A stretch of 64,000 bases of DNA, from positions 434,001-498,000 of the forward strand of contig NZ_FTMA01000001.1 of assembly GCF_900155985.1 (NCBI RefSeq). The letters are read 5' to 3'. A model generated the notes under the pieces. The model was not told the origin of the DNA, did not search any database, and saw only the letters and a program-made list of their open reading frames with translations. This stretch comes from Maribacter ulvicola. Its GTDB lineage: Bacteria; Bacteroidota; Bacteroidia; Flavobacteriales; Flavobacteriaceae. Positions 1 to 64,000 of the stretch are shown one piece after another (the stretch's first letter is position 1; every line of letters starts with the position of its first letter). The position numbers and the translations under genes are program-made.

Positions 1-1181
1 TGAGACAACTCTGGGTCTACATCAATTAAAACATGTAAAGAGTTTAAACTATTGAATAAAAAATGAGGATTCATTTTCTTTTTCAGTTGATTTAATTGAA
101 GTACCGCATTCTCTTTCTGATATTTTTCATTGGTATAAACCAGCTGCTCTTTTTCTTCTAAAACTCTTAAATTTTCTGCATACTCTTTTTTTAACTGTAA
201 CCTGTAGACTATTAACATCAACATAAAAGTTATAAAAGCTAGAAGGCTTATCCATGAAAAATAGCGCTGTATACTTTGCGTTGTTTCTTTTAAATGAATG
301 TCTAAGGGAAAATTAACGACAACAATTAACGGTGTATGGTTTATTTTAATAGTATCATAATACCGTAACACTTCTAAATCTAAAAACTCAGACACCGCTT
401 TTGTTTTTAATATGTTATGGTTTTTAGGAACATAATACCCATTTATTTCTACTGTACTTTCAAGTACCTTATCTAATGATATCGTATTAAAATACCCGTC
501 TATTTTTTTTCCAATATAACTTGTCTCTGGGTGCAGCATACAAACACCCTCTTTATTAGTTACTACCGTATAGCCACCATCACCCTTATATTTTTCTGAA
601 AAGTATTTCCAAAAACGCAACAAATCAACGTCATAACCATAAACGACTACTGTATTGTCATTTAATTTTTTAGTATAAGTTTTTCTATATACAACACTGT
701 CCTTAACCGTTAGCACTACATCTTTACTCCCATTACTATTTAAGAGGTTATTCTCTAGAATATAGTCATCAACTTCTTTCTCAAATAAAGAGTCTGTACT
801 AGAACTATAAAAATCTATTTTACCGTTTTCTTTTAAAATTTTGATAAAAGTATTAGAGATATTTCTATTTTCTACCACTAAACCAGAAGAGTACAACAGC
901 TTTTTTTTCAGCTCATTACTATACACATTATATGCTTCATATTGGAAAATTTTCTCTATATCAATTAAATAGTTGTTAAGCTTATTGAATTCAAAAGAAA
1001 CAATGTTTTCCTTATACTTTAAATTCCCCTGAAAAAGGTCCTCCACCAAATTTTCTGATACAGAAGTAATTTTAGGAGTTATCAACGAACTTCCTATAAA
1101 ATAAACAGCAATAAACAATAGACTAACAAAGAAGTATTGGCTTTGTTTTTTATATTTTGACAGCATCTTATTTCCAAACAT
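1..1181 (-). CDS. LytS-type sensor histidine kinase (3' end cut off by window edge)
   Basis: Reading the minus strand from the ATG at 1181 gives an open frame to the window edge (393 residues visible). A membrane helix lies near residues 15-33, a periplasmic sensing region of about 260 residues follows (it contains VTNKEGVCMLHP, a Cache-like pattern), then a second helix near 300-325, a short coiled coil, and the LytS H-box KMNPHFLFNSLNSL with the phospho-accepting His at about residue 373. The ATPase domain would lie beyond the left edge. The start codon is one base after the stop of the LytTR regulator, so the two form one transcription unit with the regulator first. An alternative start is Met6. 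The family autophosphorylates and passes the phosphate to a LytTR regulator; the ligand cannot be read from sequence. Confidence 0.9.
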   Translation of the reverse strand, partial: MFGNKMLSKYKKQSQYFFVSLLFIAVYFIGSSLITPKITSVSENLVEDLFQGNLKYKENIVSFEFNKLNNYLIDIEKIFQYEAYNVYSNELKKKLLYSSGLVVENRNISNTFIKILKENGKIDFYSSSTDSLFEKEVDDYILENNLLNSNGSKDVVLTVKDSVVYRKTYTKKLNDNTVVVYGYDVDLLRFWKYFSEKYKGDGGYTVVTNKEGVCMLHPETSYIGKKIDGYFNTISLDKVLESTVEINGYYVPKNHNILKTKAVSEFLDLEVLRYYDTIKINHTPLIVVVNFPLDIHLKETTQSIQRYFSWISLLAFITFMLMLIVYRLQLKKEYAENLRVLEEKEQLVYTNEKYQKENAVLQLNQLKKKMNPHFLFNSLNSLHVLIDVDPELS

Positions 1182-1182
1182 T

Positions 1183-1953
1183 CTAATTATTTAACCAGTT
1201 TTTGAAAGCGTTGATATAATTGGCACTAACAAAAATTAAATCATTTGAATAAACAGGTACCTTTAATTCTATCTTTAATCTATTTTGGCTATACTTTGCC
1301 ATGGTTTTGATAGCAGAATGACTAATGATATACTTTCTGTTTATCTTAAAAAATTGCTTGGTAGAAAGTTTGTGCTCTAAACTAGAAATTGTGTCATCAT
1401 AAAAATAACGCTCCCCTTTATGGGTAAATAATAAGAGAGATTTGTTATCTGCCATAAAATAGGCTATTTCCTTACTATCTATTGAAAGCAGTAATTCTCC
1501 TTTTGATACCAAAAAGCGTTCTTGATATTCCTTTTTTTCTTGGCTACCCTTTAATTGATGAAGAAAGGAATCTAATTGGTTATAGTCTATAACTGAATTT
1601 GGTCTATATTCTATATGTTTTTTAACAGCACTACTTAACCTTATCATATCATAAGGTTTTAATAAATAATCTATAGCAAAAAACTGAAACGATTGAATAG
1701 CATATTGATCAAATGCTGTTGTAAAAATGATCGGAATACTAATATTTAAGGTTTCAAAAATCTCAAAACTTTCGCCATCACCTAAATGAATATCACTAAA
1801 AATAAGATCACATGTGTTGTTTTCAAACCATTGTAATGACTGTTCAACACTTTCCAAACGTTTTTTTATATGAATTGGATGGTCTAAATTCAGCAGCATC
1901 TTTTCTAGAGAACTTGCTGCTAGATCTTCATCTTCTATTATAACGATATCCAT
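1183..1953 (-). CDS. LytTR-family response regulator
   Basis: The 256-residue protein has an N-terminal receiver domain with the acidic pocket E7/D8/D10 and the phospho-acceptor Asp at about residue 54 (DLIFSDIHLG), the conserved TTAFDQYAI and K99-type LLKPYD stretch, and a C-terminal LytTR DNA-binding domain (about 150-250, with FFKINRKYIIS). It is the partner of the LytS-type kinase that begins one base downstream. Family members bind direct repeats in promoters and often control cell-surface or carbohydrate genes, but the targets here are unknown. Nothing in the sequence looks broken. Confidence 0.93.
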   Translation of the reverse strand: MDIVIIEDEDLAASSLEKMLLNLDHPIHIKKRLESVEQSLQWFENNTCDLIFSDIHLGDGESFEIFETLNISIPIIFTTAFDQYAIQSFQFFAIDYLLKPYDMIRLSSAVKKHIEYRPNSVIDYNQLDSFLHQLKGSQEKKEYQERFLVSKGELLLSIDSKEIAYFMADNKSLLLFTHKGERYFYDDTISSLEHKLSTKQFFKINRKYIISHSAIKTMAKYSQNRLKIELKVPVYSNDLIFVSANYINAFKNWLNN

Positions 1954-2293
1954 TCTATAATTTTAATATTTCAAAAATATAACACACTGTGCTTATGTCA
2001 ATAAAGTTCTCTTGACAAAAAAACGGTGCACTAAAAAATTTCCCAAGATAGGGTTTTGAAATGCTTCTAAAAGTTAAATGTTACTTGATAAAATACAAAG
2101 TAACCTAAACACCTCATAAACTTTAAATATTAATATGATTATCAGTTATTTATCATAGCGATGAACAGTAACGGTTGGTGTACTATTAAAATTTAGTGAA
2201 GGAATTAACAAAATCTTTTATATTAAAAAAAATAACTCTTGAAAACAAAAAATCCATAACTCCTTAATTAAAAGTGTGTTATGGATTATTGAT
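1954..2293. other. Intergenic region between the LytTR gene and the mobile element
   Basis: This 340-bp stretch is AT-rich and carries no convincing frame. It should hold the promoter of the minus-strand regulator/kinase pair near 1955-2010. The right part ends exactly where the mobile element's left repeat begins. I see no terminator hairpin or RNA gene. Confidence 0.5.
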
Positions 2294-2337
2294 GTGGTCC
2301 CACCTGGACTCGAACCAGGGACCACCTGATTATGAGT
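2294..2337. repeat. attL: 44-bp direct repeat, left end of the element
   Basis: Identical over 44 bp to 11158-11201. It reproduces the tRNA 3' end from the anticodon loop to the discriminator base. After 2337 the sequence departs from the tRNA (aatcgg instead of caggtg), so this copy is not a working tRNA gene. Confidence 0.93.
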
Positions 2338-2441
2338 AATCGGAATAAGGCTCATCTAAACACAAACTATAACGTATTATATTGTTAATCAATTATTTAA
2401 TGTTTTTTGATATCAAACAAGCTCATTTAAAACCAAAGTTT

Positions 2442-2463
2442 TATGTGCAAATTATGTGCAAAC
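2442..2463. repeat. Left arm-type repeat (two tandem ATGTGCAAA units)
   Basis: Two copies of ATGTGCAAA spaced by 11 bp centre to centre form a 22-bp block that recurs exactly at 11090-11111 near the other end. In the circular form the two blocks would flank the 44-bp core on both sides, as expected for arm-type binding sites of a tyrosine integrase with an arm-binding domain. The left block also overlaps the leader of the integrase gene, so integrase binding there could repress its own gene (inference). Confidence 0.7.
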
Positions 2464-2482
2464 TTTTTTGTACTTTCAAAAA

Positions 2483-3703
2483 ATGCAAACAAGTTTAAAA
2501 TTAAGTCTGGATACACGTAGAATAAGGAAAGATGGAAGCTATCCCATCATAATTAGATTAGGTCATTTTCAAAAAACTACTTCTATTTCTACAGGTCATT
2601 CTGTTCCTATAAATTATTGGGATGATTCAAGGCAAAGAATACGAAATACTTACAAACGGGTTAAAGCCATAAACTTTCTTAATAATCTTCTAGTAAAGCA
2701 ATTGTCGAATGCAAATGATGTCATCAATCGACTACAGGATTGCGAAGAACTAGATTTCATGTCTATTAAAGAGGTAAAGGATAAAATTGTCAATAAATCA
2801 AAATATGAATCCTTCCTCGAGTTTGCTACTGAACTAGCGGAAGATCTTAGGCTTTCTGAACGTTTAGGAACTGCTCGCACCTATAAAGAAGTTGTAAGTG
2901 TTTTAAAAAGTTCAATAAATTCATCAGATGTTAAGTTCAATGAAATCAACTATGATTTTTTAAAAAGTTTTGAAAGGTTCCATCTGTCCAAGCCAAGTAA
3001 TTCCTTAAACGGTCTAGCTGCCTACATGAGAACAATTAGGTCGATTTATAACCAAGGAATAAAAAGAGGGCTTATATCCAAAGACGCCTATCCATTTAAA
3101 AGCTATCAAATTAGAACTGAACCGACTGCAAAGAGAGCAATGAATAGCGAAAATTTGAAAAAAATAGTGTTACTACAATTGGAAAAAGGAAGTTGGCCGT
3201 TTCATTATAGAAATTACTTTTTGCTTTCCTATATGCTTTTTGGCATGTCTTTCATTGATATGGCTTTTTTAAAGATGAGTAACGTAGTTGACGGTAGGAT
3301 TAAGTTTCAGAGGAAGAAAACTTCAAAATTGTATGATATCAAAATAACGTGCCAAATGAACCAACTGTTAGATTTTTACATTTCGGGGAAGAAAAAAGAT
3401 GATTTTATACTTCCGATAGTTAGACGAGAGACATTAGATTTACAATATAAAGATGTACATGGGGCTCGAAAAAGATACAATAAAGGCCTGCGACGAATAG
3501 CCGAAATCTGTCAAATCGACGAACATCTTACCTCATATGTATCGAGACACAGCTTTGCTACGCATGCGATGTTGAAACAGATTCCTTTGCCGGCAATCTC
3601 AGCAATGTTAGGCCATAGTAGCATGGCTACAACACAGATTTATCTTAAGTCCTTGCCGAATAACATAATAGACAGTTATCAAGAACAATTGAACATCATT
3701 TAA
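2483..3703 (+). CDS. int: Tyrosine recombinase (integrase) of the mobile element
   Basis: The protein (about 406 residues) starts with a Bacteroidota arm-DNA-binding domain (LKLSLDTRRIRKDGSYPI), then a SAM-like core-binding domain (about 105-205) and a C-terminal catalytic domain with HxxR (SRHSFATHA), the LGH motif (AMLGHSSMATTQIYL) and the nucleophile Tyr in IYLKS. I prefer the ATG at 2483 over an in-frame ATG at 2456, because 2456 lies inside the repeated arm site and family members begin at MQTSLKL-like sequence. It catalyses insertion and excision at the tRNA 3' end. It is the gene closest to attL, as usual. Confidence 0.92.
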   Translation: MQTSLKLSLDTRRIRKDGSYPIIIRLGHFQKTTSISTGHSVPINYWDDSRQRIRNTYKRVKAINFLNNLLVKQLSNANDVINRLQDCEELDFMSIKEVKDKIVNKSKYESFLEFATELAEDLRLSERLGTARTYKEVVSVLKSSINSSDVKFNEINYDFLKSFERFHLSKPSNSLNGLAAYMRTIRSIYNQGIKRGLISKDAYPFKSYQIRTEPTAKRAMNSENLKKIVLLQLEKGSWPFHYRNYFLLSYMLFGMSFIDMAFLKMSNVVDGRIKFQRKKTSKLYDIKITCQMNQLLDFYISGKKKDDFILPIVRRETLDLQYKDVHGARKRYNKGLRRIAEICQIDEHLTSYVSRHSFATHAMLKQIPLPAISAMLGHSSMATTQIYLKSLPNNIIDSYQEQLNII

Positions 3704-4462
3704 TTATAGCAATTAAGAGGTAGCGGTTCGAAGTTAGTATTCTCCGCCAGTAATAATAGAGCTTTAAGATCTTTTAATTTTTAAGCAGAACATGCTTAAA
3801 CTAGTCATAAGTATTATTTAATACATAATGTATTTTGAATTTTTTCTTTCCTTGGTGAATTGTCTGTAATAAGATATGAGAATTCAGGTCAAAATTTAGT
3901 TTTATAAAAGGTGAATTACTAAAAAGAACGACAAATGGAACTGAAATAGAAACTTTTCGAATTGCAGTCGAGCTGTCCCTAAAAACGGTTCTTTAATTAG
4001 ACTCTTAAATTACCAAAATTTAATACACTTTTACAAATAGTAATACAATTACATTACTAGTAAAACCGGAATAAGAACATAAAATATCAGTAGCGGGATT
4101 ACCTCTTTAAAAGCTTTCCAGATTTTCTCAGAACGAATATTAAGAGAAATAGTTAATCTATACAATAGGTTTAGTTTCTAACTAGGACTCCTCATTTCCT
4201 AAGATAGATAAAAGGTCAGCTTAGAAATAGCAAGATAATCTCACATCTCCGATGGTGTGTAATTTTTTTCTATAAAGGTTTTCGGTATGACTAGCCTTTT
4301 TCAGTACTGTTTTTGAAAGGCCTTATGGCAGCCATTATTTCTATCTTGGTACAGGTGCTAATAATATCTCTTAATTTTGACTATAATATAAAATACTTAG
4401 CTAAGTACGAATTTCCATTGATTTAAACTGGTAATCAGTATTTTATGGAAACCTAATGAAAG
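3704..4462. other. Long gap in the element's cargo region
   Basis: About 760 bp of low-G+C sequence with stop codons in every frame and no recognisable product. It holds a perfect 14-bp palindrome TACTTAGCTAAGTA at 4394-4407. It may be decayed coding sequence left by earlier cargo exchange, but I could not identify a parent gene. Confidence 0.45.
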
Positions 4463-6034
4463 TTAATTTACTATATACTCAAAAAGTTGATATTTATCGC
4501 TGTCCTCGGAAGTGAATCTGAACAGGTTGATACTAGCTATTGCTTTTCTTTTTGAATTCCATTCATTGTATATAGATACCTTTAAGTATAAATTTTTAAT
4601 ATTTTTTACAGTTGGTAAAAAATTAAATTGCCATTTCCCCCTAATAGTCCTATCTAAAAAAAATTCTTCTATTCCATTTTTTGTGCCATAAAACTCACCA
4701 TACTCGACTAAATACGAATTACCTTCAGGATCTACTACCTCCAGTCCAATATCTTGATTAGCATCGGACCATTCCAATACTATTCTTGTCATCAAATTAT
4801 CAACGGTTGAAAAATCCGACTGAGGTTGGAAGCTTTCAATAACCTTTCCTCTTAGCTTTTCAGTTACATAGAGTTTTTCCATTTCATTAAATACTATATT
4901 GCGAATTTTTGTCTGATCTAAACTATCACTGTTTTTAAATGCGATCATATAATCAGACCAAGCCTTCAAAGGCTTATTGCTTAAGTGCCAACAATGGGCT
5001 ACATTACGGTGAGATATAATATCTTCGCTATCCAAGGACAAAATTTCTCTATATACTTGAGCAGCTATGGTTTGATTTCCTTTAGATTGATTATAATAAG
5101 CTAGCCCTCTTAGTATATTCAAATCACCTGAAATATCTTTTACTAAATTACTCATAGATGAATCTCCGAATGTTTCAAATAAAAAGGGTTTCCTTTTTAA
5201 CGATTTATATGGTACCGAGCTAGGTTTTTCAATTTTACCAGCCCTTATTTCATTATTATTTCCTATTTTAGAGTTGATCGTTTTTACTATTATCACTCCT
5301 CCGGCACCTCTACTACCATACCTTGTAGTACCAGCTAAACTCTTAATAACATACACATTTTCAATAGTATTTAAATCGACGTATGGGGGATATCCATCAT
5401 AAGTTATTCCATCGATTTCCCATAAAGCTGTATTGTCCTGAGTCATCGAATTTTTAGAACGAAGAACTATTCCTTCTGTTGTTATTTTATAGTTTGTAAC
5501 TTTGCCGTTAAGTGCAAATGCTATTGACGGTATATTGGGAGATTCTGGAGCTGCAAGATTAAGATCTTTTCCAGAAACTTCATTAATGGAATAACCAGCA
5601 GCTTTAGTGTTCAAATTTCCGAAAATACTGCTAACCTCTTTAGACTTTGTACCTGGACCATCTGATGTATTCTTTGCGTCAGTTACTATAACTTCATCCA
5701 GTTTTTCGTACTTATCAAAAAGTTCAATAGGTGGTAAAAAAATTTTTGAAATACGTTTTTCCAAAGTTTGAAGTCCTAAATGTGAAAAAACCAAAGTATC
5801 TCCTAAAGTAGCATTTATTTTAAATTCCCCATTGGATTTAGTTTTTGTTCCTACCAAGGTATTTTTTACTAAAATATTGACCCCTGATAAGGGTTCATTG
5901 TTGTGTAATACAACTCCTCTAATTTCTTGACCAGTTAAATAATGAGAGAGAGCAAAAAATAAAAAAGATAAGAGCAAATGGTTTGGACTAATGTAAAATC
6001 TCTTAATCAGGAAAAATTTAATATAACAAATCAT
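4463..6034 (-). CDS. Barrel-less TonB-plug protein with carboxypeptidase-regulatory and C-terminal DUF2135-like domains
   Basis: The 523-residue protein has an N-terminal hydrophobic segment (about 18-34, HLLLSFLFFALSHYL) acting as signal peptide or anchor, a CarboxypepD-reg-like domain (about 37-105, IRGVVLHNNEPLSGVNILV), and a TonB-receptor plug-like domain (about 115-255, ending RYGSRGAGGVIIVKT). No outer-membrane barrel follows. Instead there is a TPR-like helical stretch (about 290-360) and a C-terminal beta-rich part (DIGLEVVDPEGNSYLVEYGE) that resembles DUF2135. It sits divergently, 66 bp from the RiPP-like precursor gene. Function is unknown; a role in binding or exporting a peptide at the outer membrane is only inference. 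Confidence 0.7.
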   Translation of the reverse strand: MICYIKFFLIKRFYISPNHLLLSFLFFALSHYLTGQEIRGVVLHNNEPLSGVNILVKNTLVGTKTKSNGEFKINATLGDTLVFSHLGLQTLEKRISKIFLPPIELFDKYEKLDEVIVTDAKNTSDGPGTKSKEVSSIFGNLNTKAAGYSINEVSGKDLNLAAPESPNIPSIAFALNGKVTNYKITTEGIVLRSKNSMTQDNTALWEIDGITYDGYPPYVDLNTIENVYVIKSLAGTTRYGSRGAGGVIIVKTINSKIGNNNEIRAGKIEKPSSVPYKSLKRKPFLFETFGDSSMSNLVKDISGDLNILRGLAYYNQSKGNQTIAAQVYREILSLDSEDIISHRNVAHCWHLSNKPLKAWSDYMIAFKNSDSLDQTKIRNIVFNEMEKLYVTEKLRGKVIESFQPQSDFSTVDNLMTRIVLEWSDANQDIGLEVVDPEGNSYLVEYGEFYGTKNGIEEFFLDRTIRGKWQFNFLPTVKNIKNLYLKVSIYNEWNSKRKAIASINLFRFTSEDSDKYQLFEYIVN

Positions 6035-6100
6035 AATTTATTTGAAAATAAATACTTTAACTGTTAAATTCCTTAATAATTAAAAATAAATCTTAAAATT

Positions 6101-6265
6101 ATGAAAAATTCGAAAAAACTTCCTCTATCCTTGAAAAAAATTACCATTTCAAAATTCGCTGCAAACAATATAGTTGGAGGTAGCGCATCTAATTGCTGTA
6201 CAACAGTTGCTTCAGCTTGTGTTTCAGAAAGTATTAGACTGCATTTAAAACAATCCAAACATTAA
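6101..6265 (+). CDS. Putative RiPP precursor, class I lanthipeptide-like (54 residues)
   Basis: The ATG at 6101 opens a 54-codon frame. The leader MKNSKKLPLSLKKITISKF followed by AANNIVGG matches the pattern of Bacteroidota class I lanthipeptide precursors (lysine-rich start, a LxLxKKTIS-type recognition block, a GG before the core). The core SASNCCTTVASACVSES has three cysteines (32, 33, 40) and many Ser/Thr, the residues that form lanthionine rings; a basic tail IRLHLKQSKH follows. No LanB/LanC-type enzyme, protease or ABC exporter lies in the element or anywhere in the window, so any modification would have to come from elsewhere in the genome. It is divergent from the barrel-less TonB-plug gene. 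The coding call is by family pattern only. Confidence 0.68.
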   Translation: MKNSKKLPLSLKKITISKFAANNIVGGSASNCCTTVASACVSESIRLHLKQSKH

Positions 6266-6387
6266 AATCCGCCTTTTTAAAGTTCCTGTTTTCTAATTCC
6301 TTCAGTTTTAATTGTTGATAACCCTGTTTTCATCTATAATATCACCTATTGCCCAATATTAAGATTAGTTCCATTTGGCATCAAATG

Positions 6388-6443
6388 AAACCAAATAAAA
6401 TAAATGGTCCTTTAACACTATTTAGTTTAATGTTATTTGGTTT
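6388..6443. promoter_or_regulatory. Inverted repeat, candidate operator or replication-initiator site
   Basis: Perfect 11-bp arms AAACCAAATAA and TTATTTGGTTT are separated by 34 bp. The position, about 150 bp upstream of the HTH gene, fits an operator bound by that HTH protein or an initiator site. The role is inference. Confidence 0.5.
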
Positions 6444-6465
6444 AATTTATTGTATATCAGCTATT

Positions 6466-6474
6466 TGTGGATAA
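6466..6474. other. Perfect DnaA-box consensus in the element
   Basis: TGTGGATAA is the reverse complement of TTATCCACA. It lies in an AT-rich stretch just upstream of the element's helicase/primase operon, a usual place for a replication origin. A single box can also arise by chance. Confidence 0.45.
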
Positions 6475-6589
6475 CTATTTGTATAAATCCATTTCTTCAT
6501 TTGCCTATTTTCATACATTTATCAAGTAACAATATTGAAAGAAAACAAAAGCGCTTTTGTTCATTCTGTAACCCTAAAAAAGGAAAACA

Positions 6590-6835
6590 ATGGACAATTA
6601 TTTGATTCTCGAACGGCTCGATCGTTTGGAAAAACTTCTTACAGCGAATAAAAAGGTACTGACCTTTGAGGAAACCTGTGATTATACGGGAATTTCTCGA
6701 AGCTATCTTTACAAGCTTACTGCGGCTGGCAATATACCTCACTCCAAACCCAATGGGAAACTGATATTTTTCGAACGAAAGAAAATCGTCAGGTGGTTGC
6801 TCCAGAACGAAAGGGACTACGTTCAGGAAATCTAA
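6590..6835 (+). CDS. Small helix-turn-helix DNA-binding protein (excisionase family)
   Basis: This 81-residue protein begins with a short coiled-coil-like stretch and carries an HTH_17/MerR-type winged helix: LTFEETCDYTGISRSYLYKL, then IPHSKPNGKLIFFERKKI and a tail WLLQNERDY. In Bacteroidota mobile elements such proteins are annotated as excisionase-family and stand at the head of the replication/mobilization genes, as here. It likely directs excision or regulates the operon. The helicase gene starts about 60 bp downstream. Confidence 0.85.
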   Translation: MDNYLILERLDRLEKLLTANKKVLTFEETCDYTGISRSYLYKLTAAGNIPHSKPNGKLIFFERKKIVRWLLQNERDYVQEI

Positions 6836-6856
6836 TATTCTATCCAATCATCATAT

Positions 6857-6878
6857 CGCCAAGGGAATGTCCTTGGCG
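6857..6878 (+). promoter_or_regulatory. Hairpin in the leader of the helicase gene
   Basis: CGCCAAGG and CCTTGGCG pair perfectly (8 bp) around a 6-base loop that contains an in-frame ATG at 6867. The next ATG is at 6894. The stem makes 6867 an unlikely start and could regulate translation; there is no T-run, so it does not look like a terminator. Confidence 0.5.
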
Positions 6879-6893
6879 GTCAAAACAATTCTT

Positions 6894-8099
6894 ATGAAAA
6901 CCATACCGTACTTACGGGTAGGAACCTCGTACTATAAACTGGTACAGGCACCGACCATCGCAGGGCATTTCAATGAAATACTGGTGCATTGGAACATCGA
7001 GACCATCCGCCAAGACCATGGTAAGGATTACCTGAGCAAGGTTCCAAAGTACGATGGGTTTACCTGCATACCCAGCCATATTGATTTCAAACAGGAATAT
7101 AAAGGGTTCTATAACACCTATTCCCCTTTGCCGACAATCCCAAAAGAAGGAGAATGTACGACCTCGTTGGATTTTGTGAAACATATTTTCGGCAAACATT
7201 ATGAACTGGGGCTGGACTACCTGCAATTGCTCTACACCAAACCGGTACAGGTACTGCCTATTCTGTGTTTGGTCTCCAAAGAACGTTCCACGGGCAAAAG
7301 CACCTTCCTGAAATGGATGAAGGCCCTGTTCGACAACAATATGACCTATTTGACCAACGATAGTTTCAGCAGCCAGTTCAATGCGGACTGGGCAAATAAA
7401 TTGCTCATCTGTATCGACGAGGTACTGTTCAATAAAGAAGAGCTGACAGAGCGTATCAAATACCTGAGTACGACCAACATCAATAAATTGGAGGCCAAGG
7501 GAAAGGACAAACGGGAGGTGGAGTTCTTCGGTAAGTTCATACTGTGCAGTAACAACGAGGACAACTTTATCAAGATAGATGGAAACGAGACTCGTTTCTG
7601 GGTACTGAAGATACCTGTACTTAATAAAGAGGAAACAAATTTTCTCCATCAATTGATATCGGAGATACCGGCTTTCCTGTTCTATCTACAACAACGAAAG
7701 CTATACACGGAGCATACTACCAGAATGTGGTTTACCCCAAAACAGATTAGAACCCCTGCCTTGGCAAGGCTGGTACAGAACAATAGGAATAGGGTCGAAA
7801 AGGAGCTGGCAAGTATCCTGTTCAGCGTGATGGAAAAGTTTGAACTGGACAGTATAAATCTATGTCCCATCGATGCCCTGCATTTGCTTAATAAGACCAG
7901 GGTGAAAACAGATTTGACACAGCTGCGGAAACTGCTGAAGAACGACTGGAAACTGACCAATCAGGACAACTCGAACAAATACCAAAAAATCGTCATTTGG
8001 AGCGATGGCGATATCCATTTGGCCGATGCAAAAGGACGCTACTTTACGGTCGAAAAAGACTTTTTGACCAAAAATTTCGATGATACGATGACGGAATAG
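6894..8099 (+). CDS. Element-borne replication helicase (SF3/DUF5906 primase-helicase type)
   Basis: The protein of about 401 residues shows a P-loop variant SKERSTGKST (about 128-137) and a Walker B strand LLICIDEV, followed by the sensor-like FILCSNNEDN and the arginine pair ETRFWVLK. This is the layout of the SF3-like helicase part of Bacteroidota primase-helicase proteins, which unwind DNA for plasmid or element replication. A longer form from the ATG at 6867 is possible, but that codon sits in a hairpin loop. The gene stands between the HTH gene and the iteron cluster, supporting a replication role. The N-terminal 100 residues contain no obvious polymerase motif. Confidence 0.8.
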   Translation: MKTIPYLRVGTSYYKLVQAPTIAGHFNEILVHWNIETIRQDHGKDYLSKVPKYDGFTCIPSHIDFKQEYKGFYNTYSPLPTIPKEGECTTSLDFVKHIFGKHYELGLDYLQLLYTKPVQVLPILCLVSKERSTGKSTFLKWMKALFDNNMTYLTNDSFSSQFNADWANKLLICIDEVLFNKEELTERIKYLSTTNINKLEAKGKDKREVEFFGKFILCSNNEDNFIKIDGNETRFWVLKIPVLNKEETNFLHQLISEIPAFLFYLQQRKLYTEHTTRMWFTPKQIRTPALARLVQNNRNRVEKELASILFSVMEKFELDSINLCPIDALHLLNKTRVKTDLTQLRKLLKNDWKLTNQDNSNKYQKIVIWSDGDIHLADAKGRYFTVEKDFLTKNFDDTMTE

Positions 8100-8129
8100 T
8101 CCGAGGCCAATGTCTATAAAGGCTAAAGC

Positions 8130-8273
8130 TGTCATCAAACTGTCATCATTCTGTCATCAAAAAAAATAATGATGACAGAAAACGTCGTATAAAAGCAGAG
8201 AATGATGACACGATGATGAAACGATGACACGTTAAATCCAATACCATAGGGGCTTTAAAGGGTGCTGTCATCA
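8130..8273. repeat. Iteron-like cluster of TGTCATCA repeats
   Basis: The octamer TGTCATCA occurs at 8130-8137, 8141-8148, 8152-8159 and 8266-8273, and in reverse (TGATGACA) at 8170-8177 and 8203-8210, with a near copy CGATGACA at 8222-8229 and a partial GATGATGA between. Three copies in the first group are at an 11-bp pitch, one helical turn. It fills the gap between helicase and primase genes. Such arrays are typical of replication-initiator or relaxosome binding sites, so this is the best candidate for the element's origin. Confidence 0.7.
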
Positions 8274-8307
8274 TATCATCAAAAAAACAAGTAAAACGAA
8301 TTGGCTT

Positions 8308-9264
8308 ATGAAAAAAGAAAGAACAAACGGATTATCGTGTGAAAGAGCCCGAGCTTTTCCCATCGAAAAAGCGCTGGCAAAACTAGGGCACTTTCCGACC
8401 AGAACGAACGAGAAAGAAGCTTGGTTCCTGAGCCCTATCCGCCCGGAAACCCAAGCCTCTTTCAAGGTGTCCAAGAAGCTCAATAGATGGTACGACCATG
8501 GAGAAGGAAAAGGAGGGAATGTTATCGGCCTTATCTGTTTGATTACAAAAGGTACGGTCAAGGAAGCATTAGAAATAATAGGACAGGATGAACTTTCTTT
8601 TTCTTTTCAAAAGCAACCATTTTTGGAAAAGCAGCGAGAGCATACAATCACAATCATGTACGCCAAACCTATTCAGCATCTGGGATTGATGAAGTATTTG
8701 CATGAACGTAACATTTCAATGGCAACAGCATCAAAGTATTGCTCGGAAGTCCATTATATGTTCAGGGGAAGGAAATACTTCGCCACTGGTCTTAAAAACG
8801 ATTCCGGTGGCTGGGAACTACGGAACAAATATTATAAAAATTCAAGTTCGCCCAAGGATATCACCCACATCAAAAACGGATACGATAAACTCATTATTAC
8901 CGAAGGCATGTTCGACCTGTTATCGATTTTAGAGTACCATAAAAACTTGGAATCGGATTATGATTTTCTGGTATTGAACTCAACGGCATTCGTTCAAAAG
9001 GTGATGCGAACATTAGAGGGTTATTCTAGCATCGAACTCTATTTGGACAACGATAGCAATGGAAAACGAACAACCGAAAAATTGATGGCGCACTCTAAAA
9101 GCTGTAAGGACAAATCGAAACATTATTCAGGATTCAAGGATATGAACGAATGGCTGAGAGGTAGTTCTATTAATGGAGTTGGGCAGAAGGCGCAAGATGT
9201 GTTTTTGTTGCCACAAAAACAAACTTGCTTTACTCCCGGCGGTCGCAAAGAAAAAAACAAATGA
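8308..9264 (+). CDS. DnaG-type primase (CHC2-like N-terminus plus TOPRIM)
   Basis: The 318-residue protein opens with a CHC2-like region (NEKEAWFLSPIRPETQASFKV, then WYDHGEGKGGNVIGLICLI), in which the zinc-binding cysteines are largely missing, and continues with a TOPRIM domain carrying the acidic motifs IITEGMFDLLS and LYLDNDSNGKR. This is the usual primase of Bacteroidota mobilizable elements; it makes RNA primers for the transferred or replicating strand. The iteron cluster lies just upstream. Its stop overlaps the MobC start (ATGA), so the two are translationally coupled. Confidence 0.87.
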   Translation: MKKERTNGLSCERARAFPIEKALAKLGHFPTRTNEKEAWFLSPIRPETQASFKVSKKLNRWYDHGEGKGGNVIGLICLITKGTVKEALEIIGQDELSFSFQKQPFLEKQREHTITIMYAKPIQHLGLMKYLHERNISMATASKYCSEVHYMFRGRKYFATGLKNDSGGWELRNKYYKNSSSPKDITHIKNGYDKLIITEGMFDLLSILEYHKNLESDYDFLVLNSTAFVQKVMRTLEGYSSIELYLDNDSNGKRTTEKLMAHSKSCKDKSKHYSGFKDMNEWLRGSSINGVGQKAQDVFLLPQKQTCFTPGGRKEKNK

Positions 9265-9566
9265 AAAAGACCTACATCAAATTCAGGTGTTCCATTTACG
9301 AGAAAAAGCTACTCAAGAAAAGAGCGGAGCGGGCCGGTATTTCCCTTTCGGAGTACTGCCGTAGTTCCGCCTTCGGAAATTCTGTAATCGAACGTTTAAC
9401 GGAAGAGCAGTTAACGCATTATAAAATACTGGTAAAGTACAAAGGGAATTTTACCCGTATCGGGAATATGTTCAAGAGACATAACCCGAAACTGGCCAGC
9501 GAGGTCGAGAATTTGGCGGAGGAAATCCGAACTCATCTCTATAATTTCAAGAGCATAAAAAAATGA
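9261..9566 (+). CDS. mobC: MobC-family relaxosome protein
   Basis: About 101 residues from the ATG at 9261, which overlaps the primase stop. It shows the ribbon-helix-helix style MobC pattern: YIKFRCSIYEKKLLKKRAE, then RAGISLSEYCRSSAF and a C-terminal helix. MobC proteins bind oriT and help the relaxase open the DNA. An upstream in-frame ATG at 9225 lies in the primase gene and is not needed. The stop overlaps the relaxase start, again by ATGA. Confidence 0.85.
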   Translation: MKKTYIKFRCSIYEKKLLKKRAERAGISLSEYCRSSAFGNSVIERLTEEQLTHYKILVKYKGNFTRIGNMFKRHNPKLASEVENLAEEIRTHLYNFKSIKK

Positions 9567-10432
9567 TAGGCAAGGGAAAGGCAGTCGGGAACACCAGAGC
9601 CAACATCGATTACGGTCTGGACAAGGAGAAGGATGCCGAAATTGTCTTTAGCCAACATCTTGCGGGAGATAATGCCCAACAGATAACAGAGGAGTTCAGG
9701 CTGATACAGGAACAGAATACAAGATGCCAAAAGAACAGCCTGAGCTTTATTCTAAGCCCTACCCGAGAAGACGGTAAAAACCTTACCAAAGAACGGTTAG
9801 GGGAACTGACCCAAAAGTTTGTAAAAGAAATGGGATTGAAGGAAAATCAGGCAGTGGCCTTCGTTCATCGCGATAAGGCACATACCCATGTCCATCTTTA
9901 CGTGAACCGAATCGGTTTCGACGGCAAGGCCTACAATGACAGTTTTATAGGTAAACGGAGCCAATTGGCCGCCGAGAACGTAGCCTATGATATGGGGCTT
10001 ACTACCGTCAAGGAAGTGCAACTAGAAAAGGAGATGGATACGATAAGAATACGTCTTGAAATCAAGCATATTCATCAGAAAATTATGGTGAACGAAAGGC
10101 CAAAAACCTTGGATGTTTATATCAAGACGATGAAGGCACAGAAGGTGGAAGTCATACCATGTATCAACAAGGCGAACAAGTTACAAGGGTTTCGATTCGA
10201 ATACAAAGGACAGAATTTCAAGGCGAGCGAAGTACACCGTTCCATGTCCGGAGGAAGGATTATGGCGCAGCTTTCACAAAATAGGGGCATTGCAAAACCA
10301 TTGGAGGTAGGAAAGTCAGCTCAGCTGTTGGGGAAGACTTTGGAACTGAGTACCAATCTGGCTACCAGTATCGCCAAGAACATCATCAAAAAAACAATCA
10401 GAAAAGCCATCGAAACGGGAATCGGGTTCTAA
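9563..10432 (+). CDS. mobA: Relaxase/mobilization nuclease (MobP type)
   Basis: This 289-residue protein starts MIGKGKAVGNTRANIDYGL, a relaxase N-terminus whose candidate catalytic Tyr is at residue 17, and carries the metal-binding triad motif HRDKAHTHVHLYVNR at about 105-119. It nicks oriT and stays bound to the transferred strand. It lies at the end of a coupled primase-mobC-mobA chain. The protein is short, with no helicase or primase domain fused, consistent with an element that supplies these separately and borrows a conjugation channel from another plasmid or ICE. Confidence 0.9.
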   Translation: MIGKGKAVGNTRANIDYGLDKEKDAEIVFSQHLAGDNAQQITEEFRLIQEQNTRCQKNSLSFILSPTREDGKNLTKERLGELTQKFVKEMGLKENQAVAFVHRDKAHTHVHLYVNRIGFDGKAYNDSFIGKRSQLAAENVAYDMGLTTVKEVQLEKEMDTIRIRLEIKHIHQKIMVNERPKTLDVYIKTMKAQKVEVIPCINKANKLQGFRFEYKGQNFKASEVHRSMSGGRIMAQLSQNRGIAKPLEVGKSAQLLGKTLELSTNLATSIAKNIIKKTIRKAIETGIGF

Positions 10433-10443
10433 AATAAAAAGCT

Positions 10444-10917
10444 ATGGGATATAAAAAACTGGACGAGGTAATGGAACTGCTCACCGACGAACTGGACGGT
10501 TTCAATACATCAATAAACAGATTGGAACGGTTAGCTCAAAATGTCGAAAACATCAAAATACAACCCGATACTTCTGAAATCGAGAGAATGCTCCTTGAGC
10601 ACTTAGAATTAGAGAAACAGAATAATTTGAAACTCGAAGAATCTGTTTATCATATAAAGAAACGGATTGCAAAAGCAAGACTGGTTCCAAAAGTTCAGCT
10701 ATGGCTGCATTATTCGATTTGGTTGGTTACATTTATCATCATCGGCTATCTAGCTTTTAAGGTATCTCAAACACCTGATATTCGGGAACGGGCATTCGCT
10801 GAAGGTGAGCGGCAAGCAGTCTTAAATCTCAAAGCATATTTTGAAAACAATCCCGAGCAGTTTCAAGCCTATAAAAAATGGATTAAAGAAAAAGATAGTG
10901 TTCCAAATCAAAAGTAG
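10444..10917 (+). CDS. Coiled-coil single-span membrane protein of the mobilization operon
   Basis: The 157-residue protein has a helical coiled-coil N-terminal part (1-85, rich in Leu/Glu), a single membrane helix at about 95-115 (WLHYSIWLVTFIIIGYLAF) and a charged C-terminal tail ending in KEKDS. It starts 11 bp after the relaxase. Similar small membrane proteins follow relaxases in Bacteroidota elements (I recall the label DUF6730, not verified). A role in docking the relaxosome to the membrane is plausible but unproven. Confidence 0.75.
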   Translation: MGYKKLDEVMELLTDELDGFNTSINRLERLAQNVENIKIQPDTSEIERMLLEHLELEKQNNLKLEESVYHIKKRIAKARLVPKVQLWLHYSIWLVTFIIIGYLAFKVSQTPDIRERAFAEGERQAVLNLKAYFENNPEQFQAYKKWIKEKDSVPNQK

Positions 10918-10924
10918 TGTGCGC

Positions 10925-10980
10925 CCTATTTCGATTTTACTTTACGCTTATCTACCAGAACACTATAAAATCGAAACAGG
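10925..10980. terminator. Long inverted repeat after the mobilization operon
   Basis: CCTATTTCGATTTTA pairs with TAAAATCGAAACAGG with one mismatch across a 26-base loop, immediately downstream of the last mob gene. It could terminate the operon, though there is no clear T-run, or be part of a nick/attachment structure. Confidence 0.45.
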
Positions 10981-11089
10981 ATCCGTGCGCAGGTAAGTTA
11001 TGGTAAGATTTGGGGACAATTAGCTACAAAATGATATCATTTAATATCAAATGAAGTTAAATTAATGTTTGAAAATAAAAATTAAATTA

Positions 11090-11111
11090 TATGTGCAAAT
11101 TATGTGCAAAC
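11090..11111. repeat. Right arm-type repeat (two tandem ATGTGCAAA units)
   Basis: Exact 22-bp copy of 2442-2463 in the same orientation, 46 bp inside the right attachment repeat. See the left copy for the interpretation as an integrase arm site. Confidence 0.7.
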
Positions 11112-11157
11112 AAAAAAAGCTTCCAAGAAATAAATCTTGAAAGCCTTGATTTTACTA

Positions 11158-11201
11158 GTGGTCCCACCTGGACTCGAACCAGGGACCACCTGATTATGAG
11201 T
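11158..11201. repeat. attR: 44-bp direct repeat, right end, within the tRNA gene
   Basis: Identical to 2294-2337. It covers the anticodon loop to the 3' end of the tRNA gene, so insertion left the tRNA gene complete. Confidence 0.93.
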
Positions 11202-11232
11202 CAGGTGCTCTAACCAGCTGAGCTATAGGACC
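11159..11232 (-). tRNA. tRNA with CAT anticodon (elongator Met, or Ile2 if lysidine-modified)
   Basis: The minus strand from 11232 to 11159 folds as a 74-nt tRNA. The acceptor stem GGTCCTA pairs with TGGGACC, the discriminator is A, the D-loop contains AGCTGGTTAGA, the anticodon loop is CTCATAA and the T-arm is GGTTCGAGTCC. CCA is not encoded. The anticodon CAT fits elongator tRNA-Met or tRNA-Ile2; I cannot separate the two from identity elements with confidence. It is the integration target of the element. Confidence 0.93.
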
Positions 11233-11605
11233 GGTTATAATTTTGTAAAACGTATTCCAATTAAAATCGGTTTAACTAGTGCTCAAACTAGTTGCATTAC
11301 AAAACCCGCAAATTGCGGATGCAATATTACTACTTATTTTTAACCAACACAAGATTTTTATGCATAGTTCGTAGAATAGTTTATTTGCGCATTAAAGATA
11401 AGGACTAAACATCTACAATAAAGGTGCTAACCAATGAAGCTTTTCTACTTTATTCTTTGTGATATCTAAACGTCATTTTATCTACATCAGCCTTCATTTA
11501 ACTTTTAAAAAGAAGGGAAATGTAAGTTCATGTAAATTTCTATTTTCATATTTTTTTTGAATCAAGAATCTTTATGGTTTCAATACTTAAATAAAACAAG
11601 TTTAA
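11233..11605. other. Gap between the tRNA gene and mce
   Basis: About 370 bp without a gene. It should contain the tRNA promoter near 11240-11280. A short hairpin CCGCAA/TTGCGG is visible around 11307-11320. No frame or repeat of note otherwise. Confidence 0.45.
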
Positions 11606-12010
11606 TTATGCTCTAATTTCTTGACATAACTCTACCAATACGCCATTTGCTGTCTTTGGGTGAACAAAGGCTACTAACTTATTATCCGCTCCTTTTTTTG
11701 GTTTTTCGTTTAGTATTGTAAAACCTTCTTTCTTTAAGCGGTCTATTTCTGCGAAAATATCTTCTACTTCAAAAGCAACATGGTGTATACCCTCTCCTTT
11801 TTTCTTTAAAAACTTGGCAATTGGTCCGTTGGGATCAGTAGATGCCAATAATTCAATTTTATTAGGTCCGTTTTTAAAGAAAGAGGTTACTACGCGCTCA
11901 GAAACTACTTTTTCTTTTTTATAGGGTGCTACACCCAATAATCTCTCAAAAAGTGCATTAGATTCTTCCAAGTTCTTCACTGCAATACCTAAATGTTCAA
12001 TTTTTTTCAT
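11606..12010 (-). CDS. mce: Methylmalonyl-CoA epimerase
   Basis: The 134-residue protein is a vicinal-oxygen-chelate fold enzyme of normal length for the family. It has the metal ligands of methylmalonyl-CoA epimerase: His in KIEHLGIAV, His in GEGIHHVAFEV and Glu in GVLVELCQ. It interconverts (R)- and (S)-methylmalonyl-CoA in propionate metabolism, working with methylmalonyl-CoA mutase, which is not in the window. It is divergent from rbfA with about 60 bp between them, so the two promoters are back to back. Confidence 0.93.
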   Translation of the reverse strand: MKKIEHLGIAVKNLEESNALFERLLGVAPYKKEKVVSERVVTSFFKNGPNKIELLASTDPNGPIAKFLKKKGEGIHHVAFEVEDIFAEIDRLKKEGFTILNEKPKKGADNKLVAFVHPKTANGVLVELCQEIRA

Positions 12011-12062
12011 GCCTTATTTGCTTCGGTGTACATCATATAGAGGTTAAGATACAATTTCTATG

Positions 12063-12070
12063 TATTTTTG
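12063..12070 (+). promoter_or_regulatory. -7 box of the rbfA promoter
   Basis: TATTTTTG fits the Bacteroidota -7 consensus TAnnTTTG and ends only 4 bases before the ATG at 12075. This argues against the upstream in-frame ATG at 12060 and predicts an mRNA with almost no leader. Confidence 0.6.
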
Positions 12071-12074
12071 CAGT

Positions 12075-12467
12075 ATGGAAACGCAAAGACAACGTAAGAT
12101 AGCTGGGGTCATTCAGAAAGATATTGTAGATATTCTACAAAAGGCCGCCATTGATGGCGGACTAAGAAATACACTTATCTCGGTTTCTAAGGTTGCGGTG
12201 ACTACGGATCTATCTATCGCAAAAATTTACTTGAGCATTTTCCCTAACGAGAAATCTGCCGAATTGATGGAAGGTATAAAATCTAATCAACCACTTATTA
12301 AACACGAGCTTTCTCAGCGTACACGTAACCAATTGCGTAGAGTACCAGAGTTGTTGTTTTACCTTGATGATTCTTTAGATTACATAGAGAATATTGAAAA
12401 ATCATTGAAACGCGAAGAAAACCCAATAGAAAACAGAGATTTGTTACCCAAACGTAAAAAGTCTTGA
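12075..12467 (+). CDS. rbfA: Ribosome-binding factor A
   Basis: The protein of 130 residues from the ATG at 12075 is a KH-like ribosome maturation factor. METQRQRKIAGVIQKDIVDIL, the VTTDLSIAKIYLSIF strand and RVPELLFYLDDSLDYI are the RbfA hallmarks. It helps process the 16S rRNA 5' end and is cold-induced in other bacteria. The longer form from 12060 would start upstream of the -7 box, so I reject it. The FtsX-like permease starts 5 bp after its stop and is probably co-transcribed. Confidence 0.93.
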   Translation: METQRQRKIAGVIQKDIVDILQKAAIDGGLRNTLISVSKVAVTTDLSIAKIYLSIFPNEKSAELMEGIKSNQPLIKHELSQRTRNQLRRVPELLFYLDDSLDYIENIEKSLKREENPIENRDLLPKRKKS

Positions 12468-12471
12468 TCGG

Positions 12472-13677
12472 TTGAATTTTCCACTCTATATCGCTAAAAG
12501 GTATGTACGTTCTAAAAGCACCCAGAACGCTGTAAACATCATTAATTTTATCACCTTTTTAGTTATAGTTATTGGTTCTGCAGCACTGTTTATTGTACTT
12601 TCGGCATTCGCCGGATTAAAAACTTTTAGCCTCTCTTTTACTGAATCTTTTGATCCAGATTTAAAAGCTTCACCCAATTACGGAAAGATTTTCACCCTTA
12701 CCCCCGATCAAGAAAAGCAATTACAATCTCTTGACGGACTCGCATTTTACGCCAAAGAGCTAGAAGAAAAAGTATCTCTTGAGCACCGGGGCAAAAATCA
12801 TATTGCCTACATAAAAGGGGTAGATAGCAATTACACCAAAGTAACCGGTGTTGACAGTACACTCTACATTGGCGACTGGACCATTAACGACACCCAAGTT
12901 GTATCAGGTTTGGGCATTGCCAATATTTTAGGGGTTACTATTAATCAGTTTCGTAGTCCTATGCAGATTTATGCCTTTAAACCTGGTAAGGGCTCTATAT
13001 CCCAACAAAGTATTTCATCGCTTTACAATCAATTGCCCATGGTTATTGGTGGCGTGTATGCTGTTGAAGCAGATTTGGATAATAAATATGTATTTGCAGA
13101 TTTACGACTAACCCAGGCTTTATTGGAAAAGGATTCACTTTCCATTTCCGGCATTAATTTTAAGATGGATGTAGGTGTTGAACCTAGTGCCGTACGTGAT
13201 GAAATACAAACTATTTTGGGTGATGACGTACAACTGAAAAACAGACAGCAATTGAACAGTACGCTCTACAAAATGCTGAATACTGAAAATGTAGCTACGT
13301 ATCTTATTTTCACCTTGGTACTTATCATTGCCCTATTTAATGTGGTAGGTGCTATTATTATGATGATATTAGACAAGCAACAGAATTCTAAAACCCTATA
13401 CAGCCTTGGTACTACCATAAAAGAACTACGTAGAATTTACTTTGTACAAGGTATTCTAGTTACCGGTTTTGGCGGATTTATCGGTGTGCTAATAGGCGTA
13501 CTGATTGTTTGGTCGCAGCTAGCTTTTAGTTGGTTAAAAATAACCCCGTCTTTGGCTTACCCGGTAAAGTTTGAACCCATTAATATAGCCATAGTATTGG
13601 CAACCATCATTGTACTAGGTATCATTGCCTCTAAAATTGCAAGTAGCCGTATCAATAAAAAATTAGTGGATCTTTAA
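12472..13677 (+). CDS. FtsX/LolE-like ABC transporter permease
   Basis: The 401-residue membrane protein has the MacB/FtsX permease layout: an N-terminal helix (about 22-48, IINFITFLVIVIGSAALFIVL), a large periplasmic domain (about 50-270) and three C-terminal helices (about 278-300, 325-350, 370-392). The start is TTG at 12472, since no ATG fits, and reading begins with FPLYIAKRYVRSKS as in LolC/LolE relatives. No ATPase gene is adjacent. In Flavobacteriaceae this gene follows rbfA and is thought to act in lipoprotein release or envelope transport. Its stop overlaps the dusB stop by 4 bp (convergent). Confidence 0.88.
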   Translation: MNFPLYIAKRYVRSKSTQNAVNIINFITFLVIVIGSAALFIVLSAFAGLKTFSLSFTESFDPDLKASPNYGKIFTLTPDQEKQLQSLDGLAFYAKELEEKVSLEHRGKNHIAYIKGVDSNYTKVTGVDSTLYIGDWTINDTQVVSGLGIANILGVTINQFRSPMQIYAFKPGKGSISQQSISSLYNQLPMVIGGVYAVEADLDNKYVFADLRLTQALLEKDSLSISGINFKMDVGVEPSAVRDEIQTILGDDVQLKNRQQLNSTLYKMLNTENVATYLIFTLVLIIALFNVVGAIIMMILDKQQNSKTLYSLGTTIKELRRIYFVQGILVTGFGGFIGVLIGVLIVWSQLAFSWLKITPSLAYPVKFEPINIAIVLATIIVLGIIASKIASSRINKKLVDL

Positions 13678-14672
13678 ACGTTTGTAAACTGGTGGTCGCC
13701 AAATTTTTGCAACACCTCATCAAATGCTGCGAATACGGATGCAGAATCATCACTAGTTACCATTTTCATACGGTATTCCTTAAAATTAGGAATGCCCTTA
13801 AAATAGTTGGTATAATGTCTTCTGGTTTCAAAAACACCTAATATTTCACCTTTCCAATCTATAGACATCTGTAGGTGACGACGCGCGGCATCTACACGCT
13901 CTTCCATAGTTGGCGGAGCTAAATGTGTTCCTGTTTCAAAAAAGTGTTTTATCTCTCTAAATATCCAGGGATAACCGATACTTGCACGACCGATCATGGC
14001 CCCATCCAAGCCATAATCATCACGCATTTTCATGGCTGCTTCAGGAGAATCTACATCACCGTTGCCAAATACAGGTATATGCATTCTAGGGTTGTTCTTT
14101 ACCTCTCTAATAGGGTTCCAATCTGCACTTCCCTTATACATTTGTGCACGGGTTCTACCATGAATGGCAATTGCTGCACAGCCTACATCTTGTAATCGTT
14201 CTGCAACCTCAACAATTCGTATAGAATCATCATCCCAACCCAACCTTGTTTTTACGGTTATAGGCAAGTTGCTATGTTCTACCATAGCCTTGGTCAAAGA
14301 AACCATTAAATCAATATCCTTTAAAATTCCGGCTCCTGCTCCTCTTGATACTACTTTCTTTACAGGACAACCAAAATTAATATCTATAATATCTGGCTTT
14401 GACTTCTCTACAATTTCTACAGATTGTAACATACTGTCTAAATTGGCACCAAAAATCTGAATACCTACAGGGCGTTCCTTTTCATAAATATCTAACTTCA
14501 TGACACTCTTTGCGGCATCACGAATTAATCCTTCCGAAGAAATAAATTCTGTGTATACCACATCTGCTCCTTGCTCCTTACAAAGGGCACGAAATGGTGG
14601 GTCGCTAACATCTTCCATAGGTGCTAAAAGCAACGGAAAATCAGGCAGTTGTATGTCTCCTATTTTGGGCAC
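13674..14672 (-). CDS. dusB: tRNA-dihydrouridine synthase
   Basis: A 332-residue FMN-dependent TIM barrel. LLLAPMEDVSDPPFRALC opens the domain, the catalytic Cys is C102 in NFGCPVKKVVSRGAGAG, and GRTRAQMYKG and FGNGDVDSPE bind FMN/phosphate. It reduces specific uridines in the tRNA D-loop. The start is GTG at 14672, with a -7 box 23 bp upstream. The 3' end overlaps the convergent permease gene by 4 bp. Assignment to DusB rather than another Dus is by overall pattern. Confidence 0.9.
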   Translation of the reverse strand: MPKIGDIQLPDFPLLLAPMEDVSDPPFRALCKEQGADVVYTEFISSEGLIRDAAKSVMKLDIYEKERPVGIQIFGANLDSMLQSVEIVEKSKPDIIDINFGCPVKKVVSRGAGAGILKDIDLMVSLTKAMVEHSNLPITVKTRLGWDDDSIRIVEVAERLQDVGCAAIAIHGRTRAQMYKGSADWNPIREVKNNPRMHIPVFGNGDVDSPEAAMKMRDDYGLDGAMIGRASIGYPWIFREIKHFFETGTHLAPPTMEERVDAARRHLQMSIDWKGEILGVFETRRHYTNYFKGIPNFKEYRMKMVTSDDSASVFAAFDEVLQKFGDHQFTNV

Positions 14673-14694
14673 TGGCGTAATTAATTTTGGGTTG

Positions 14695-14702
14695 CAAAGT
14701 TA
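14695..14702 (-). promoter_or_regulatory. -7 box of the dusB promoter
   Basis: On the minus strand TAACTTTG fits TAnnTTTG and lies 23 bp upstream of the GTG start, supporting that start. Confidence 0.5.
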
Positions 14703-14878
14703 TATAAAAATACGAGAAGGGCATTACTTTGGTTTTTGGATAAATTGTACGGTTTTAAAGGATTTTATTACCGCTTAAAATACTTGTTCCTGGAAAGACT
14801 GTAAATTAGTGACGAAATTAGGTTTTCAACTACATTTAGCCTATCATTTTATCACCAAATTCTCTTACCAATACCTTC

Positions 14879-15661
14879 ATGAATAATTTGCTACTTAGTA
14901 TTTCGATACCCTTTGAGCCTATTGTATTTGGTGTAAAATTAAACATGCATCTTATTCTAGAATACCTGGCGTTTTTTATTGGATTTCGATATTATGTTTT
15001 TCTTCGGAAAAGAAGTACTGATGCTATTTCTTCTAACAACCGACTTTCTATTTTAATTGGTGCTGTTTTTGGTGCCTTGTTCCTTTCTAGGTTAGTTGCA
15101 TTTTTTGAGAACCCTGTGACGCATATTCAAGAAGATTGGCTATACAACTTGAACAATAAAACCATAATGGGCGGACTCTTTGGTGGTTTGCTGGGTGTGG
15201 AATTTGCCAAGAAAATTATTGGTGAAAAGCAATCATCCGGAGATCTGTTTACATTACCTATTATCTTAGGTATAATCATTGGCAGGGTTGGTTGCTTTTT
15301 AGCAGGTATTAAAGAGTTTACCTTTGGAAAAGAAACTACCTTTTTTACAGGAATAGATTTAGGTGATGGTCTTCTTAGACACCCTATTGCATTGTATGAA
15401 GTGGTATTTTTAATTTTCCTATTTATTATTATCCAAAGACTTCAAAAATCAAAGATTAAGCATAGAAACGGAGACCTTTTTAAGCTGTTTATGGTTGTCT
15501 ATTTTACATTAAGATTTTGTATCGAATTTATAAAACCGAACCCTTTTTATTTCTTAGGTTTAAGTAGTATTCAAATATTATGTTTAATTTGTTTGGTTTA
15601 CTACCATAAATTTATCCTACGGGGAATATCCTATGTCAGAAAAAAATTATACATATTATGA
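14879..15661 (+). CDS. Divergent prolipoprotein diacylglyceryl transferase (Lgt) homologue
   Basis: This 260-residue polytopic membrane protein (about seven helices) aligns with Lgt by GRVGCFLAG (136-143), RHPIALYE (167-174) and LRFCIEF (211-217). Two residues essential in E. coli Lgt appear replaced: His103 in the SFHGG block corresponds to Met97 here (TIMGGLFGG), and Asn146 in GRxGN corresponds to Cys139. Arg136 is kept. The gene overlaps the radical SAM gene by 29 bp, so the two products are tightly linked. It may therefore be a lipid-handling paralogue rather than the housekeeping Lgt. The replacements are judged by eye, without an alignment program. Confidence 0.85.
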   Translation: MNNLLLSISIPFEPIVFGVKLNMHLILEYLAFFIGFRYYVFLRKRSTDAISSNNRLSILIGAVFGALFLSRLVAFFENPVTHIQEDWLYNLNNKTIMGGLFGGLLGVEFAKKIIGEKQSSGDLFTLPIILGIIIGRVGCFLAGIKEFTFGKETTFFTGIDLGDGLLRHPIALYEVVFLIFLFIIIQRLQKSKIKHRNGDLFKLFMVVYFTLRFCIEFIKPNPFYFLGLSSIQILCLICLVYYHKFILRGISYVRKKLYIL

Positions 15662-17027
15662 TTTCACTTTAAGCCTTTGCCCAGAATGTTTACGACGGGT
15701 AGATGCCAAAATTGTCTTTGAGAACGAAAAGGTATACATGCTTAAAAATTGTAAAGAGCATGGTAGATCTAAAGTGCTTATTGCTGATGATATTGAATAT
15801 TATAAGAACATAAGAAACTACAACAAGGCTTCTGAATACCCTAAAACATTCAATACAAAAACGCATTATGGCTGCCCATATGATTGCGGATTGTGCCCAG
15901 ATCATGAGCAACATTCTTGCCTTACCGTTATTGAACTCACGGACCGTTGTAACCTTACCTGCCCTACTTGTTACGCGGGATCATCGCCCACGTATGGCAG
16001 ACATAGAACCCTTGAGGAAATCAAGAAAATGCTTGATGTTATTGTAAATAACGAAGGTGAACCAGATGTGGTACAATTAAGTGGTGGTGAGCCTACCATA
16101 CACCCTAATTTCTTTGAGATTTTAGACTATGCAAAATCGCTTCCCATTCGTCATTTAATGTTGAATACCAACGGAATTAAAATTGCGAAAGATTTTGAGT
16201 TTGCTAAGCGATTAGCCACCTATGCACCAGATTTTGAAGTGTATTTACAGTTTGATTCGTTAGATGACCAAGTACTGCAAACCCTTCGCGGAGCAGACCT
16301 AGCCCAGATTCGTTTACAAGCTTTAGACCACCTAAATAAATTAAACCTTTCTACAACGTTGGTAGTCACTTTACAAAAAGGACTGAACGACCATGAAATG
16401 GGAAGCACCATAGACTTTGCCTTAAAACAAAAATGTGTACGCGGGGTTACTTTTCAACCCACACAGATAGCAGGGAGATTAGAGAATTTTGAGGTGGACG
16501 AAAACCGAATTACCTTAACCGAAGTACGACGAAAAATATTAGAGCAGTCGCCTATTTTTGAATCGGACGATTTAATTCCCGTTCCCTGTAATCCTGATGC
16601 TTTAGTAATGGCCTATGCCTTAAAATTAGGTAATGAGGTAAACCCGTTAACCAGGTTCATAAACCCAGATGATTTATTGAACGAAGGTAAAAACACGATA
16701 ATCTATGAGCAAGATGAGCAGTTGCACGGTAAAATGATTGAGCTCTTCAGCACGGGAAATTCCGTTGAAAAAGCTTCGGAAAACCTAAAGAGTATTATGT
16801 GTTGCCTGCCAGAAATTGATGCTCCAGAGCTGGGGTATGATAACTTATTCCGTATTATAATTATGCAATTTATTGATGCCCATAATTTTGATGTACGTGC
16901 CATAAAAAAATCTTGTGTGCACATTGTAAACAAAGACTATAAAATTATCCCGTTTGAAACTATGAACCTGTTTTATAGAGATGATAAAATTGAAAGATTA
17001 AAAGAACTACAAAACGAAATGATATGA
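15633..17027 (+). CDS. Radical SAM enzyme of the Tes/MJ0619 type
   Basis: The 464-residue protein has an N-terminal zinc-like motif (C16, C19, C40, H43), a second cysteine set GCPYDCGLCPDHEQHSC (C81, C85, C88, C96), the radical SAM motif CNLTCPTC (C106, C110, C113), SGGEP, and a C-terminal signature QFIDAHNFDVRAIKKSCVHI then IIPF. This layout is that of the archaeal MJ0619 methylase and tetraether lipid synthase (Tes) family, which act on unactivated carbons, including lipid tails. It overlaps the Lgt-like gene by 29 bp and the next small membrane gene by 4 bp. A lipid or lipoprotein acyl-chain substrate is inference from that context. Confidence 0.85.
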   Translation: MSEKNYTYYDFTLSLCPECLRRVDAKIVFENEKVYMLKNCKEHGRSKVLIADDIEYYKNIRNYNKASEYPKTFNTKTHYGCPYDCGLCPDHEQHSCLTVIELTDRCNLTCPTCYAGSSPTYGRHRTLEEIKKMLDVIVNNEGEPDVVQLSGGEPTIHPNFFEILDYAKSLPIRHLMLNTNGIKIAKDFEFAKRLATYAPDFEVYLQFDSLDDQVLQTLRGADLAQIRLQALDHLNKLNLSTTLVVTLQKGLNDHEMGSTIDFALKQKCVRGVTFQPTQIAGRLENFEVDENRITLTEVRRKILEQSPIFESDDLIPVPCNPDALVMAYALKLGNEVNPLTRFINPDDLLNEGKNTIIYEQDEQLHGKMIELFSTGNSVEKASENLKSIMCCLPEIDAPELGYDNLFRIIIMQFIDAHNFDVRAIKKSCVHIVNKDYKIIPFETMNLFYRDDKIERLKELQNEMI

Positions 17028-17218
17028 TTTTAGAAGGTAATTTAGATGGTCTAGCTACCTTTCTGATTATGATAATGTTTGGCCCTGCAATCTTGTTCCT
17101 TATTATTGGTGCCATCCTATTTAATTATAAGAAGAAAAAAGCGGGTAAAGTATTTATGATTTTAGCCGGAGTGTATTGTTTAATAAGCCTTGGTTTATGC
17201 GGTACTATGATGGCATAG
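17024..17218 (+). CDS. Small two-helix membrane protein of the radical SAM operon
   Basis: This 64-residue protein has two membrane helices (about 10-32, FLIMIMFGPAILFLIIGAIL, and 41-62, KVFMILAGVYCLISLGLCG) joined by a basic loop NYKKKKAGK. Its ATG overlaps the radical SAM stop (ATGA), indicating coupled translation. I do not recognise a family. It ends 4 bp before the convergent TonB-family gene. Location suggests a membrane anchor or partner for the two enzymes upstream. Confidence 0.75.
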   Translation: MILEGNLDGLATFLIMIMFGPAILFLIIGAILFNYKKKKAGKVFMILAGVYCLISLGLCGTMMA

Positions 17219-17221
17219 TAT

Positions 17222-19621
17222 TTATAAACGTTTGCCTTCGTCTGTACTCTTTTTCTTAGTATTATCTCGAATTTTGGTGTTGCCAAACTTATACCTCAAC
17301 CCTAGCACCAACAATCTAGTTTCATTTCTAGTACTGGTAGTGTTTTTTTGATCTAGATAATTTCTTGTTGAGTTTATGGTGCCGTTGTTAAAAATATCTT
17401 CAACACTTAGAGAAATACTTGCATCTTTGTTCCAAAAGGTTTTTCTAAAAGACAGGCCAAATTTACTTAAAGGTTCATTATAGGCATTTCCCCTTATACT
17501 AGGAGAGTAATAGGTATAGGTAATATCTGCAAATAGCGATTTATCTTTAAGTAATGTAAAGTAATTATTGGCACGAATTAAGGTGGTCCAGATTGAGTTC
17601 TCTATAATAGTATTTGTGTTTAAATCTGTAAAGCTATCCCTGTCATGAAAATGGCTAACTAGAGCATAAAGATACCAATACGATGTAAGCTCTTTTGATA
17701 CACTAACATCTATACCGTAAAAGTAATTGGTTTCTAAATTTACAATTTGTGTTTTCAGCGTATGGGTTGCATTGTCTTGTGTTATTTGTTGCAATTGTTC
17801 ATTAGACTTTCTACTGGCAAACAACACCACTTTAAAATCGCGATCAAATACATAATCTAACTGCATATAATCAACATAAGATGGTTTTAAATTAGGGTTG
17901 CCTTCATAAAGAGAATTTGCAGACAGATAAAACTGAAAAGGATTAATGCTGCTATACCTTGGTCTTGTAATTCTTCTATAATATTTTAAATAAAAGGCAT
18001 TTTTCTCTTTCTTATACGAAAGTGCCATATTGGGAAAAAAATTCAAATAAGAGGTCTCATGAACTGATAGCAAGGTATCTAAATCACCTTTGGTTTCCGT
18101 ATATTCCGTTCGCAGTCCAATATTCAATTTCCAGTTTTCCCAATTATTGTTTAAACTGAGGTAACCCGCATAAATTTGTTCGTCATAATCAAACTGTCCA
18201 TTTTCTGTTGGGTTGACTCCGTCTGTTGAATCATCAAACCCTGACTGCATAATATTTGACTCAGAATTTATAGTAGCTACTCTTAATCCTGTCTCCATGG
18301 TAGCGTTTTTTGAAACCGGTAGCGTAAGGTCTGTTTGAGCACTAAAAAGATTTATTATTTGATCAGATCCTATTTTTAGCGTATTTTCTGAAGTTTTATC
18401 CGTAAAGCCCTGTGTAATATCATTGTTTAATACTTGGCTCTGTTTAGAATTATAATAAGTAAAATGCGCATTCGTAGACAATTCTGCCCCTTTGTCATTT
18501 AATTGATGTACCCAATCTAAATAATTAGATGAATTGTAGGTGTCTTTATGCGTTATGTTTAAGCCATCTAATTGAGCTATTAACTCTTTATCTGTATTAT
18601 CTATATCCGTTGTTGAAAAATAATTTGAAGTGCCATTAGGTGATAGGCTAGAGGTAGAAGAAAGGCTTATTGTGTTTTTTTCATCTAATTCTAAATCTAA
18701 AAACAAATTGATGTTGTGACTCCTTCTTTTATCTATTATCTTTTGTTCTGCAGTCCAAATCTCACTTTCTTGTCCGTTTTCAAAATAAGTAGTAATATCA
18801 GTGTATCTACTCCAATCTCTGTTATGGCTAAAACTATAATTAGTAGAGAAATCTAATTTCTTTCCTTTAAAAAAATGATCTGTACCAATCGTATGTTTTG
18901 GAAGAACACCTTGGGTAAATCGGTTAAAGACTGCCCCGTTATACCCGGCAACCAGATTTTTCTTCATCTTAATATCTATAAGCAATCCGCCCTCTGCACT
19001 ATATTTTGCCGGGGGGCTAGTAATTACTTCTATCGACTTTACATTACTTGCTGAACTACCCGTAAGAAGATTAATAATATCATCTTCTGGTAAATTAACA
19101 CGCTTTCCATTGATCATGATGGTTACATTAGGGCTGCCATTTATGTATAAGCGATTGTTCATCACCATAACCCCTGGCGTTCGTTTTAAAACATCCCATA
19201 TATCACTATCTGAAAGTGCTGTATTTTCAATATTGAAAATGTGCCTATCTGCCAATTGTTCTATGACAGGTTTTTTTTGAGTTACTACAACCTCATCTAA
19301 TTCTTGTGACCTTTTTAATACTAGGGTTTCTATTGTAGTGTTACCCGTTATAGATAAAATAGTACCCTCTACCGTGTTTGCTATATAGCTAGCAACTATA
19401 CGATACCTGCCAGGAGTAACTGCCTTAATTTCATAACCACCTTGCTCATTGGTAACGGTTCCTTTTATAAATTCACCATCTTCGCTCAATAAAATAACAT
19501 TGGCAAGAACAACAGGTGTCTGGTTATCATCAACAACAAAACCATTTATACTAAAATCTTGGGAAAACACTAATGAAGCTATAAGGCAACATAAAAGTGA
19601 TAAGCAGAATTTCGTAGTCAT
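17222..19621 (-). CDS. TonB-family outer-membrane beta-barrel protein (copy 1)
   Basis: The 799-residue protein has a signal peptide (LSLLCCLIASLVFSQDF), a CarboxypepD-reg domain (about 25-110, INGFVVDDNQTPVVLANVILL), a plug domain (about 115-225, with DVLKRTPGVMVMNNRLYINGSP) and a C-terminal barrel of the OMP_b-brl_3 family. It has the short terminal strand LVLGLRYKFGNTKI followed by a charged tail. Relatives bind or import ligands with TonB energy, or act as surface receptors; the substrate is unknown. It lies head to tail with a paralogue (19731-22133), about 110 bp apart. Confidence 0.9.
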   Translation of the reverse strand: MTTKFCLSLLCCLIASLVFSQDFSINGFVVDDNQTPVVLANVILLSEDGEFIKGTVTNEQGGYEIKAVTPGRYRIVASYIANTVEGTILSITGNTTIETLVLKRSQELDEVVVTQKKPVIEQLADRHIFNIENTALSDSDIWDVLKRTPGVMVMNNRLYINGSPNVTIMINGKRVNLPEDDIINLLTGSSASNVKSIEVITSPPAKYSAEGGLLIDIKMKKNLVAGYNGAVFNRFTQGVLPKHTIGTDHFFKGKKLDFSTNYSFSHNRDWSRYTDITTYFENGQESEIWTAEQKIIDKRRSHNINLFLDLELDEKNTISLSSTSSLSPNGTSNYFSTTDIDNTDKELIAQLDGLNITHKDTYNSSNYLDWVHQLNDKGAELSTNAHFTYYNSKQSQVLNNDITQGFTDKTSENTLKIGSDQIINLFSAQTDLTLPVSKNATMETGLRVATINSESNIMQSGFDDSTDGVNPTENGQFDYDEQIYAGYLSLNNNWENWKLNIGLRTEYTETKGDLDTLLSVHETSYLNFFPNMALSYKKEKNAFYLKYYRRITRPRYSSINPFQFYLSANSLYEGNPNLKPSYVDYMQLDYVFDRDFKVVLFASRKSNEQLQQITQDNATHTLKTQIVNLETNYFYGIDVSVSKELTSYWYLYALVSHFHDRDSFTDLNTNTIIENSIWTTLIRANNYFTLLKDKSLFADITYTYYSPSIRGNAYNEPLSKFGLSFRKTFWNKDASISLSVEDIFNNGTINSTRNYLDQKNTTSTRNETRLLVLGLRYKFGNTKIRDNTKKKSTDEGKRL

Positions 19622-19730
19622 TAGTAATCGTATTCTACTTAAATGTAGGAAAGTAATATTGAATAATCTTACATATTTTTTAACTTTTTCTTAATGAAAA
19701 AATAATGCATTGATAATTAGATAGTTACAT

Positions 19731-22133
19731 TTACTCTATACGTTCACGTTCTATTTTATCTATATTACGCTGATTATCTTCTAGACGAAAATTACCAAAG
19801 TTATATGTAAAACCGATCTTTATATACTGGGTTTCAGGAACTTTTAAATAACCATTATCTTGATTTAAATATTTAGAAGATACATACCCGTTATATTTAC
19901 CTAATAGGTCGTTTGCACTTATACTAAGAACAGCTCTGTTGTTATAAAAGGATTTTCTTAACCCTACGGTTAAATTTGTAGTTTCTTCTTGTATAAATGA
20001 ACCTTGCAACCAACCAGATATATAGGTTAATCCTAATTCCCCTTTAAAACTACTGTCTTTAGAAAGGGTTAAATAATTTGTAAGATCTATATATGCTCCA
20101 TTAAAGTTGTTTGTAAACGAAAAGGCATCGCTTTGTAAGGCAATAAAAGATTCTTCTTCATGAAAAAGAGAGATATAACTATATAAATACCAATTATTAC
20201 TTAAAGATTTTCCGTAGGTAAAATCAAACCCGTAAGAGGTGCTTTCCAGCACGTTCTGTGTAATATCTCTTAGCACTAAGTTATCAGTATCCTGAAAAGT
20301 TAATGTAGAAATATACATGCCGTTATCTCTATAATAAAAATCGAAAAAATACTCCTGTTGAAGGGTGTAGTTCAAATTGAAATTTTGACTAAAACTAGGG
20401 GTTAAATTAGGGTTTCCTTCTTGAAAAGTACGCTCATTAATATAGGTTCTAAACGGATTTAAATCTTCATACCTAGGGCGTTGAACCTTTCTGGCATAAT
20501 CAAAAGACAGACTGTGGTTCTCGTTAATAGTATGTAGCATATAAAATGAAGGAAATAATTTAAAATAGCTAAGATCGTTTATGGTAGATACATTTACAGA
20601 TATTCCTGAACTCTCTGTATGCTCTGCTCGTAAACCGGTTTTAATACTCCATTTTTCCCAATCTTTTGACAAACTTAAATAGCCTGCGTATACACTCTCA
20701 TCATAGGTATAATCATCAGATAAATTAGGTATAAACTCAGCTCCGTTATTTTGTAGAAAATAGTCTAATCTACTTTCAGAATCAATAAAAGAACTTTTTA
20801 CACCTGTTTCAAAAAATACATTACCCAAGTAGTCGTTATAATCTACTTGAGCGGTTTTTATTTTTATCTGCTGATCGGCAATAGTGGAGAAATTAAAATC
20901 ACGTAAAAAGGAACCGTTAGGCTGAAAGTAATCTGATTTTACATTTTGATTTTGGTCTAAACCAAAATCTGTATAATGTGCATTTATGGTTAAATTCCCT
21001 TGGTCTTTAAATTGATGTTTAAAAGTTAGGTCACCAGAAATATTATTCTTTTTTTCACTTAAAAAACTATCTGTAGTAAATAAAGAATCTAAAACACCTG
21101 AACTATTTTTAATGGTCGTTTCCTGATAAAAATCAGCATCCTTCTTTGGTTGAAATTGCGCATTACTGGTGAAGCTTAAGCTGCTCTTTTCATTAAACTT
21201 ATAATCTACTGCTAAGTTTGCACTATGGGTATTAGTACGTATTACTTGGTCAAAATCTGTGTCCCAAATAGAGGTTATACCGGTATCATCTCTATAATTG
21301 GTATTGTTCAGGGTATTCTTAAATTCTTTTTTTGGTGTGTAATTATAATTGGCATTCACATTTAGCTTTTCAGTTTTGTAAAAGTGAGATGTGCCAAAAT
21401 TGTACTTTGGGAATACCCCTTGGGTATACCCGATATTTACATTTCCTTTATAACCAACAGACACATTTTTACTGGTAACAATATTTAAAATAGAGCCACC
21501 CTCGGCATCATAACTTGCCGGAGGATTATGAATAACCTCTATAGATTTTATATGCTCCCCTTGGTAATTCTCTAAAAGACTTCTCACCTCTTCAGCTGAT
21601 AAATGAACCTTACGGTTATTGATATAAACGGTTGTTGCCTGATTTCTTACCTTCAGTTCATCGTTCATCATAATTACTCCCGGTGTTTGACGAAGAATGT
21701 CCCAAGAACTTTGCTGAGAAATAACCGTGTTTTCTACATTAAAAACAATACGGTCAACCTGTCTTTTTACAAAAGGCTTATTACTAGTAACGGTCACTTC
21801 ATTTAACTGTTCTGCCTGCTGTTCTATGATCAAAGCTCCAATTTTAGTGTCTTTTAAAATTTCAATCGCTAAATTATTGGAAACCTGACCAACGTAAGAT
21901 GCTTTAAGAAAATAGAGACCTTCTGCAATATCAGAAAACAAGAACGCACCGTTTTCATCGGCAGAAGTGCCTTTTACCACAACAGAATCCGTTACTTTTA
22001 ATAGAAAAACCGAAGCAAATGCAACTTGCTCTTGATATTGGTCTTTTACTTCTCCTTTCACCTCAAAGGTTTGACTGTGCACAAAATGAGTTATACCTAT
22101 GGTGAATAATAAAATGGAAAGCAGTCTTTTCAA
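19731..22133 (-). CDS. TonB-family outer-membrane beta-barrel protein (copy 2)
   Basis: A paralogue of the next gene on the strand, with the same length (800 residues) and layout: signal peptide (LLSILLFTIGITHFVHSQTF), CarboxypepD-reg domain (FEVKGEVKDQYQEQVAFASV), plug (WDILRQTPGVIMMNDELKV) and OMP_b-brl_3 barrel ending YIKIGFTYNFGNFRLEDNQRN. Divergence between the two copies is high in the barrel, suggesting different ligands. It is upstream and may share a transcript. No SusD-like or regulator gene is adjacent, so this is not a polysaccharide-utilization locus as seen. Confidence 0.9.
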   Translation of the reverse strand: MKRLLSILLFTIGITHFVHSQTFEVKGEVKDQYQEQVAFASVFLLKVTDSVVVKGTSADENGAFLFSDIAEGLYFLKASYVGQVSNNLAIEILKDTKIGALIIEQQAEQLNEVTVTSNKPFVKRQVDRIVFNVENTVISQQSSWDILRQTPGVIMMNDELKVRNQATTVYINNRKVHLSAEEVRSLLENYQGEHIKSIEVIHNPPASYDAEGGSILNIVTSKNVSVGYKGNVNIGYTQGVFPKYNFGTSHFYKTEKLNVNANYNYTPKKEFKNTLNNTNYRDDTGITSIWDTDFDQVIRTNTHSANLAVDYKFNEKSSLSFTSNAQFQPKKDADFYQETTIKNSSGVLDSLFTTDSFLSEKKNNISGDLTFKHQFKDQGNLTINAHYTDFGLDQNQNVKSDYFQPNGSFLRDFNFSTIADQQIKIKTAQVDYNDYLGNVFFETGVKSSFIDSESRLDYFLQNNGAEFIPNLSDDYTYDESVYAGYLSLSKDWEKWSIKTGLRAEHTESSGISVNVSTINDLSYFKLFPSFYMLHTINENHSLSFDYARKVQRPRYEDLNPFRTYINERTFQEGNPNLTPSFSQNFNLNYTLQQEYFFDFYYRDNGMYISTLTFQDTDNLVLRDITQNVLESTSYGFDFTYGKSLSNNWYLYSYISLFHEEESFIALQSDAFSFTNNFNGAYIDLTNYLTLSKDSSFKGELGLTYISGWLQGSFIQEETTNLTVGLRKSFYNNRAVLSISANDLLGKYNGYVSSKYLNQDNGYLKVPETQYIKIGFTYNFGNFRLEDNQRNIDKIERERIE

Positions 22134-22258
22134 TGGTGGCTAAAGGTTGGTAATCAAATCTAATTAAAAAAAATGATGTAATGCCCTACAATATAAATTT
22201 ATAATCTATGCGCCTATAAATAGCTAACCACACTAAAGCTTAGCGCTATAAATTAGAT

Positions 22259-22266
22259 TATATTTG
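22259..22266 (+). promoter_or_regulatory. Candidate -7 box for lepA
   Basis: TATATTTG fits TAnnTTTG and lies 65 bp upstream of the lepA ATG. No clear -33 TTG is visible at the usual distance. Confidence 0.4.
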
Positions 22267-22331
22267 CAGTTGCTCTTTGTTGCCTGGCATTATTTCTGGC
22301 GTAAATTGGCATTATTATTACTGTTACCACT

Positions 22332-24128
22332 ATGAAAAACATTAGAAATTTCTGCATTATTGCACATATTGACCATGGTAAAAGCACCTTGGCAGACAGA
22401 TTGTTAGAATTTACCGGATCGGTTACCGATCGAGAAAAAAAGGAACAGCTTCTGGACAGTATGGATCTTGAAAGAGAACGTGGTATCACAATAAAAAGTC
22501 ATGCAATACAAATGGATTACACCTATAAGGGTGAGCAATATGTATTAAATTTAATTGACACACCTGGTCACGTAGATTTCTCATACGAGGTGTCTAGATC
22601 TATTGCGGCCTGTGAAGGTGCCTTGTTGGTTGTAGATGCAGCACAGAGTATACAAGCACAGACGATTTCTAATTTATATTTGGCATTGGAAAACGACCTT
22701 GAAATTATACCTGTTTTAAATAAGGTTGATTTACCAAGTGCCAATCCAGAAGAAGTAACAGATGATATTGTTGACCTTTTAGGTTGTGATGCAGAGGAAG
22801 TTATTCCTGCATCTGCAAAAACCGGTATAGGTATAGAAGAAATATTAGCTGCTATTATTGAACGTATTCCTGCTCCTATAGGTAACCCCGACGAAGCGCT
22901 ACAGGCATTGGTTTTCGATTCTGTTTACAACCCGTTTAGAGGTGTGGAAACCTATTTTAGAGTTATAAACGGTGAAATTAAAAAGGGACAAAAAATAAAA
23001 TTTGTAGCAACTGACAAGGACTATTTTGCTGATGAAGTAGGTACGCTGAAGCTGACTCAAGAGGTTAAAAAAAGTGTAAAGGCCGGTGATGTTGGTTATT
23101 TGATAACAGGTATAAAAGACGCCCGCGAAGTTAAGGTCGGTGATACCATTACTGATGCTACCAACCCAACTAAAAACGCAATTGCCGGATTTGAAGATGT
23201 GAAACCAATGGTATTTGCCGGTATTTATCCTGTAGATACCGATGAGTTTGAAGAGTTACGTGCTTCAATGGAAAAATTACAATTGAACGATGCCTCTCTT
23301 GTATTTGCTCCAGAAAGTAGTGCCGCCCTAGGTTTTGGATTTAGATGTGGTTTCTTAGGAATGCTGCATATGGAAATCATTCAAGAACGTTTAGAACGAG
23401 AGTTCAATATGACGGTAATAACTACGGTACCCAATGTTAGTTATCATGCATTTACTAGAAAAGATACTGAAACACCAATTATTGTTAACAACCCTACGGA
23501 TCTACCCGATCCATCTGGTATAGATCGTGTAGAAGAACCTTATATAAAAGCTACGATAATTACAAAATCTGACTTTGTCGGTAATGTAATGTCTTTATGC
23601 ATAGAGAAAAGAGGTCAAATTACAAACCAAACGTATTTGACTACAGAACGTGTTGAACTTAATTTTGACATGCCTTTGGCAGAAATAGTTTTCGACTTTT
23701 ATGATCGACTTAAAACAGTTTCTAAAGGATATGCTTCATTTGACTATACGCCAATTGGAATGCGTACCTCTAAATTGGTTCGTGTAGATATTCTTTTGAA
23801 CGCTCAGCCCGTTGATGCCTTGTCTGCTTTAATTCATGCAGATAATGCCGTTAATATTGGTAAAAAAATGTGTGAAAAGCTCAAAGAATTGATACCAAGG
23901 CAACAGTTTGATATTCCTATTCAAGCGGCTATAGGTGCAAAAATAATTTCTAGAGAAACTACAAAAGCCTTACGTAAAGACGTAACAGCTAAATGTTATG
24001 GTGGTGATATCTCCCGTAAACGTAAACTTCTTGAAAAGCAGAAGAAAGGTAAAAAACGTATGCGTCAAGTAGGTAACGTAGAAGTGCCACAAGAGGCTTT
24101 TATGGCGGTATTGAAGTTAAATGATTAA
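22332..24128 (+). CDS. lepA: Elongation factor 4
   Basis: A full-length 598-residue translational GTPase. G1 [16 protein letters not shown]2 [11 protein letters not shown]3 DTPGHVDF, G4 NKVDLPSA and the LepA C-terminal block [20 protein letters not shown] are all present. It acts on the ribosome to relieve stalled or mistranslocated complexes and in 30S assembly. It is a single-gene unit flanked by convergent or divergent genes. Nothing is unusual. Confidence 0.97.
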
Positions 24129-24655
24129 TGCCGTGCTTTTAGAGTGATCTATTGAAACAATTCTTTAGAAATTACGATATCTGTTAAATTTTCTTCCGGT
24201 ACAGAAATTATGATTTCTAAAGATTGTCTTTAAAATTCTAATGCCGTTTTTTAAAACACTCATTTCATTTCTACCTCAAAAAATGAAAAAAACATCTAAT
24301 TGGAGTATGGTGTATTTAACCATCAAAACAGCCAATTAAAAATATATTTTCTATCCTATACATTAATTTGTTCATGCAATCCTAAAAGCTATAGGTAGAA
24401 CTTTTTCTGGACAATTATATTTGTTCGTTTTAAACTTATCTATACCCCATTCTCAAAAAAGCATCATACCTGCATTACATACCACAATATTCATTCAATT
24501 ATTTTCTTTAAAAATGCTAAAGAAGTTTCAACCATTTGAAACAATAATAGTAAATAAACTAAGCACAAACCCAGCCAGCTGTAATGCGTTTTTATACTAG
24601 AAATATGGTTGGTATATAGAATTTTAAGGTTTTGGAATAAAAAATTAAGAGGTAA
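24129..24655. other. Gap between lepA and the antiporter gene
   Basis: 527 bp with no intact gene. On the minus strand 24494-24462 reads MNIVVCNAGMM, resembling the NNAG block of short-chain dehydrogenases, with stops on both sides, so it may be a gene relic. An inverted repeat TCTTTAGAAAT/ATTTCTAAAGA (24162-24172, 24213-24223) follows lepA. Confidence 0.4.
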
Positions 24656-26512
24656 TTAATTCTCTTTGGCTTCCTCTTTATCTGAATCTTCCATAGGGAA
24701 CATTTTACCCAAATATGCCAACTTATACCCTTTCTGAATATCTGTAAACTCCTTACTAAAAGCGGTTATGATTTGTATATCACCTTCTGGGTCTATGAGG
24801 AACAAGGGAACAATATCTGAATCTGCTTTTGTAATCTCTATTAAACCTTCATAATGTTCTGTATCATGCAGTTCAATTTCGTGAATGGCCGGAAACTTTC
24901 TTGAAGCTTCGGTTAACTTAATAAAGTCATCGGTATGAGAAAATAGACCTTCTTTGGGATTATTCTCTGGATCTGCCATTTCATCTGTATCTACCAATCT
25001 AAAAGATCCATTCTCGCCAAATGCATTTTGAAATTTATCAATGGCATATTTGTTAATATCAGAGTTTGGGGTCAATGCCATCAAATAACCTATATCATTG
25101 AGTTCAATATTATCAGTTAAATTATCTGAATAAATGTTGGCAGAAATAGCTTCAAGTCCCAACTTACTTGCTTTGTCAATATTAGACTGGTTATTATCAA
25201 TTAGTACAACGTGCCTATCATTTTTTTGTAAATATTCACCTATTAAACGCGATACTTTGGACGCTCCTAAAATCAAAATTCCTTCAGATTTATTTAGAAA
25301 AACACCTATTAATTTAGCGAAAACCCTAGCCGTGGTAGCATTCAATAATACGGTGCCTAGAACAATCATAAATACCAATGGAGTAATGTATTCTGCACCT
25401 GGTTCACCTTTAGAAAGTAATTTAGAACCAAATAAGGACGCAATACCTGCTGCTACAATACCTCTTGGACCCACCCAACTTATAAATAGCTTTTCATTGA
25501 ACTTTAAATTAGACCCAATAGAACTCAAGAAAACTCCAAGTGGTCTAATAATCAATACTATAGATAAGAAAAGAACAATTGTTTTCCAAGTAAATATTAA
25601 TTCCAGATCAGAAATATCAATATTAGCGGCCAATAAAATAAATAGTATAGAAATTAAAAGAATACTCAACGATTCTTTGAAATAAAGCAGCTCTTTTATG
25701 TTAGGTAAATTGGTGTTTCCCATTACCATACCCATTACAACTACGGCCAATAAACCAGATTCGTGGGCAAAAACATCAGACATTACAAAAACCCCCAATA
25801 CAACGGACAATGATACTACATTTAGTAAATAATGTGGTATAAAGCTTTTCTTGATTAAAAACGTTAAGGCATGTGCAAAAGTGAATCCGAAGGTAAAACC
25901 GAACAATAAAATTTTTCCAAATTCTATTAATGCTGTAACAGTATATGCCTGACCTTCACCTACACTAATAAATTCATAGACCAAAACTGCTGCCAATGCA
26001 CCAATAGGATCAATTAAAATTCCTTCCCATTTTAATATGGCAGAAACATCTTTTTTAAGCGGTATATTTCTTAAAATGGGCGTTATTACCGTTGGACCCG
26101 TAACTATGATCAAAGCTGAAAATAAAAAACATAGTTGCCATGAAAGTCCAAATAAAAAGTAGGCGGCCAATGCTGCCCCAAAGAAAGTTGTTAGACTACC
26201 AAGCGTAATTAGTTTCGTTATTACCGGACCAATATTTTTAATCTCTGATCGCTTAAGTGTAAGTCCGCCTTCAAATAATATAATACTAATGGCCAATGAT
26301 ACAAAGTAGTACAGCCCCTCTCCAGGAAAGAGACCTTTGTCACCGTTCCAAATAGGTTCAATTATTTTAGATCCATCTTCTGTATACATTGTTGACAAAG
26401 GACCAACGATTAAACCTATAAGAATTAAAGGTAAAATTGCAGGTAGTTTTAGGCGCCATGCCACCCATTGAGCAAGTATTCCTAAAATGATGATTCCCGC
26501 AAGTTCTAGCAT
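24656..26512 (-). CDS. Cation:proton antiporter with TrkA-N (RCK) domain
   Basis: About 618 residues from the ATG at 26512 (a longer form from 26539 is possible). The first 400 residues form a CPA-type antiporter with about 12 helices; ALIIVTGPTVITPILR and KWEGILIDPIGALAAV are the typical core, and SWVGPRGIVAAGIASL is a late helix. A cytoplasmic Rossmann TrkA-N domain follows (GILILGASKVSRLIGEYL). Such proteins exchange Na+ or K+ for H+ under control of nucleotide or redox ligands. The tail is acidic (MEDSDKEEAKEN). It is monocistronic. Confidence 0.9.
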   Translation of the reverse strand: MLELAGIIILGILAQWVAWRLKLPAILPLILIGLIVGPLSTMYTEDGSKIIEPIWNGDKGLFPGEGLYYFVSLAISIILFEGGLTLKRSEIKNIGPVITKLITLGSLTTFFGAALAAYFLFGLSWQLCFLFSALIIVTGPTVITPILRNIPLKKDVSAILKWEGILIDPIGALAAVLVYEFISVGEGQAYTVTALIEFGKILLFGFTFGFTFAHALTFLIKKSFIPHYLLNVVSLSVVLGVFVMSDVFAHESGLLAVVVMGMVMGNTNLPNIKELLYFKESLSILLISILFILLAANIDISDLELIFTWKTIVLFLSIVLIIRPLGVFLSSIGSNLKFNEKLFISWVGPRGIVAAGIASLFGSKLLSKGEPGAEYITPLVFMIVLGTVLLNATTARVFAKLIGVFLNKSEGILILGASKVSRLIGEYLQKNDRHVVLIDNNQSNIDKASKLGLEAISANIYSDNLTDNIELNDIGYLMALTPNSDINKYAIDKFQNAFGENGSFRLVDTDEMADPENNPKEGLFSHTDDFIKLTEASRKFPAIHEIELHDTEHYEGLIEITKADSDIVPLFLIDPEGDIQIITAFSKEFTDIQKGYKLAYLGKMFPMEDSDKEEAKEN

Positions 26513-26539
26513 ATGTTCTATTTTGGATAAAAATAACAA

Positions 26540-27202
26540 TTAAACACCATTATTTAATATAAAAACAATGGTAAACAGCGCATTTTTAGGTACTAGGTAC
26601 AGTCGCCAGAGTTTACTTGTTATTATATAGACCAATATTGTAAAAGACAATTGTTAGAACAAATGACATATTAATTTATATAATTCTGTATTATTAGGGC
26701 CTGTAAGGAGCACAACAAATAACTTTCGTTGAAGAAATTCAGGTAGGTGTTGAAAATGACCGATCCGTAAAAAAGCAAACATTCTAAAGAGCGTAATAGA
26801 TATAGAGAAGTTACTCCATTAGGCATTATGCAACAGTAGAAAGAAATTAAAGCAATGCTCTAATCTGGCAAACAACTTTATCTACTCCTTGATAAAAGTG
26901 TATTTGTTTAATATTGTTTTGTTCAATAATAAATTCTAATACCCATATCTAATCCTGTTTTTTATATCAATCCCTTAAACAATTTTGTTTATGTAGTTAA
27001 AAAAGAGTAGGTTTTAAAACTATAACTACTTAATATATAGTCTATAAGTGTAGAAAATACACTAAACTAAATCTTACAAAACCAAAAGAAAAGACGTCAA
27101 AATAAACAAGACTTTTTTAACTTTGTATTTATCCCCATTGGTTTAAGCTGATTTTAGAAAGCAAACAGTTTTAAACAAATTAATATAAACCATATTATTA
27201 AA
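26540..27202. other. Gap upstream of the PAS sensor kinase
   Basis: About 660 bp, AT-rich, no gene recognised. Between 26725 and 26870 the plus strand reads like broken coding sequence (TFVEEIQVGVENDRSVKKQ, then stops), of unknown parentage. A -7 box TAACTTTG at 27118-27125 is a likely promoter of the kinase gene, giving a leader of about 70 bases. Confidence 0.4.
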
Positions 27203-30200
27203 ATGTCTGAACCAGAAAAGTGTTCTGTCTACAAAAATCCTTTATTGTATGGCTGTCTGGCATTTTTTATTGTGCTATTCATTACTCAATTTATTACTTA
27301 TCAAAAACACCAATTTCATCAAAAAAACGAACAACAAGAAATTGAGATAAGGGTATCTAAATTAAAAGTTGACCTACAAAATGTATTAGGGCAAAGTTTT
27401 AATGCCACACAAACCTTAGCCTTTATAATTGAACACTATGGTATACCAAACAATTTTGATAGTGTAGCACAACTACTTTTAAATAGCAATAAAGCTATTG
27501 ATGCACTAGAGCTGGTAAATAAAGAAGGGGTAATTACCCATGTTTATCCAAAAAAAGGAAATGAAGTCATTGGAATGAATATCTTAAATGATCCAGATAA
27601 TAAGTTTGGTGCTAAAACTACACTTGAAAGACAAGATTATTTCACCGCAGGACCTATTTATTTAAAACAAGGCGGTTCAGGCATCATTGGAAGAAGACCC
27701 TTATACAAAAAAGGACAATTTAACGGTTTTGTAGCCGCGGTTGTACGCTTATCTACAGTAATAAATGCTGCTAGGTTAAACGCTACCGACAATAAGCAAT
27801 TCTCCTATCAATTAGTGAAGATAAATCCAGATAAAACGGAAGAAACCTTCTATGCATCTAAAAGTATCTCTAAAGAAGGTGTTACAACCTTACCGCTAAC
27901 TACCAGTAAAGGAGAATGGAAACTTTATGTGTATTTAAACAATGACAAAACCAGTTCAAGTACCATTTTGTTTGGTGTTTTAGGCTTATTACTTTCTATG
28001 GTTTGTGGTGTTCTTTCCTGGTTTCTCATACGGCAACCTGTTAAATTGAATACTTTAGTTAAAGAGAAAACAGCACTTTTAAAAGATAGTACAGATCGGT
28101 ATAAATCATTAATTGACGGAGCTTCTGATGGGATATTTTTAAATGATTTTCGTGGAAATATCTTAGATGTAAATCCATATGCCATAAAAATGTTCGGTTA
28201 TACTAAAGAAGAATTCCTTAATAAAAAATTAATTGAACTTATTACTACAGAAGAAACGGTAAAACGACCAATTCGTTTCTCTGAAATGCGTAAAGGAAAA
28301 ACCATACGCTCTGAACGAAGATTAATTAAAAAAGACGGTACCCTATTTTATGGAGAAGTAAGTGCTAAAATGCTAGATAATAATACAATAATAGGTATTG
28401 TTAGAGATATTACAGAAAGAAAAGAATTAGAGCTTATTGCTGAAGAAAACTTAATAAAGTTCAGTAAAGCATATAACAATAGATTTGTAGGCATGGTCAT
28501 AAAAGACCACAACAATAATTTTGTTGATGCTAATCCATATTTTCTAGACTTAATAGGATATTCCCTTGAGGATATTAAAGGTAGGTCCATTAATGAACTA
28601 GGCCTAATCGATAAAGAGGATACTTCAAAAACAAATACAGCAGGCCATACACTTTCAAACTCTAAAAAAGTAGATAAAATTGAAGTTGACCTCATCGCAA
28701 AAGATGGGGATACATTACATTTAATTGCATCGATAGAACCTTTTGAATATTTAAGCGAGACATTTACGTTGAGTATGTACGTTGACCAAACCAAGGCAAA
28801 GCGATCAAACCTAGAAATCATTCAGAGCGAGAAAAAATACAAACAATTTACCGAAAGAATCTCTGATGCATTTGTGGCATTTGATCAACATTGGTGTTTT
28901 ACTGATATTAATGCAAAGGCAGCAAAAATTGCTGGTTTGGACCCTAATGAAATATTAGGCAAAAATATTTGGCTTGAATTCCCAACATTTAAGGATTCTG
29001 AAGCATATGCTATTTTTAAAGGAGCTATGATCAAGCAAGTTTATACACATTTTGAACAATACCATGAACATGTTGATTTATGGATTGAACATCATCTTTA
29101 CCCTTCCCATAATGGTCTTTCTATATTTTTTAGAGATATCACACATAAAAAAAGAGAGGAACAAGAGAAACAACAATTAATTTCGATTATAGAGAATAGT
29201 CCTGGTTTTATGGGGTTGGCCACACTTACTGGCGAGCCTCTGTTTTTAAATGACGCTGGTAAAAAAATGATTGATTTACCCAGTAATTATGACATAACTA
29301 ACTCTAAGATCTTTGATTATTTTGAAGAAAATTATAAAGAAATTATACTCAATGAACATCTACCAGCTATAATGAAAAAAGGGTTATGGACAGGTGAGGT
29401 TCCACTTAAAAACCTTAAAACTAATAAAATTATTCCTTTAGAATTTTCTGCTTTTCTAATTAAAGATAAGAAAACAAATAATCCAATAGCCATAGGGTCT
29501 GTTGGTTTCGATCTTACTGAGCGCAAAAAAAACCAAAGAGAAATTCTTGAACTAAAAAGTAAAATGGATGCCGCTGTCCGTATTGGTAAAATTGGATATT
29601 GGCATTGGGACATGAACGGTACCATTGTAGAATGGTCTAAAGAAATGTACGCTATACATGAAATAAACCCAAATACCACCATAACACCAGATTTGGTCAG
29701 GGAAAGTATTTATTATGAAGATCTGCATTTAATGAATAATATTTTAGAAGCCAGCAAAGGGGAAGACCATTCCAAGCCAGGAATTTATAGAATTCTTTTA
29801 AATGATAAAACATTTAAATATGTTCTCGCTACATCTGAAGTGGTTTATGATATTGATGAAAACCCAATAGTTTATAGAGGTACTGCTATGGACATTACCC
29901 AAAATGTTCTTTCAGAATTAGCATTAAAAGAAAGTCAAGAAAAATTCTCTAAAGCTTTTGATAACAAGTTTGTTGGAATGTTAATTATAGATGAGAACGA
30001 TAAAGTAATAGAAGCCAATACTACCGTTAGTAACCTTTTGGATGTAAAAAAAGAAGATTTAATTGGAACAAAAATAATGGATTCCAATATTGTACATTTA
30101 AATGAATTTTATTCCAAAAAAAGACACAAAATTATAGCAGAACTCCAAGAGAAAGGTAAAATAAGCAATGAAGAGTTTAAGCTTACCCTAAAAAATGGTC

Positions 30201-31015
30201 AGGAAAAAACCTTTTTGGTCTTTAAAGAAATTTTAAAAATAAAGGATGAATTAAAAGTCTTGGTTACCTTGATCGATGATACGAAAAGAAAAGAAACTGC
30301 TGAAATTTTAGCTTCTCAATTCTTAGAATTACAAAAAACCAACTCAGAGCTAGATAGTTTTGTCTATAGCGCTTCGCATGAATTAAGAGCTCCTTTATCC
30401 TCTGTGTTAGGTTTAATCCAATTAATACAAATGGAAGATGTTGACCCAAAACTGTATCAGCATTTAAGTATGATGGAAAAATCTATTGAAAGATTAGATG
30501 ATTTTATCAAGGACATTATTGAATACTCTAGAAATAAACACATCGCTATTAATCTAGAACCCATAAATTTTACTACCTTAATTGAACTTTCAATTGAAAA
30601 TTTATGGTATTTAGATAACACCCGTAAAATAAACATAGAAATAAATGTAGATGACAACATACATTTTGTCTCGGATAGTAAGAGAATTTCAGTTTTATTG
30701 AATAATTTTATATCTAATGCCATAAAATATCATGATATTAGTAATGATAATGCTACTATTTGGGTAAATGTAAAAACCACTAAAAAAGAGGCAGTCTTAA
30801 TTATTAGAGACAATGGTGTTGGCATAGCAGAAGACCAACTAGAAAAGATATTTGAAATGTTCTATAGGGTATCTTCTAAAGTTATAGGGTCTGGAATTGG
30901 GCTATTTATTGTAAAAGAAGTATTGTCTAAATTGAAAGGAACCATTGATGTACAATCTATAATAAATGAAGGTTCAACCTTTACTATAAAAATACCAAAT
31001 GAATCAAGTAGATAA
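27203..31015 (+). CDS. CHASE- and multi-PAS sensor histidine kinase
   Basis: The 1270-residue protein has a membrane helix (about 12-32), a periplasmic CHASE domain (about 45-235, with ALELVNKEGVITHVYPKKGN and GGSGIIGRRPLY), a second helix (about 252-276), about six PAS/PAC units (from 297 to about 1030; first RYKSLIDGASDGIFLNDF), a HisKA H-box SASHELRAPLSSVLG and a HATPase domain (NNFISNAIKYHD, DNGVGI, GSGIGLFIVKEV). The receiver gene follows 4 bp after its stop, so signalling is split over two proteins. CHASE suggests an extracellular small-molecule ligand; which one is unknown. Confidence 0.93.
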   Translation: MSEPEKCSVYKNPLLYGCLAFFIVLFITQFITYQKHQFHQKNEQQEIEIRVSKLKVDLQNVLGQSFNATQTLAFIIEHYGIPNNFDSVAQLLLNSNKAIDALELVNKEGVITHVYPKKGNEVIGMNILNDPDNKFGAKTTLERQDYFTAGPIYLKQGGSGIIGRRPLYKKGQFNGFVAAVVRLSTVINAARLNATDNKQFSYQLVKINPDKTEETFYASKSISKEGVTTLPLTTSKGEWKLYVYLNNDKTSSSTILFGVLGLLLSMVCGVLSWFLIRQPVKLNTLVKEKTALLKDSTDRYKSLIDGASDGIFLNDFRGNILDVNPYAIKMFGYTKEEFLNKKLIELITTEETVKRPIRFSEMRKGKTIRSERRLIKKDGTLFYGEVSAKMLDNNTIIGIVRDITERKELELIAEENLIKFSKAYNNRFVGMVIKDHNNNFVDANPYFLDLIGYSLEDIKGRSINELGLIDKEDTSKTNTAGHTLSNSKKVDKIEVDLIAKDGDTLHLIASIEPFEYLSETFTLSMYVDQTKAKRSNLEIIQSEKKYKQFTERISDAFVAFDQHWCFTDINAKAAKIAGLDPNEILGKNIWLEFPTFKDSEAYAIFKGAMIKQVYTHFEQYHEHVDLWIEHHLYPSHNGLSIFFRDITHKKREEQEKQQLISIIENSPGFMGLATLTGEPLFLNDAGKKMIDLPSNYDITNSKIFDYFEENYKEIILNEHLPAIMKKGLWTGEVPLKNLKTNKIIPLEFSAFLIKDKKTNNPIAIGSVGFDLTERKKNQREILELKSKMDAAVRIGKIGYWHWDMNGTIVEWSKEMYAIHEINPNTTITPDLVRESIYYEDLHLMNNILEASKGEDHSKPGIYRILLNDKTFKYVLATSEVVYDIDENPIVYRGTAMDITQNVLSELALKESQEKFSKAFDNKFVGMLIIDENDKVIEANTTVSNLLDVKKEDLIGTKIMDSNIVHLNEFYSKKRHKIIAELQEKGKISNEEFKLTLKNGQEKTFLVFKEILKIKDELKVLVTLIDDTKRKETAEILASQFLELQKTNSELDSFVYSASHELRAPLSSVLGLIQLIQMEDVDPKLYQHLSMMEKSIERLDDFIKDIIEYSRNKHIAINLEPINFTTLIELSIENLWYLDNTRKINIEINVDDNIHFVSDSKRISVLLNNFISNAIKYHDISNDNATIWVNVKTTKKEAVLIIRDNGVGIAEDQLEKIFEMFYRVSSKVIGSGIGLFIVKEVLSKLKGTIDVQSIINEGSTFTIKIPNESSR

Positions 31016-31019
31016 TACT

Positions 31020-31418
31020 ATGGCCAAGGATATAAATATTTTATTAATTGACGATTCGGATGTGGATAATTTCATAAACAAAGCCATTATTTCGAAAGAA
31101 GATAATATTTCTCAAATTACTACCATGTCCTCTGGGCGTGAAGCTCTAGCTCATTTAAAGCATATTATTGCTACTACTGATGTGTACCCCGATATTATTT
31201 TCTTGGATATTAAAATGCCCGGCATGAGCGGTTTTGAATTTTTGGATGAATATATCACATTGCCCAATGATCTTACCAATCACTGCAAAGTTTATATTCT
31301 TAGTTCCTCAATGGATAACTTAGATTCCGAAAAAGGGAAAGAATACTCTGTGGTTAAAAAACATTTAACCAAACCGTTAGCACATCATGCTATCAGTAAT
31401 TTATTGAATGACGACTAA
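31020..31418 (+). CDS. Single-domain response regulator
   Basis: About 132 residues from the ATG at 31020; a longer form from 30999 would overlap the kinase gene. It is a receiver domain only: INILLIDDSDVDNF (acidic pocket), phospho-acceptor in DIIFLDIKMPGMSGFEFL, Ser/Thr switch in YILSSSMDN, and Lys in HLTKPLAHH. There is no output domain. It probably receives phosphate from the CHASE-PAS kinase and acts by protein contact or passes the signal on. Confidence 0.9.
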   Translation: MAKDINILLIDDSDVDNFINKAIISKEDNISQITTMSSGREALAHLKHIIATTDVYPDIIFLDIKMPGMSGFEFLDEYITLPNDLTNHCKVYILSSSMDNLDSEKGKEYSVVKKHLTKPLAHHAISNLLNDD

Positions 31419-31577
31419 TTTCAGCCAATAATTATAATTTAAAAATGATTACTACTATTTATTAGTAATTTTATATATACACTACTTTACCCTAAAACGT
31501 CTTATAATCTATAGGTTAAATGATAATACTTTCTTAATAATCCTAAGATTACATACACTTTTATTATTTTGCCCTTT

Positions 31578-32438
31578 ATGAAAATTTATCCTGTTGAAAC
31601 CGGTAATTTTAAATTGGATGGCGGTGCTATGTTCGGTGTAGTACCAAAGACCATCTGGCAAAGAACAAACCCGGCAGACGATAATAATTTAATTGACGTA
31701 GCTGCTAGAAGCCTCCTAATTGAAGATGGCGATAGGTTAATTTTGGTTGATACCGGTATGGGCAACAAACAATCTGATCGGTTTTTTGGTTATTATTACC
31801 GCTGGGGAGATTTTACAATAGATGCTTCATTAAAAAAGCATGGTTTTCATAGAGATGATATTACAGATGTCTTTTTAACGCACCTTCATTTTGATCACGT
31901 TGGTGGGGCAATTCAATGGAACAAAAATAGAACCGGATATGAACCTGCTTTTAAAAATGCAAAGTTTTGGACCAATGAAAAACATTGGAAATGGGCAATA
32001 GAACCCAACCCAAGAGAAAAAGCTTCTTTCTTGACCGAAAACTTAATACCAATGAAAGAGAGTGGTCAATTATCTTTCATAAATTATTCTGGAGAAAGTT
32101 TCCTCAAAAACAGTACGTTAGGTTTTGACATTCGTTTTGTAGATGGTCATACAGAAAAGCAAATGTTACCACAATTTTCATATCAAGGAAAAACAATAGT
32201 CTTTATGGCAGACTTGATACCGACGGTTGGTCATATTTCACTACCCTATATAATGGGGTATGATACTAGACCTCTCATGACATTGACTGAAAAAGAAATA
32301 TTCTTGAATGAAGCTGCTGATCATAATTACTACCTTTTTTTTGAGCACGATGCGCATAATCAACTTTGTACCTTAAAACACACAGAAAGAGGGGTTCGTT
32401 TAAATCAAGTATATACATTCAACGAACTCTTCAAATAA
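31578..32438 (+). CDS. Metallo-beta-lactamase-fold hydrolase
   Basis: About 286 residues from the ATG at 31578; an in-frame TTG at 31569 is less likely. The metal-binding motif HLHFDHVGG is clear, with a further His in RFVDGHTEKQ and an Asp in VFMADLIP. The group covers lactonases and other hydrolases, and the substrate cannot be assigned. No signal peptide is seen, so it is cytoplasmic. The S8 peptidase gene starts about 38 bp downstream. Confidence 0.87.
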   Translation: MKIYPVETGNFKLDGGAMFGVVPKTIWQRTNPADDNNLIDVAARSLLIEDGDRLILVDTGMGNKQSDRFFGYYYRWGDFTIDASLKKHGFHRDDITDVFLTHLHFDHVGGAIQWNKNRTGYEPAFKNAKFWTNEKHWKWAIEPNPREKASFLTENLIPMKESGQLSFINYSGESFLKNSTLGFDIRFVDGHTEKQMLPQFSYQGKTIVFMADLIPTVGHISLPYIMGYDTRPLMTLTEKEIFLNEAADHNYYLFFEHDAHNQLCTLKHTERGVRLNQVYTFNELFK

Positions 32439-32475
32439 TTATAAATAATAAACATTAATTAATAGTTGCCCATAT

Positions 32476-34125
32476 ATGACAAATTCATATTTAAAATCGA
32501 TTTTTGCCCTTTCAATAGCTACAATATTAACCGGGTGCGGAAGCACTAAAACTGTTGGAGGAAGCGGGTTAATTCTTACTCCAGTAGAAAATATAGATGC
32601 TACTCCTTTAAAAATTTCTGATCTTACTACCAGTGAAAAAAATAACTGGGGACATTTAGACCTAGTTACCGATACTATACCGGGTATGAGCGTTGATAAG
32701 GCTTATGCAGAAATCATCAAGAACAAAAAAGGAACTAAAACAATTGTTGCCGTTCTTGATTCCGGTATTGATCTAACCCATGAAGATCTTGTTAATGTAC
32801 TATGGACCAATACTAAAGAAAAAGCCGGTAATGGTATTGACGACGATGGTAACGGCTACATTGACGACATACATGGTTATAATTTCTTAGGCGAATCTTA
32901 TAATGAACAGTTAGAATACGTTCGTATGCTTCGTTTAGGTATAGGTGACGCTGCTACCTTAGCAAAAGCAAAAACCAAATTAGATACCAAATATAATGAG
33001 GCTTTAGAGGGTAAACAACAATACGAATCTATATATCAGGCTGTTAAAAATGCAGATGCCGATGTAAAAAAATACTTAAAAAAAGAAACCTATACCAAAG
33101 AGGATTTAGCCAGTATTAATGCCTCTGATGAGACTATGCAACGTAATGTTGCCATTCTAAACCAAATGTTCGGTATTAATGAAACCATACCTGGTGTACT
33201 TGAGGATTTAACTAACGGACTAAAATATTACACAGAACAACTTAACTATAATCTAAATATAGATTTTAATGGTAGGGCACCTGTTGGTGATAATGCCTAT
33301 GACCTTACAGATGTAGATTATGGCAACGGAAACCCTAAAAACAGAATTGACGATGAAAGTCATGGTACGCATGTTGCAGGTATAATTGCTGCAGAACGTA
33401 ATAATGGTAAAGGTGTAAACGGTGTTGCCAATAATGTAGCTATTATGAGCATTAGAGCCGTACCTAATGGTGACGAATATGATAAAGATATTGCTAAAGG
33501 AATTCGTTACGCGGTTGATAATGGTGCACGAGTAATCAATGGAAGTTTTGGTAAGTCTTTTTCCCCTAATGCTGATTGGGTGTACGACGCCATAAAATAC
33601 GCTGCAGATAAAAATGTCCTTTTTGTACACGCAGCCGGTAACGATGGTGCTGACCTAGATAATCCTGTTAATGCCAACTTCCCAAACGATCAAATTAATA
33701 ACGGTCCTGAAATTGCCGATAACGTTATTACTGTAGGTGCCTTAAACCCAAAATATGGTTCTGAATTGGTAGCGAGCTACTCTAACTATGGGAAAATAAA
33801 TGTTGATATTTTTGCCCCGGGTACAGACATCTATTCTACATACCCAAACAATGATTACGAGTATTCTCCAGGTACTTCTATGGCCGCTCCCGGTGTTGCC
33901 GGTGTTGCTGCTTTGGTAATGTCTCAGTACCCAAGTTTAACGGCCGCAGAAGTGAAAAAAGTTATACTACAGTCTGGATTACCAATTAAAACAAAAGTAG
34001 TATTGGGTAAAAACACAGGTAAAAGTGGCTCCTTAAACGAAGTATCCACTTCTGGAAAAATTGCAAATGCCTACAATGCACTAATTTTAGCAAGTAAAGT
34101 TGCTGCAGGACAGGTTAAACTATAA
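32476..34125 (+). CDS. S8 (subtilisin-like) peptidase lipoprotein
   Basis: A 549-residue protein with a lipoprotein signal ending ATILTGC (Cys21). The catalytic triad is Asp95 (VAVLDSGIDLTHEDL), His296 (DESHGTHVAGII) and Ser468 (GTSMAAPGVAG). About 190 residues are inserted between the Asp and His blocks, larger than in classic subtilisins and helical in character. It is probably a membrane-anchored periplasmic or surface protease. The M1 peptidase follows after about 16 bp; the pair may be co-transcribed. Confidence 0.93.
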   Translation: MTNSYLKSIFALSIATILTGCGSTKTVGGSGLILTPVENIDATPLKISDLTTSEKNNWGHLDLVTDTIPGMSVDKAYAEIIKNKKGTKTIVAVLDSGIDLTHEDLVNVLWTNTKEKAGNGIDDDGNGYIDDIHGYNFLGESYNEQLEYVRMLRLGIGDAATLAKAKTKLDTKYNEALEGKQQYESIYQAVKNADADVKKYLKKETYTKEDLASINASDETMQRNVAILNQMFGINETIPGVLEDLTNGLKYYTEQLNYNLNIDFNGRAPVGDNAYDLTDVDYGNGNPKNRIDDESHGTHVAGIIAAERNNGKGVNGVANNVAIMSIRAVPNGDEYDKDIAKGIRYAVDNGARVINGSFGKSFSPNADWVYDAIKYAADKNVLFVHAAGNDGADLDNPVNANFPNDQINNGPEIADNVITVGALNPKYGSELVASYSNYGKINVDIFAPGTDIYSTYPNNDYEYSPGTSMAAPGVAGVAALVMSQYPSLTAAEVKKVILQSGLPIKTKVVLGKNTGKSGSLNEVSTSGKIANAYNALILASKVAAGQVKL

Positions 34126-34141
34126 TACTTATATTATTCAT

Positions 34142-35995
34142 ATGACTAGATCATTTTTTACGTTTCTAACAGCAATTTTCTCTATTGGCTTGTTAGCACA
34201 AAACAAAACCGATTACTGGCAACAACATGTAGATTATACCATGAATGTTGATATGGATGTAAAAACCTTTCAATATACGGGTACTCAAACATTGGTTTAC
34301 ACCAATAACTCTCCAGATGAGTTAAAACGTGTTTATTTCCATTTGTATTTCAACGCCTTTCAACCGGGTAGTGAGATGGATATTCGTCTGCAAACCATTG
34401 CAGATCCAGATAATAGAATGACCACCCCTGACAAGAAAAGTAGAATAGCTTTACTTACCGATAGTGAAATAGGATACTTACACGCTACCTCTTTAACACA
34501 AGATGGAAGCAAGGTTTCTTTTTCTGAAGAAGGTACCGTATTGGTGGTTGATTTGGCTAAGCCAATAGCAGCTGGTACAAAGTCTACTTTTAACATGGAA
34601 TTTGAAGGTCAAGTACCCCTACAAATTAGACGTTCTGGTAGAAATAGTGAAGAAGGTGTTGCCTTGTCCATGAGCCAATGGTATCCAAAATTGGCGGAAT
34701 ATGATTTTGAAGGTTGGCACGCAGATCCATATATTGCTCGTGAATTTCAAGGTGTTTGGGGAGATTTTGATGTAAAATTGACCATTGACAAAACGTATAC
34801 TGTTGGCGGCACTGGTTATCTACAAAACCCTAATGAGATAGGTCATGGATATGAAACACCAGGCACTAAAATCAAAAAACAAAAAGGCAAGACATTAACT
34901 TGGCACTTTAAAGCTCCAATGGTTCATGATTTTATGTGGGCTGCAGATCCAGAATATATTCATGATATTCAACAAGTGCCCAACGGACCAGTGCTTCATT
35001 TTCTTTATAAAGACGATGCTAAACTTGTAGAGAACTGGAAAAAGCTTCAACCTAAAACTATTGAGGCTATGCAGTTTTTCAGTAAGAATATAGGTACATA
35101 TCCATATGATCAATATTCAGTTATTCAAGGTGGTGATGGTGGTATGGAGTATGCAATGTCAACACTTATTACAGGTAATAGAAAGTTTGGTAGCCTAGTT
35201 GGTGTTATGGTTCATGAAATGGCACACTCTTGGTTTCAACATATTTTAGCTACAAACGAAGCAAAACATGAGTGGATGGATGAAGGGTTTACCTCTTTTA
35301 TATCTAAGCTCTGTATGAGTGAAATTATGGACTACGAAAAAGAGAATCCTTTCGAGAGCACTTATAAAGGCTATAGAAACCTAGCACTTTCTGGTAAAGA
35401 ACAACCACAAGGCACGTATGCCGATCGTTATGCGCTTAACTTCGCCTACGGTATTTCTGCCTATAGTAAAGGTTCTATATTTTTATCTCAATTAGGTTAT
35501 GTTATCGGGCAAGATAAACTGATGGAAACCATTCGTCAATATTATGAAGAGTTTAAATTTAAACACCCTATACCTAATGATATTAAACGCGTTGCAGAGA
35601 AAGTATCTGGTTTTGAATTAGATTGGTATCTAACAGACTGGACGCAGACTACAAATACTATAGATTACGGAATTAAAAAAGTTGCGGTATCAGAAAACAA
35701 CACTAAGGTAACTTTAGAACGTATTGGTTTAATGCCAATGCCTTTGGATATTTTGGTTGTCTACAATGATGGAACCAGAGAAACTTTTTATGCTCCTCTA
35801 AGAATGATGCGCGGAGAAAAAGAAAACCCTTATGATGGTGTTAAAAGAACTGTTATTAATGATTGGGCATGGGCTTATCCAAGCTATGATTTTGAAATCA
35901 ATAAACCAATGTCCTCTATACAAGCAATTGTTATTGACCCTTCTCAGTTAATGGCAGATGTTAATTTAGAGAACAATATTTGGCAAGCAGAATAG
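34142..35995 (+). CDS. M1-family metallopeptidase
   Basis: About 617 residues from the ATG at 34142, whose product opens with a signal peptide (FFTFLTAIFSIGLLAQN). A longer frame from 34100 overlaps the S8 gene and would bury the signal. The zinc motif is VHEMAHSWF (HExxH) with the third ligand in EWMDEGFTSF, and the GGMEYA substrate loop is present (GGDGGMEYAMST). It is likely a periplasmic aminopeptidase. It lies downstream of the S8 protease and upstream of a strong terminator. Confidence 0.92.
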   Translation: MTRSFFTFLTAIFSIGLLAQNKTDYWQQHVDYTMNVDMDVKTFQYTGTQTLVYTNNSPDELKRVYFHLYFNAFQPGSEMDIRLQTIADPDNRMTTPDKKSRIALLTDSEIGYLHATSLTQDGSKVSFSEEGTVLVVDLAKPIAAGTKSTFNMEFEGQVPLQIRRSGRNSEEGVALSMSQWYPKLAEYDFEGWHADPYIAREFQGVWGDFDVKLTIDKTYTVGGTGYLQNPNEIGHGYETPGTKIKKQKGKTLTWHFKAPMVHDFMWAADPEYIHDIQQVPNGPVLHFLYKDDAKLVENWKKLQPKTIEAMQFFSKNIGTYPYDQYSVIQGGDGGMEYAMSTLITGNRKFGSLVGVMVHEMAHSWFQHILATNEAKHEWMDEGFTSFISKLCMSEIMDYEKENPFESTYKGYRNLALSGKEQPQGTYADRYALNFAYGISAYSKGSIFLSQLGYVIGQDKLMETIRQYYEEFKFKHPIPNDIKRVAEKVSGFELDWYLTDWTQTTNTIDYGIKKVAVSENNTKVTLERIGLMPMPLDILVVYNDGTRETFYAPLRMMRGEKENPYDGVKRTVINDWAWAYPSYDFEINKPMSSIQAIVIDPSQLMADVNLENNIWQAE

Positions 35996-36024
35996 TTTCT
36001 TTAACCAAACTTTAAGATCTTTAT

Positions 36025-36051
36025 GCCCCCAACTTGGGGGCTAATTTTTTT
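36025..36051 (+). terminator. Rho-independent terminator after the M1 peptidase
   Basis: GCCCCCAA and TTGGGGGC pair perfectly across one base, followed by TAATTTTTTT. It closes the S8-M1 unit and separates it from rnpA. Confidence 0.8.
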
Positions 36052-36068
36052 AAAAATCTTCTTTTGTA

Positions 36069-36452
36069 ATGGATACATCCTTCGGTAAAAAGGAAAAACT
36101 GAAAAGTAAAATTCTCATTACCCAATTGTTTCAAGCGGGTAAGGGTATTTCTGTTTATCCGTTAAAATTAATATATCTATCCGTAGAGGAAAAAGAAGTA
36201 CAGATTAAAACCGCAGTTACAGTATCTAAGCGCAATTTTAAAAGCGCTGTAGACAGAAATAGGATTAAACGTTTGCTAAGAGAGTCTTATAGACTCAACA
36301 AAGCACTGGTTTTTAACAATACAGAAGCAAACTTTGCGTTTCTATTTTTATACCTTGGTAAGGATATGCCCACCTTTGAGCAGTTAGATCATAAAATGAA
36401 GCTCGTTTTAAAAAAGTTTAAGCTACAGATTGATGAAAAAAATAGTAAGTAA
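36069..36452 (+). CDS. rnpA: Ribonuclease P protein component
   Basis: A 127-residue basic protein with the RNase P signature: KRNFKSAVDRNRIKRLLRES (the RNR motif), and FGKKEKLKSKILITQLF at the N-terminus. It assists the RNA subunit in trimming tRNA 5' ends. rpmH is not adjacent. The S41 peptidase gene starts 23 bp before its stop (36430), implying coupled expression, a common arrangement in Flavobacteriaceae. Confidence 0.95.
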   Translation: MDTSFGKKEKLKSKILITQLFQAGKGISVYPLKLIYLSVEEKEVQIKTAVTVSKRNFKSAVDRNRIKRLLRESYRLNKALVFNNTEANFAFLFLYLGKDMPTFEQLDHKMKLVLKKFKLQIDEKNSK

Positions 36453-38061
36453 AAAAGTACTTGTACCCATAATTGCCATCGCTTTTCTGTTTGTAGGAAG
36501 TAGTTACAAAAGTGACTTTTTCGAAATAGCCAAACAGATTGAAATCTTTACCACCTTGTTCAAAGAATTGAACATGAACTACGTGGATGAAACCAACCCG
36601 GCAGAATTAATGGATACCGCCATTAAAAACATGCTTGAGGAACTGGATCCTTATACCAAATTTTTAAACGAACAAGATGTTGAAACGTATCGTATAAACA
36701 ACGCTGGTGAATACTCTGGTATAGGTGCTATGGTACGTTCTTTTGATGATAAGTTGTTAATTATAGAACCACATCAAGGATATCCGGCTGATAAAGCGGG
36801 GTTGAAAGCGGGTGATGAAATTATACAAATAGGAGATATCAAAGTTTCAGATTTTGAAGATAATGCCAGTGAGCTTTTAAAAGGGGCTAATGGATCTACC
36901 ATTAACGTTACCTATAAAAGACAAGGAAAATTGAACACCACCAGTATAACCAGAGAAGGGATAGAAGTAGACGCAGTACCTTTTTTTAAAATGATCGATA
37001 ACAAAACCGGATACATCGTTCTTGCTAAATTTAACGCTAAAGCAACAGAACAGACCAAATCTGCTTTATTAGATTTAAAAGGAAAAGGTGCCGAAAAAAT
37101 TATCCTAGATCTTAGGGACAACCCTGGCGGATTATTATCTGAAGCTATTAACGTAACCAACCTCTTCGTTCCAAAAGGAGAATTGGTAGTGACCACAAAA
37201 TCTAAAGTAAAAAAATTCAACCGAGAATACCATACCAACAACCAACCCATAGATGAAGAAATTCCGTTAGTGGTTTTGGTAAACGGTAGTAGTGCCTCTG
37301 CAAGTGAAATTGTTTCGGGTAGCTTACAAGATCTAGATAGAGCAGTAATAATGGGTGCTAGAAGTTTTGGAAAAGGTTTGGTACAACGCCCTCTCAAATT
37401 AACGTACGGAACACAATTAAAGGTTACTATTTCTAGATATTATACTTCTTCTGGTCGCTGTATACAATCTCTAGATTATTGGAACAGAGATCAAAGCGGT
37501 AAGGCTGTACGTAATACAACCTTCAATGATTTTACTACCCGTAATGGAAGAAAAGTACAAGATGGTGGTGGTATTTTACCAGACATTGAAGTTACTACCT
37601 CTAAAACAAATGATCTTACACTTGCATTACTACAAAATAATGTGATTTTTGATTATGCTACCAATTACCATTATACACATAAGTATAATGATGTTAACGA
37701 ATTTAAATTCACAAATACTGATTTTAACGCCTTTAAAAACTACGTGAAACAAAGTAATTTCTCTTTTGAGACCAAGGCAGAACAAGCCATTAAAAAAGCG
37801 CTTACAGGCGATGAAAACGACTTTTTAGGCTCTGATGTAAAAGATAGTTACAAAACCCTGTTAGCAAACATTGAAAAAGGCAAAATCAACGCATTAGACA
37901 AATACCAAAGCGAAATTCAAAAGAATCTAGAAGATGAAATTGTAAAGCGCTATTTCTACCGAGATGGTTTATACCAATATTACCTAAATAATGATGATGC
38001 CATTTTAGCGGCTACTGAATTGTTAAACAACAACTCCAAGTACAATGCTATTTTAAAATAA
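36430..38061 (+). CDS. S41-family C-terminal processing peptidase
   Basis: The 543-residue protein has an N-terminal membrane anchor or signal (VLVPIIAIAFLFVGSSY), a PDZ domain (about 90-170, with PADKAGLKAGDEIIQIGD) and a protease domain with catalytic Ser in NGSSASASEIVSG and Lys in GARSFGKGLVQ. It cleaves non-polar C-terminal tails in the periplasm. Either of two consecutive ATGs (36430 or 36433) may be the start. It overlaps rnpA by 23 bp. The C-terminal 150 residues are a helical extension common in Bacteroidota. Confidence 0.92.
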   Translation: MMKKIVSKKVLVPIIAIAFLFVGSSYKSDFFEIAKQIEIFTTLFKELNMNYVDETNPAELMDTAIKNMLEELDPYTKFLNEQDVETYRINNAGEYSGIGAMVRSFDDKLLIIEPHQGYPADKAGLKAGDEIIQIGDIKVSDFEDNASELLKGANGSTINVTYKRQGKLNTTSITREGIEVDAVPFFKMIDNKTGYIVLAKFNAKATEQTKSALLDLKGKGAEKIILDLRDNPGGLLSEAINVTNLFVPKGELVVTTKSKVKKFNREYHTNNQPIDEEIPLVVLVNGSSASASEIVSGSLQDLDRAVIMGARSFGKGLVQRPLKLTYGTQLKVTISRYYTSSGRCIQSLDYWNRDQSGKAVRNTTFNDFTTRNGRKVQDGGGILPDIEVTTSKTNDLTLALLQNNVIFDYATNYHYTHKYNDVNEFKFTNTDFNAFKNYVKQSNFSFETKAEQAIKKALTGDENDFLGSDVKDSYKTLLANIEKGKINALDKYQSEIQKNLEDEIVKRYFYRDGLYQYYLNNDDAILAATELLNNNSKYNAILK

Positions 38062-38067
38062 CTACCT

Positions 38068-38940
38068 TTAGTAGGTACAAGCTTCATTATCCGATACTTG
38101 GTAATACGCCTTAAAGTTACTTGCTTTTGGGTCTGTACATCCTTTTAAATTTCTAATTTTAATATTTCTAAAATCAATTGGCTGTCCTTCACTTTGTAGG
38201 GCTATAAAACCTTCTGTTAACAACTTGCCGTCTTGTTTCATTTTTGGATCATACCCTTTGGCTACACCACCACCAATTTGAGGTTTTGTGTATTCTAATA
38301 CTGTTTTTCCGTTAATGATATGTTTAACCAATGAATCATGGTATACGATTAACTCTGCCGTTACCCATTGATCGCCATAATACGTGTTAGAGGTTGAGTT
38401 TATGCAATGTCTTGGGTCTATCTTACCCTCAAAAACCACATCGGTACCAGGTGAACACATATTGCCTGTAGGCCGTTCTTTACCTTCTTCAATCCCAGCT
38501 AAAAATTGCATTTCAACACTTATAGGCCAATCTTGTTCTTTTAACATTGTTCTTGGATCTTGTGAATGAAACATTATTCCACTATTAAGAATAGTATAAC
38601 CAGGTGCACCTTTGTACAGTTCACCAATAAAACGATATTGCATTGTTAAATGAAAATCTGAAAAGGGTTTATCATAATACAAATGAGCATACCTGTTGTT
38701 GAACTCTCCTTCATACTTATCATACCTTACTTTCACCATATTATCTTCTGCCCTAAAGGTATCTGCATAGTTATCTCCAACCTCATAATGATGGACTTTG
38801 GTAGTCCATCCGCTTAAATCATTTCCATTGAACATGGTTTCCCAACTATCATTTGTTTCTTGTGATTGGATGACTCCGCATCCTACAAACAATAAAAGAG
38901 ATGATCTTAGAAAATAGGATTTAACAAGTGTTGTTTTCAT
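38068..38940 (-). CDS. DUF1080 (3-keto-disaccharide hydrolase-like) lipoprotein
   Basis: The 290-residue protein begins with a lipoprotein signal (SSLLLFVGCGV) and has the concanavalin-like DUF1080 fold: MFNGNDLSGWT near the start, FHLTMQYRF and the closing GFIALQSEGQPIDFRNIKI. Relatives include 3-keto-glucoside hydrolases and other sugar enzymes. The C-terminus adds CTDPKASNF ... ACTY, a small Cys-bounded motif often seen in Bacteroidota surface proteins. It is convergent with the S41 gene with 6 bp between the stops. Confidence 0.88.
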   Translation of the reverse strand: MKTTLVKSYFLRSSLLLFVGCGVIQSQETNDSWETMFNGNDLSGWTTKVHHYEVGDNYADTFRAEDNMVKVRYDKYEGEFNNRYAHLYYDKPFSDFHLTMQYRFIGELYKGAPGYTILNSGIMFHSQDPRTMLKEQDWPISVEMQFLAGIEEGKERPTGNMCSPGTDVVFEGKIDPRHCINSTSNTYYGDQWVTAELIVYHDSLVKHIINGKTVLEYTKPQIGGGVAKGYDPKMKQDGKLLTEGFIALQSEGQPIDFRNIKIRNLKGCTDPKASNFKAYYQVSDNEACTY

Positions 38941-39138
38941 GTTGATTATGTTAGGTTGAATATATCTTTTAATAGTGCAACTAATGTAAAAAATACTATG
39001 CTAAATATACCCAATGTTAAGATATTTTATAAGATTCATTCTTGTAGAACATACTCCACTGAATAACAATACATCTGTTCATTTATAATCGTTACTTTTA
39101 GAGTACAAACTAATAAAACCACAAAAATCCTTATTTAC

Positions 39139-40644
39139 ATGAGAAATCTACTTTTACTAGTAAGTTGTCTTTTACTTCTTCAGATCTCGCAAGCTCAAGT
39201 GTCAAAAAAGGAATCTAAAAGAAAACAAATACCAAAGGCCCAATCTTTTGTAACCAAGCATAAGGGTATTTATGGTGGTAAAACTATTGATTATACTACA
39301 ACGGCTAAAGAAACTTTCTTAACTAATAAAGAAGGAGATTCTATTGCTACATTTTGGTCTGTTGCCTACACCAAAACTAATATGGGAGATGTTACCAAAA
39401 GACCGGTAACCTTTGTTTTTAACGGCGGTCCCGGATCTGCTTCTATGTGGTTGCACATGGGTTTCTTTGGTCCAAAGATTGTAAAGGTAGATTCTGATGC
39501 CAAATCTGATGATGGTGCTGCACCATACCACTTGGTAAACAATGAACATGGTCTGTTAGATATTACAGATCTAGTATTTATTGATCCCGTAGGAACCGGA
39601 TATAGCAGACTTGTAGGAAAAGGCGAAGAAAAAGATTTCTACGGTTTAAAAGAGGATGTAGAATCTTTTGCCCTATTTATTAGAAAATGGGTGACCGAAA
39701 ACGAACGTTGGTTTTCACCTAAATATTTAGCTGGAGAAAGTTATGGAACTACCCGTGCCGCTGCTCTAGGAAAGGCTTTAGAAGGTTCTGGCCAAAATAT
39801 GGCCCTCAATGGTATGATACTTATATCACAAGCACTGGATTATGCCGGCTCTACTTCTATTTCTAATAATATTACTTCATTTATTACTTATTTACCTAGT
39901 ATGGCGGCCACTGCATGGTATCATAAAAAAGCAGGACAGGGAAAATCTTTAGATAGCTTTATTCAAGAATGTAGAGATTTTACATACAATACCTATATCC
40001 CATCTTTATATAAAGGCAATTCTTTAAGTGATGTAGAAAAAGATACCTTGGCTAAAAAACTTTCTTATTTTACAGGATTGGACAAAACGTATATTCTACA
40101 ATCTAATTTGAGAATTTTAATGGGCCGTTTTCAGAAAAAACTATTAGAAGATAAAGGTTTGGCCATTGGCAGACTGGATGGAAGATTTATGGGCAACGAA
40201 GAAGATAAAGTAGCTGAAAATCCGCATTTGGGAGATCCTGCTAGTTATCAAATTAGTGCTGCATATACGGCTAGCTTAAACCATTATTTTGCATCTGAAT
40301 TAAAGGTAAAAATGGATCGACCTTACATTACTTCTGGTGGTGGATCTAATTGGAGATGGAGAACGGTACCCGATGGTAAATATTGGGAGCCTATGCCTGT
40401 AAATACTGCACCCGATCTTGGTGAAACTATGCGTAGAAATACCGCAATGAAAGTAATGGTAGCAAGCGGTTACTATGATTTAATTACTCCGTTTTTTGAT
40501 GCTGAATATACATTTGATAGAAACGGAATTCTAAAAGAACGTGTACAAATGAAATATTACCAGGCAGGTCATATGATGTATACACATGAACCAGATTTTA
40601 TGAAATTGAATAAAGATATACGGGAGTTTATTACGGCAGACTAA
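39139..40644 (+). CDS. Serine carboxypeptidase S10-family protein
   Basis: The 501-residue protein has a signal peptide (LLLLVSCLLLLQISQAQ) and the S10 alpha/beta-hydrolase motifs: oxyanion block NGGPGSASMWL, nucleophile in GESYGTTRAA (about residue 203) and the catalytic His in YYQAGHMMY. The Asp is expected in GYYDLITPFFDAE. It is likely a secreted or periplasmic carboxypeptidase. It is a single-gene unit, convergent with the following hypothetical gene. Confidence 0.9.
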   Translation: MRNLLLLVSCLLLLQISQAQVSKKESKRKQIPKAQSFVTKHKGIYGGKTIDYTTTAKETFLTNKEGDSIATFWSVAYTKTNMGDVTKRPVTFVFNGGPGSASMWLHMGFFGPKIVKVDSDAKSDDGAAPYHLVNNEHGLLDITDLVFIDPVGTGYSRLVGKGEEKDFYGLKEDVESFALFIRKWVTENERWFSPKYLAGESYGTTRAAALGKALEGSGQNMALNGMILISQALDYAGSTSISNNITSFITYLPSMAATAWYHKKAGQGKSLDSFIQECRDFTYNTYIPSLYKGNSLSDVEKDTLAKKLSYFTGLDKTYILQSNLRILMGRFQKKLLEDKGLAIGRLDGRFMGNEEDKVAENPHLGDPASYQISAAYTASLNHYFASELKVKMDRPYITSGGGSNWRWRTVPDGKYWEPMPVNTAPDLGETMRRNTAMKVMVASGYYDLITPFFDAEYTFDRNGILKERVQMKYYQAGHMMYTHEPDFMKLNKDIREFITAD

Positions 40645-40649
40645 TGCTA

Positions 40650-41279
40650 TTATTTTTTAATAATTTGTACTTGCTGATCTTTACATTTTAAATTATAAAA
40701 ATTAACAATTTCTCTAACATGTTTTTTCTTGTATTGCTTATCCTGAATTTTCTGCACCAATGCCGGGCAATCAGAAAAATAAGATGAAGCTGCATTCTTG
40801 AAATTTTTACTAAAAAGCTGGTTAGACCCTAAGTGTGTAATTTTACCACGTACTCCTCTTCTAACATATAGGTTTTTAATATTGTAATTATTGCCGTGCG
40901 CTATGTTCACTTGATCATTTGAACTACCAACAAACATTGGTGCGGCATATCCAGTTTGTTCAAGAACATATAAATTGACCGTGCCAATTTCTAGTTCCCT
41001 AACTATATTAAAATAGCCTTTAGTAGTTTCTAAATATATATACGTAGAAGGTTTTTCCCTATCATTTATCACTACCTGTTCTAAATCTTCAAAATCATAT
41101 TTAATTGCTTTATCCCCTTTAAACTTTTTAAATTTTACTTGATCTCCATGTATAAGTTTAGCTAAACCTTGAAGTTTATTACCATCTTTAAAATATAATG
41201 TTGCTGCATTGTTTTGGGCAATGGTAATAAAAGTTCCTATAAAACAGGAGATTAAAACTAAGAGTGTGCTTTTATTCAT
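40650..41279 (-). CDS. Conserved hypothetical secreted protein
   Basis: The 209-residue protein has a signal peptide (LLVLISCFIGTFITIAQNN), then a beta-rich domain (about 25-120, ATLYFKDGNKLQGLAKLI) and a basic, Lys-rich C-terminal part ending KCKDQQVQIIKK. Three Cys occur near the end, two in SDCPALV and LKCKDQ. I do not recognise a family. The protein is probably periplasmic or outer-membrane associated. Confidence 0.75.
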   Translation of the reverse strand: MNKSTLLVLISCFIGTFITIAQNNAATLYFKDGNKLQGLAKLIHGDQVKFKKFKGDKAIKYDFEDLEQVVINDREKPSTYIYLETTKGYFNIVRELEIGTVNLYVLEQTGYAAPMFVGSSNDQVNIAHGNNYNIKNLYVRRGVRGKITHLGSNQLFSKNFKNAASSYFSDCPALVQKIQDKQYKKKHVREIVNFYNLKCKDQQVQIIKK

Positions 41280-41381
41280 AGCATGAAAATAATAGATAAT
41301 AATCCTAAAACGGGTAGCTTATTACTATGTTATAATTTTTATCTTAAAATCGATGAAAAACCTTTTATATAATTGAAAAAA

Positions 41382-42575
41382 TTAATCGTTGATTGGCATT
41401 GAAATATTTAAATTTTGAAGCAATGGATCTTCTTCATTTAATAAACGCTGTGTTCTTAAATACCTACCTACATTGAATGCATCATAATTTGGTGAATCTT
41501 TATCTACGCTGCTTACACGTACCATTTCAGATGAATGTATAAATTGATTATCACCGATCCACATACCCACATGAACTACTTTTTCTGAAGTAGTTTCTGT
41601 AGCTTTTCTTCCAAAGAACAATAAATCTCCTTTTTTTAATTTACTGAAATCAGCCACTGAATCTATTGGCTTACCGGCATGTACCTGCTGTGAAGCATCA
41701 CGTGGAATTACCATTCCGTTCAAATAAAAAATAGTTTTTGTATAACCACTGCAATCAACACCTTTTGTAGAAGTACCTCCCCATAAATAAGGTACTCCTA
41801 TTAGTGTTTTAGAGGTTGCTATAAGTGAATCTGCATTAAAGTTTAAATTTGAAACCCACTTACTATATTCTTCTGCTTCGTCTTTTGAAATGTATGCTTG
41901 TCTACCATCTGGAAATTCAATTTTATAAAATTCTTCATCGCTGCTTACTAGTTTTAACAAGCTTCCGGCAACAATGTCAGATATTCTATTGTTTGTCTCT
42001 TTAGAACTAAATGCATGCCCATACGTATTTGTGTAAATGATTTTATCTGAGCTACTCCAATTTTCAATATTCTGGGTATTCATTAATTGAATTCCGCCCG
42101 CATCTACCCATGCCAAATACTTATCTGGTGTTTGTATCAAATACCAATCTCCTTCTTTTTTTAGAACCTTAACAACGGTACCTAAAATAGCCTGGGTAGC
42201 CAGTTCCGCAGCATGTTTAGGGTTACTTCTAAGATTGGCGGCAGAAATGTTAATAACTGCTTTGGTCTTACCTTCTAATTCATTTGCAGGCAAAATTTTT
42301 ATATCATTGGTAACAGCAATTCCTTTTTCCTTTAAATAACTAATTAAAGAATCTATAGCTAACGGTAAATTGGTTTCACCTACCAAAGTAAAACCAGATG
42401 GACCATCTAATACTTCTAAATTAAAAAGTGCAGTACGTTTATCTGGTGCAAAAGCATTCCTTATAGATTCAATTTCTTTGACCAGCACTTTCTTTTCATC
42501 CATATGAAGCCCACATGCCGTATTTAAAACAATCAAAATCAGTATAAAAGCCCTCTTTAATAAAATTCTCTTCAT
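41382..42575 (-). CDS. NlpC/P60 (C40) peptidase lipoprotein with SH3b domains
   Basis: The 397-residue protein has a lipoprotein signal ending LIVLNTACGL, a central SH3b-like region (about 125-250; ILGTVVKVLKKEGDWYLIQTPD and LLKLVSSDEEFYKIEFPDG) and a C-terminal NlpC/P60 domain with catalytic Cys in GVDCSGYTKT, His in KVVHVGMWIG and a third residue His in NQFIHSSEMV. It cuts peptidoglycan stem peptides (D-Glu to diamino-acid bond) and is expected in the periplasm for wall turnover or recycling. Confidence 0.92.
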   Translation of the reverse strand: MKRILLKRAFILILIVLNTACGLHMDEKKVLVKEIESIRNAFAPDKRTALFNLEVLDGPSGFTLVGETNLPLAIDSLISYLKEKGIAVTNDIKILPANELEGKTKAVINISAANLRSNPKHAAELATQAILGTVVKVLKKEGDWYLIQTPDKYLAWVDAGGIQLMNTQNIENWSSSDKIIYTNTYGHAFSSKETNNRISDIVAGSLLKLVSSDEEFYKIEFPDGRQAYISKDEAEEYSKWVSNLNFNADSLIATSKTLIGVPYLWGGTSTKGVDCSGYTKTIFYLNGMVIPRDASQQVHAGKPIDSVADFSKLKKGDLLFFGRKATETTSEKVVHVGMWIGDNQFIHSSEMVRVSSVDKDSPNYDAFNVGRYLRTQRLLNEEDPLLQNLNISMPIND

Positions 42576-42631
42576 CCGTAAAACAATTTCTAATAGTATT
42601 AGCCTTGTGAAATTATGTAATTTTATCGCAA

Positions 42632-43861
42632 ATGAAAAAATTAAAAGTCATAGAACTTTTTGCTGGTGTCGGTGGATTTCGCTTAGGGTTAGAGGATACC
42701 GAGAACTACAAGGTAGTTTGGAGCAATCAATTTGAACCTAGTACAAAAACACAACATGCTTCAACGGTCTATGAGGCAAGATTTGGTTCCGAAAATCACA
42801 GAAATCAAGATATTTCTGAAGTACCTACCAAAGATATACCAGATGCCGATATTTTAGTGGGCGGTTTTCCTTGCCAAGATTATTCTGTTGCGGCTACACT
42901 AAACAATTCTAAAGGGCTTATTGGTAAAAAAGGAGTTTTATGGTGGAGTATCCATAGAATTTTATCGGAAAAGAAAAATCCGCCTAAATACTTATTTCTT
43001 GAAAATGTAGATCGATTATTAAAATCTCCATCTAACCAAAGAGGTAGAGATTTTGCTATTATGCTTAAAAGTTTAGATGACTTAGATTATGCCGTAGAGT
43101 GGAGGGTTATTAACGCTGCAGATTATGGAATGCCACAAAGACGTAGACGTATTTTCTTTCTAGGCTATCATAAATCTACACCCTTGTATAAACAATTTAA
43201 AAAAATTAAAGTTGAAGATTGGATTTTTAATAAAGGTACTATAGCAACGGCTTTCCCAATAACAAGCACTTCTATAAAAATGATTTCTTTTGGTATTACC
43301 GAAGACCTTGTATCACTATCCAAAAATTTTAATTTAGATAAAAAATTATCTCCATTTCAAAATACAGGAGTATTTATTAAGGGAAAAGTACATACCGTAA
43401 AAACTACTGCAAGCTATATTGGTAAAAGAACTGTCTTGGCAGATGTTTTACAGAAAGGACAAATTCCAGCAGAATTTTATATTCCTGAAGAAGAGCATGA
43501 TAAATGGTATTATCTAAAAGGTGCCAAAAAAGAAACCCGAACTTCTAAATCTGGTTTTACCTACCACTATAATGAAGGTAGCATGATTTTTCCCGATGCG
43601 CTGGATAACGCTTCAAGAACAATTATAACAGGAGAAGGTGGTAAAAGTGCATCACGTTTTAAACATGTTATCAACACTGAAAAAGGATTACGAAGATTAA
43701 CTCCCGTAGAATTGGAACGTTTAAATATGTTTCCGGATGATCATACCTTACTGGAAGGAATTTCTAATACCAAAAGAGCCTTTTTTATGGGAAATGCTTT
43801 GGTGGTAGGAGTAATTAAAAAAATAGGTGAAGTGCTCTCAGATAATATAAAGACCACTTAA
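42632..43861 (+). CDS. C5 DNA (cytosine) methyltransferase, orphan
   Basis: The 409-residue protein has the ordered C5-methyltransferase motifs: I (VIELFAGVGGFRLGLE), IV (GGFPCQDYS, catalytic Cys), VI (LFLENV), VIII (YGMPQRRRRIFF), a variable target-recognition part (about 200-330) and X (RAFFMGNALVVGVI). It makes 5-methylcytosine in a sequence I cannot predict. No recognisable restriction endonuclease is fused; the next gene is a small protein with a nuclease-like pattern. It reads as either a solitary methyltransferase or half of an unusual restriction pair. Confidence 0.92.
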   Translation: MKKLKVIELFAGVGGFRLGLEDTENYKVVWSNQFEPSTKTQHASTVYEARFGSENHRNQDISEVPTKDIPDADILVGGFPCQDYSVAATLNNSKGLIGKKGVLWWSIHRILSEKKNPPKYLFLENVDRLLKSPSNQRGRDFAIMLKSLDDLDYAVEWRVINAADYGMPQRRRRIFFLGYHKSTPLYKQFKKIKVEDWIFNKGTIATAFPITSTSIKMISFGITEDLVSLSKNFNLDKKLSPFQNTGVFIKGKVHTVKTTASYIGKRTVLADVLQKGQIPAEFYIPEEEHDKWYYLKGAKKETRTSKSGFTYHYNEGSMIFPDALDNASRTIITGEGGKSASRFKHVINTEKGLRRLTPVELERLNMFPDDHTLLEGISNTKRAFFMGNALVVGVIKKIGEVLSDNIKTT

Positions 43862-44011
43862 TACAACTTTCTCTTTTATAGTAGTATAGCATATATTTCC
43901 CTGTCATTTCATTTTAAAAAAATAGTTTTTCTAATTCCATATTTAACTCAACTTATTGTTAATCAACGTTTAAAATTAGGAATTGTCCTTTTTTTTGTTA
44001 TTTTACTAGGT

Positions 44012-44386
44012 ATGGTAAAAGTAGAAAAGTCAGAAAACGTAGAATTTTTAGAAAAGTCAATTCAGCATTTAGAAGCTACCGGTTTCGAGAATATCAAAGC
44101 TGATATTGAAGGTTATGAAACTCCAAAATCATACGCAAGAAAAGGAAAAGAAGATAACGTTACACCAGACATTGTTGCCATAAAAAATGGCAGAAAATAC
44201 TATTTTGATATAAGCTTAAAATCTACAAAAACCAGGTTACTTAAATCTAAATGGTTGTTTTTGGATACTTTAAGTAGAATGAATTCCAATAGATTTAGAA
44301 TTATAACTACCAAAGGGCATTATAAGTTTACAGATAACATGTTAGAGGATATTAACCTAAGTAACAAAACGCCTATCAAAATTTAA
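44012..44386 (+). CDS. Small conserved protein, PD-(D/E)xK-like pattern
   Basis: The 124-residue protein has a stretch TPDIVAIKNGRKYYFDISLKS (residues 51-71, wording by motif: PD at 52-53, Asp and Lys near the end) that recalls the beta-hairpin of PD-(D/E)xK nucleases, where the second acidic residue is normally two places before the Lys. Here it is Ser, with an Asp two places earlier. It lies 150 bp after the cytosine methyltransferase on the same strand. It may be a degenerate or divergent nuclease-fold protein; activity is uncertain. Confidence 0.7.
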   Translation: MVKVEKSENVEFLEKSIQHLEATGFENIKADIEGYETPKSYARKGKEDNVTPDIVAIKNGRKYYFDISLKSTKTRLLKSKWLFLDTLSRMNSNRFRIITTKGHYKFTDNMLEDINLSNKTPIKI

Positions 44387-44405
44387 AAAGATAAATAAAA
44401 CATAT

Positions 44406-44437
44406 AAAAAAAGACTGCCTATGACGGTCTTTTTTTA
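44406..44437. terminator. Bidirectional terminator between the small protein gene and elaA
   Basis: AAAAAAAGAC and GGTCTTTTTTT form an imperfect stem with A- and T-runs on both sides. It serves the plus gene ending 44386 and overlaps the stop codon of the minus-strand elaA gene. Confidence 0.65.
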
Positions 44438-44878
44438 TTTTCTGATCATGGCTATATGTGGTATACCATCTTCCAAATACTCATTGCCAATAGCCTTAAA
44501 ACCTAAAGCTGTATAAAACTTGATTAGGTATTTTTGAGCTGAAATTTTTATTTCATTTTCATTAAAATGTTCTTCTACAGCCTTAATAGAAGCTTGCATG
44601 ATAATTTTTCCGTAACCAAATTTTCTATACGCTTCATGCACCGCTACTCTACCTATACTGGCTTGGTCAAAATAATAGCCTGGTTTAAATATACGCGTGT
44701 AAGCTACTACAGTATTATTTTTATATCCTATGACATGAATAGCTTTATCATCTTTACCATCTAAATCTTGATAAACGCAATCTTGTTCCACTACAAAAAT
44801 TTGGCTTCGTAACTGCAACACATTATACAGTTCGTCAATATTAAATTCCTTGAAACTTTTTACCTTAATATCTAACAT
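44435..44878 (-). CDS. ElaA-family GNAT acetyltransferase
   Basis: About 147 residues from the ATG at 44878 (an in-frame ATG at 44890 gives 4 more). QLRSQIFVVEQDCVYQDLDG is the ElaA signature, and the acetyl-CoA binding loop is GRVAVHEAYRKFGYGKIIM. It transfers an acetyl group from acetyl-CoA to an unknown amine. It is transcribed away from rpiB-side sequence, with the terminator overlapping its stop. Confidence 0.9.
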   Translation of the reverse strand: MLDIKVKSFKEFNIDELYNVLQLRSQIFVVEQDCVYQDLDGKDDKAIHVIGYKNNTVVAYTRIFKPGYYFDQASIGRVAVHEAYRKFGYGKIIMQASIKAVEEHFNENEIKISAQKYLIKFYTALGFKAIGNEYLEDGIPHIAMIRK

Positions 44879-44987
44879 GAAATTGTTCAATTAACTAGTT
44901 ATGTTCATATCTATCATACAATAACTAATTGATTAATATATGGTTATAATAACTATTTTAGGTTATCAACATTATTGTAATAACTAA

Positions 44988-45419
44988 CTATTGAAGCGGA
45001 ATCTTTATAATTCTACGTTCATGCCTACCACCATCAAAAGAAGTGTTTAAAAAGGTAGATACCATTTCAAGTGCTTGGGGCATTGCAATATACCTAGCGG
45101 GTAGGCATAATATATTTGCATCGTTATGTTCTCTTGCTAATTTGGTGATTTCTTTGGACCAACAAAGGGCAGCTCTCACATTTTGCTGTTTATTAGCGGT
45201 CATAGAAGCCCCATTACCACTACCACAGATTAAAATACCAAAATCTGCCGTACCATTTTCAATATCTAGGGCCACTGGGTGTGCAAAATCTGGATAATCA
45301 ACACTATCAGTGCCATCAGTACCATAATTAATTACTTCAACTTGTTTAGATTTCAGTAAACCTATAATAGCCAACTTATAGTCTGTACCAGCGTGGTCGT
45401 TACCAATAGCTATTTTCAT
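44988..45419 (-). CDS. rpiB: Ribose 5-phosphate isomerase B
   Basis: The 143-residue protein has the RpiB features GNDHAGTDYKL at the N-terminus, catalytic Cys in LICGSGNGASM, and NDANILCLPARYI. It interconverts ribose-5-phosphate and ribulose-5-phosphate in the pentose phosphate pathway. It is divergent from rnr across a 646-bp AT-rich gap. A TTATCAACA word (one mismatch to a DnaA box) lies just beyond its 3' end at 44963-44971. Confidence 0.95.
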   Translation of the reverse strand: MKIAIGNDHAGTDYKLAIIGLLKSKQVEVINYGTDGTDSVDYPDFAHPVALDIENGTADFGILICGSGNGASMTANKQQNVRAALCWSKEITKLAREHNDANILCLPARYIAMPQALEMVSTFLNTSFDGGRHERRIIKIPLQ

Positions 45420-46065
45420 ATGTGTAGTATTTAAAGGTTAAGAATTCATGCTTTTATTCCGTGGGGACGGAACAAAAACATGATAAAGGTACGATAATCA
45501 GACACTCACAACAAAAAAGTAAGGCTTCACAACAATTGTTATCAACTAACTAATAATAATTGTTAATTAGTATGTTATAAGCAAGATTACTCAATGCATA
45601 AATTGTTTAGAAAAAGATGCTTAAAAATTTGGTTATTACAGTTAACATCTGCTTACACTTTTAATCTTCTGAACACGAATTTAAATGTTAGAAACTATTA
45701 GAGGATTTTCATCAAATTAATACTCCTAGTTAACATTAAAATTACATTTAGTTATTAATAAATTCATGTTAATAGCACTTATAAACTATGTTTAATAACT
45801 TCTCAAAATACTGATTTTCAATTATAGATTAGTAAAACTTATTGTCAACAAGTATTAGTATCTCATAAAGACAAGTAAAATAGAAATAAGTTATTCTAGA
45901 TATTAACAAGCTATAATAACCATTAATTTTTAATTTAATTTAAAAGAAAAAAAGTCTAATATGATATATATGTTAATAACAACTAGTTTACTTAACTTTT
46001 CAATAAGAAGTTGAATAACAGCTACTGGATTATAATTCGTAATTTTCCAATAAATTAAAAGTTGA
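45420..46065. other. Long AT-rich divergent gap, candidate chromosome origin
   Basis: This 646-bp stretch between divergent rpiB and rnr is extremely AT-rich and gene-free. It contains many GTTAAT/GTTATC/TTAAC words and imperfect DnaA boxes TTATCAACT (45539-45547) and TTGTCAACA (45842-45850), plus TTATCAACA at 44963-44971 just beyond rpiB. A CCGT/ACGG hairpin (ttccgtggggacggaa) lies at 45456-45471. Two parS-like sites lie 5.4-7.3 kb away. This is compatible with oriC but could also be an ordinary promoter region. Confidence 0.45.
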
Positions 46066-48258
46066 ATGTCAAAGAAGAATAAGAAGGCGAAGAACCATAG
46101 AAAGATCGAAATTACAAGAGGAATCTTTACTGTTCTTGAAAAAGAGCCAAATAAAAGTTTCAATTATAAGCAGATTGCTGCTAAATTAAATATAACCGAT
46201 GCTCAAGATAGAAATACCCTTATTAAAAGGTTAACGGAGCTCAAAGAGAAAAAAAGAATTCAAGAAGTTGATAGGGGTCAGTACAAAGTACTAGAAAATA
46301 CGAAATCTTATCATGAAGGTACTGTAGACCTTACAGGCAAAGGAAATGCATATATTATTATTGATGGTATGGAGGATGATATTTTTATTCCTGCCAATAA
46401 TATAAATAAGGCTTTTCATAAAGATAAAGTAGAAGTTTATATTTATCCAAGAAAAAAAAGTAAAAAGCTTGAAGGTGAAATAGTTAAAGTACTAGAAAGA
46501 TATAAAACAACTTTTGTAGGTATTGTTGATATGCAAAAGACTTTTGCATTTGTAAGACCGTCAGATTTTAGAATGTATACGGATATTTTTGTTTCAAAAG
46601 ATAAATTAAACGAAGCAAAAGATGGAGAAAAGGTGTTAGTTGAAATTACAGATTGGCCAGATGATGTAGATTCTCCCTTTGGTAGAGTAACTGAAGTTTT
46701 AGGCATACCTGGGGAACATGATACAGAGATTCATTCTATTTTAGCGGAGTATGGTTTACCCTATTCTTTTCCTGCAGATGTTCAAAATTTTGCTGATGAA
46801 ATTGATACCAGTATTAAAGAGGAAGAAATTAAAAAACGTAGAGACTTACGTAATGTACTTACCTTTACTATTGATCCAAAAGATGCCAAAGATTTTGATG
46901 ATGCCCTATCTTTTCAAAAACTAGAAAATGGTAATTATGAAATAGGTATTCATATTGCAGATGTATCACACTACTTACAAAAAGATACGATTTTAGATGA
47001 TGAAGCTTATGAAAGAGCAACATCTGTGTACTTGGTAGATAGAGTGGTACCTATGTTACCAGAGGTACTTTCTAATAATGCTTGTTCCTTAAGACCTAAT
47101 GAAGAAAAATATACGTTTTCTGCCATTTTTGAACTGGATACAAATGCGATAATAAGAAATCAATGGTTTGGAAGGACTGTAATAGATTCTAATGAACGTT
47201 TTGCATATGAAGAGGCTCAATATATCATTGAGAACGGTACTGGTGACATACCAGAGGATATATCTATTAGAGAGGCTGCTTATACGGTTTCTAAGGATGT
47301 TGTGGAGGCTACGCTAGAAATGGATAGGCTTGCTAAAATTATGCGCTCTAAACGTATGGATCAAGGTGCGCTTTCTTTTGATAAAGTTGAAGTACGTTTC
47401 AATCTTGATGAGAATAGTGAGCCGATCGGAGTTTATTTCAAAGAATCTAAAGATGCCAATAAACTGATTGAAGAGTTTATGCTTTTGGCAAATAGAAAAG
47501 TTGCCGAATTTATAGGTAAACAAAAACCAAAAAAGACTTTTGTTTATAGAATTCACGATGATCCAGATCCAGATAAGTTAATGGCTTTGAACGGGATCGT
47601 TTCTAAATTCGGTCATAAATTAGATTTTAAGGATAAGAAATCTATAAGTTCTTCTTTAAATCAATTATTGCAAGATATAAAAGGTAAAAAAGAACAGAAT
47701 ATGGTAGATACGCTTACCATACGTAGTATGAGCAAAGCTATTTATACTATAGATAATATTGGTCATTATGGATTAGCTTTTGATTATTATACCCATTTTA
47801 CTTCGCCAATTAGAAGATATCCAGATATCATGGTTCATAGGTTATTACAGCACTATTTGGATGGTGGTAATTCTGCTAATGCTGAAGAATTTGAAAAGAA
47901 ATGTAAACATTCTTCAGATATGGAATATTTAGCGTCTAGTGCTGAAAGAGATTCTATAAAGTATATGCAGATTAAATTTATGCAAGATCATAAAGATGAA
48001 GAATTCCGTGGAGTTATTAGTGGTGTTACTGAATGGGGAATTTATGTTGAAATCATTGCTAATAAATGTGAAGGTATGATCCGTATTAGAGACATCAAAG
48101 GAGATTATTATATCTTTGACGAGAAGCAATATGCTATTGTTGGTGAACGTACCAAGAAAAAATATACCTTAGGTGACGAGATAACGGTAATGGTTAAAAG
48201 TACCGATTTGATCAAAAGGCATTTAGACTTTGCCTTAATTCCAGATAGCAACAAATAA
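46066..48258 (+). CDS. rnr: Ribonuclease R
   Basis: The 730-residue exoribonuclease has an N-terminal winged-helix part (IAAKLNITDAQDRNTLIKRL), cold-shock domains (about 85-240), the RNB catalytic domain with acidic centre TIDPKDAKDFDDALSF (about 268-284) and HYTHFTSPIRRYPDIMVHRL-type closing block, and a C-terminal S1 domain (FRGVISGVTEWGIYVEI). It degrades structured RNA 3' to 5' and helps trans-translation and cold adaptation. The divergent gap upstream holds its promoter. Confidence 0.96.
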   Translation: MSKKNKKAKNHRKIEITRGIFTVLEKEPNKSFNYKQIAAKLNITDAQDRNTLIKRLTELKEKKRIQEVDRGQYKVLENTKSYHEGTVDLTGKGNAYIIIDGMEDDIFIPANNINKAFHKDKVEVYIYPRKKSKKLEGEIVKVLERYKTTFVGIVDMQKTFAFVRPSDFRMYTDIFVSKDKLNEAKDGEKVLVEITDWPDDVDSPFGRVTEVLGIPGEHDTEIHSILAEYGLPYSFPADVQNFADEIDTSIKEEEIKKRRDLRNVLTFTIDPKDAKDFDDALSFQKLENGNYEIGIHIADVSHYLQKDTILDDEAYERATSVYLVDRVVPMLPEVLSNNACSLRPNEEKYTFSAIFELDTNAIIRNQWFGRTVIDSNERFAYEEAQYIIENGTGDIPEDISIREAAYTVSKDVVEATLEMDRLAKIMRSKRMDQGALSFDKVEVRFNLDENSEPIGVYFKESKDANKLIEEFMLLANRKVAEFIGKQKPKKTFVYRIHDDPDPDKLMALNGIVSKFGHKLDFKDKKSISSSLNQLLQDIKGKKEQNMVDTLTIRSMSKAIYTIDNIGHYGLAFDYYTHFTSPIRRYPDIMVHRLLQHYLDGGNSANAEEFEKKCKHSSDMEYLASSAERDSIKYMQIKFMQDHKDEEFRGVISGVTEWGIYVEIIANKCEGMIRIRDIKGDYYIFDEKQYAIVGERTKKKYTLGDEITVMVKSTDLIKRHLDFALIPDSNK

Positions 48259-48440
48259 TTTGGAATAGAATTTGCTCTGCTATGGCTGAATTAAATAAAC
48301 ATTTTAATTTTAAAGTATTTATACGATAGTTCATAGTTTAGTAAACCAATGCAGGTGTAAAAATGTTATTTATGTTATAAATGTAATAACTATTGGTACT
48401 GTATTTGGTTTATTTGGTTATTAAAATTACACAGAAAAGA

Positions 48441-49118
48441 ATGAAACAAGTTTTAGTTTTAATGTTTCTCTTAGGATGTCTTTGGGTAACTGCGCAAGAT
48501 ATTAAGGTAACCCAGAACTTAGATTCTTTTAAGGAGTTAAAGGTTTTTGATGGTTTGTCTATAAATCTTATTAAATCTACAGAAAATAAAGTTATCATTA
48601 CTGGTGAAAATACTGGGAAGGTAGCTATTGTTAATAACGAAGGTGTTTTAAAAATAAGAATGCAAATAGGTAAAATATTTAGTGGCTATAAAACCTTTGT
48701 AGACTTATATTATGCTGGTGATATTGTTGTAATTGATGTTAATGAAGATGCTAGAATTGTTACAGAGGAAGTTATTCAACAAGATATCTTAGAATTAAAA
48801 GCACAAGAAGGTGGTGAATTGATTGTGAGTGCAGTGGTAGAGCAAATGTTGATAAAGTCTGTTTCTGGAGGTATAATTAAAACCGCTGGATCCTCTAATG
48901 TTCAAGATGTTCAGATTAATACAGGTGGTGTTTATGAAGGCAAAAATTTTGAAACCAATTTTTCTACTATTAACGTAAATGCTGGATCTAGAGCTGAAAT
49001 CTTTGCTAAAGATTATGTGAAGGCTACAGTTAAAGCAGGTGGTGAAGTGTTGGTATATGGTAATCCAGATAAGGTAGAAGAGAAAACAGTATTTGGTGGT
49101 ACTATTAAAAGAATGTAA
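48441..49118 (+). CDS. Head-GIN-domain (DUF2807) secreted protein
   Basis: About 225 residues from the ATG at 48441, where a signal peptide QVLVLMFLLGCLWVTAQD begins; an upstream in-frame start at 48393 would bury it. The rest is a repetitive beta-solenoid-like DUF2807 domain (about 35-215), for example INLIKSTENKVIITGE and VNAGSRAEIFAKDYVKATV. These proteins are thought to be exported and envelope-bound; function is unknown. The LysE gene begins 6 bp later and is co-directional. Confidence 0.87.
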   Translation: MKQVLVLMFLLGCLWVTAQDIKVTQNLDSFKELKVFDGLSINLIKSTENKVIITGENTGKVAIVNNEGVLKIRMQIGKIFSGYKTFVDLYYAGDIVVIDVNEDARIVTEEVIQQDILELKAQEGGELIVSAVVEQMLIKSVSGGIIKTAGSSNVQDVQINTGGVYEGKNFETNFSTINVNAGSRAEIFAKDYVKATVKAGGEVLVYGNPDKVEEKTVFGGTIKRM

Positions 49119-49124
49119 GTATAC

Positions 49125-49838
49125 ATGTTAGAAGATATTCAAACGGCAATTCCCTTAGGTTTTTTCCTAAGTTTTATGGTTGGGCCAGTGTTTTTTGTCT
49201 TATTACAAACTAGTGCTGTTAAGGGGTTTAGAGCTGCAGTTACCTTTGATATAGGCGTATTATTAGCGGATATTCTTTTTATACTGGTTGCATATTTTAG
49301 TAGTTTTCAATTATTAGAAAATTTAAGTAATCAGCCGGGTCTCTATGTATTTGGTGGTGTTATACTTTTGATTTATGGTTTGGTGACTTTTTTCAGAGTT
49401 GACAAAAAAAAGATTCCTGTAGATTCTAAAAAGATTAAAAAATCGGATTATTTTGGTCTTTTTGTAAAGGGATTTTTACTCAATTTTATAAATATAGGTG
49501 TATTAGTTTTTTGGTTGGGAATTATTATAATAGTAGGTCCTACGCTTGATAATCAACCCAATCGTTTCTTTACGTTTTTTGCAACTGTACTACTCTCTTA
49601 TTTCGTTACAGATATTTTTAAAATTCTTTTAGCGAAACAATTAAAGCGTAAGTTAACGGCAAAAAGAATTATTTATATAAAAAAAGTTATTGGAATTATA
49701 TTGGTAATCTGTGGTATAGTTTTAATAATTAAAGGATTTCTGCCTAAAGATAAATTTAATATTGAACATGAATTAGAACGGTTTGAAACTAATGCTATAG
49801 AAAAAAAAAAGCCGGTCATTGACCGGCTTTTTACTTAG
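49125..49838 (+). CDS. LysE-family translocator
   Basis: A 237-residue membrane protein with about six helices and the LysE N-terminal pattern IPLGFFLSFMVGPVFFVLLQTS and a central ADILFILVAYFSS. It probably exports an amino acid or related solute. Its last ten codons (KKPVIDRLFT) lie in a perfect terminator hairpin, so the terminator is inside the coding sequence. It is convergent with ompH with 11 bp between stops. Confidence 0.9.
   Translation: MLEDIQTAIPLGFFLSFMVGPVFFVLLQTSAVKGFRAAVTFDIGVLLADILFILVAYFSSFQLLENLSNQPGLYVFGGVILLIYGLVTFFRVDKKKIPVDSKKIKKSDYFGLFVKGFLLNFINIGVLVFWLGIIIIVGPTLDNQPNRFFTFFATVLLSYFVTDIFKILLAKQLKRKLTAKRIIYIKKVIGIILVICGIVLIIKGFLPKDKFNIEHELERFETNAIEKKKPVIDRLFT
49806..49833. 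terminator. Terminator hairpin within the 3' end of the LysE gene
   Basis: GCCGGTC, ATT and GACCGGC form a 7-bp perfect stem (49811-49827) with an A-run before and a T-run after. It works in both directions, serving lysE and the convergent ompH. It is read through as the C-terminal codons of LysE. Confidence 0.85.
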
Positions 49839-49849
49839 CAATGTTGAAT

Positions 49850-50356
49850 TTATTTCTTGTACTTATCATTAAGTATTTTTACGATTTCATCAGTAAGGTC
49901 ATTAGCATCTTTTCCGTAAAGTACGCTACCACCGTCACCGCCACCTAGAATATATGAGTATCCGTTAGTTACACCGTAAGCTTTAATTTCTTCTTTTACT
50001 TTAGAAACAATGCTATCCATTTCTGTTTGGCCTTCCATTTGTAATTGTTGGTCTTGTTGTTGAAGTTGTTGACCAATCATTTGTCCTCTTTGTTGCATTG
50101 CTGCATATTCTTCTTGAGCTTTTGATTGAGACATTTTTTGTGCTTTAGCTTGAAAAGCTTGTGCCTCTGATTGAAAAGCTTGTGAAATACTGTCTCTTGT
50201 TTTAGCCAATGCATCAGCTTTAACTTTAAACTTTGATTCAACATCAATTTTCTGTTGAAATTCATCCATCAATTTAACGTTATCTACGTATCCAATTTTT
50301 TCTTGTTGACAAGATGCAAGTAAGGTAATAGCAATAATTAAAATTAGGTTTTTCAT
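49850..50356 (-). CDS. OmpH/Skp-family chaperone lipoprotein
   Basis: The 168-residue protein has a lipoprotein signal ending TLLASC, the OmpH start EKIGYVDNVKLMDEFQQK, and a long helical middle (about 40-115) rich in Gln/Ala with QLQQQDQQLQMEGQ, typical of Skp tentacles. A C-terminal Gly-rich part (SYILGGGDGGSVLYG) follows. Skp-type proteins escort outer-membrane proteins across the periplasm; here a lipid anchor would hold it to a membrane. It is monocistronic. Confidence 0.88.
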   Translation of the reverse strand: MKNLILIIAITLLASCQQEKIGYVDNVKLMDEFQQKIDVESKFKVKADALAKTRDSISQAFQSEAQAFQAKAQKMSQSKAQEEYAAMQQRGQMIGQQLQQQDQQLQMEGQTEMDSIVSKVKEEIKAYGVTNGYSYILGGGDGGSVLYGKDANDLTDEIVKILNDKYKK

Positions 50357-50594
50357 TTTTTCATTTTTATGTGATGCAAAAGTAATAAAGCTTTTAGAAT
50401 GAAAATATTTTAATATTTAGATAAAACACCATTAATTAGTAGAAATAGTAAAATGTTATGGTAATTAATTATATGATTGTTTTTACCTATTAATAAAGAT
50501 TATTTTAAAGGATTTTTAAGGCTGTTTTAATTTATTGATGATATAATACTCAAGATTAATATATAAGAGTCTTAAATCGCTTTAAAACGTATAT

Positions 50595-51431
50595 TTACTT
50601 ATTTTTAAGTACATATATAAGGGAAGAATACTCTCCTGATGATTTTGCTCTCCAATTTGAGATAAAACCTCTATAAAAAGCTTTTAGGTAATTTGATGTT
50701 TCATTTTTATATTTTTCAGATAATAGGGAAACATAGTAAGAATCAAAAAACATAGGAATAGTTTCTGTAACGGTTAATTGTTCTTTAGCGAAAACTTCTT
50801 TAATTGCTTTTTGTGAAAAATGCCATAAATGTCTTGGTGTATCATACGCTGCCCAATATTGTTTATAATATTGAGCATCGTAAGATTTGTAGTTAGGTAC
50901 GGCAATAATTAAGGTACCATTTTTTTTAAGAAGCGATTTTATTTTTGAAATTTGTTCTTCTAAATTCGGTAAATGTTCAAGTACATGCCATAGGGTAATT
51001 ACTTCAAATTTTTGTTCATCTAATTCGGTTAGGCTTTTAAAAGTAGTTATATTTTTTGCGATAGCTTTTCTTCTAGCGTATTCGTTCACCTCTACTCCTA
51101 TGGTTTTCCAATTTTTATTTTTAGCGTTGTATAGAAATTCACCTGTACCACATCCAATATCTAATAGACCTTTCCCTTGATTTGCATGTTTGTTTATGAG
51201 GTGTACTTTTTTATTTAGAGTATATTTTTTAACGAATTGATATATTTTTTCAAGTAAGGTATTGCCATTATCTGAATGAGAAATATAATTATTAGGATCG
51301 TAGTATTTGTCTAAATCTAAAGGGATAGGTTTTGTAACTAACATATCCGTTTTAGAATCATATTCTAATTCAAAGGTTTCATGAGTTACTAGATAATCCT
51401 TAGTTACTAAATGAGAAATTTTGTTTGGCAT
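50595..51431 (-). CDS. Class I SAM-dependent methyltransferase
   Basis: The 278-residue protein has the SAM-binding block LLDIGCGTGEFLYNAK followed by WKTIGVEVN and an acidic-loop stretch FEVITLWHVLEHLPN. The C-terminal part (RHLWHFSQKAIKEVF) is of the UbiE/COQ5-like fold used on lipids or O-antigen sugars. Target unknown. A parS-like palindrome lies 40 bp upstream, between it and the mnmG stop. Confidence 0.88.
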   Translation of the reverse strand: MPNKISHLVTKDYLVTHETFELEYDSKTDMLVTKPIPLDLDKYYDPNNYISHSDNGNTLLEKIYQFVKKYTLNKKVHLINKHANQGKGLLDIGCGTGEFLYNAKNKNWKTIGVEVNEYARRKAIAKNITTFKSLTELDEQKFEVITLWHVLEHLPNLEEQISKIKSLLKKNGTLIIAVPNYKSYDAQYYKQYWAAYDTPRHLWHFSQKAIKEVFAKEQLTVTETIPMFFDSYYVSLLSEKYKNETSNYLKAFYRGFISNWRAKSSGEYSSLIYVLKNK

Positions 51432-51470
51432 TTTTGAGTAGTAATGTTATTTAAGAAAAAAAATTTCTAT

Positions 51471-51486
51471 TGTTCCACGTGGAACA
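51471..51486. other. parS-like 16-bp palindrome (site 1)
   Basis: TGTTCCACGTGGAACA is a perfect palindrome and matches the parS consensus TGTTnCACGTGnAACA bound by chromosomal ParB. It sits in the gap between mnmG and the methyltransferase gene. A second identical site lies at 53372-53387. Confidence 0.85.
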
Positions 51487-51493
51487 ATTTACC

Positions 51494-53362
51494 CTACCTT
51501 CCAAGATAAACTAAAAGTACGCTGATATCACTTGGTGTAACTCCGCTAATTCTTGATGCTTGAGAAATGGTAACGGGTTGAATCTTTGTCATTTTTTCTC
51601 TTGCCTCATAAGAAAGTGATTTCAGTTTAGAATAATCAAAATTTTCTGGAATCTTTACCGCTTCCAATCTATGAAGTTTATCAGCATTTAATTTTTCTTT
51701 CGCTATATAACCAGAGTATTTTATCTTTACTTCTGCTTGTTCTAAGATTTCAGGGTCAAAATTATTTTCTTTTACAAAAGTAGAAACATCATCTAATTGT
51801 AGCATATGATCCATAGTAACATTAGGTCTTGAAAAAGCTTTGTACATTTTATCTGATTGTTTTACTAGAGAAGAATTAATGCTTTCAAAAATTGGATTAA
51901 TATCTTTTGGTAATACACTAGTTTCTCTAAAGAAATTAACAAGTGCTTCAGATTGTTCTAGTTTTTCTTCCATTCTTTTCATTCTAGCGTCGGTGGCAAA
52001 ACCTATGGAATGACTTAAAGGAGTTAATCTTAAATCTGCATTATCTTGTCTTAGCAAGGTTCTATATTCTGCACGTGATGTAAACATTCTATAAGGTTCT
52101 TCAGTTCCTTTTGTAATTAGGTCATCTATTAATACACCAATATAGGCTTCGTCCCTTTTTAAAATTAATGGGTTTTCTTCATTTAATTTTAGGTGTGCAT
52201 TAATACCAGCCATTAAACCTTGGGATGCTGCTTCTTCATATCCCGTGGTTCCATTTATCTGTCCTGCAAAATATAAATTTTCAACTAGCTTGGTTTCTAA
52301 AGTATGTTTCAATTGTGTTGGTGGAAAGTAATCATACTCTATAGCATAACCTGGTCTAAAGAATTTTACTTTTTCAAAACCTACTACGGAGCGTAGTGCT
52401 TTAAATTGAACATCCTCTGGTAAGGAGGTAGAAAATCCGTTTACATAAACTTCTACAGTTTCCCATCCTTCTGGTTCAATAAACATTTGGTGACTGTCTT
52501 TATCTGCAAACCTGTTTATTTTATCTTCAATAGACGGGCAGTATCTTGGTCCTAAACTTTTAATTCTACCGTTGAACATGGGTGATCTTTCAAAACCTTC
52601 ACGCAACAAATCATGAACTTGTGCACTCGTATGGGTCATGTAACAATTACGTTGATGTGCTAAGGGTTTTGTATTGGTGTATGAAAATTTCTCGGGGATG
52701 GCATCACCAGGTTGTACTATCATTTTTGAATAATCTAATGATCTGCCGTCTACTCTTGGTGGAGTTCCGGTTTTCATTCTACCGCTTTCAAATCCTAATT
52801 CAACAAGTTGTTCGGTAATTCCTGTGGCAGCTTTTTCTCCTGCCCTACCTCCACCAAATTGTTTTTCTCCAATGTGTATCAATCCATTTAAGAAAGTGCC
52901 GTTGGTCAAAACAACAGCTTTAGATTTTATAGCTATACCTAAAGAGGTTTTTACACCAACAATTTTATGGTTTTCTATAAGTAAACCTGAGACCATTTCT
53001 TGGTAAAAATCTACATTGGGAGTGCGTTCTAACATTAATCGCCACTCTTCTGCAAAGCGCATTCTATCGTTTTGGGTTCTTGGACTCCACATTGCAGGAC
53101 CTTTAGATTTATTCAACATCTTAAATTGAATAGCAGATTTGTCAGAAACAATTCCGCTGTATCCACCAAGGGCATCTATTTCTCTAACAATTTGTCCTTT
53201 TGCAATACCACCCATTGCTGGGTTGCATGACATTTGACCAATGTTTTGCAAATTCATGGTTACCAAAAGGGTTTTTGAACCCAAGTTTGCAGCTGCTGCT
53301 GCCGCTTCTGCACCGGCGTGTCCTCCGCCAACTACAATTACATCATATTCTTCTCCAAACAT
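51494..53362 (-). CDS. mnmG: tRNA uridine-5-carboxymethylaminomethyl modification enzyme
   Basis: A full-length 622-residue FAD enzyme. The N-terminal dinucleotide fold VIVVGGGHAGAEAAAAAA, CNPAMGGIAKGQIVREIDALGG, GTFLNGLIHIGEKQFGGGRAG and the C-terminal GITEQ/SEYRTLLRQDNADLRL blocks are present. With MnmE it modifies the wobble U of tRNA. Its gene is next to ybeY and flanked by two parS-like palindromes, as often found near bacterial origins. Confidence 0.97.
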   Translation of the reverse strand: MFGEEYDVIVVGGGHAGAEAAAAAANLGSKTLLVTMNLQNIGQMSCNPAMGGIAKGQIVREIDALGGYSGIVSDKSAIQFKMLNKSKGPAMWSPRTQNDRMRFAEEWRLMLERTPNVDFYQEMVSGLLIENHKIVGVKTSLGIAIKSKAVVLTNGTFLNGLIHIGEKQFGGGRAGEKAATGITEQLVELGFESGRMKTGTPPRVDGRSLDYSKMIVQPGDAIPEKFSYTNTKPLAHQRNCYMTHTSAQVHDLLREGFERSPMFNGRIKSLGPRYCPSIEDKINRFADKDSHQMFIEPEGWETVEVYVNGFSTSLPEDVQFKALRSVVGFEKVKFFRPGYAIEYDYFPPTQLKHTLETKLVENLYFAGQINGTTGYEEAASQGLMAGINAHLKLNEENPLILKRDEAYIGVLIDDLITKGTEEPYRMFTSRAEYRTLLRQDNADLRLTPLSHSIGFATDARMKRMEEKLEQSEALVNFFRETSVLPKDINPIFESINSSLVKQSDKMYKAFSRPNVTMDHMLQLDDVSTFVKENNFDPEILEQAEVKIKYSGYIAKEKLNADKLHRLEAVKIPENFDYSKLKSLSYEAREKMTKIQPVTISQASRISGVTPSDISVLLVYLGR

Positions 53363-53367
53363 ATCTT

Positions 53368-53787
53368 CTATTGTTCCACGTGGAACAGCTGTATTTTTTC
53401 TTCTTCTTTAGCGCGCATTTCGGCAGTAGCTGTATCCGATTTATCCGAATAGCCCATTAAGTGTAAAACACCATGAACCATTACACGCTTTAATTCATTT
53501 TCAAAAGAGACATTAAAATCTTCTGCGTTTTCTTTTACACGATCTATAGAAATGTATAAATCTCCAGATACATTTTTACCAGATACATAATCAAAGGTTA
53601 TAATGTCCGTTAAATAATCATGTTGTAAATAATCTTGATTTATTTTAAGCAAGTATTGATCATCGCAGAAAATGTAGTTTAATTCTTGAACTGAAAAACC
53701 TTCGGTTTTGCAAGAATTTATAATCCATGAATCAAAATGTGTTTCTTCTACTATCTTAAAATCTGTTAGGTAGTTGTAATTAATCAT
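53368..53787 (-). CDS. ybeY: rRNA maturation endonuclease YbeY
   Basis: The 139-residue protein carries the zinc motif HGVLHLMGYSD (three-histidine type HxxxHxxxxxH pattern partly replaced; the third ligand is expected in the following residues) and ends IQLFHVEQ. It takes part in 16S rRNA 3' processing and ribosome quality control. Its last codons include one parS-like site. It starts 8 bp inside the end of the DUF4175 gene, so the minus-strand order is DUF4175-ybeY-mnmG. Confidence 0.92.
   Translation of the reverse strand: MINYNYLTDFKIVEETHFDSWIINSCKTEGFSVQELNYIFCDDQYLLKINQDYLQHDYLTDIITFDYVSGKNVSGDLYISIDRVKENAEDFNVSFENELKRVMVHGVLHLMGYSDKSDTATAEMRAKEEEKIQLFHVEQ
53372..53387. other. parS-like 16-bp palindrome (site 2), inside ybeY
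   Basis: Perfect copy of site 1. It is embedded in the last codons of ybeY, encoding FHVEQ on the minus strand, and ends 10 bp upstream of the mnmG start. Confidence 0.85.
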
Positions 53788-56700
53788 TTGCTTTAAAGTA
53801 CTCTTTAACCTTTGTTTGAAAATTTTGCCGCAAAGGTAAGCTTTGCCTATTTAAAATTTCTACTTCATTATGATAATTCTCTAATAATGAGGGTTTAGTA
53901 GTAATAGGATTTGTGAAGTCTTTGGTATTTCTATTACTTTCTCGCTCAGATTTCTCTCCTTGCTTTAATGCAGCGTCTTCTAGCTTCAATAATTCGTACT
54001 GTATTGTGTTGGCTTTGTTGATGGTACGTTGGGTTATTCCGTTTTCCAATAAATCATTCTCAAAATCCTCCATCTGTCTAATTAGTTTTTTACCCAATTG
54101 TTGATCTCCGCTATTGATCATGTTTTCTAGTTGCTTTTCTAGCTCATGGCGAATTTTTTGTTGGCTTTGGTAGATTTCATAAATTTCTTTTAGTTCTGTT
54201 TCGCTCATTTGTCTATCTCCCTGTGAGCCATTTTCATTGGATCCACTTTTTCCATTTCCATTTCCGTTTTCTCCTCCTTCACCACTATCGCCGTTTTTGC
54301 CATTTTTTCCGTTCTTTCCACTCTGACCATTTTCTCCTTCGCTACCGTTTTCTCCAGATTTTCCATTAGAACCTTGCTTTCCATTTTCGCTTTGTTTTCC
54401 ACCTTCACCACTTTTTCCTTCTTCACCAGATTTGCCTTGTTGTCCCATTTTCTCACCAAGTTTTTGTTGCCCTTTAATGATATCCGGTAATTGAAAACCA
54501 CCTTCACTTTGTCCGGATCCTTCTCCCATTTGCATACTCTCATTCATATTGTCCATAACCTTGGCAAGAAAATCTGCAAGGCTGTTTGCAGCGGTCAAAA
54601 CATATTTTTGATGAGAAATTCCTTGAAACATTTGTCCGTCCGCCATTGTTTCTAAAGATTTATCTATATTATAATACACCTCAGTAATCTGTTCGTTCAC
54701 AAATTCTGAGAGTTCTGCTTGCCTTAGTGATAGTGCAAAGAGACTATCATCAACATGTTCAAATAATCCTTTTAGTTCGTTTTGGTCGCGCACCGTTTCA
54801 GAATATTGACTAGCATCTTGGTCTTCTCTTGAGCTTAGCCTATCGTATAATGTTTCTTGTTTAAAGGAGAAGATGATAAGATTATCTAAAATTTGTCTTA
54901 GCATTTCTGCATCCTCGGCAACAGAAGAACCACCCCCACCACCAGCTGAAGATTTACCAAGTTGCTCACTCATTTCTTTCATTTTATCAGCTGCTGATTT
55001 TTGCTTCTTATTGGCATCAGAACTAGTTGGTTTATTTTGCTCTTGAGAGCCATGTTTTTGAAGTTGTTGTAGTGCTTCTTTTTGATCTTCTTTTATCCCC
55101 TGTTTTTTGTTTTCTTCAATGTTTAAATCAATTGGTTTTTTAAGCTTTTCATTGTCCATTTTTAGAGCATCTATCTCTTTAGAAAGTTCATTGAATTTTT
55201 TATTTAATTCTCCTTGCTTTTCCGCGGTATTTTCTTCATTAGTTTGTTTAGAAAGTTCTTCTTGTTGCTTAGCTAATTCTTCTAAATCTCTTGCAAGTTG
55301 AGATGCTTTTTCTGTAACATAATACCGTTTGGTTAATTCTAATAACTGCTCTAAATTACGTTGGCTGTTTTGCTGCTTTTTCCCCAATTCTTCAAGTTTT
55401 TTAGTAAGCTCTTCTTTTTTAATTTTATCAGCTACTTTGTTAAGTTCTTCAAGGAGTTGTTGGTTTTTTTGCGCTTGTTCTTCTTGCCGCTTTAGACGCT
55501 CTTGTAACAATTGGTTTAATTTGTCATCTTTATTTTCTTTACTTAGATTTTCTTTAAGTTCTTTACTGAACTTTTGCATGAGTTGTTCTTGCTGTTTTTG
55601 CTTTTTTAGATAATCTTTTATTTGATATTTGTCATTAAAATTTAGACGGTTTTTTTCTTTCTGACTCTTATTTATTTCTTCTAAAGATTGCTTTTGTTCT
55701 TTTGCTTTTTCTAAAGATTTATCTAAGTCTTTTATTAGAGATTGTTGCGATTCTAAATCCTTATTTTTAAGTTGATTGTTATCTAGTAATACTTGTTGGT
55801 ATATTTGACTTTTTACAGTCTTACCATTATGTACGGCATCGTTGTCTGTTACCCCAAAATAGAAGCCATAATTTTTACCTTCTTCCAGTTCTAAGCCAGA
55901 CGGAAAAGTGTAATAAAACTGTTGGTAACTAGAGGTAGGTTTTACAAGTGAGACTTTTGTTTTGGCGTTTTCGTTCTCTACTTCAAAATATACAATATCA
56001 ATTTTTGTAAGTCCATAATCATCTGTGGCGCTACCGGTGTAATAAGAAACATTTGGATGTAGGCTATCAAGAACTTGGTTTACTTTTATAGTAGGATATG
56101 CGTCTTTTATGACCTTGAAATCATAAGTCAACTTTTCATAATCTTCAACATTTTTATTTGTAGTCGTTAATTGATAATTGAAATCTTTATAAATCCGCTT
56201 TTCTAATGTAAAGTTGTTATTTTCTTTAAGAAAAGACAAAATGGTATCCTCACTTATAATATTTATCTTATCTGTATGTTCTCCTTTTATGTTCCAAGTA
56301 ACTTTAGTTCCTTCTGGTATTACGGCATTCCCTGTACTTTTTATGGTTTCATTACTTTTTTTTAAGTAGCTAGGGTAGGTTAGATTCATGGTAAAATCTA
56401 TTATTGAAGGGGTTACTAAGGCTACTAAGGTGTATTCCCTTGATTTTACTTCGTTTGCAGAGAATTTAAAACGTGTGGTTTTAATTGGTGGTACAAATGT
56501 ATATTCATACAATCCACTATTTTCTTGCAATAAAATTGGTTTACCATCTATCTCAATGTAGACATTTTCTGGTTTTATGTTACCTGTAGTGGCTACTTGT
56601 ATGGTAAATGGTTGATCTTGTAAGGTGTTTAAATGGTTTGACAATATTTTAAATTGGAAAGGTGCCGGTTTTTCATAGGCCAATTTATAATTAACGACAC

Positions 56701-57241
56701 GTTCATAGCTTCCAAAAAAGGTATTCCAATTTCCAGAAATATATAATCCTCCAATTATTAATAACGGTATGATCGCATACTTTATATTTTTGAAGGCATC
56801 TTTTAAATTTATGGCATTTAAAAAGGGAATGGGATCTAACTGTTTTGATCGCTGATGAATACTTGCCAGTAAAAGTTCAGATTTTTCGGTATCATTAGCT
56901 AAGTCCAATAAGTTAATGAGCTTATCTCCTACTTCAGGAAAATGTTTGCCAATCATGTGGGCAGCATCTTTTTTTCCTATGCCTTTTTTTAGTTGTAGTA
57001 AATAGAATATGGGAGTTAAAATATATCTAAAAAGCAGAAAGAGCTCTACCAAGATAAAAATACTAAAAAGGACCATTCTTCCTGTGGTGTCCATCCAAAG
57101 GAAAAATTCTACACTTAGTATTACTAAGAAAAACAATAATCCGAAGGCAAAAAATAATAATATACCTTTTAGTAGAACTTGAGAATAGTGTTTTTGAATA
57201 AATTGATTTAACCGCTGTAATATGTGTTGATAGTCTTGCAA
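53780..57241 (-). CDS. DUF4175-family giant membrane protein
   Basis: The 1153-residue protein has two or three N-terminal helices (about 25-50, 58-80, 150-165), a long beta-rich external part (about 180-480), and a highly charged coiled coil (about 500-690, rich in Lys/Glu/Gln). A helical block then leads to a low-complexity Gly/Asn/Ser/Lys tail with repeats such as GENGSEGENGQSGKNG (about 905-985), and a final helical segment follows (YEIYQSQQKIRHELEKQLE). Family members sit in the inner membrane of Bacteroidota; function is unknown. It is upstream of ybeY and mnmG in one unit. Confidence 0.85.
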   Translation of the reverse strand: MQDYQHILQRLNQFIQKHYSQVLLKGILLFFAFGLLFFLVILSVEFFLWMDTTGRMVLFSIFILVELFLLFRYILTPIFYLLQLKKGIGKKDAAHMIGKHFPEVGDKLINLLDLANDTEKSELLLASIHQRSKQLDPIPFLNAINLKDAFKNIKYAIIPLLIIGGLYISGNWNTFFGSYERVVNYKLAYEKPAPFQFKILSNHLNTLQDQPFTIQVATTGNIKPENVYIEIDGKPILLQENSGLYEYTFVPPIKTTRFKFSANEVKSREYTLVALVTPSIIDFTMNLTYPSYLKKSNETIKSTGNAVIPEGTKVTWNIKGEHTDKINIISEDTILSFLKENNNFTLEKRIYKDFNYQLTTTNKNVEDYEKLTYDFKVIKDAYPTIKVNQVLDSLHPNVSYYTGSATDDYGLTKIDIVYFEVENENAKTKVSLVKPTSSYQQFYYTFPSGLELEEGKNYGFYFGVTDNDAVHNGKTVKSQIYQQVLLDNNQLKNKDLESQQSLIKDLDKSLEKAKEQKQSLEEINKSQKEKNRLNFNDKYQIKDYLKKQKQQEQLMQKFSKELKENLSKENKDDKLNQLLQERLKRQEEQAQKNQQLLEELNKVADKIKKEELTKKLEELGKKQQNSQRNLEQLLELTKRYYVTEKASQLARDLEELAKQQEELSKQTNEENTAEKQGELNKKFNELSKEIDALKMDNEKLKKPIDLNIEENKKQGIKEDQKEALQQLQKHGSQEQNKPTSSDANKKQKSAADKMKEMSEQLGKSSAGGGGGSSVAEDAEMLRQILDNLIIFSFKQETLYDRLSSREDQDASQYSETVRDQNELKGLFEHVDDSLFALSLRQAELSEFVNEQITEVYYNIDKSLETMADGQMFQGISHQKYVLTAANSLADFLAKVMDNMNESMQMGEGSGQSEGGFQLPDIIKGQQKLGEKMGQQGKSGEEGKSGEGGKQSENGKQGSNGKSGENGSEGENGQSGKNGKNGKNGDSGEGGENGNGNGKSGSNENGSQGDRQMSETELKEIYEIYQSQQKIRHELEKQLENMINSGDQQLGKKLIRQMEDFENDLLENGITQRTINKANTIQYELLKLEDAALKQGEKSERESNRNTKDFTNPITTKPSLLENYHNEVEILNRQSLPLRQNFQTKVKEYFKAND

Positions 57242-57371
57242 TTTTTCTTTTTTATACCAAGATAACGGTTAAAAAGACGGGTTGGTAGGAATTATCTGTT
57301 AAAAGGATCTCTTAACATCTAATAAATGAGGTGAATACTATAGGCTATTACTTCATTTATTTAAAAAAGTA

Positions 57372-57410
57372 AAGGGTGAAATCTGCATATTATTTACAGA
57401 TTTCACCCTT
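57372..57410. terminator. Strong hairpin between the DUF4175 promoter region and the FN3 gene
   Basis: GGGTGAAATCTG pairs perfectly with CAGATTTCACCC across 11 bases, with A-run and T-containing flanks. It lies 27 bp downstream of the minus-strand fibronectin-type gene and is its likely terminator. Confidence 0.75.
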
Positions 57411-57436
57411 AAGTGAATTTTAATTTTTACTCTTTT

Positions 57437-58623
57437 TTAATTTGTTTCTAATGTAATCTCATAGTTTAATTGATATACTACTCCGTCAACCTCTATAAGA
57501 ATATAACCTGTTTTATCAGCTGCTAATGCGTTGTAATTTTCATTACTAAGTACACTACTGGATAGTGCCGAAGTATAAGTACTATAATTGCCTATTTCAA
57601 AATCTACAGCAACCCATTTGTTAATTTCAAAATTGGCTAATTCTTCTGAGAAAGTAACGTTTAATTGTCCCGGGAAGTACTGACTTTCTGGAGTAATTAA
57701 TTTTGCCGCTGTTACCGTTATAGTTGGGTGTACAGGATAAGTGTTGGTGGTGGTGAAAGAAGCTGTTGATTGTTTAGTTTTAAAGGTATTTAGGGTTCTT
57801 GCGGTTACTACCACTTCATAGTCGGTATCCCTTTCAAGATCAGTTATATATTTTGTGGTACCATATCTAAAACGGTTTTCAGAAGGATAATCTACACCGT
57901 TAATTGTTAACAAGTATAAAACGGTATTACCGTCTGCAGATGTAGAAGGCGTCCATCTTATGGTAGCTGATGTTGCAGTTATGTCCGAAATTGTAATTTC
58001 TTCTTCTGTTTCTGCCCCACTATCACTAATGGCTACAACTTTAATTGTGTGTTCCTCTCCTTCAGTAACTACCATGGTAAAACTTGTAGTTTCTGTTGTG
58101 TAAGAACCGTAGGTCTCATGGTATTCCCCATTTATAAAAATTTTGTAATAATAATCAGATCCATCTTCAACAGTAGGTGTTTGCCAGTTAATACCAACTA
58201 CGTCACATGTAATTTGTTCATATGAAATTGGAAAAGCAGATGGCGCTGTTCCTAATGTATGAAACTCAGAAGAATTAATACGCTCTTCTGCTTCTTCTGT
58301 AGATGCACTAACTTTTACTGCGTAGGTAGTATTCATCTCTAATTCATTAACAGTAAATTCTAATTCTGTAAGGTTTTCAGCTATAAGTTCCTCATTTAAA
58401 AATACACTGTAGGCAACCGTACTTTCCTTGGAAGCCGTAACTTCACTCCACATAATTTTAGCACTTGTTTGTGAAATTTCCTGGAACTCAATTTCAAAAG
58501 TTGACAGCGTAATTTCCTCGGGAATGTTTTCTACTTCAGGTATAGAATCGTCTGTAGAATCTGAGCTACATCGGTAATTAATACCATTAAAAATACGTAA
58601 AGGAATTTTAAATTATTTTTCAT
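57437..58623 (-). pseudogene. Fibronectin type III-repeat lipoprotein with frameshift in the signal peptide
   Basis: From 58623 the minus strand reads MKNNLKFLYVFLMVLIT, a lipoprotein signal start, then loses frame at 58571-58573. A second frame, continuing as CSSDSTDDSIPE, runs on through the FN3 repeats to 57437. Adding one G would restore VLITGCSS, a perfect lipobox. The downstream part (338 residues from an internal Met at 58453) holds about three FN3-like repeats, the last with TLNTFKTKQSTASF. The intact product would be about 395 residues, a surface lipoprotein. It is either a true inactivation or a single-base assembly error. Confidence 0.82.
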
Positions 58624-58875
58624 TTTTCTTGATTTAAGGTTTTTCATTAACGTCACTTAAATAGTATTCTTATACTTTTTTTTTATTTAAAAAATGCTTT
58701 TGTTTTTTGCTTCTCAACAAGTGTATTTGCTTGTTTTTTTGGGAAATAGAATTTTATACTAATCTTAATGAGAACTAGGTTCTTGAAGGTTAGGTATGTA
58801 TGGGAAATTTTATACGATGTTATATTTCAATAAATTTATAATCCGCTGTAGATATATGGCTAAAGGTGTTTTTTA

Positions 58876-58883
58876 TACCTTTG
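58876..58883 (+). promoter_or_regulatory. -7 box of the gltX promoter
   Basis: TACCTTTG fits TAnnTTTG and ends 4 bases before the gltX ATG, implying a leaderless or near-leaderless mRNA, as at rbfA. Confidence 0.6.
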
Positions 58884-58887
58884 TGGC

Positions 58888-60396
58888 ATGACAAAGAAAG
58901 TTCGTGTTCGTTTTGCTCCTAGTCCTACAGGACCATTACATATTGGAGGTGTTCGCACTGCCCTATTTAATTATTTGTTCGCTAAAAAACATGGCGGCGA
59001 TTTTATTCTTAGAATAGAAGATACTGACCAGAATAGGTATGTTGAAGGTGCTGAACAGTATATTATAGATTCTTTAAATTGGTGCGGAATTCCTTTTGAC
59101 GAGGGTATTAATAAAGACGGTGGTTTTGGTCCATATAGACAGAGCGAGCGTAAATCTTTATATAAAAAATATGCCGATGATTTAATTGAAAGTGGTCATG
59201 CATATTACGCTTTTGATACTTCTGAAAGTCTAGACGGCCATAGAAAAGATCATGAGCAACAAGGAAAAACCTTTATTTACAATTGGCACAATAGATTAAA
59301 GCTAGATAACTCGTTGTCTTTAATGCCAGAAGAGGTAAAAGCTAAATTAGATAATGGTGATGACTATGTCATTCGTTTTCTTTCTCCACCGGACGAAACC
59401 TTACATTTAAATGATTTAATACGTGGATCTATTAAAATTGATACCAATGTTTTAGACGATAAGGTATTATTTAAAAGCGATGGTATGCCAACCTATCATT
59501 TGGCAAATATTGTTGATGACCACTTAATGGAAATTAGTCATGTAATTAGAGGTGAAGAATGGTTGCCTTCTATGGCCTTGCACAAACAATTGTATGATGC
59601 CTTTGGATGGAATGCTCCAGAATTTGCGCATTTACCTTTAATTATGAAGCCCGTAGGTAAAGGAAAGTTGAGTAAGCGTGATGGCGAAAAAATGGGCTTT
59701 CCAGTTTTTCCACTTTCTTGGAATGAGTCTATTGGGTATAAAGAATCTGGATATTTTCCTGAGGCGGTAATAAATTTCTTGGCGTTATTAGGATGGAATC
59801 CTGGTACGGAACAAGAATTATTTTCATTAGATGAATTGGTAGAAACGTTTAGTTTGGACCGTGTAAATAAATCTGGAGCGCGGTTTGATCCAGAAAAAAC
59901 CAAATGGTACAATCAGCATTATCTTCAAGAAACGGCTGATGCTGAACTAGCTAAGTTATTCTTACCAACAGTAGAGGAGCATACTTCTGATGATGACAAA
60001 TTGAATCTAGAGTATGTTACCAAAGTAGTTGCGCTTATAAAAGAACGCGCAGTCTTTGTTTCTGATTTTTGGAATTTGAGCGATTACTTCTTTGTGGCAC
60101 CTACAGAATATAATGCCAAAGCAGCCAAAAAGCAATGGAAAGAAGCTACTGCTTCAATCATGAACGAGCTTATTTCTGTGTTAAAACCTATAGATGATTT
60201 TTCTTCAGAAAATGCGGAAACCATAGTAAAAGCATGGATTGGAGAAAAAGAATTGTCTTTTGGAAAAGTGATGCCACCTTTACGCCTATTCTTAGTAGGT
60301 GATATGAAAGGTCCCCATATTTTTGATATTATGGCAATGATCGGTAAAGAAGAAAGTATTACTAGAATAGAAACAGCCTTAAACAAATTAGGATAA
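58888..60396 (+). CDS. gltX: Glutamyl-tRNA synthetase
   Basis: A full-length 502-residue class I synthetase with the HIGH-type motif FAPSPTGPLHIGGVRTALFN, the zinc/acceptor region and the KMSKS-like KGKLSKRDGEK. It charges tRNA-Glu (and possibly tRNA-Gln, if no GlnRS is present). The start is confirmed by the -7 box 4 bp upstream. It ends 8 bp before a terminator that also covers the convergent ACT-protein gene. Confidence 0.97.
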   Translation: MTKKVRVRFAPSPTGPLHIGGVRTALFNYLFAKKHGGDFILRIEDTDQNRYVEGAEQYIIDSLNWCGIPFDEGINKDGGFGPYRQSERKSLYKKYADDLIESGHAYYAFDTSESLDGHRKDHEQQGKTFIYNWHNRLKLDNSLSLMPEEVKAKLDNGDDYVIRFLSPPDETLHLNDLIRGSIKIDTNVLDDKVLFKSDGMPTYHLANIVDDHLMEISHVIRGEEWLPSMALHKQLYDAFGWNAPEFAHLPLIMKPVGKGKLSKRDGEKMGFPVFPLSWNESIGYKESGYFPEAVINFLALLGWNPGTEQELFSLDELVETFSLDRVNKSGARFDPEKTKWYNQHYLQETADAELAKLFLPTVEEHTSDDDKLNLEYVTKVVALIKERAVFVSDFWNLSDYFFVAPTEYNAKAAKKQWKEATASIMNELISVLKPIDDFSSENAETIVKAWIGEKELSFGKVMPPLRLFLVGDMKGPHIFDIMAMIGKEESITRIETALNKLG

Positions 60397-60403
60397 AATA
60401 GAA

Positions 60404-60439
60404 TTTCAGGAAAATGAAGCAGTGTTTATTTTCCTGAAA
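60404..60439. terminator. Bidirectional terminator between gltX and the ACT gene
   Basis: TTTCAGGAAAAT pairs perfectly with ATTTTCCTGAAA across 12 bases. It overlaps the last codons of the minus-strand ACT gene and follows gltX, so both transcripts can end here. Confidence 0.75.
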
Positions 60440-60821
60440 ATTTACTCAAAACTTCCATAGCTTTTTTGGTGTCTTTGGTCGCTATAAAAATATGGTCATG
60501 ATAAAAAGCCGCAACTACATTACAACTGATATTATAACTTGTCAATTCTGTAGAAACAGCGGCTGTCAAACCAACAGCATTTAGTGCAGAATGAACGGTA
60601 AGTGTAATCCAAGATGCAACAAATTCATATTTAAAATTTAATTCATCGGCTTTTGCTTGTTCTAAGATAATTGTGATACCTTCTTTTTCTTTGAACTCGA
60701 ATAAGATAGTGTCCCTAGAAATATGCTGAAAATCCTTCACAGATATAAAAACATAATTCCCTTCGTTCAAACTAGGTTTTAAACTCCTTAAAAGTATATT
60801 TAAATCGGTTTCTCCTGCCAT
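60426..60821 (-). CDS. ACT domain-containing protein
   Basis: The 131-residue protein has two ACT-like halves: an N-terminal FISVKDFQHISRDTILFEFKEKEG half and a C-terminal WITLTVHSALNAVGLTAAVS half with a CNVVAAFYHDHIFI strand. ACT proteins bind amino acids and regulate enzymes; no enzyme domain is fused. The terminator overlaps its stop end. Confidence 0.82.
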   Translation of the reverse strand: MAGETDLNILLRSLKPSLNEGNYVFISVKDFQHISRDTILFEFKEKEGITIILEQAKADELNFKYEFVASWITLTVHSALNAVGLTAAVSTELTSYNISCNVVAAFYHDHIFIATKDTKKAMEVLSKFSGK

Positions 60822-60844
60822 TTTAGCGTATTTACTGAATTTTC

Positions 60845-60868
60845 AAAAAAAATTAGACCCTTCGGGTC
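60845..60868 (-). terminator. Terminator of rlmF
   Basis: On the minus strand GACCC, GAA and GGGTC form a 5-bp hairpin (60856-60868) followed by a TAATTTTTTTT run. It lies between rlmF and the ACT gene, both on the minus strand. Confidence 0.75.
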
Positions 60869-60933
60869 AATTTACCAAAGAGAACTGCTTAAAATACCTT
60901 ATTTGATAGTTAAAAAAGGTCCGAGGCTAAATT

Positions 60934-61905
60934 TTATTCGTTGTTCCATCTATCTTCTGCCCAAGATTTCATTTCTGTGGCCGATAAAAATGTCCAAGCA
61001 ATAATTCTGCTCATCTTATTGCCCTGACCCATTGGTGTGGTTTTGTGCTCCACTACACCCACTTTTTCCAATCGGTCATAAAAAGCCCTTAGGTTTGATT
61101 GTTTAGAAACTAGGGTTGAAAACCAAGCGCAATTTTTAGAAAATTGGGCACTTTCGTTGATCATATTAAGTACAAATCGTTTTTCGCCACCATCCGTCCA
61201 AAGTTCTCCACCTTGTCCGCTAAAATTTAACTCAGGTTTCTTCACCCTTTTTTTCTTGAGGTTGCTTAATTTTCTAAGTGTCCCTGCTTCAGCTTCAGCT
61301 TGTGTTGCGTGAAATGGCGGATTACAAATAGTCAAATCGATCTTTTCATCAGTATCTATAATTCCAGAAAAAATATGCTCGGGTTTCGGTTGATGCCTAC
61401 ATTCTACTTTACCGTGAAGTGAAGGGTTTGAAGTCACTATTTTTTGTGCAATTTCAATTGCTTTCGGGTCTATATCAGAACCAATAAACGACCATCCGTA
61501 AGAACTATGACCAATAATTGGATACACACAATTTGCACCAACACCAATATCCAGGCATTTCATCTGATGTCCTTTGACCAAATTACCACTATTACTTACA
61601 GCTAAAATGTCTGCAATATGGTGAATATAGTCTGCCCTACCTGGTATTGGCGGACATAAAAAACCATCTGGTATATCCCAGTAATCTAAATCATATTGAG
61701 AAATTAAAATGGCTTTGTTCAGTGCTTTCACAGCTACTGGATTAAAGAAATCTATAGTTAGATTTCCGTATTTATTCTTTGCCACAAAAGGCTTCAAATC
61801 TGTATTTACTAACTTTAATGCCTTTAGATCGTAACGGCCGGTATGTTTATTTCTTGTGTGTAAAGTTGGTTTCTCTAAACCTTCTTTTTTCTTTTGGTCT
61901 GCCAT
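60934..61905 (-). CDS. rlmF: 23S rRNA (adenine-1618-N6)-methyltransferase
   Basis: The 323-residue protein has the RlmF features: HTRNKHTGRYDL at the start, WDIPDGFLCPPIPGRADYIHH, the SAM-binding LDIGVGANCVYPIIG and the N6-adenine motif TICNPPFHA (NPPF). It methylates A1618 of 23S rRNA. Its terminator is visible 65 bp downstream. Nothing is missing. Confidence 0.94.
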   Translation of the reverse strand: MADQKKKEGLEKPTLHTRNKHTGRYDLKALKLVNTDLKPFVAKNKYGNLTIDFFNPVAVKALNKAILISQYDLDYWDIPDGFLCPPIPGRADYIHHIADILAVSNSGNLVKGHQMKCLDIGVGANCVYPIIGHSSYGWSFIGSDIDPKAIEIAQKIVTSNPSLHGKVECRHQPKPEHIFSGIIDTDEKIDLTICNPPFHATQAEAEAGTLRKLSNLKKKRVKKPELNFSGQGGELWTDGGEKRFVLNMINESAQFSKNCAWFSTLVSKQSNLRAFYDRLEKVGVVEHKTTPMGQGNKMSRIIAWTFLSATEMKSWAEDRWNNE

Positions 61906-61947
61906 AATAATTGCGCCTTATTTAGACCTCAAAGCTAACCCTAATTT

Positions 61948-62526
61948 TTATGCGTTTGTATTATTTCTTCGCATACGCTTGGGACCATACCATAACCAAA
62001 AGCCGGTAATTGTAAAAAGTAAAAGCGCTAGGCCCATTATCGATGTATAAAAAACTTTGATCTGTTTGTTACTAGTGCCCAAATAGTCATCTAAAATTGA
62101 ACCATCATGTAGTTGTTCTATGAGGTCAGAATACCTTTGCTCTATATGAAGTAATTTACCTGTAGTACCGTCTAATTGCAATCCCCATAAATGATCAGCA
62201 TATATAAATTTTACCATGCCTTTCTCTTTTCTAATGTCTATGCGGTCTATTTCAGTAGACAAATCTTTAGAAATTGATTCCAAAAGGTAGGTGTTGGCAA
62301 GCGTGTGTAAACTATCTATTGGCAACCAATCTCGTAGTTCAGTTGATGTTCCGGTATATGATTTAGACAAAATGACTCCCCCACTATGCTTTTTCCACCC
62401 TAAAAGTAATCCGGTAATAGAGATTATAAAGAAGAAAATAAACAAGGCGGCACCAGTAGCTCTATGTACTTTCCTGAATACTCTAAGGATTTTAGCTTGT
62501 TTTTTTCTTGAAATATTTTTAGCCAT
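61948..62526 (-). CDS. PepSY-type transmembrane protein
   Basis: About 192 residues from the ATG at 62526 (an in-frame Met lies 9 bases upstream). It has an N-terminal helix (about 22-45, ALFIFFFIISITGLLLGW), a periplasmic loop of about 100 residues and a C-terminal helix (about 158-180, FYTSIMGLALLLFTITGFWLWYG) with a final basic tail. This is the PepSY_TM layout seen in iron-reductase-like or diheme proteins. RlmF follows on the same strand. The heme ligands cannot be assigned. Confidence 0.78.
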   Translation of the reverse strand: MAKNISRKKQAKILRVFRKVHRATGAALFIFFFIISITGLLLGWKKHSGGVILSKSYTGTSTELRDWLPIDSLHTLANTYLLESISKDLSTEIDRIDIRKEKGMVKFIYADHLWGLQLDGTTGKLLHIEQRYSDLIEQLHDGSILDDYLGTSNKQIKVFYTSIMGLALLLFTITGFWLWYGPKRMRRNNTNA

Positions 62527-62535
62527 TGATACCAT

Positions 62536-64000
<1,465 letters not shown>

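Follow-up and report, generated by a model that had tools for sequence, protein, structure and literature searches.

The window analysed here is a stretch of 64,000 nucleotides from Maribacter ulvicola, in which three open reading frames follow one another on the forward strand. They encode an Lgt-like integral membrane protein, a Tes-like radical SAM protein, and a small two-helix protein, termed the hairpin protein. The ORF listing gives overlaps of 29 and 4 bp, and the coordinates, strands, and overlaps are those that a first-pass annotation of this DNA had described. No description of a cassette of an Lgt-like gene, a radical SAM gene, and a hairpin gene was found. The genes and the motifs discussed below are collected in Table 1.

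Table 1. Genes, motifs, and codons of the three-gene locus, in window coordinates.
Feature	Position	Strand	Remark
Lgt-like integral membrane protein gene	14879..15661	+	260 aa, Pfam LGT match
Codon of Arg136 (E. coli Lgt Arg143)	15284..15286	+	Arg in 20/20 Lgt-like sequences
Codon of Cys139 (place of canonical Lgt Asn146)	15293..15295	+	Cys in 20/20 Lgt-like sequences
Codon of Arg212 (E. coli Lgt Arg239)	15512..15514	+	Arg in 20/20 Lgt-like sequences
Tes-like radical SAM protein gene	15633..17027	+	464 aa, GDGT-MAS match
Rubredoxin-type CxxC...CxxH site (C16, C19, C40, H43)	15678..15761	+	N-terminal, radical SAM protein
Auxiliary cluster motif C81, C85, C88 with H91/H94 and C96	15873..15920	+	N-terminal, radical SAM protein
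Radical SAM motif C106-x3-C110-x2-C113	15948..15971	+	in 22/22 aligned sequences
Hairpin protein gene	17024..17218	+	64 aa, two hydrophobic stretches
Codon of hairpin Cys59 (conserved; LGLCG), proposed to accept the lipid	17198..17200	+	hairpin C-terminal region

The first protein had been named an Lgt homologue, which is borne out by its match to the Pfam LGT model PF01790 (2e-21, 76.9 bits, cut-off 24.9). The NCBIfam lgt equivalog, with a cut-off of 118.9 bits, is reached neither by the window protein (44.4 bits) nor by its relatives L132 from Mycobacterium branderi (89.7) and L123 (80.5). The family profile matches E. coli Lgt (PDB 5azb) at 3.2e-24, and in a Foldseek search with an AlphaFold2 model of fair quality (mean pLDDT 78.6) the same structure is the sole PDB match with E below 0.001 (5.3e-4, TM 0.55). 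Like Lgt, all 20 aligned Lgt-like sequences keep the equivalents of Arg143, Glu202, Tyr235, and Arg239, of which Arg143 and Arg239 are reported to be essential in the E. coli enzyme (PMC4728403, in part). They differ from Lgt at two further positions. The Asn146 column holds Asn in the other Lgt of the window genome and Cys in all 20, and the column of His103, part of the HGGL motif of Lgt, holds Met, Val, Leu, Ala, or Thr in all 20 (the genome's other Lgt is misaligned here, with Ser shown, and its sequence contains an SHGA stretch). Because His103 is essential in E. coli Lgt, transferase activity of the Lgt-like protein is not assured. At least one further LGT match is present in all 26 genomes that carry the Lgt-like gene, so that this copy is free to specialise. 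The window protein is a divergent Lgt paralogue, additional to the other Lgt of its genome.

The second protein, assigned in the first-pass annotation to the MJ0619/Tes radical SAM family, matches the Pfam Radical_SAM and HMPTM zinc ribbon models above cut-off. Its kinship with Tes holds, as the single sequence matches GDGT-MAS (7tol), the product of MJ0619 (PMC9433317, in part), at 4.6e-70, and the family profile does so at 6.1e-130 over nearly the full length. Membership in the family does not hold. The window protein scores 295.6 bits against the Tes model NF045702 (cut-off 450), and the top named NCBIfam model is TrsS, NF045646, at 333.8 bits (cut-off 490). All eight Lgt-linked members tested miss both cut-offs, with 188.8 to 368.5 bits against TrsS. 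Against Tes the other members score 276.3 (L120), 300.1 (L122), 305.7 (L123), 281.8 (L124), 148.9 (L126, entered with two different start sites in separate analyses), and 285.2 (L134), and L132 has no entry at E ≤ 1e-40. Neither curated cut-off being reached, assignment to Tes or to TrsS is rejected. In a tree with long branches and few outside sequences, the Lgt-linked group lies apart from the few Tes- and TrsS-type relatives at hand with moderate support (88/87).

The set of motifs that marks Tes and GDGT-MAS, namely the rubredoxin-type site, the N-terminal cluster with its His, and CX3CX2C, is complete in the window protein. The ligands of the rubredoxin-type site have been described for GDGT-MAS (PMC9433317, in part); their equivalents Cys16, Cys19, and Cys40 are found in all 22 radical SAM sequences aligned and His43 in 21, L120 having Cys there. 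Cys81, Cys85, and Cys88 are present in 15 of the 19 Lgt-linked sequences and missing in all four of actinobacterial type. The C-terminal part differs from that of Tes. The late Cys of Tes is Glu, Asp, or Ser in 15 of the 19, and the Tyr459 column is Ile or Val in every one of them. Window Met411 aligns with Tes Met439, a column with Met in 13 of the 19 and with Asp in a true Tes (L125). Met439 and Tyr459 are reported to be conserved across 1000 archaeal homologues, and GDGT-MAS variants at either position to be still active (PMC9433317, in part). According to the alignment, the Lgt-linked proteins do not preserve the C-terminal part of Tes as such. The AlphaFold2 model of the radical SAM protein is poor, and its C-terminal part is of low confidence (mean pLDDT 58).

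The third protein had been described as a small membrane protein, and its two hydrophobic stretches, predicted membrane helices flanking a basic loop (residues 36–42), agree with this. What the description had missed is a conserved Cys, and hence a likely role as acceptor. This Cys belongs to a near-invariant G-x-C motif near the C-terminus, placed by prediction at the outer end of helix 2. Like the Cys of a lipobox, it closes a hydrophobic stretch. Of 127 distinct ORFs, 123 have Cys in this column, and 121 of these 123 have Gly at −2. The residue preceding the Cys is Ile or Val in most flavobacterial hairpins. The lipobox [LVI][ASTVI][GAS]C of signal peptidase II substrates occurs in none of the 123 similarity-found hairpins that carry the Cys, so that the reading as a canonical lipoprotein is rejected. 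No Pfam or NCBIfam family is reached above cut-off by the window hairpin or eight others, and across lineages hairpins share little beyond two helices, a basic stretch, and G/S-x-C. Each of 80 Flavobacteriaceae-type loci has at least one hairpin ORF (one copy in 50, two in 27, and three in 3). A hairpin criterion, written after examples were seen, selects 1 of 3777 background ORFs, many of them non-genes, and misses five further hairpins that were accepted by eye (L121, L122, L126, L135, L136). With the criterion fixed beforehand, a hairpin is found in six of seven newly drawn genomes; the DNA fetched from the seventh stopped inside the Lgt-like gene. When two-helix ORFs with a helix at the C-terminus are compared, 144 of 152 near the cassette have a Cys within the last 20 residues, versus 14 of 37 elsewhere in the same loci.

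The linkage of the three genes is well supported. In a set of 296 genomes from the window's phylum (Bacteroidota, going by the named relatives), the radical SAM gene and the Lgt-like gene are each present in 26: both occur in 25, only the former in one, only the latter in one, and neither in 269 (Fisher p 5e-34, relatedness ignored). Homologues of the 64-aa gene with the conserved motif adjoin the radical SAM gene in relatives. The genome with only the radical SAM gene (G066) carries a true Tes. Two genomes (G034, G272) have both enzyme genes on different contigs, and in genus g2 both are present in 6 genomes and neither in 11 listed ones. No hairpin is found beside either enzyme gene in G034, nor beside the Lgt-like gene of G017, a genome with no radical SAM match at 1e-5. 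The Lgt-like match of one Flavobacteriaceae-type locus (L075) is fragmented into one ORF of 155 aa and two short pieces.

That these are unrelated neighbours held together by general gene-order conservation is extremely improbable. The 80 Flavobacteriaceae-type loci do share a block (Dus in 75, FtsX-like in 69, LepA in 63) and are not independent of one another, as this explanation would have it. However, the six window neighbours tested are absent from all 20 distant loci, 18 of which still keep both enzymes within about 1.1 kb, and the co-occurrence of the enzymes extends to genomes with their genes on separate contigs. Co-occurrence and unrelated flanks also speak against chance clustering. 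No fourth constant partner is seen, the frequent neighbours being the shared block that is missing at distant loci. The cassette, hairpins included, also lies in unrelated neighbourhoods and in actinobacterial records (Mycobacterium branderi, M. avium, Nonomuraea), with radical SAM proteins near 30% identical to that of the window; sampling beyond the window's phylum consists of a plasmid collection. At E ≤ 1e-70, actinobacterial-type members occur in 1 of 395 genomes of the window's phylum, the already known G096. The trio is thus a conserved cassette present in two bacterial phyla. Its view as one functional unit, put forward in the first-pass annotation, agrees with the linkage and co-occurrence of the two enzyme genes, and the proposed field of lipid or lipoprotein chemistry is likely the right one. 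The cassette is not confined to flavobacteria. That annotation had named two outcomes that would count against it; the neighbourhood is conserved, and the radical SAM protein is not closer to an unrelated group, though its top named model is that of TrsS and not that of Tes.

We infer the chemistry of the cassette, and with it the topology of the hairpin, its acceptor role, its lack of cleavage, the chain chemistry, and the order of steps. Going by sequence conservation, the Cys makes the hairpin the likely acceptor of the Lgt-like enzyme. The three proteins may form one pathway, in which the Lgt-like and Tes-like enzymes equip small membrane hairpins with a modified lipid, a reading of somewhat less than even confidence. 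Because its loop is basic, the hairpin would insert with both ends outside, which would place the G-x-C Cys on the outer side of the inner membrane, the side on which Lgt enzymes work. The Lgt-like enzyme, which retains residues used by Lgt for diacylglyceryl transfer from phosphatidylglycerol but not the histidine for which a role in binding ordinary lipoboxes is proposed, would transfer a glycerolipid onto this Cys. Cleavage by signal peptidase II is unlikely because the bulky residue before the Cys misfits a lipobox, and the product would probably stay a lipidated two-helix protein. On the cytoplasmic side, the Tes-like enzyme would use 5'-deoxyadenosyl radicals to functionalise or join acyl chain ends, either on the lipid ahead of transfer or on the lipidated hairpin. 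In favour of this pathway, bacterial phospholipids are reported to occupy the active site of GDGT-MAS produced in E. coli (PMC9433317, in part). The chains of Maribacter algarum are mainly iso-branched (PMC12313589), and iso-branched chain ends resemble archaeal ones in the argument of PMC8941075 (in part).

An unlikely extension of this pathway is a protein-bound membrane-spanning lipid, in which the outer-leaflet glycerolipid on the hairpin Cys is joined at its tail by the Tes-like enzyme to an inner-leaflet phospholipid, stapling the hairpin through the bilayer. If true, such stapling would add a new class to the known protein lipidations, and ordinary marine bacteria would have a source of tail-joined lipids.

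Other divisions of labour are conceivable. The radical SAM protein could be a peptide maturase acting on the hairpin, for example on the G-x-C tail or neighbouring side chains, with the Lgt-like enzyme merely anchoring membrane-bound RiPP precursors. Multiple precursor copies are common in RiPP clusters, and one to three hairpins per locus would suit this rather unlikely scheme, as would the RiPP-lipoprotein hybrids known in Bacteroidota (PMC12636315, in part). It fits poorly with a radical SAM protein that matches a lipid enzyme over near its full length and NCBIfam peptide maturases weakly, in the radical SAM core only, and with the scant sequence that hairpins share across lineages. Alternatively, the cassette might make a free lipid that spans the membrane or is modified in some other way. 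The Lgt-like protein would then load a glycerolipid on another lipid or a small molecule, with the hairpin serving in assembly or docking. Tes makes free lipids (PMC9433317, in part), and a link of bacterial Tes homologues to branched GDGTs has been proposed (PMC8941075, in part). Yet a docking subunit has no obvious need for a Cys that persists amid mostly changed sequence, and by eye no ether-lipid gene is recognised in the twelve most shared families around the 80 loci; this explanation is rather unlikely.

It is clearly unlikely that the hairpin Cys carries no lipid and is instead a redox or persulfide partner of Lgt-like Cys139 or of the iron-sulfur enzyme. The replacement of Asn146 by Cys139 throughout the Lgt-like family would be expected of such a pair, but Cys139 is also present in G017 (L129) and G034 (L127), where hairpins were not found, and the position of the G-x-C Cys resembles that of a lipobox Cys.

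Among known systems, the DAG-RiPPs (PMC12636315, in part) likewise combine lipoprotein chemistry with a small peptide modified by a metalloenzyme, with Bacteroidota among their hosts. They rely on lipoprotein signal peptides, MNIO enzymes, and the general pathway for lipoproteins, whereas the cassette here pairs a dedicated Lgt paralogue with a Tes-like enzyme, and the hairpin Cys, which is not part of a lipobox, lies near the C-terminus. Surveys have counted Tes homologues in bacteria, and the role of these in bacterial lipids is experimentally unconfirmed according to the available parts of PMC8941075 and PMC11868695. The second Lgt and the Cys hairpins give one Tes-like group a concrete, testable substrate, and in culturable marine bacteria the cassette points to a protein lipidation that does not follow the standard lipobox route. 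Caution would also be due in treating every metagenomic Tes-like gene as a tetraether lipid marker. The Lgt-linked radical SAM proteins come with an Lgt paralogue and hairpins, unlike the true Tes of G066, whose genome has no Lgt-like gene. Around five plasmid relatives (L131, L133, L168–L170) the annotated stretch contains no Lgt gene, and a methyltransferase gene follows each of them. The two of them scored against the TrsS model, L131 and L133, reach 335.5 and 352.5 bits, both below 490.

The three genes share one strand, each overlapping the next (by 29 and then 4 bp), at the positions and in the arrangement that the first-pass annotation had claimed. Gene 1 encodes an Lgt-family membrane protein, and among solved structures the gene 2 product is closest in sequence to GDGT-MAS, the tetraether synthase (Tes) encoded by MJ0619 (PDB 7tol, 4.6e-70), so the assignments to Lgt and to the MJ0619/Tes type both hold. 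Gene 3, described as a two-helix membrane protein, indeed has two hydrophobic stretches within its 64 residues, separated by a basic loop (residues 36–42), and cysteines at 52 and 59. The nearest named records are from Maribacter, with radical SAM identity of up to 98%. Small proteins of the gene 3 type, here called hairpins, are the clue to the cassette.

The annotation had also asked whether the neighbourhood is kept across Bacteroidota. A contig scan turned up 168 radical SAM relatives, of which 80, nearly all flavobacterial to judge by record titles, were kept. All 80 loci combine the radical SAM gene with a same-strand Lgt-like match (in pieces at one locus, L075) and at least one hairpin. 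The Lgt-like gene overlaps the radical SAM gene or lies within 20 bp of it at 66 of these loci; at four the gap exceeds 400 bp. Because a larger block is common to them, the 80 loci amount to few events. At 20 distant loci, the window neighbours RbfA, FtsX-like, Dus, two outer-membrane receptors, and LepA were not found at 1e-20. At the limits used, sharing of other genes is confined there to four loci of a single genus, except for one family that by eye resembles a short-chain dehydrogenase. At 18 of the 20, the two enzyme genes nevertheless share a strand and are no more than about 1.1 kb apart; at the remaining two (L113 and L122), the Lgt-like gene is on another contig. The linkage of the cassette genes is thus old and repeated.

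A tblastn search of a plasmid collection gave 10 records with a radical SAM match; neighbourhoods were read in nine, the tenth match being Halalkalicoccus. Three records carry the cassette outside the phylum, with a radical SAM identity of about 30%, and a fourth comes from Persicobacter, which itself belongs to the Bacteroidota, and has the usual gene order. In M. vanbaalenii and four haloarchaeal records, a methyltransferase gene directly follows a Tes/TrsS-like radical SAM gene, and an Lgt gene was not found in the annotated stretch examined. Redox and thiol proteins surround most of the methyltransferase-linked loci (Mycolicibacterium, haloarchaeal plasmids). In the actinobacterial cassette (loci L132 and L136), the radical SAM protein is without the N-terminal auxiliary cluster cysteines, and a CTGLNP tail is common to the hairpins.

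Coordinates and gene order of the cassette, related loci and other features
Location	Feature	Coordinates	Gene order
Window	Gene 1, Lgt-like	14879-15661	
Window	Gene 2, Tes-like radical SAM	15633-17027	
Window	Gene 3, hairpin	17024-17218	
Window	ORF series (primase, MobC-like, relaxase types)	8308-10917	
Mycobacterium branderi	Cassette		Lgt-like, hairpin, hairpin, radical SAM
M. avium	Cassette		As in M. branderi
Nonomuraea	Cassette		Hairpin, Lgt-like, radical SAM
L131	Methyltransferase-linked radical SAM locus	7971-10339	
L133	Methyltransferase-linked radical SAM locus	8001-10164	
L168	Methyltransferase-linked radical SAM locus	3926-6204	
L169	Methyltransferase-linked radical SAM locus	3974-6084	
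L170	Methyltransferase-linked radical SAM locus	3974-6177	
L125 (genome G066)	True Tes	6864-8321	
L129 (genome G017)	Orphan Lgt-like gene	6653-7498	
L123	Lgt-like, GRxGCFxxGCCYG	9406-10233	
L124	Lgt-like, GRxGCFxxGCCYG	5858-6625	

The two enzymes travel together. In a sample of 296 genomes from the phylum, matches to the radical SAM protein (E ≤ 1e-30) occur in 26 and matches to the Lgt-like protein (E ≤ 1e-15) likewise in 26. Both occur in 25, including two (G034 and G272) where they are present although on different contigs. Within one genus (g2), both are present in six genomes and neither in at least 11. Fisher's test gives 5e-34 on the assumption, not valid here, that the genomes are independent. 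The sole radical-SAM-only genome, G066, has a true Tes (493.8 bits against an NCBIfam cut-off of 450) and a single LGT match, the Lgt-like gene being absent. In the sole Lgt-only genome, G017, a radical SAM match was not found even at 1e-5; its orphan Lgt-like gene has no hairpin beside it.

The family profile of the Lgt-like protein aligns with E. coli Lgt (5azb) at 3.2e-24, and 5azb is the sole PDB match below 0.001 for an AlphaFold2 model built from 52 sequences (mean pLDDT 78.6). All 20 rows of the alignment retain the equivalents of R143, E202, Y235, and R239, with E or D at the E243 position and K or R at that of R246. The H103 position is occupied by M, V, L, A, or T, and that of N146 by Cys in all 20. 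Exchange of H103 abolished complementation, and a role in binding the lipobox peptide was proposed for this residue (PMC4728403). Each of the 26 genomes that carry the Lgt-like gene has one or more additional LGT matches. Together, these copies and residues make the protein look like a specialised extra copy in which putative donor-handling residues are retained and the acceptor side is altered. The Lgt-like proteins of L123 and L124 have a GRxGCFxxGCCYG stretch adjoining the Arg143 position, with two more Cys there than the window's protein.

GDGT-MAS matches the radical SAM family profile over nearly its full length (6.1e-130). As in GDGT-MAS, no rubredoxin-type or radical SAM cysteine is missing from the compared rows, and 15 of 19 Lgt-linked rows retain its N-terminal auxiliary cluster motif, whereas the C-terminal region is changed. 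Eight of eight Lgt-linked members tested fall below the cut-offs of both named models, Tes and TrsS. In a tree of 23 proteins, 17 Lgt-linked members split from five methyltransferase-linked proteins and one Tes. The split has support of 88/87 and recurs in 92% of 200 bootstrap trees, evidence that is moderate because the branches are long. The structure model has low confidence (mean pLDDT 58), with 7tom/7tol still the top match. A description of the cassette was not found among the matches listed, in titles and abstract openings of open-access literature on Tes, TrsS, and Lgt.

Similarity search (phmmer E < 0.01) gave a hairpin set of 127 distinct ORFs. A Cys near the C-terminus occupies one column in 123, with Gly at −2 in 121; at −1, I occurs in 72 of the 123 and V in 26. 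A lipobox reading was rejected, as the consensus [LVI][ASTVI][GAS]C (PMC4728403) is matched by 0 of 123. The tail past the Cys has 3–13 residues in 122 and 35 in one. The four hairpins without the Cys are two upstream paralogues, an extra copy next to an intact hairpin, and one truncated by the locus end. In distant lineages, hairpin sequences are so divergent that most escape similarity search. The design is the same, with helix, basic stretch, helix, mostly G/S-x-C, and a short tail. Hairpins were recognized at 18 of the 20 distant loci, 13 by a criterion for this design and five by eye; none was found either way at L113, and at L112 the contig stops at the radical SAM gene. With the criterion fixed beforehand, six of seven newly drawn genomes had hairpins, the seventh locus ending inside the Lgt-like gene.

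In lipoprotein signal peptides, basic residues precede a hydrophobic stretch whose outer end bears the Cys used by Lgt. Helix 2 of the hairpin has this design and adjoins an Lgt with a changed acceptor site, which suggests, as the simplest reading, that the Lgt-like protein and hairpin are enzyme and substrate. Signal-peptide cleavage is not expected because the −1 residue is usually too large for the lipobox [GAS], and the hairpin would be left uncleaved after lipidation at its Cys. The Tes fold accommodates two lipids and takes hydrogen from chain ends (PMC9433317). In Maribacter algarum, iso-C15:0, iso-C15:1 G, and iso-C17:0 3-OH are the major fatty acids (PMC12313589), and iso chain ends have been likened to archaeal ones (PMC8941075). 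From the Tes-like fold and iso-branched chains, we propose that the radical SAM enzyme may modify acyl chains that are already attached to the hairpin Cys or are yet to be transferred to it.

Elsewhere in the window, primase-, MobC-like-, and relaxase-type ORFs recognized by eye follow one another in series and may belong to an integrated element as its mobilisation module. A methylmalonyl-CoA epimerase-like gene lies directly downstream of them.
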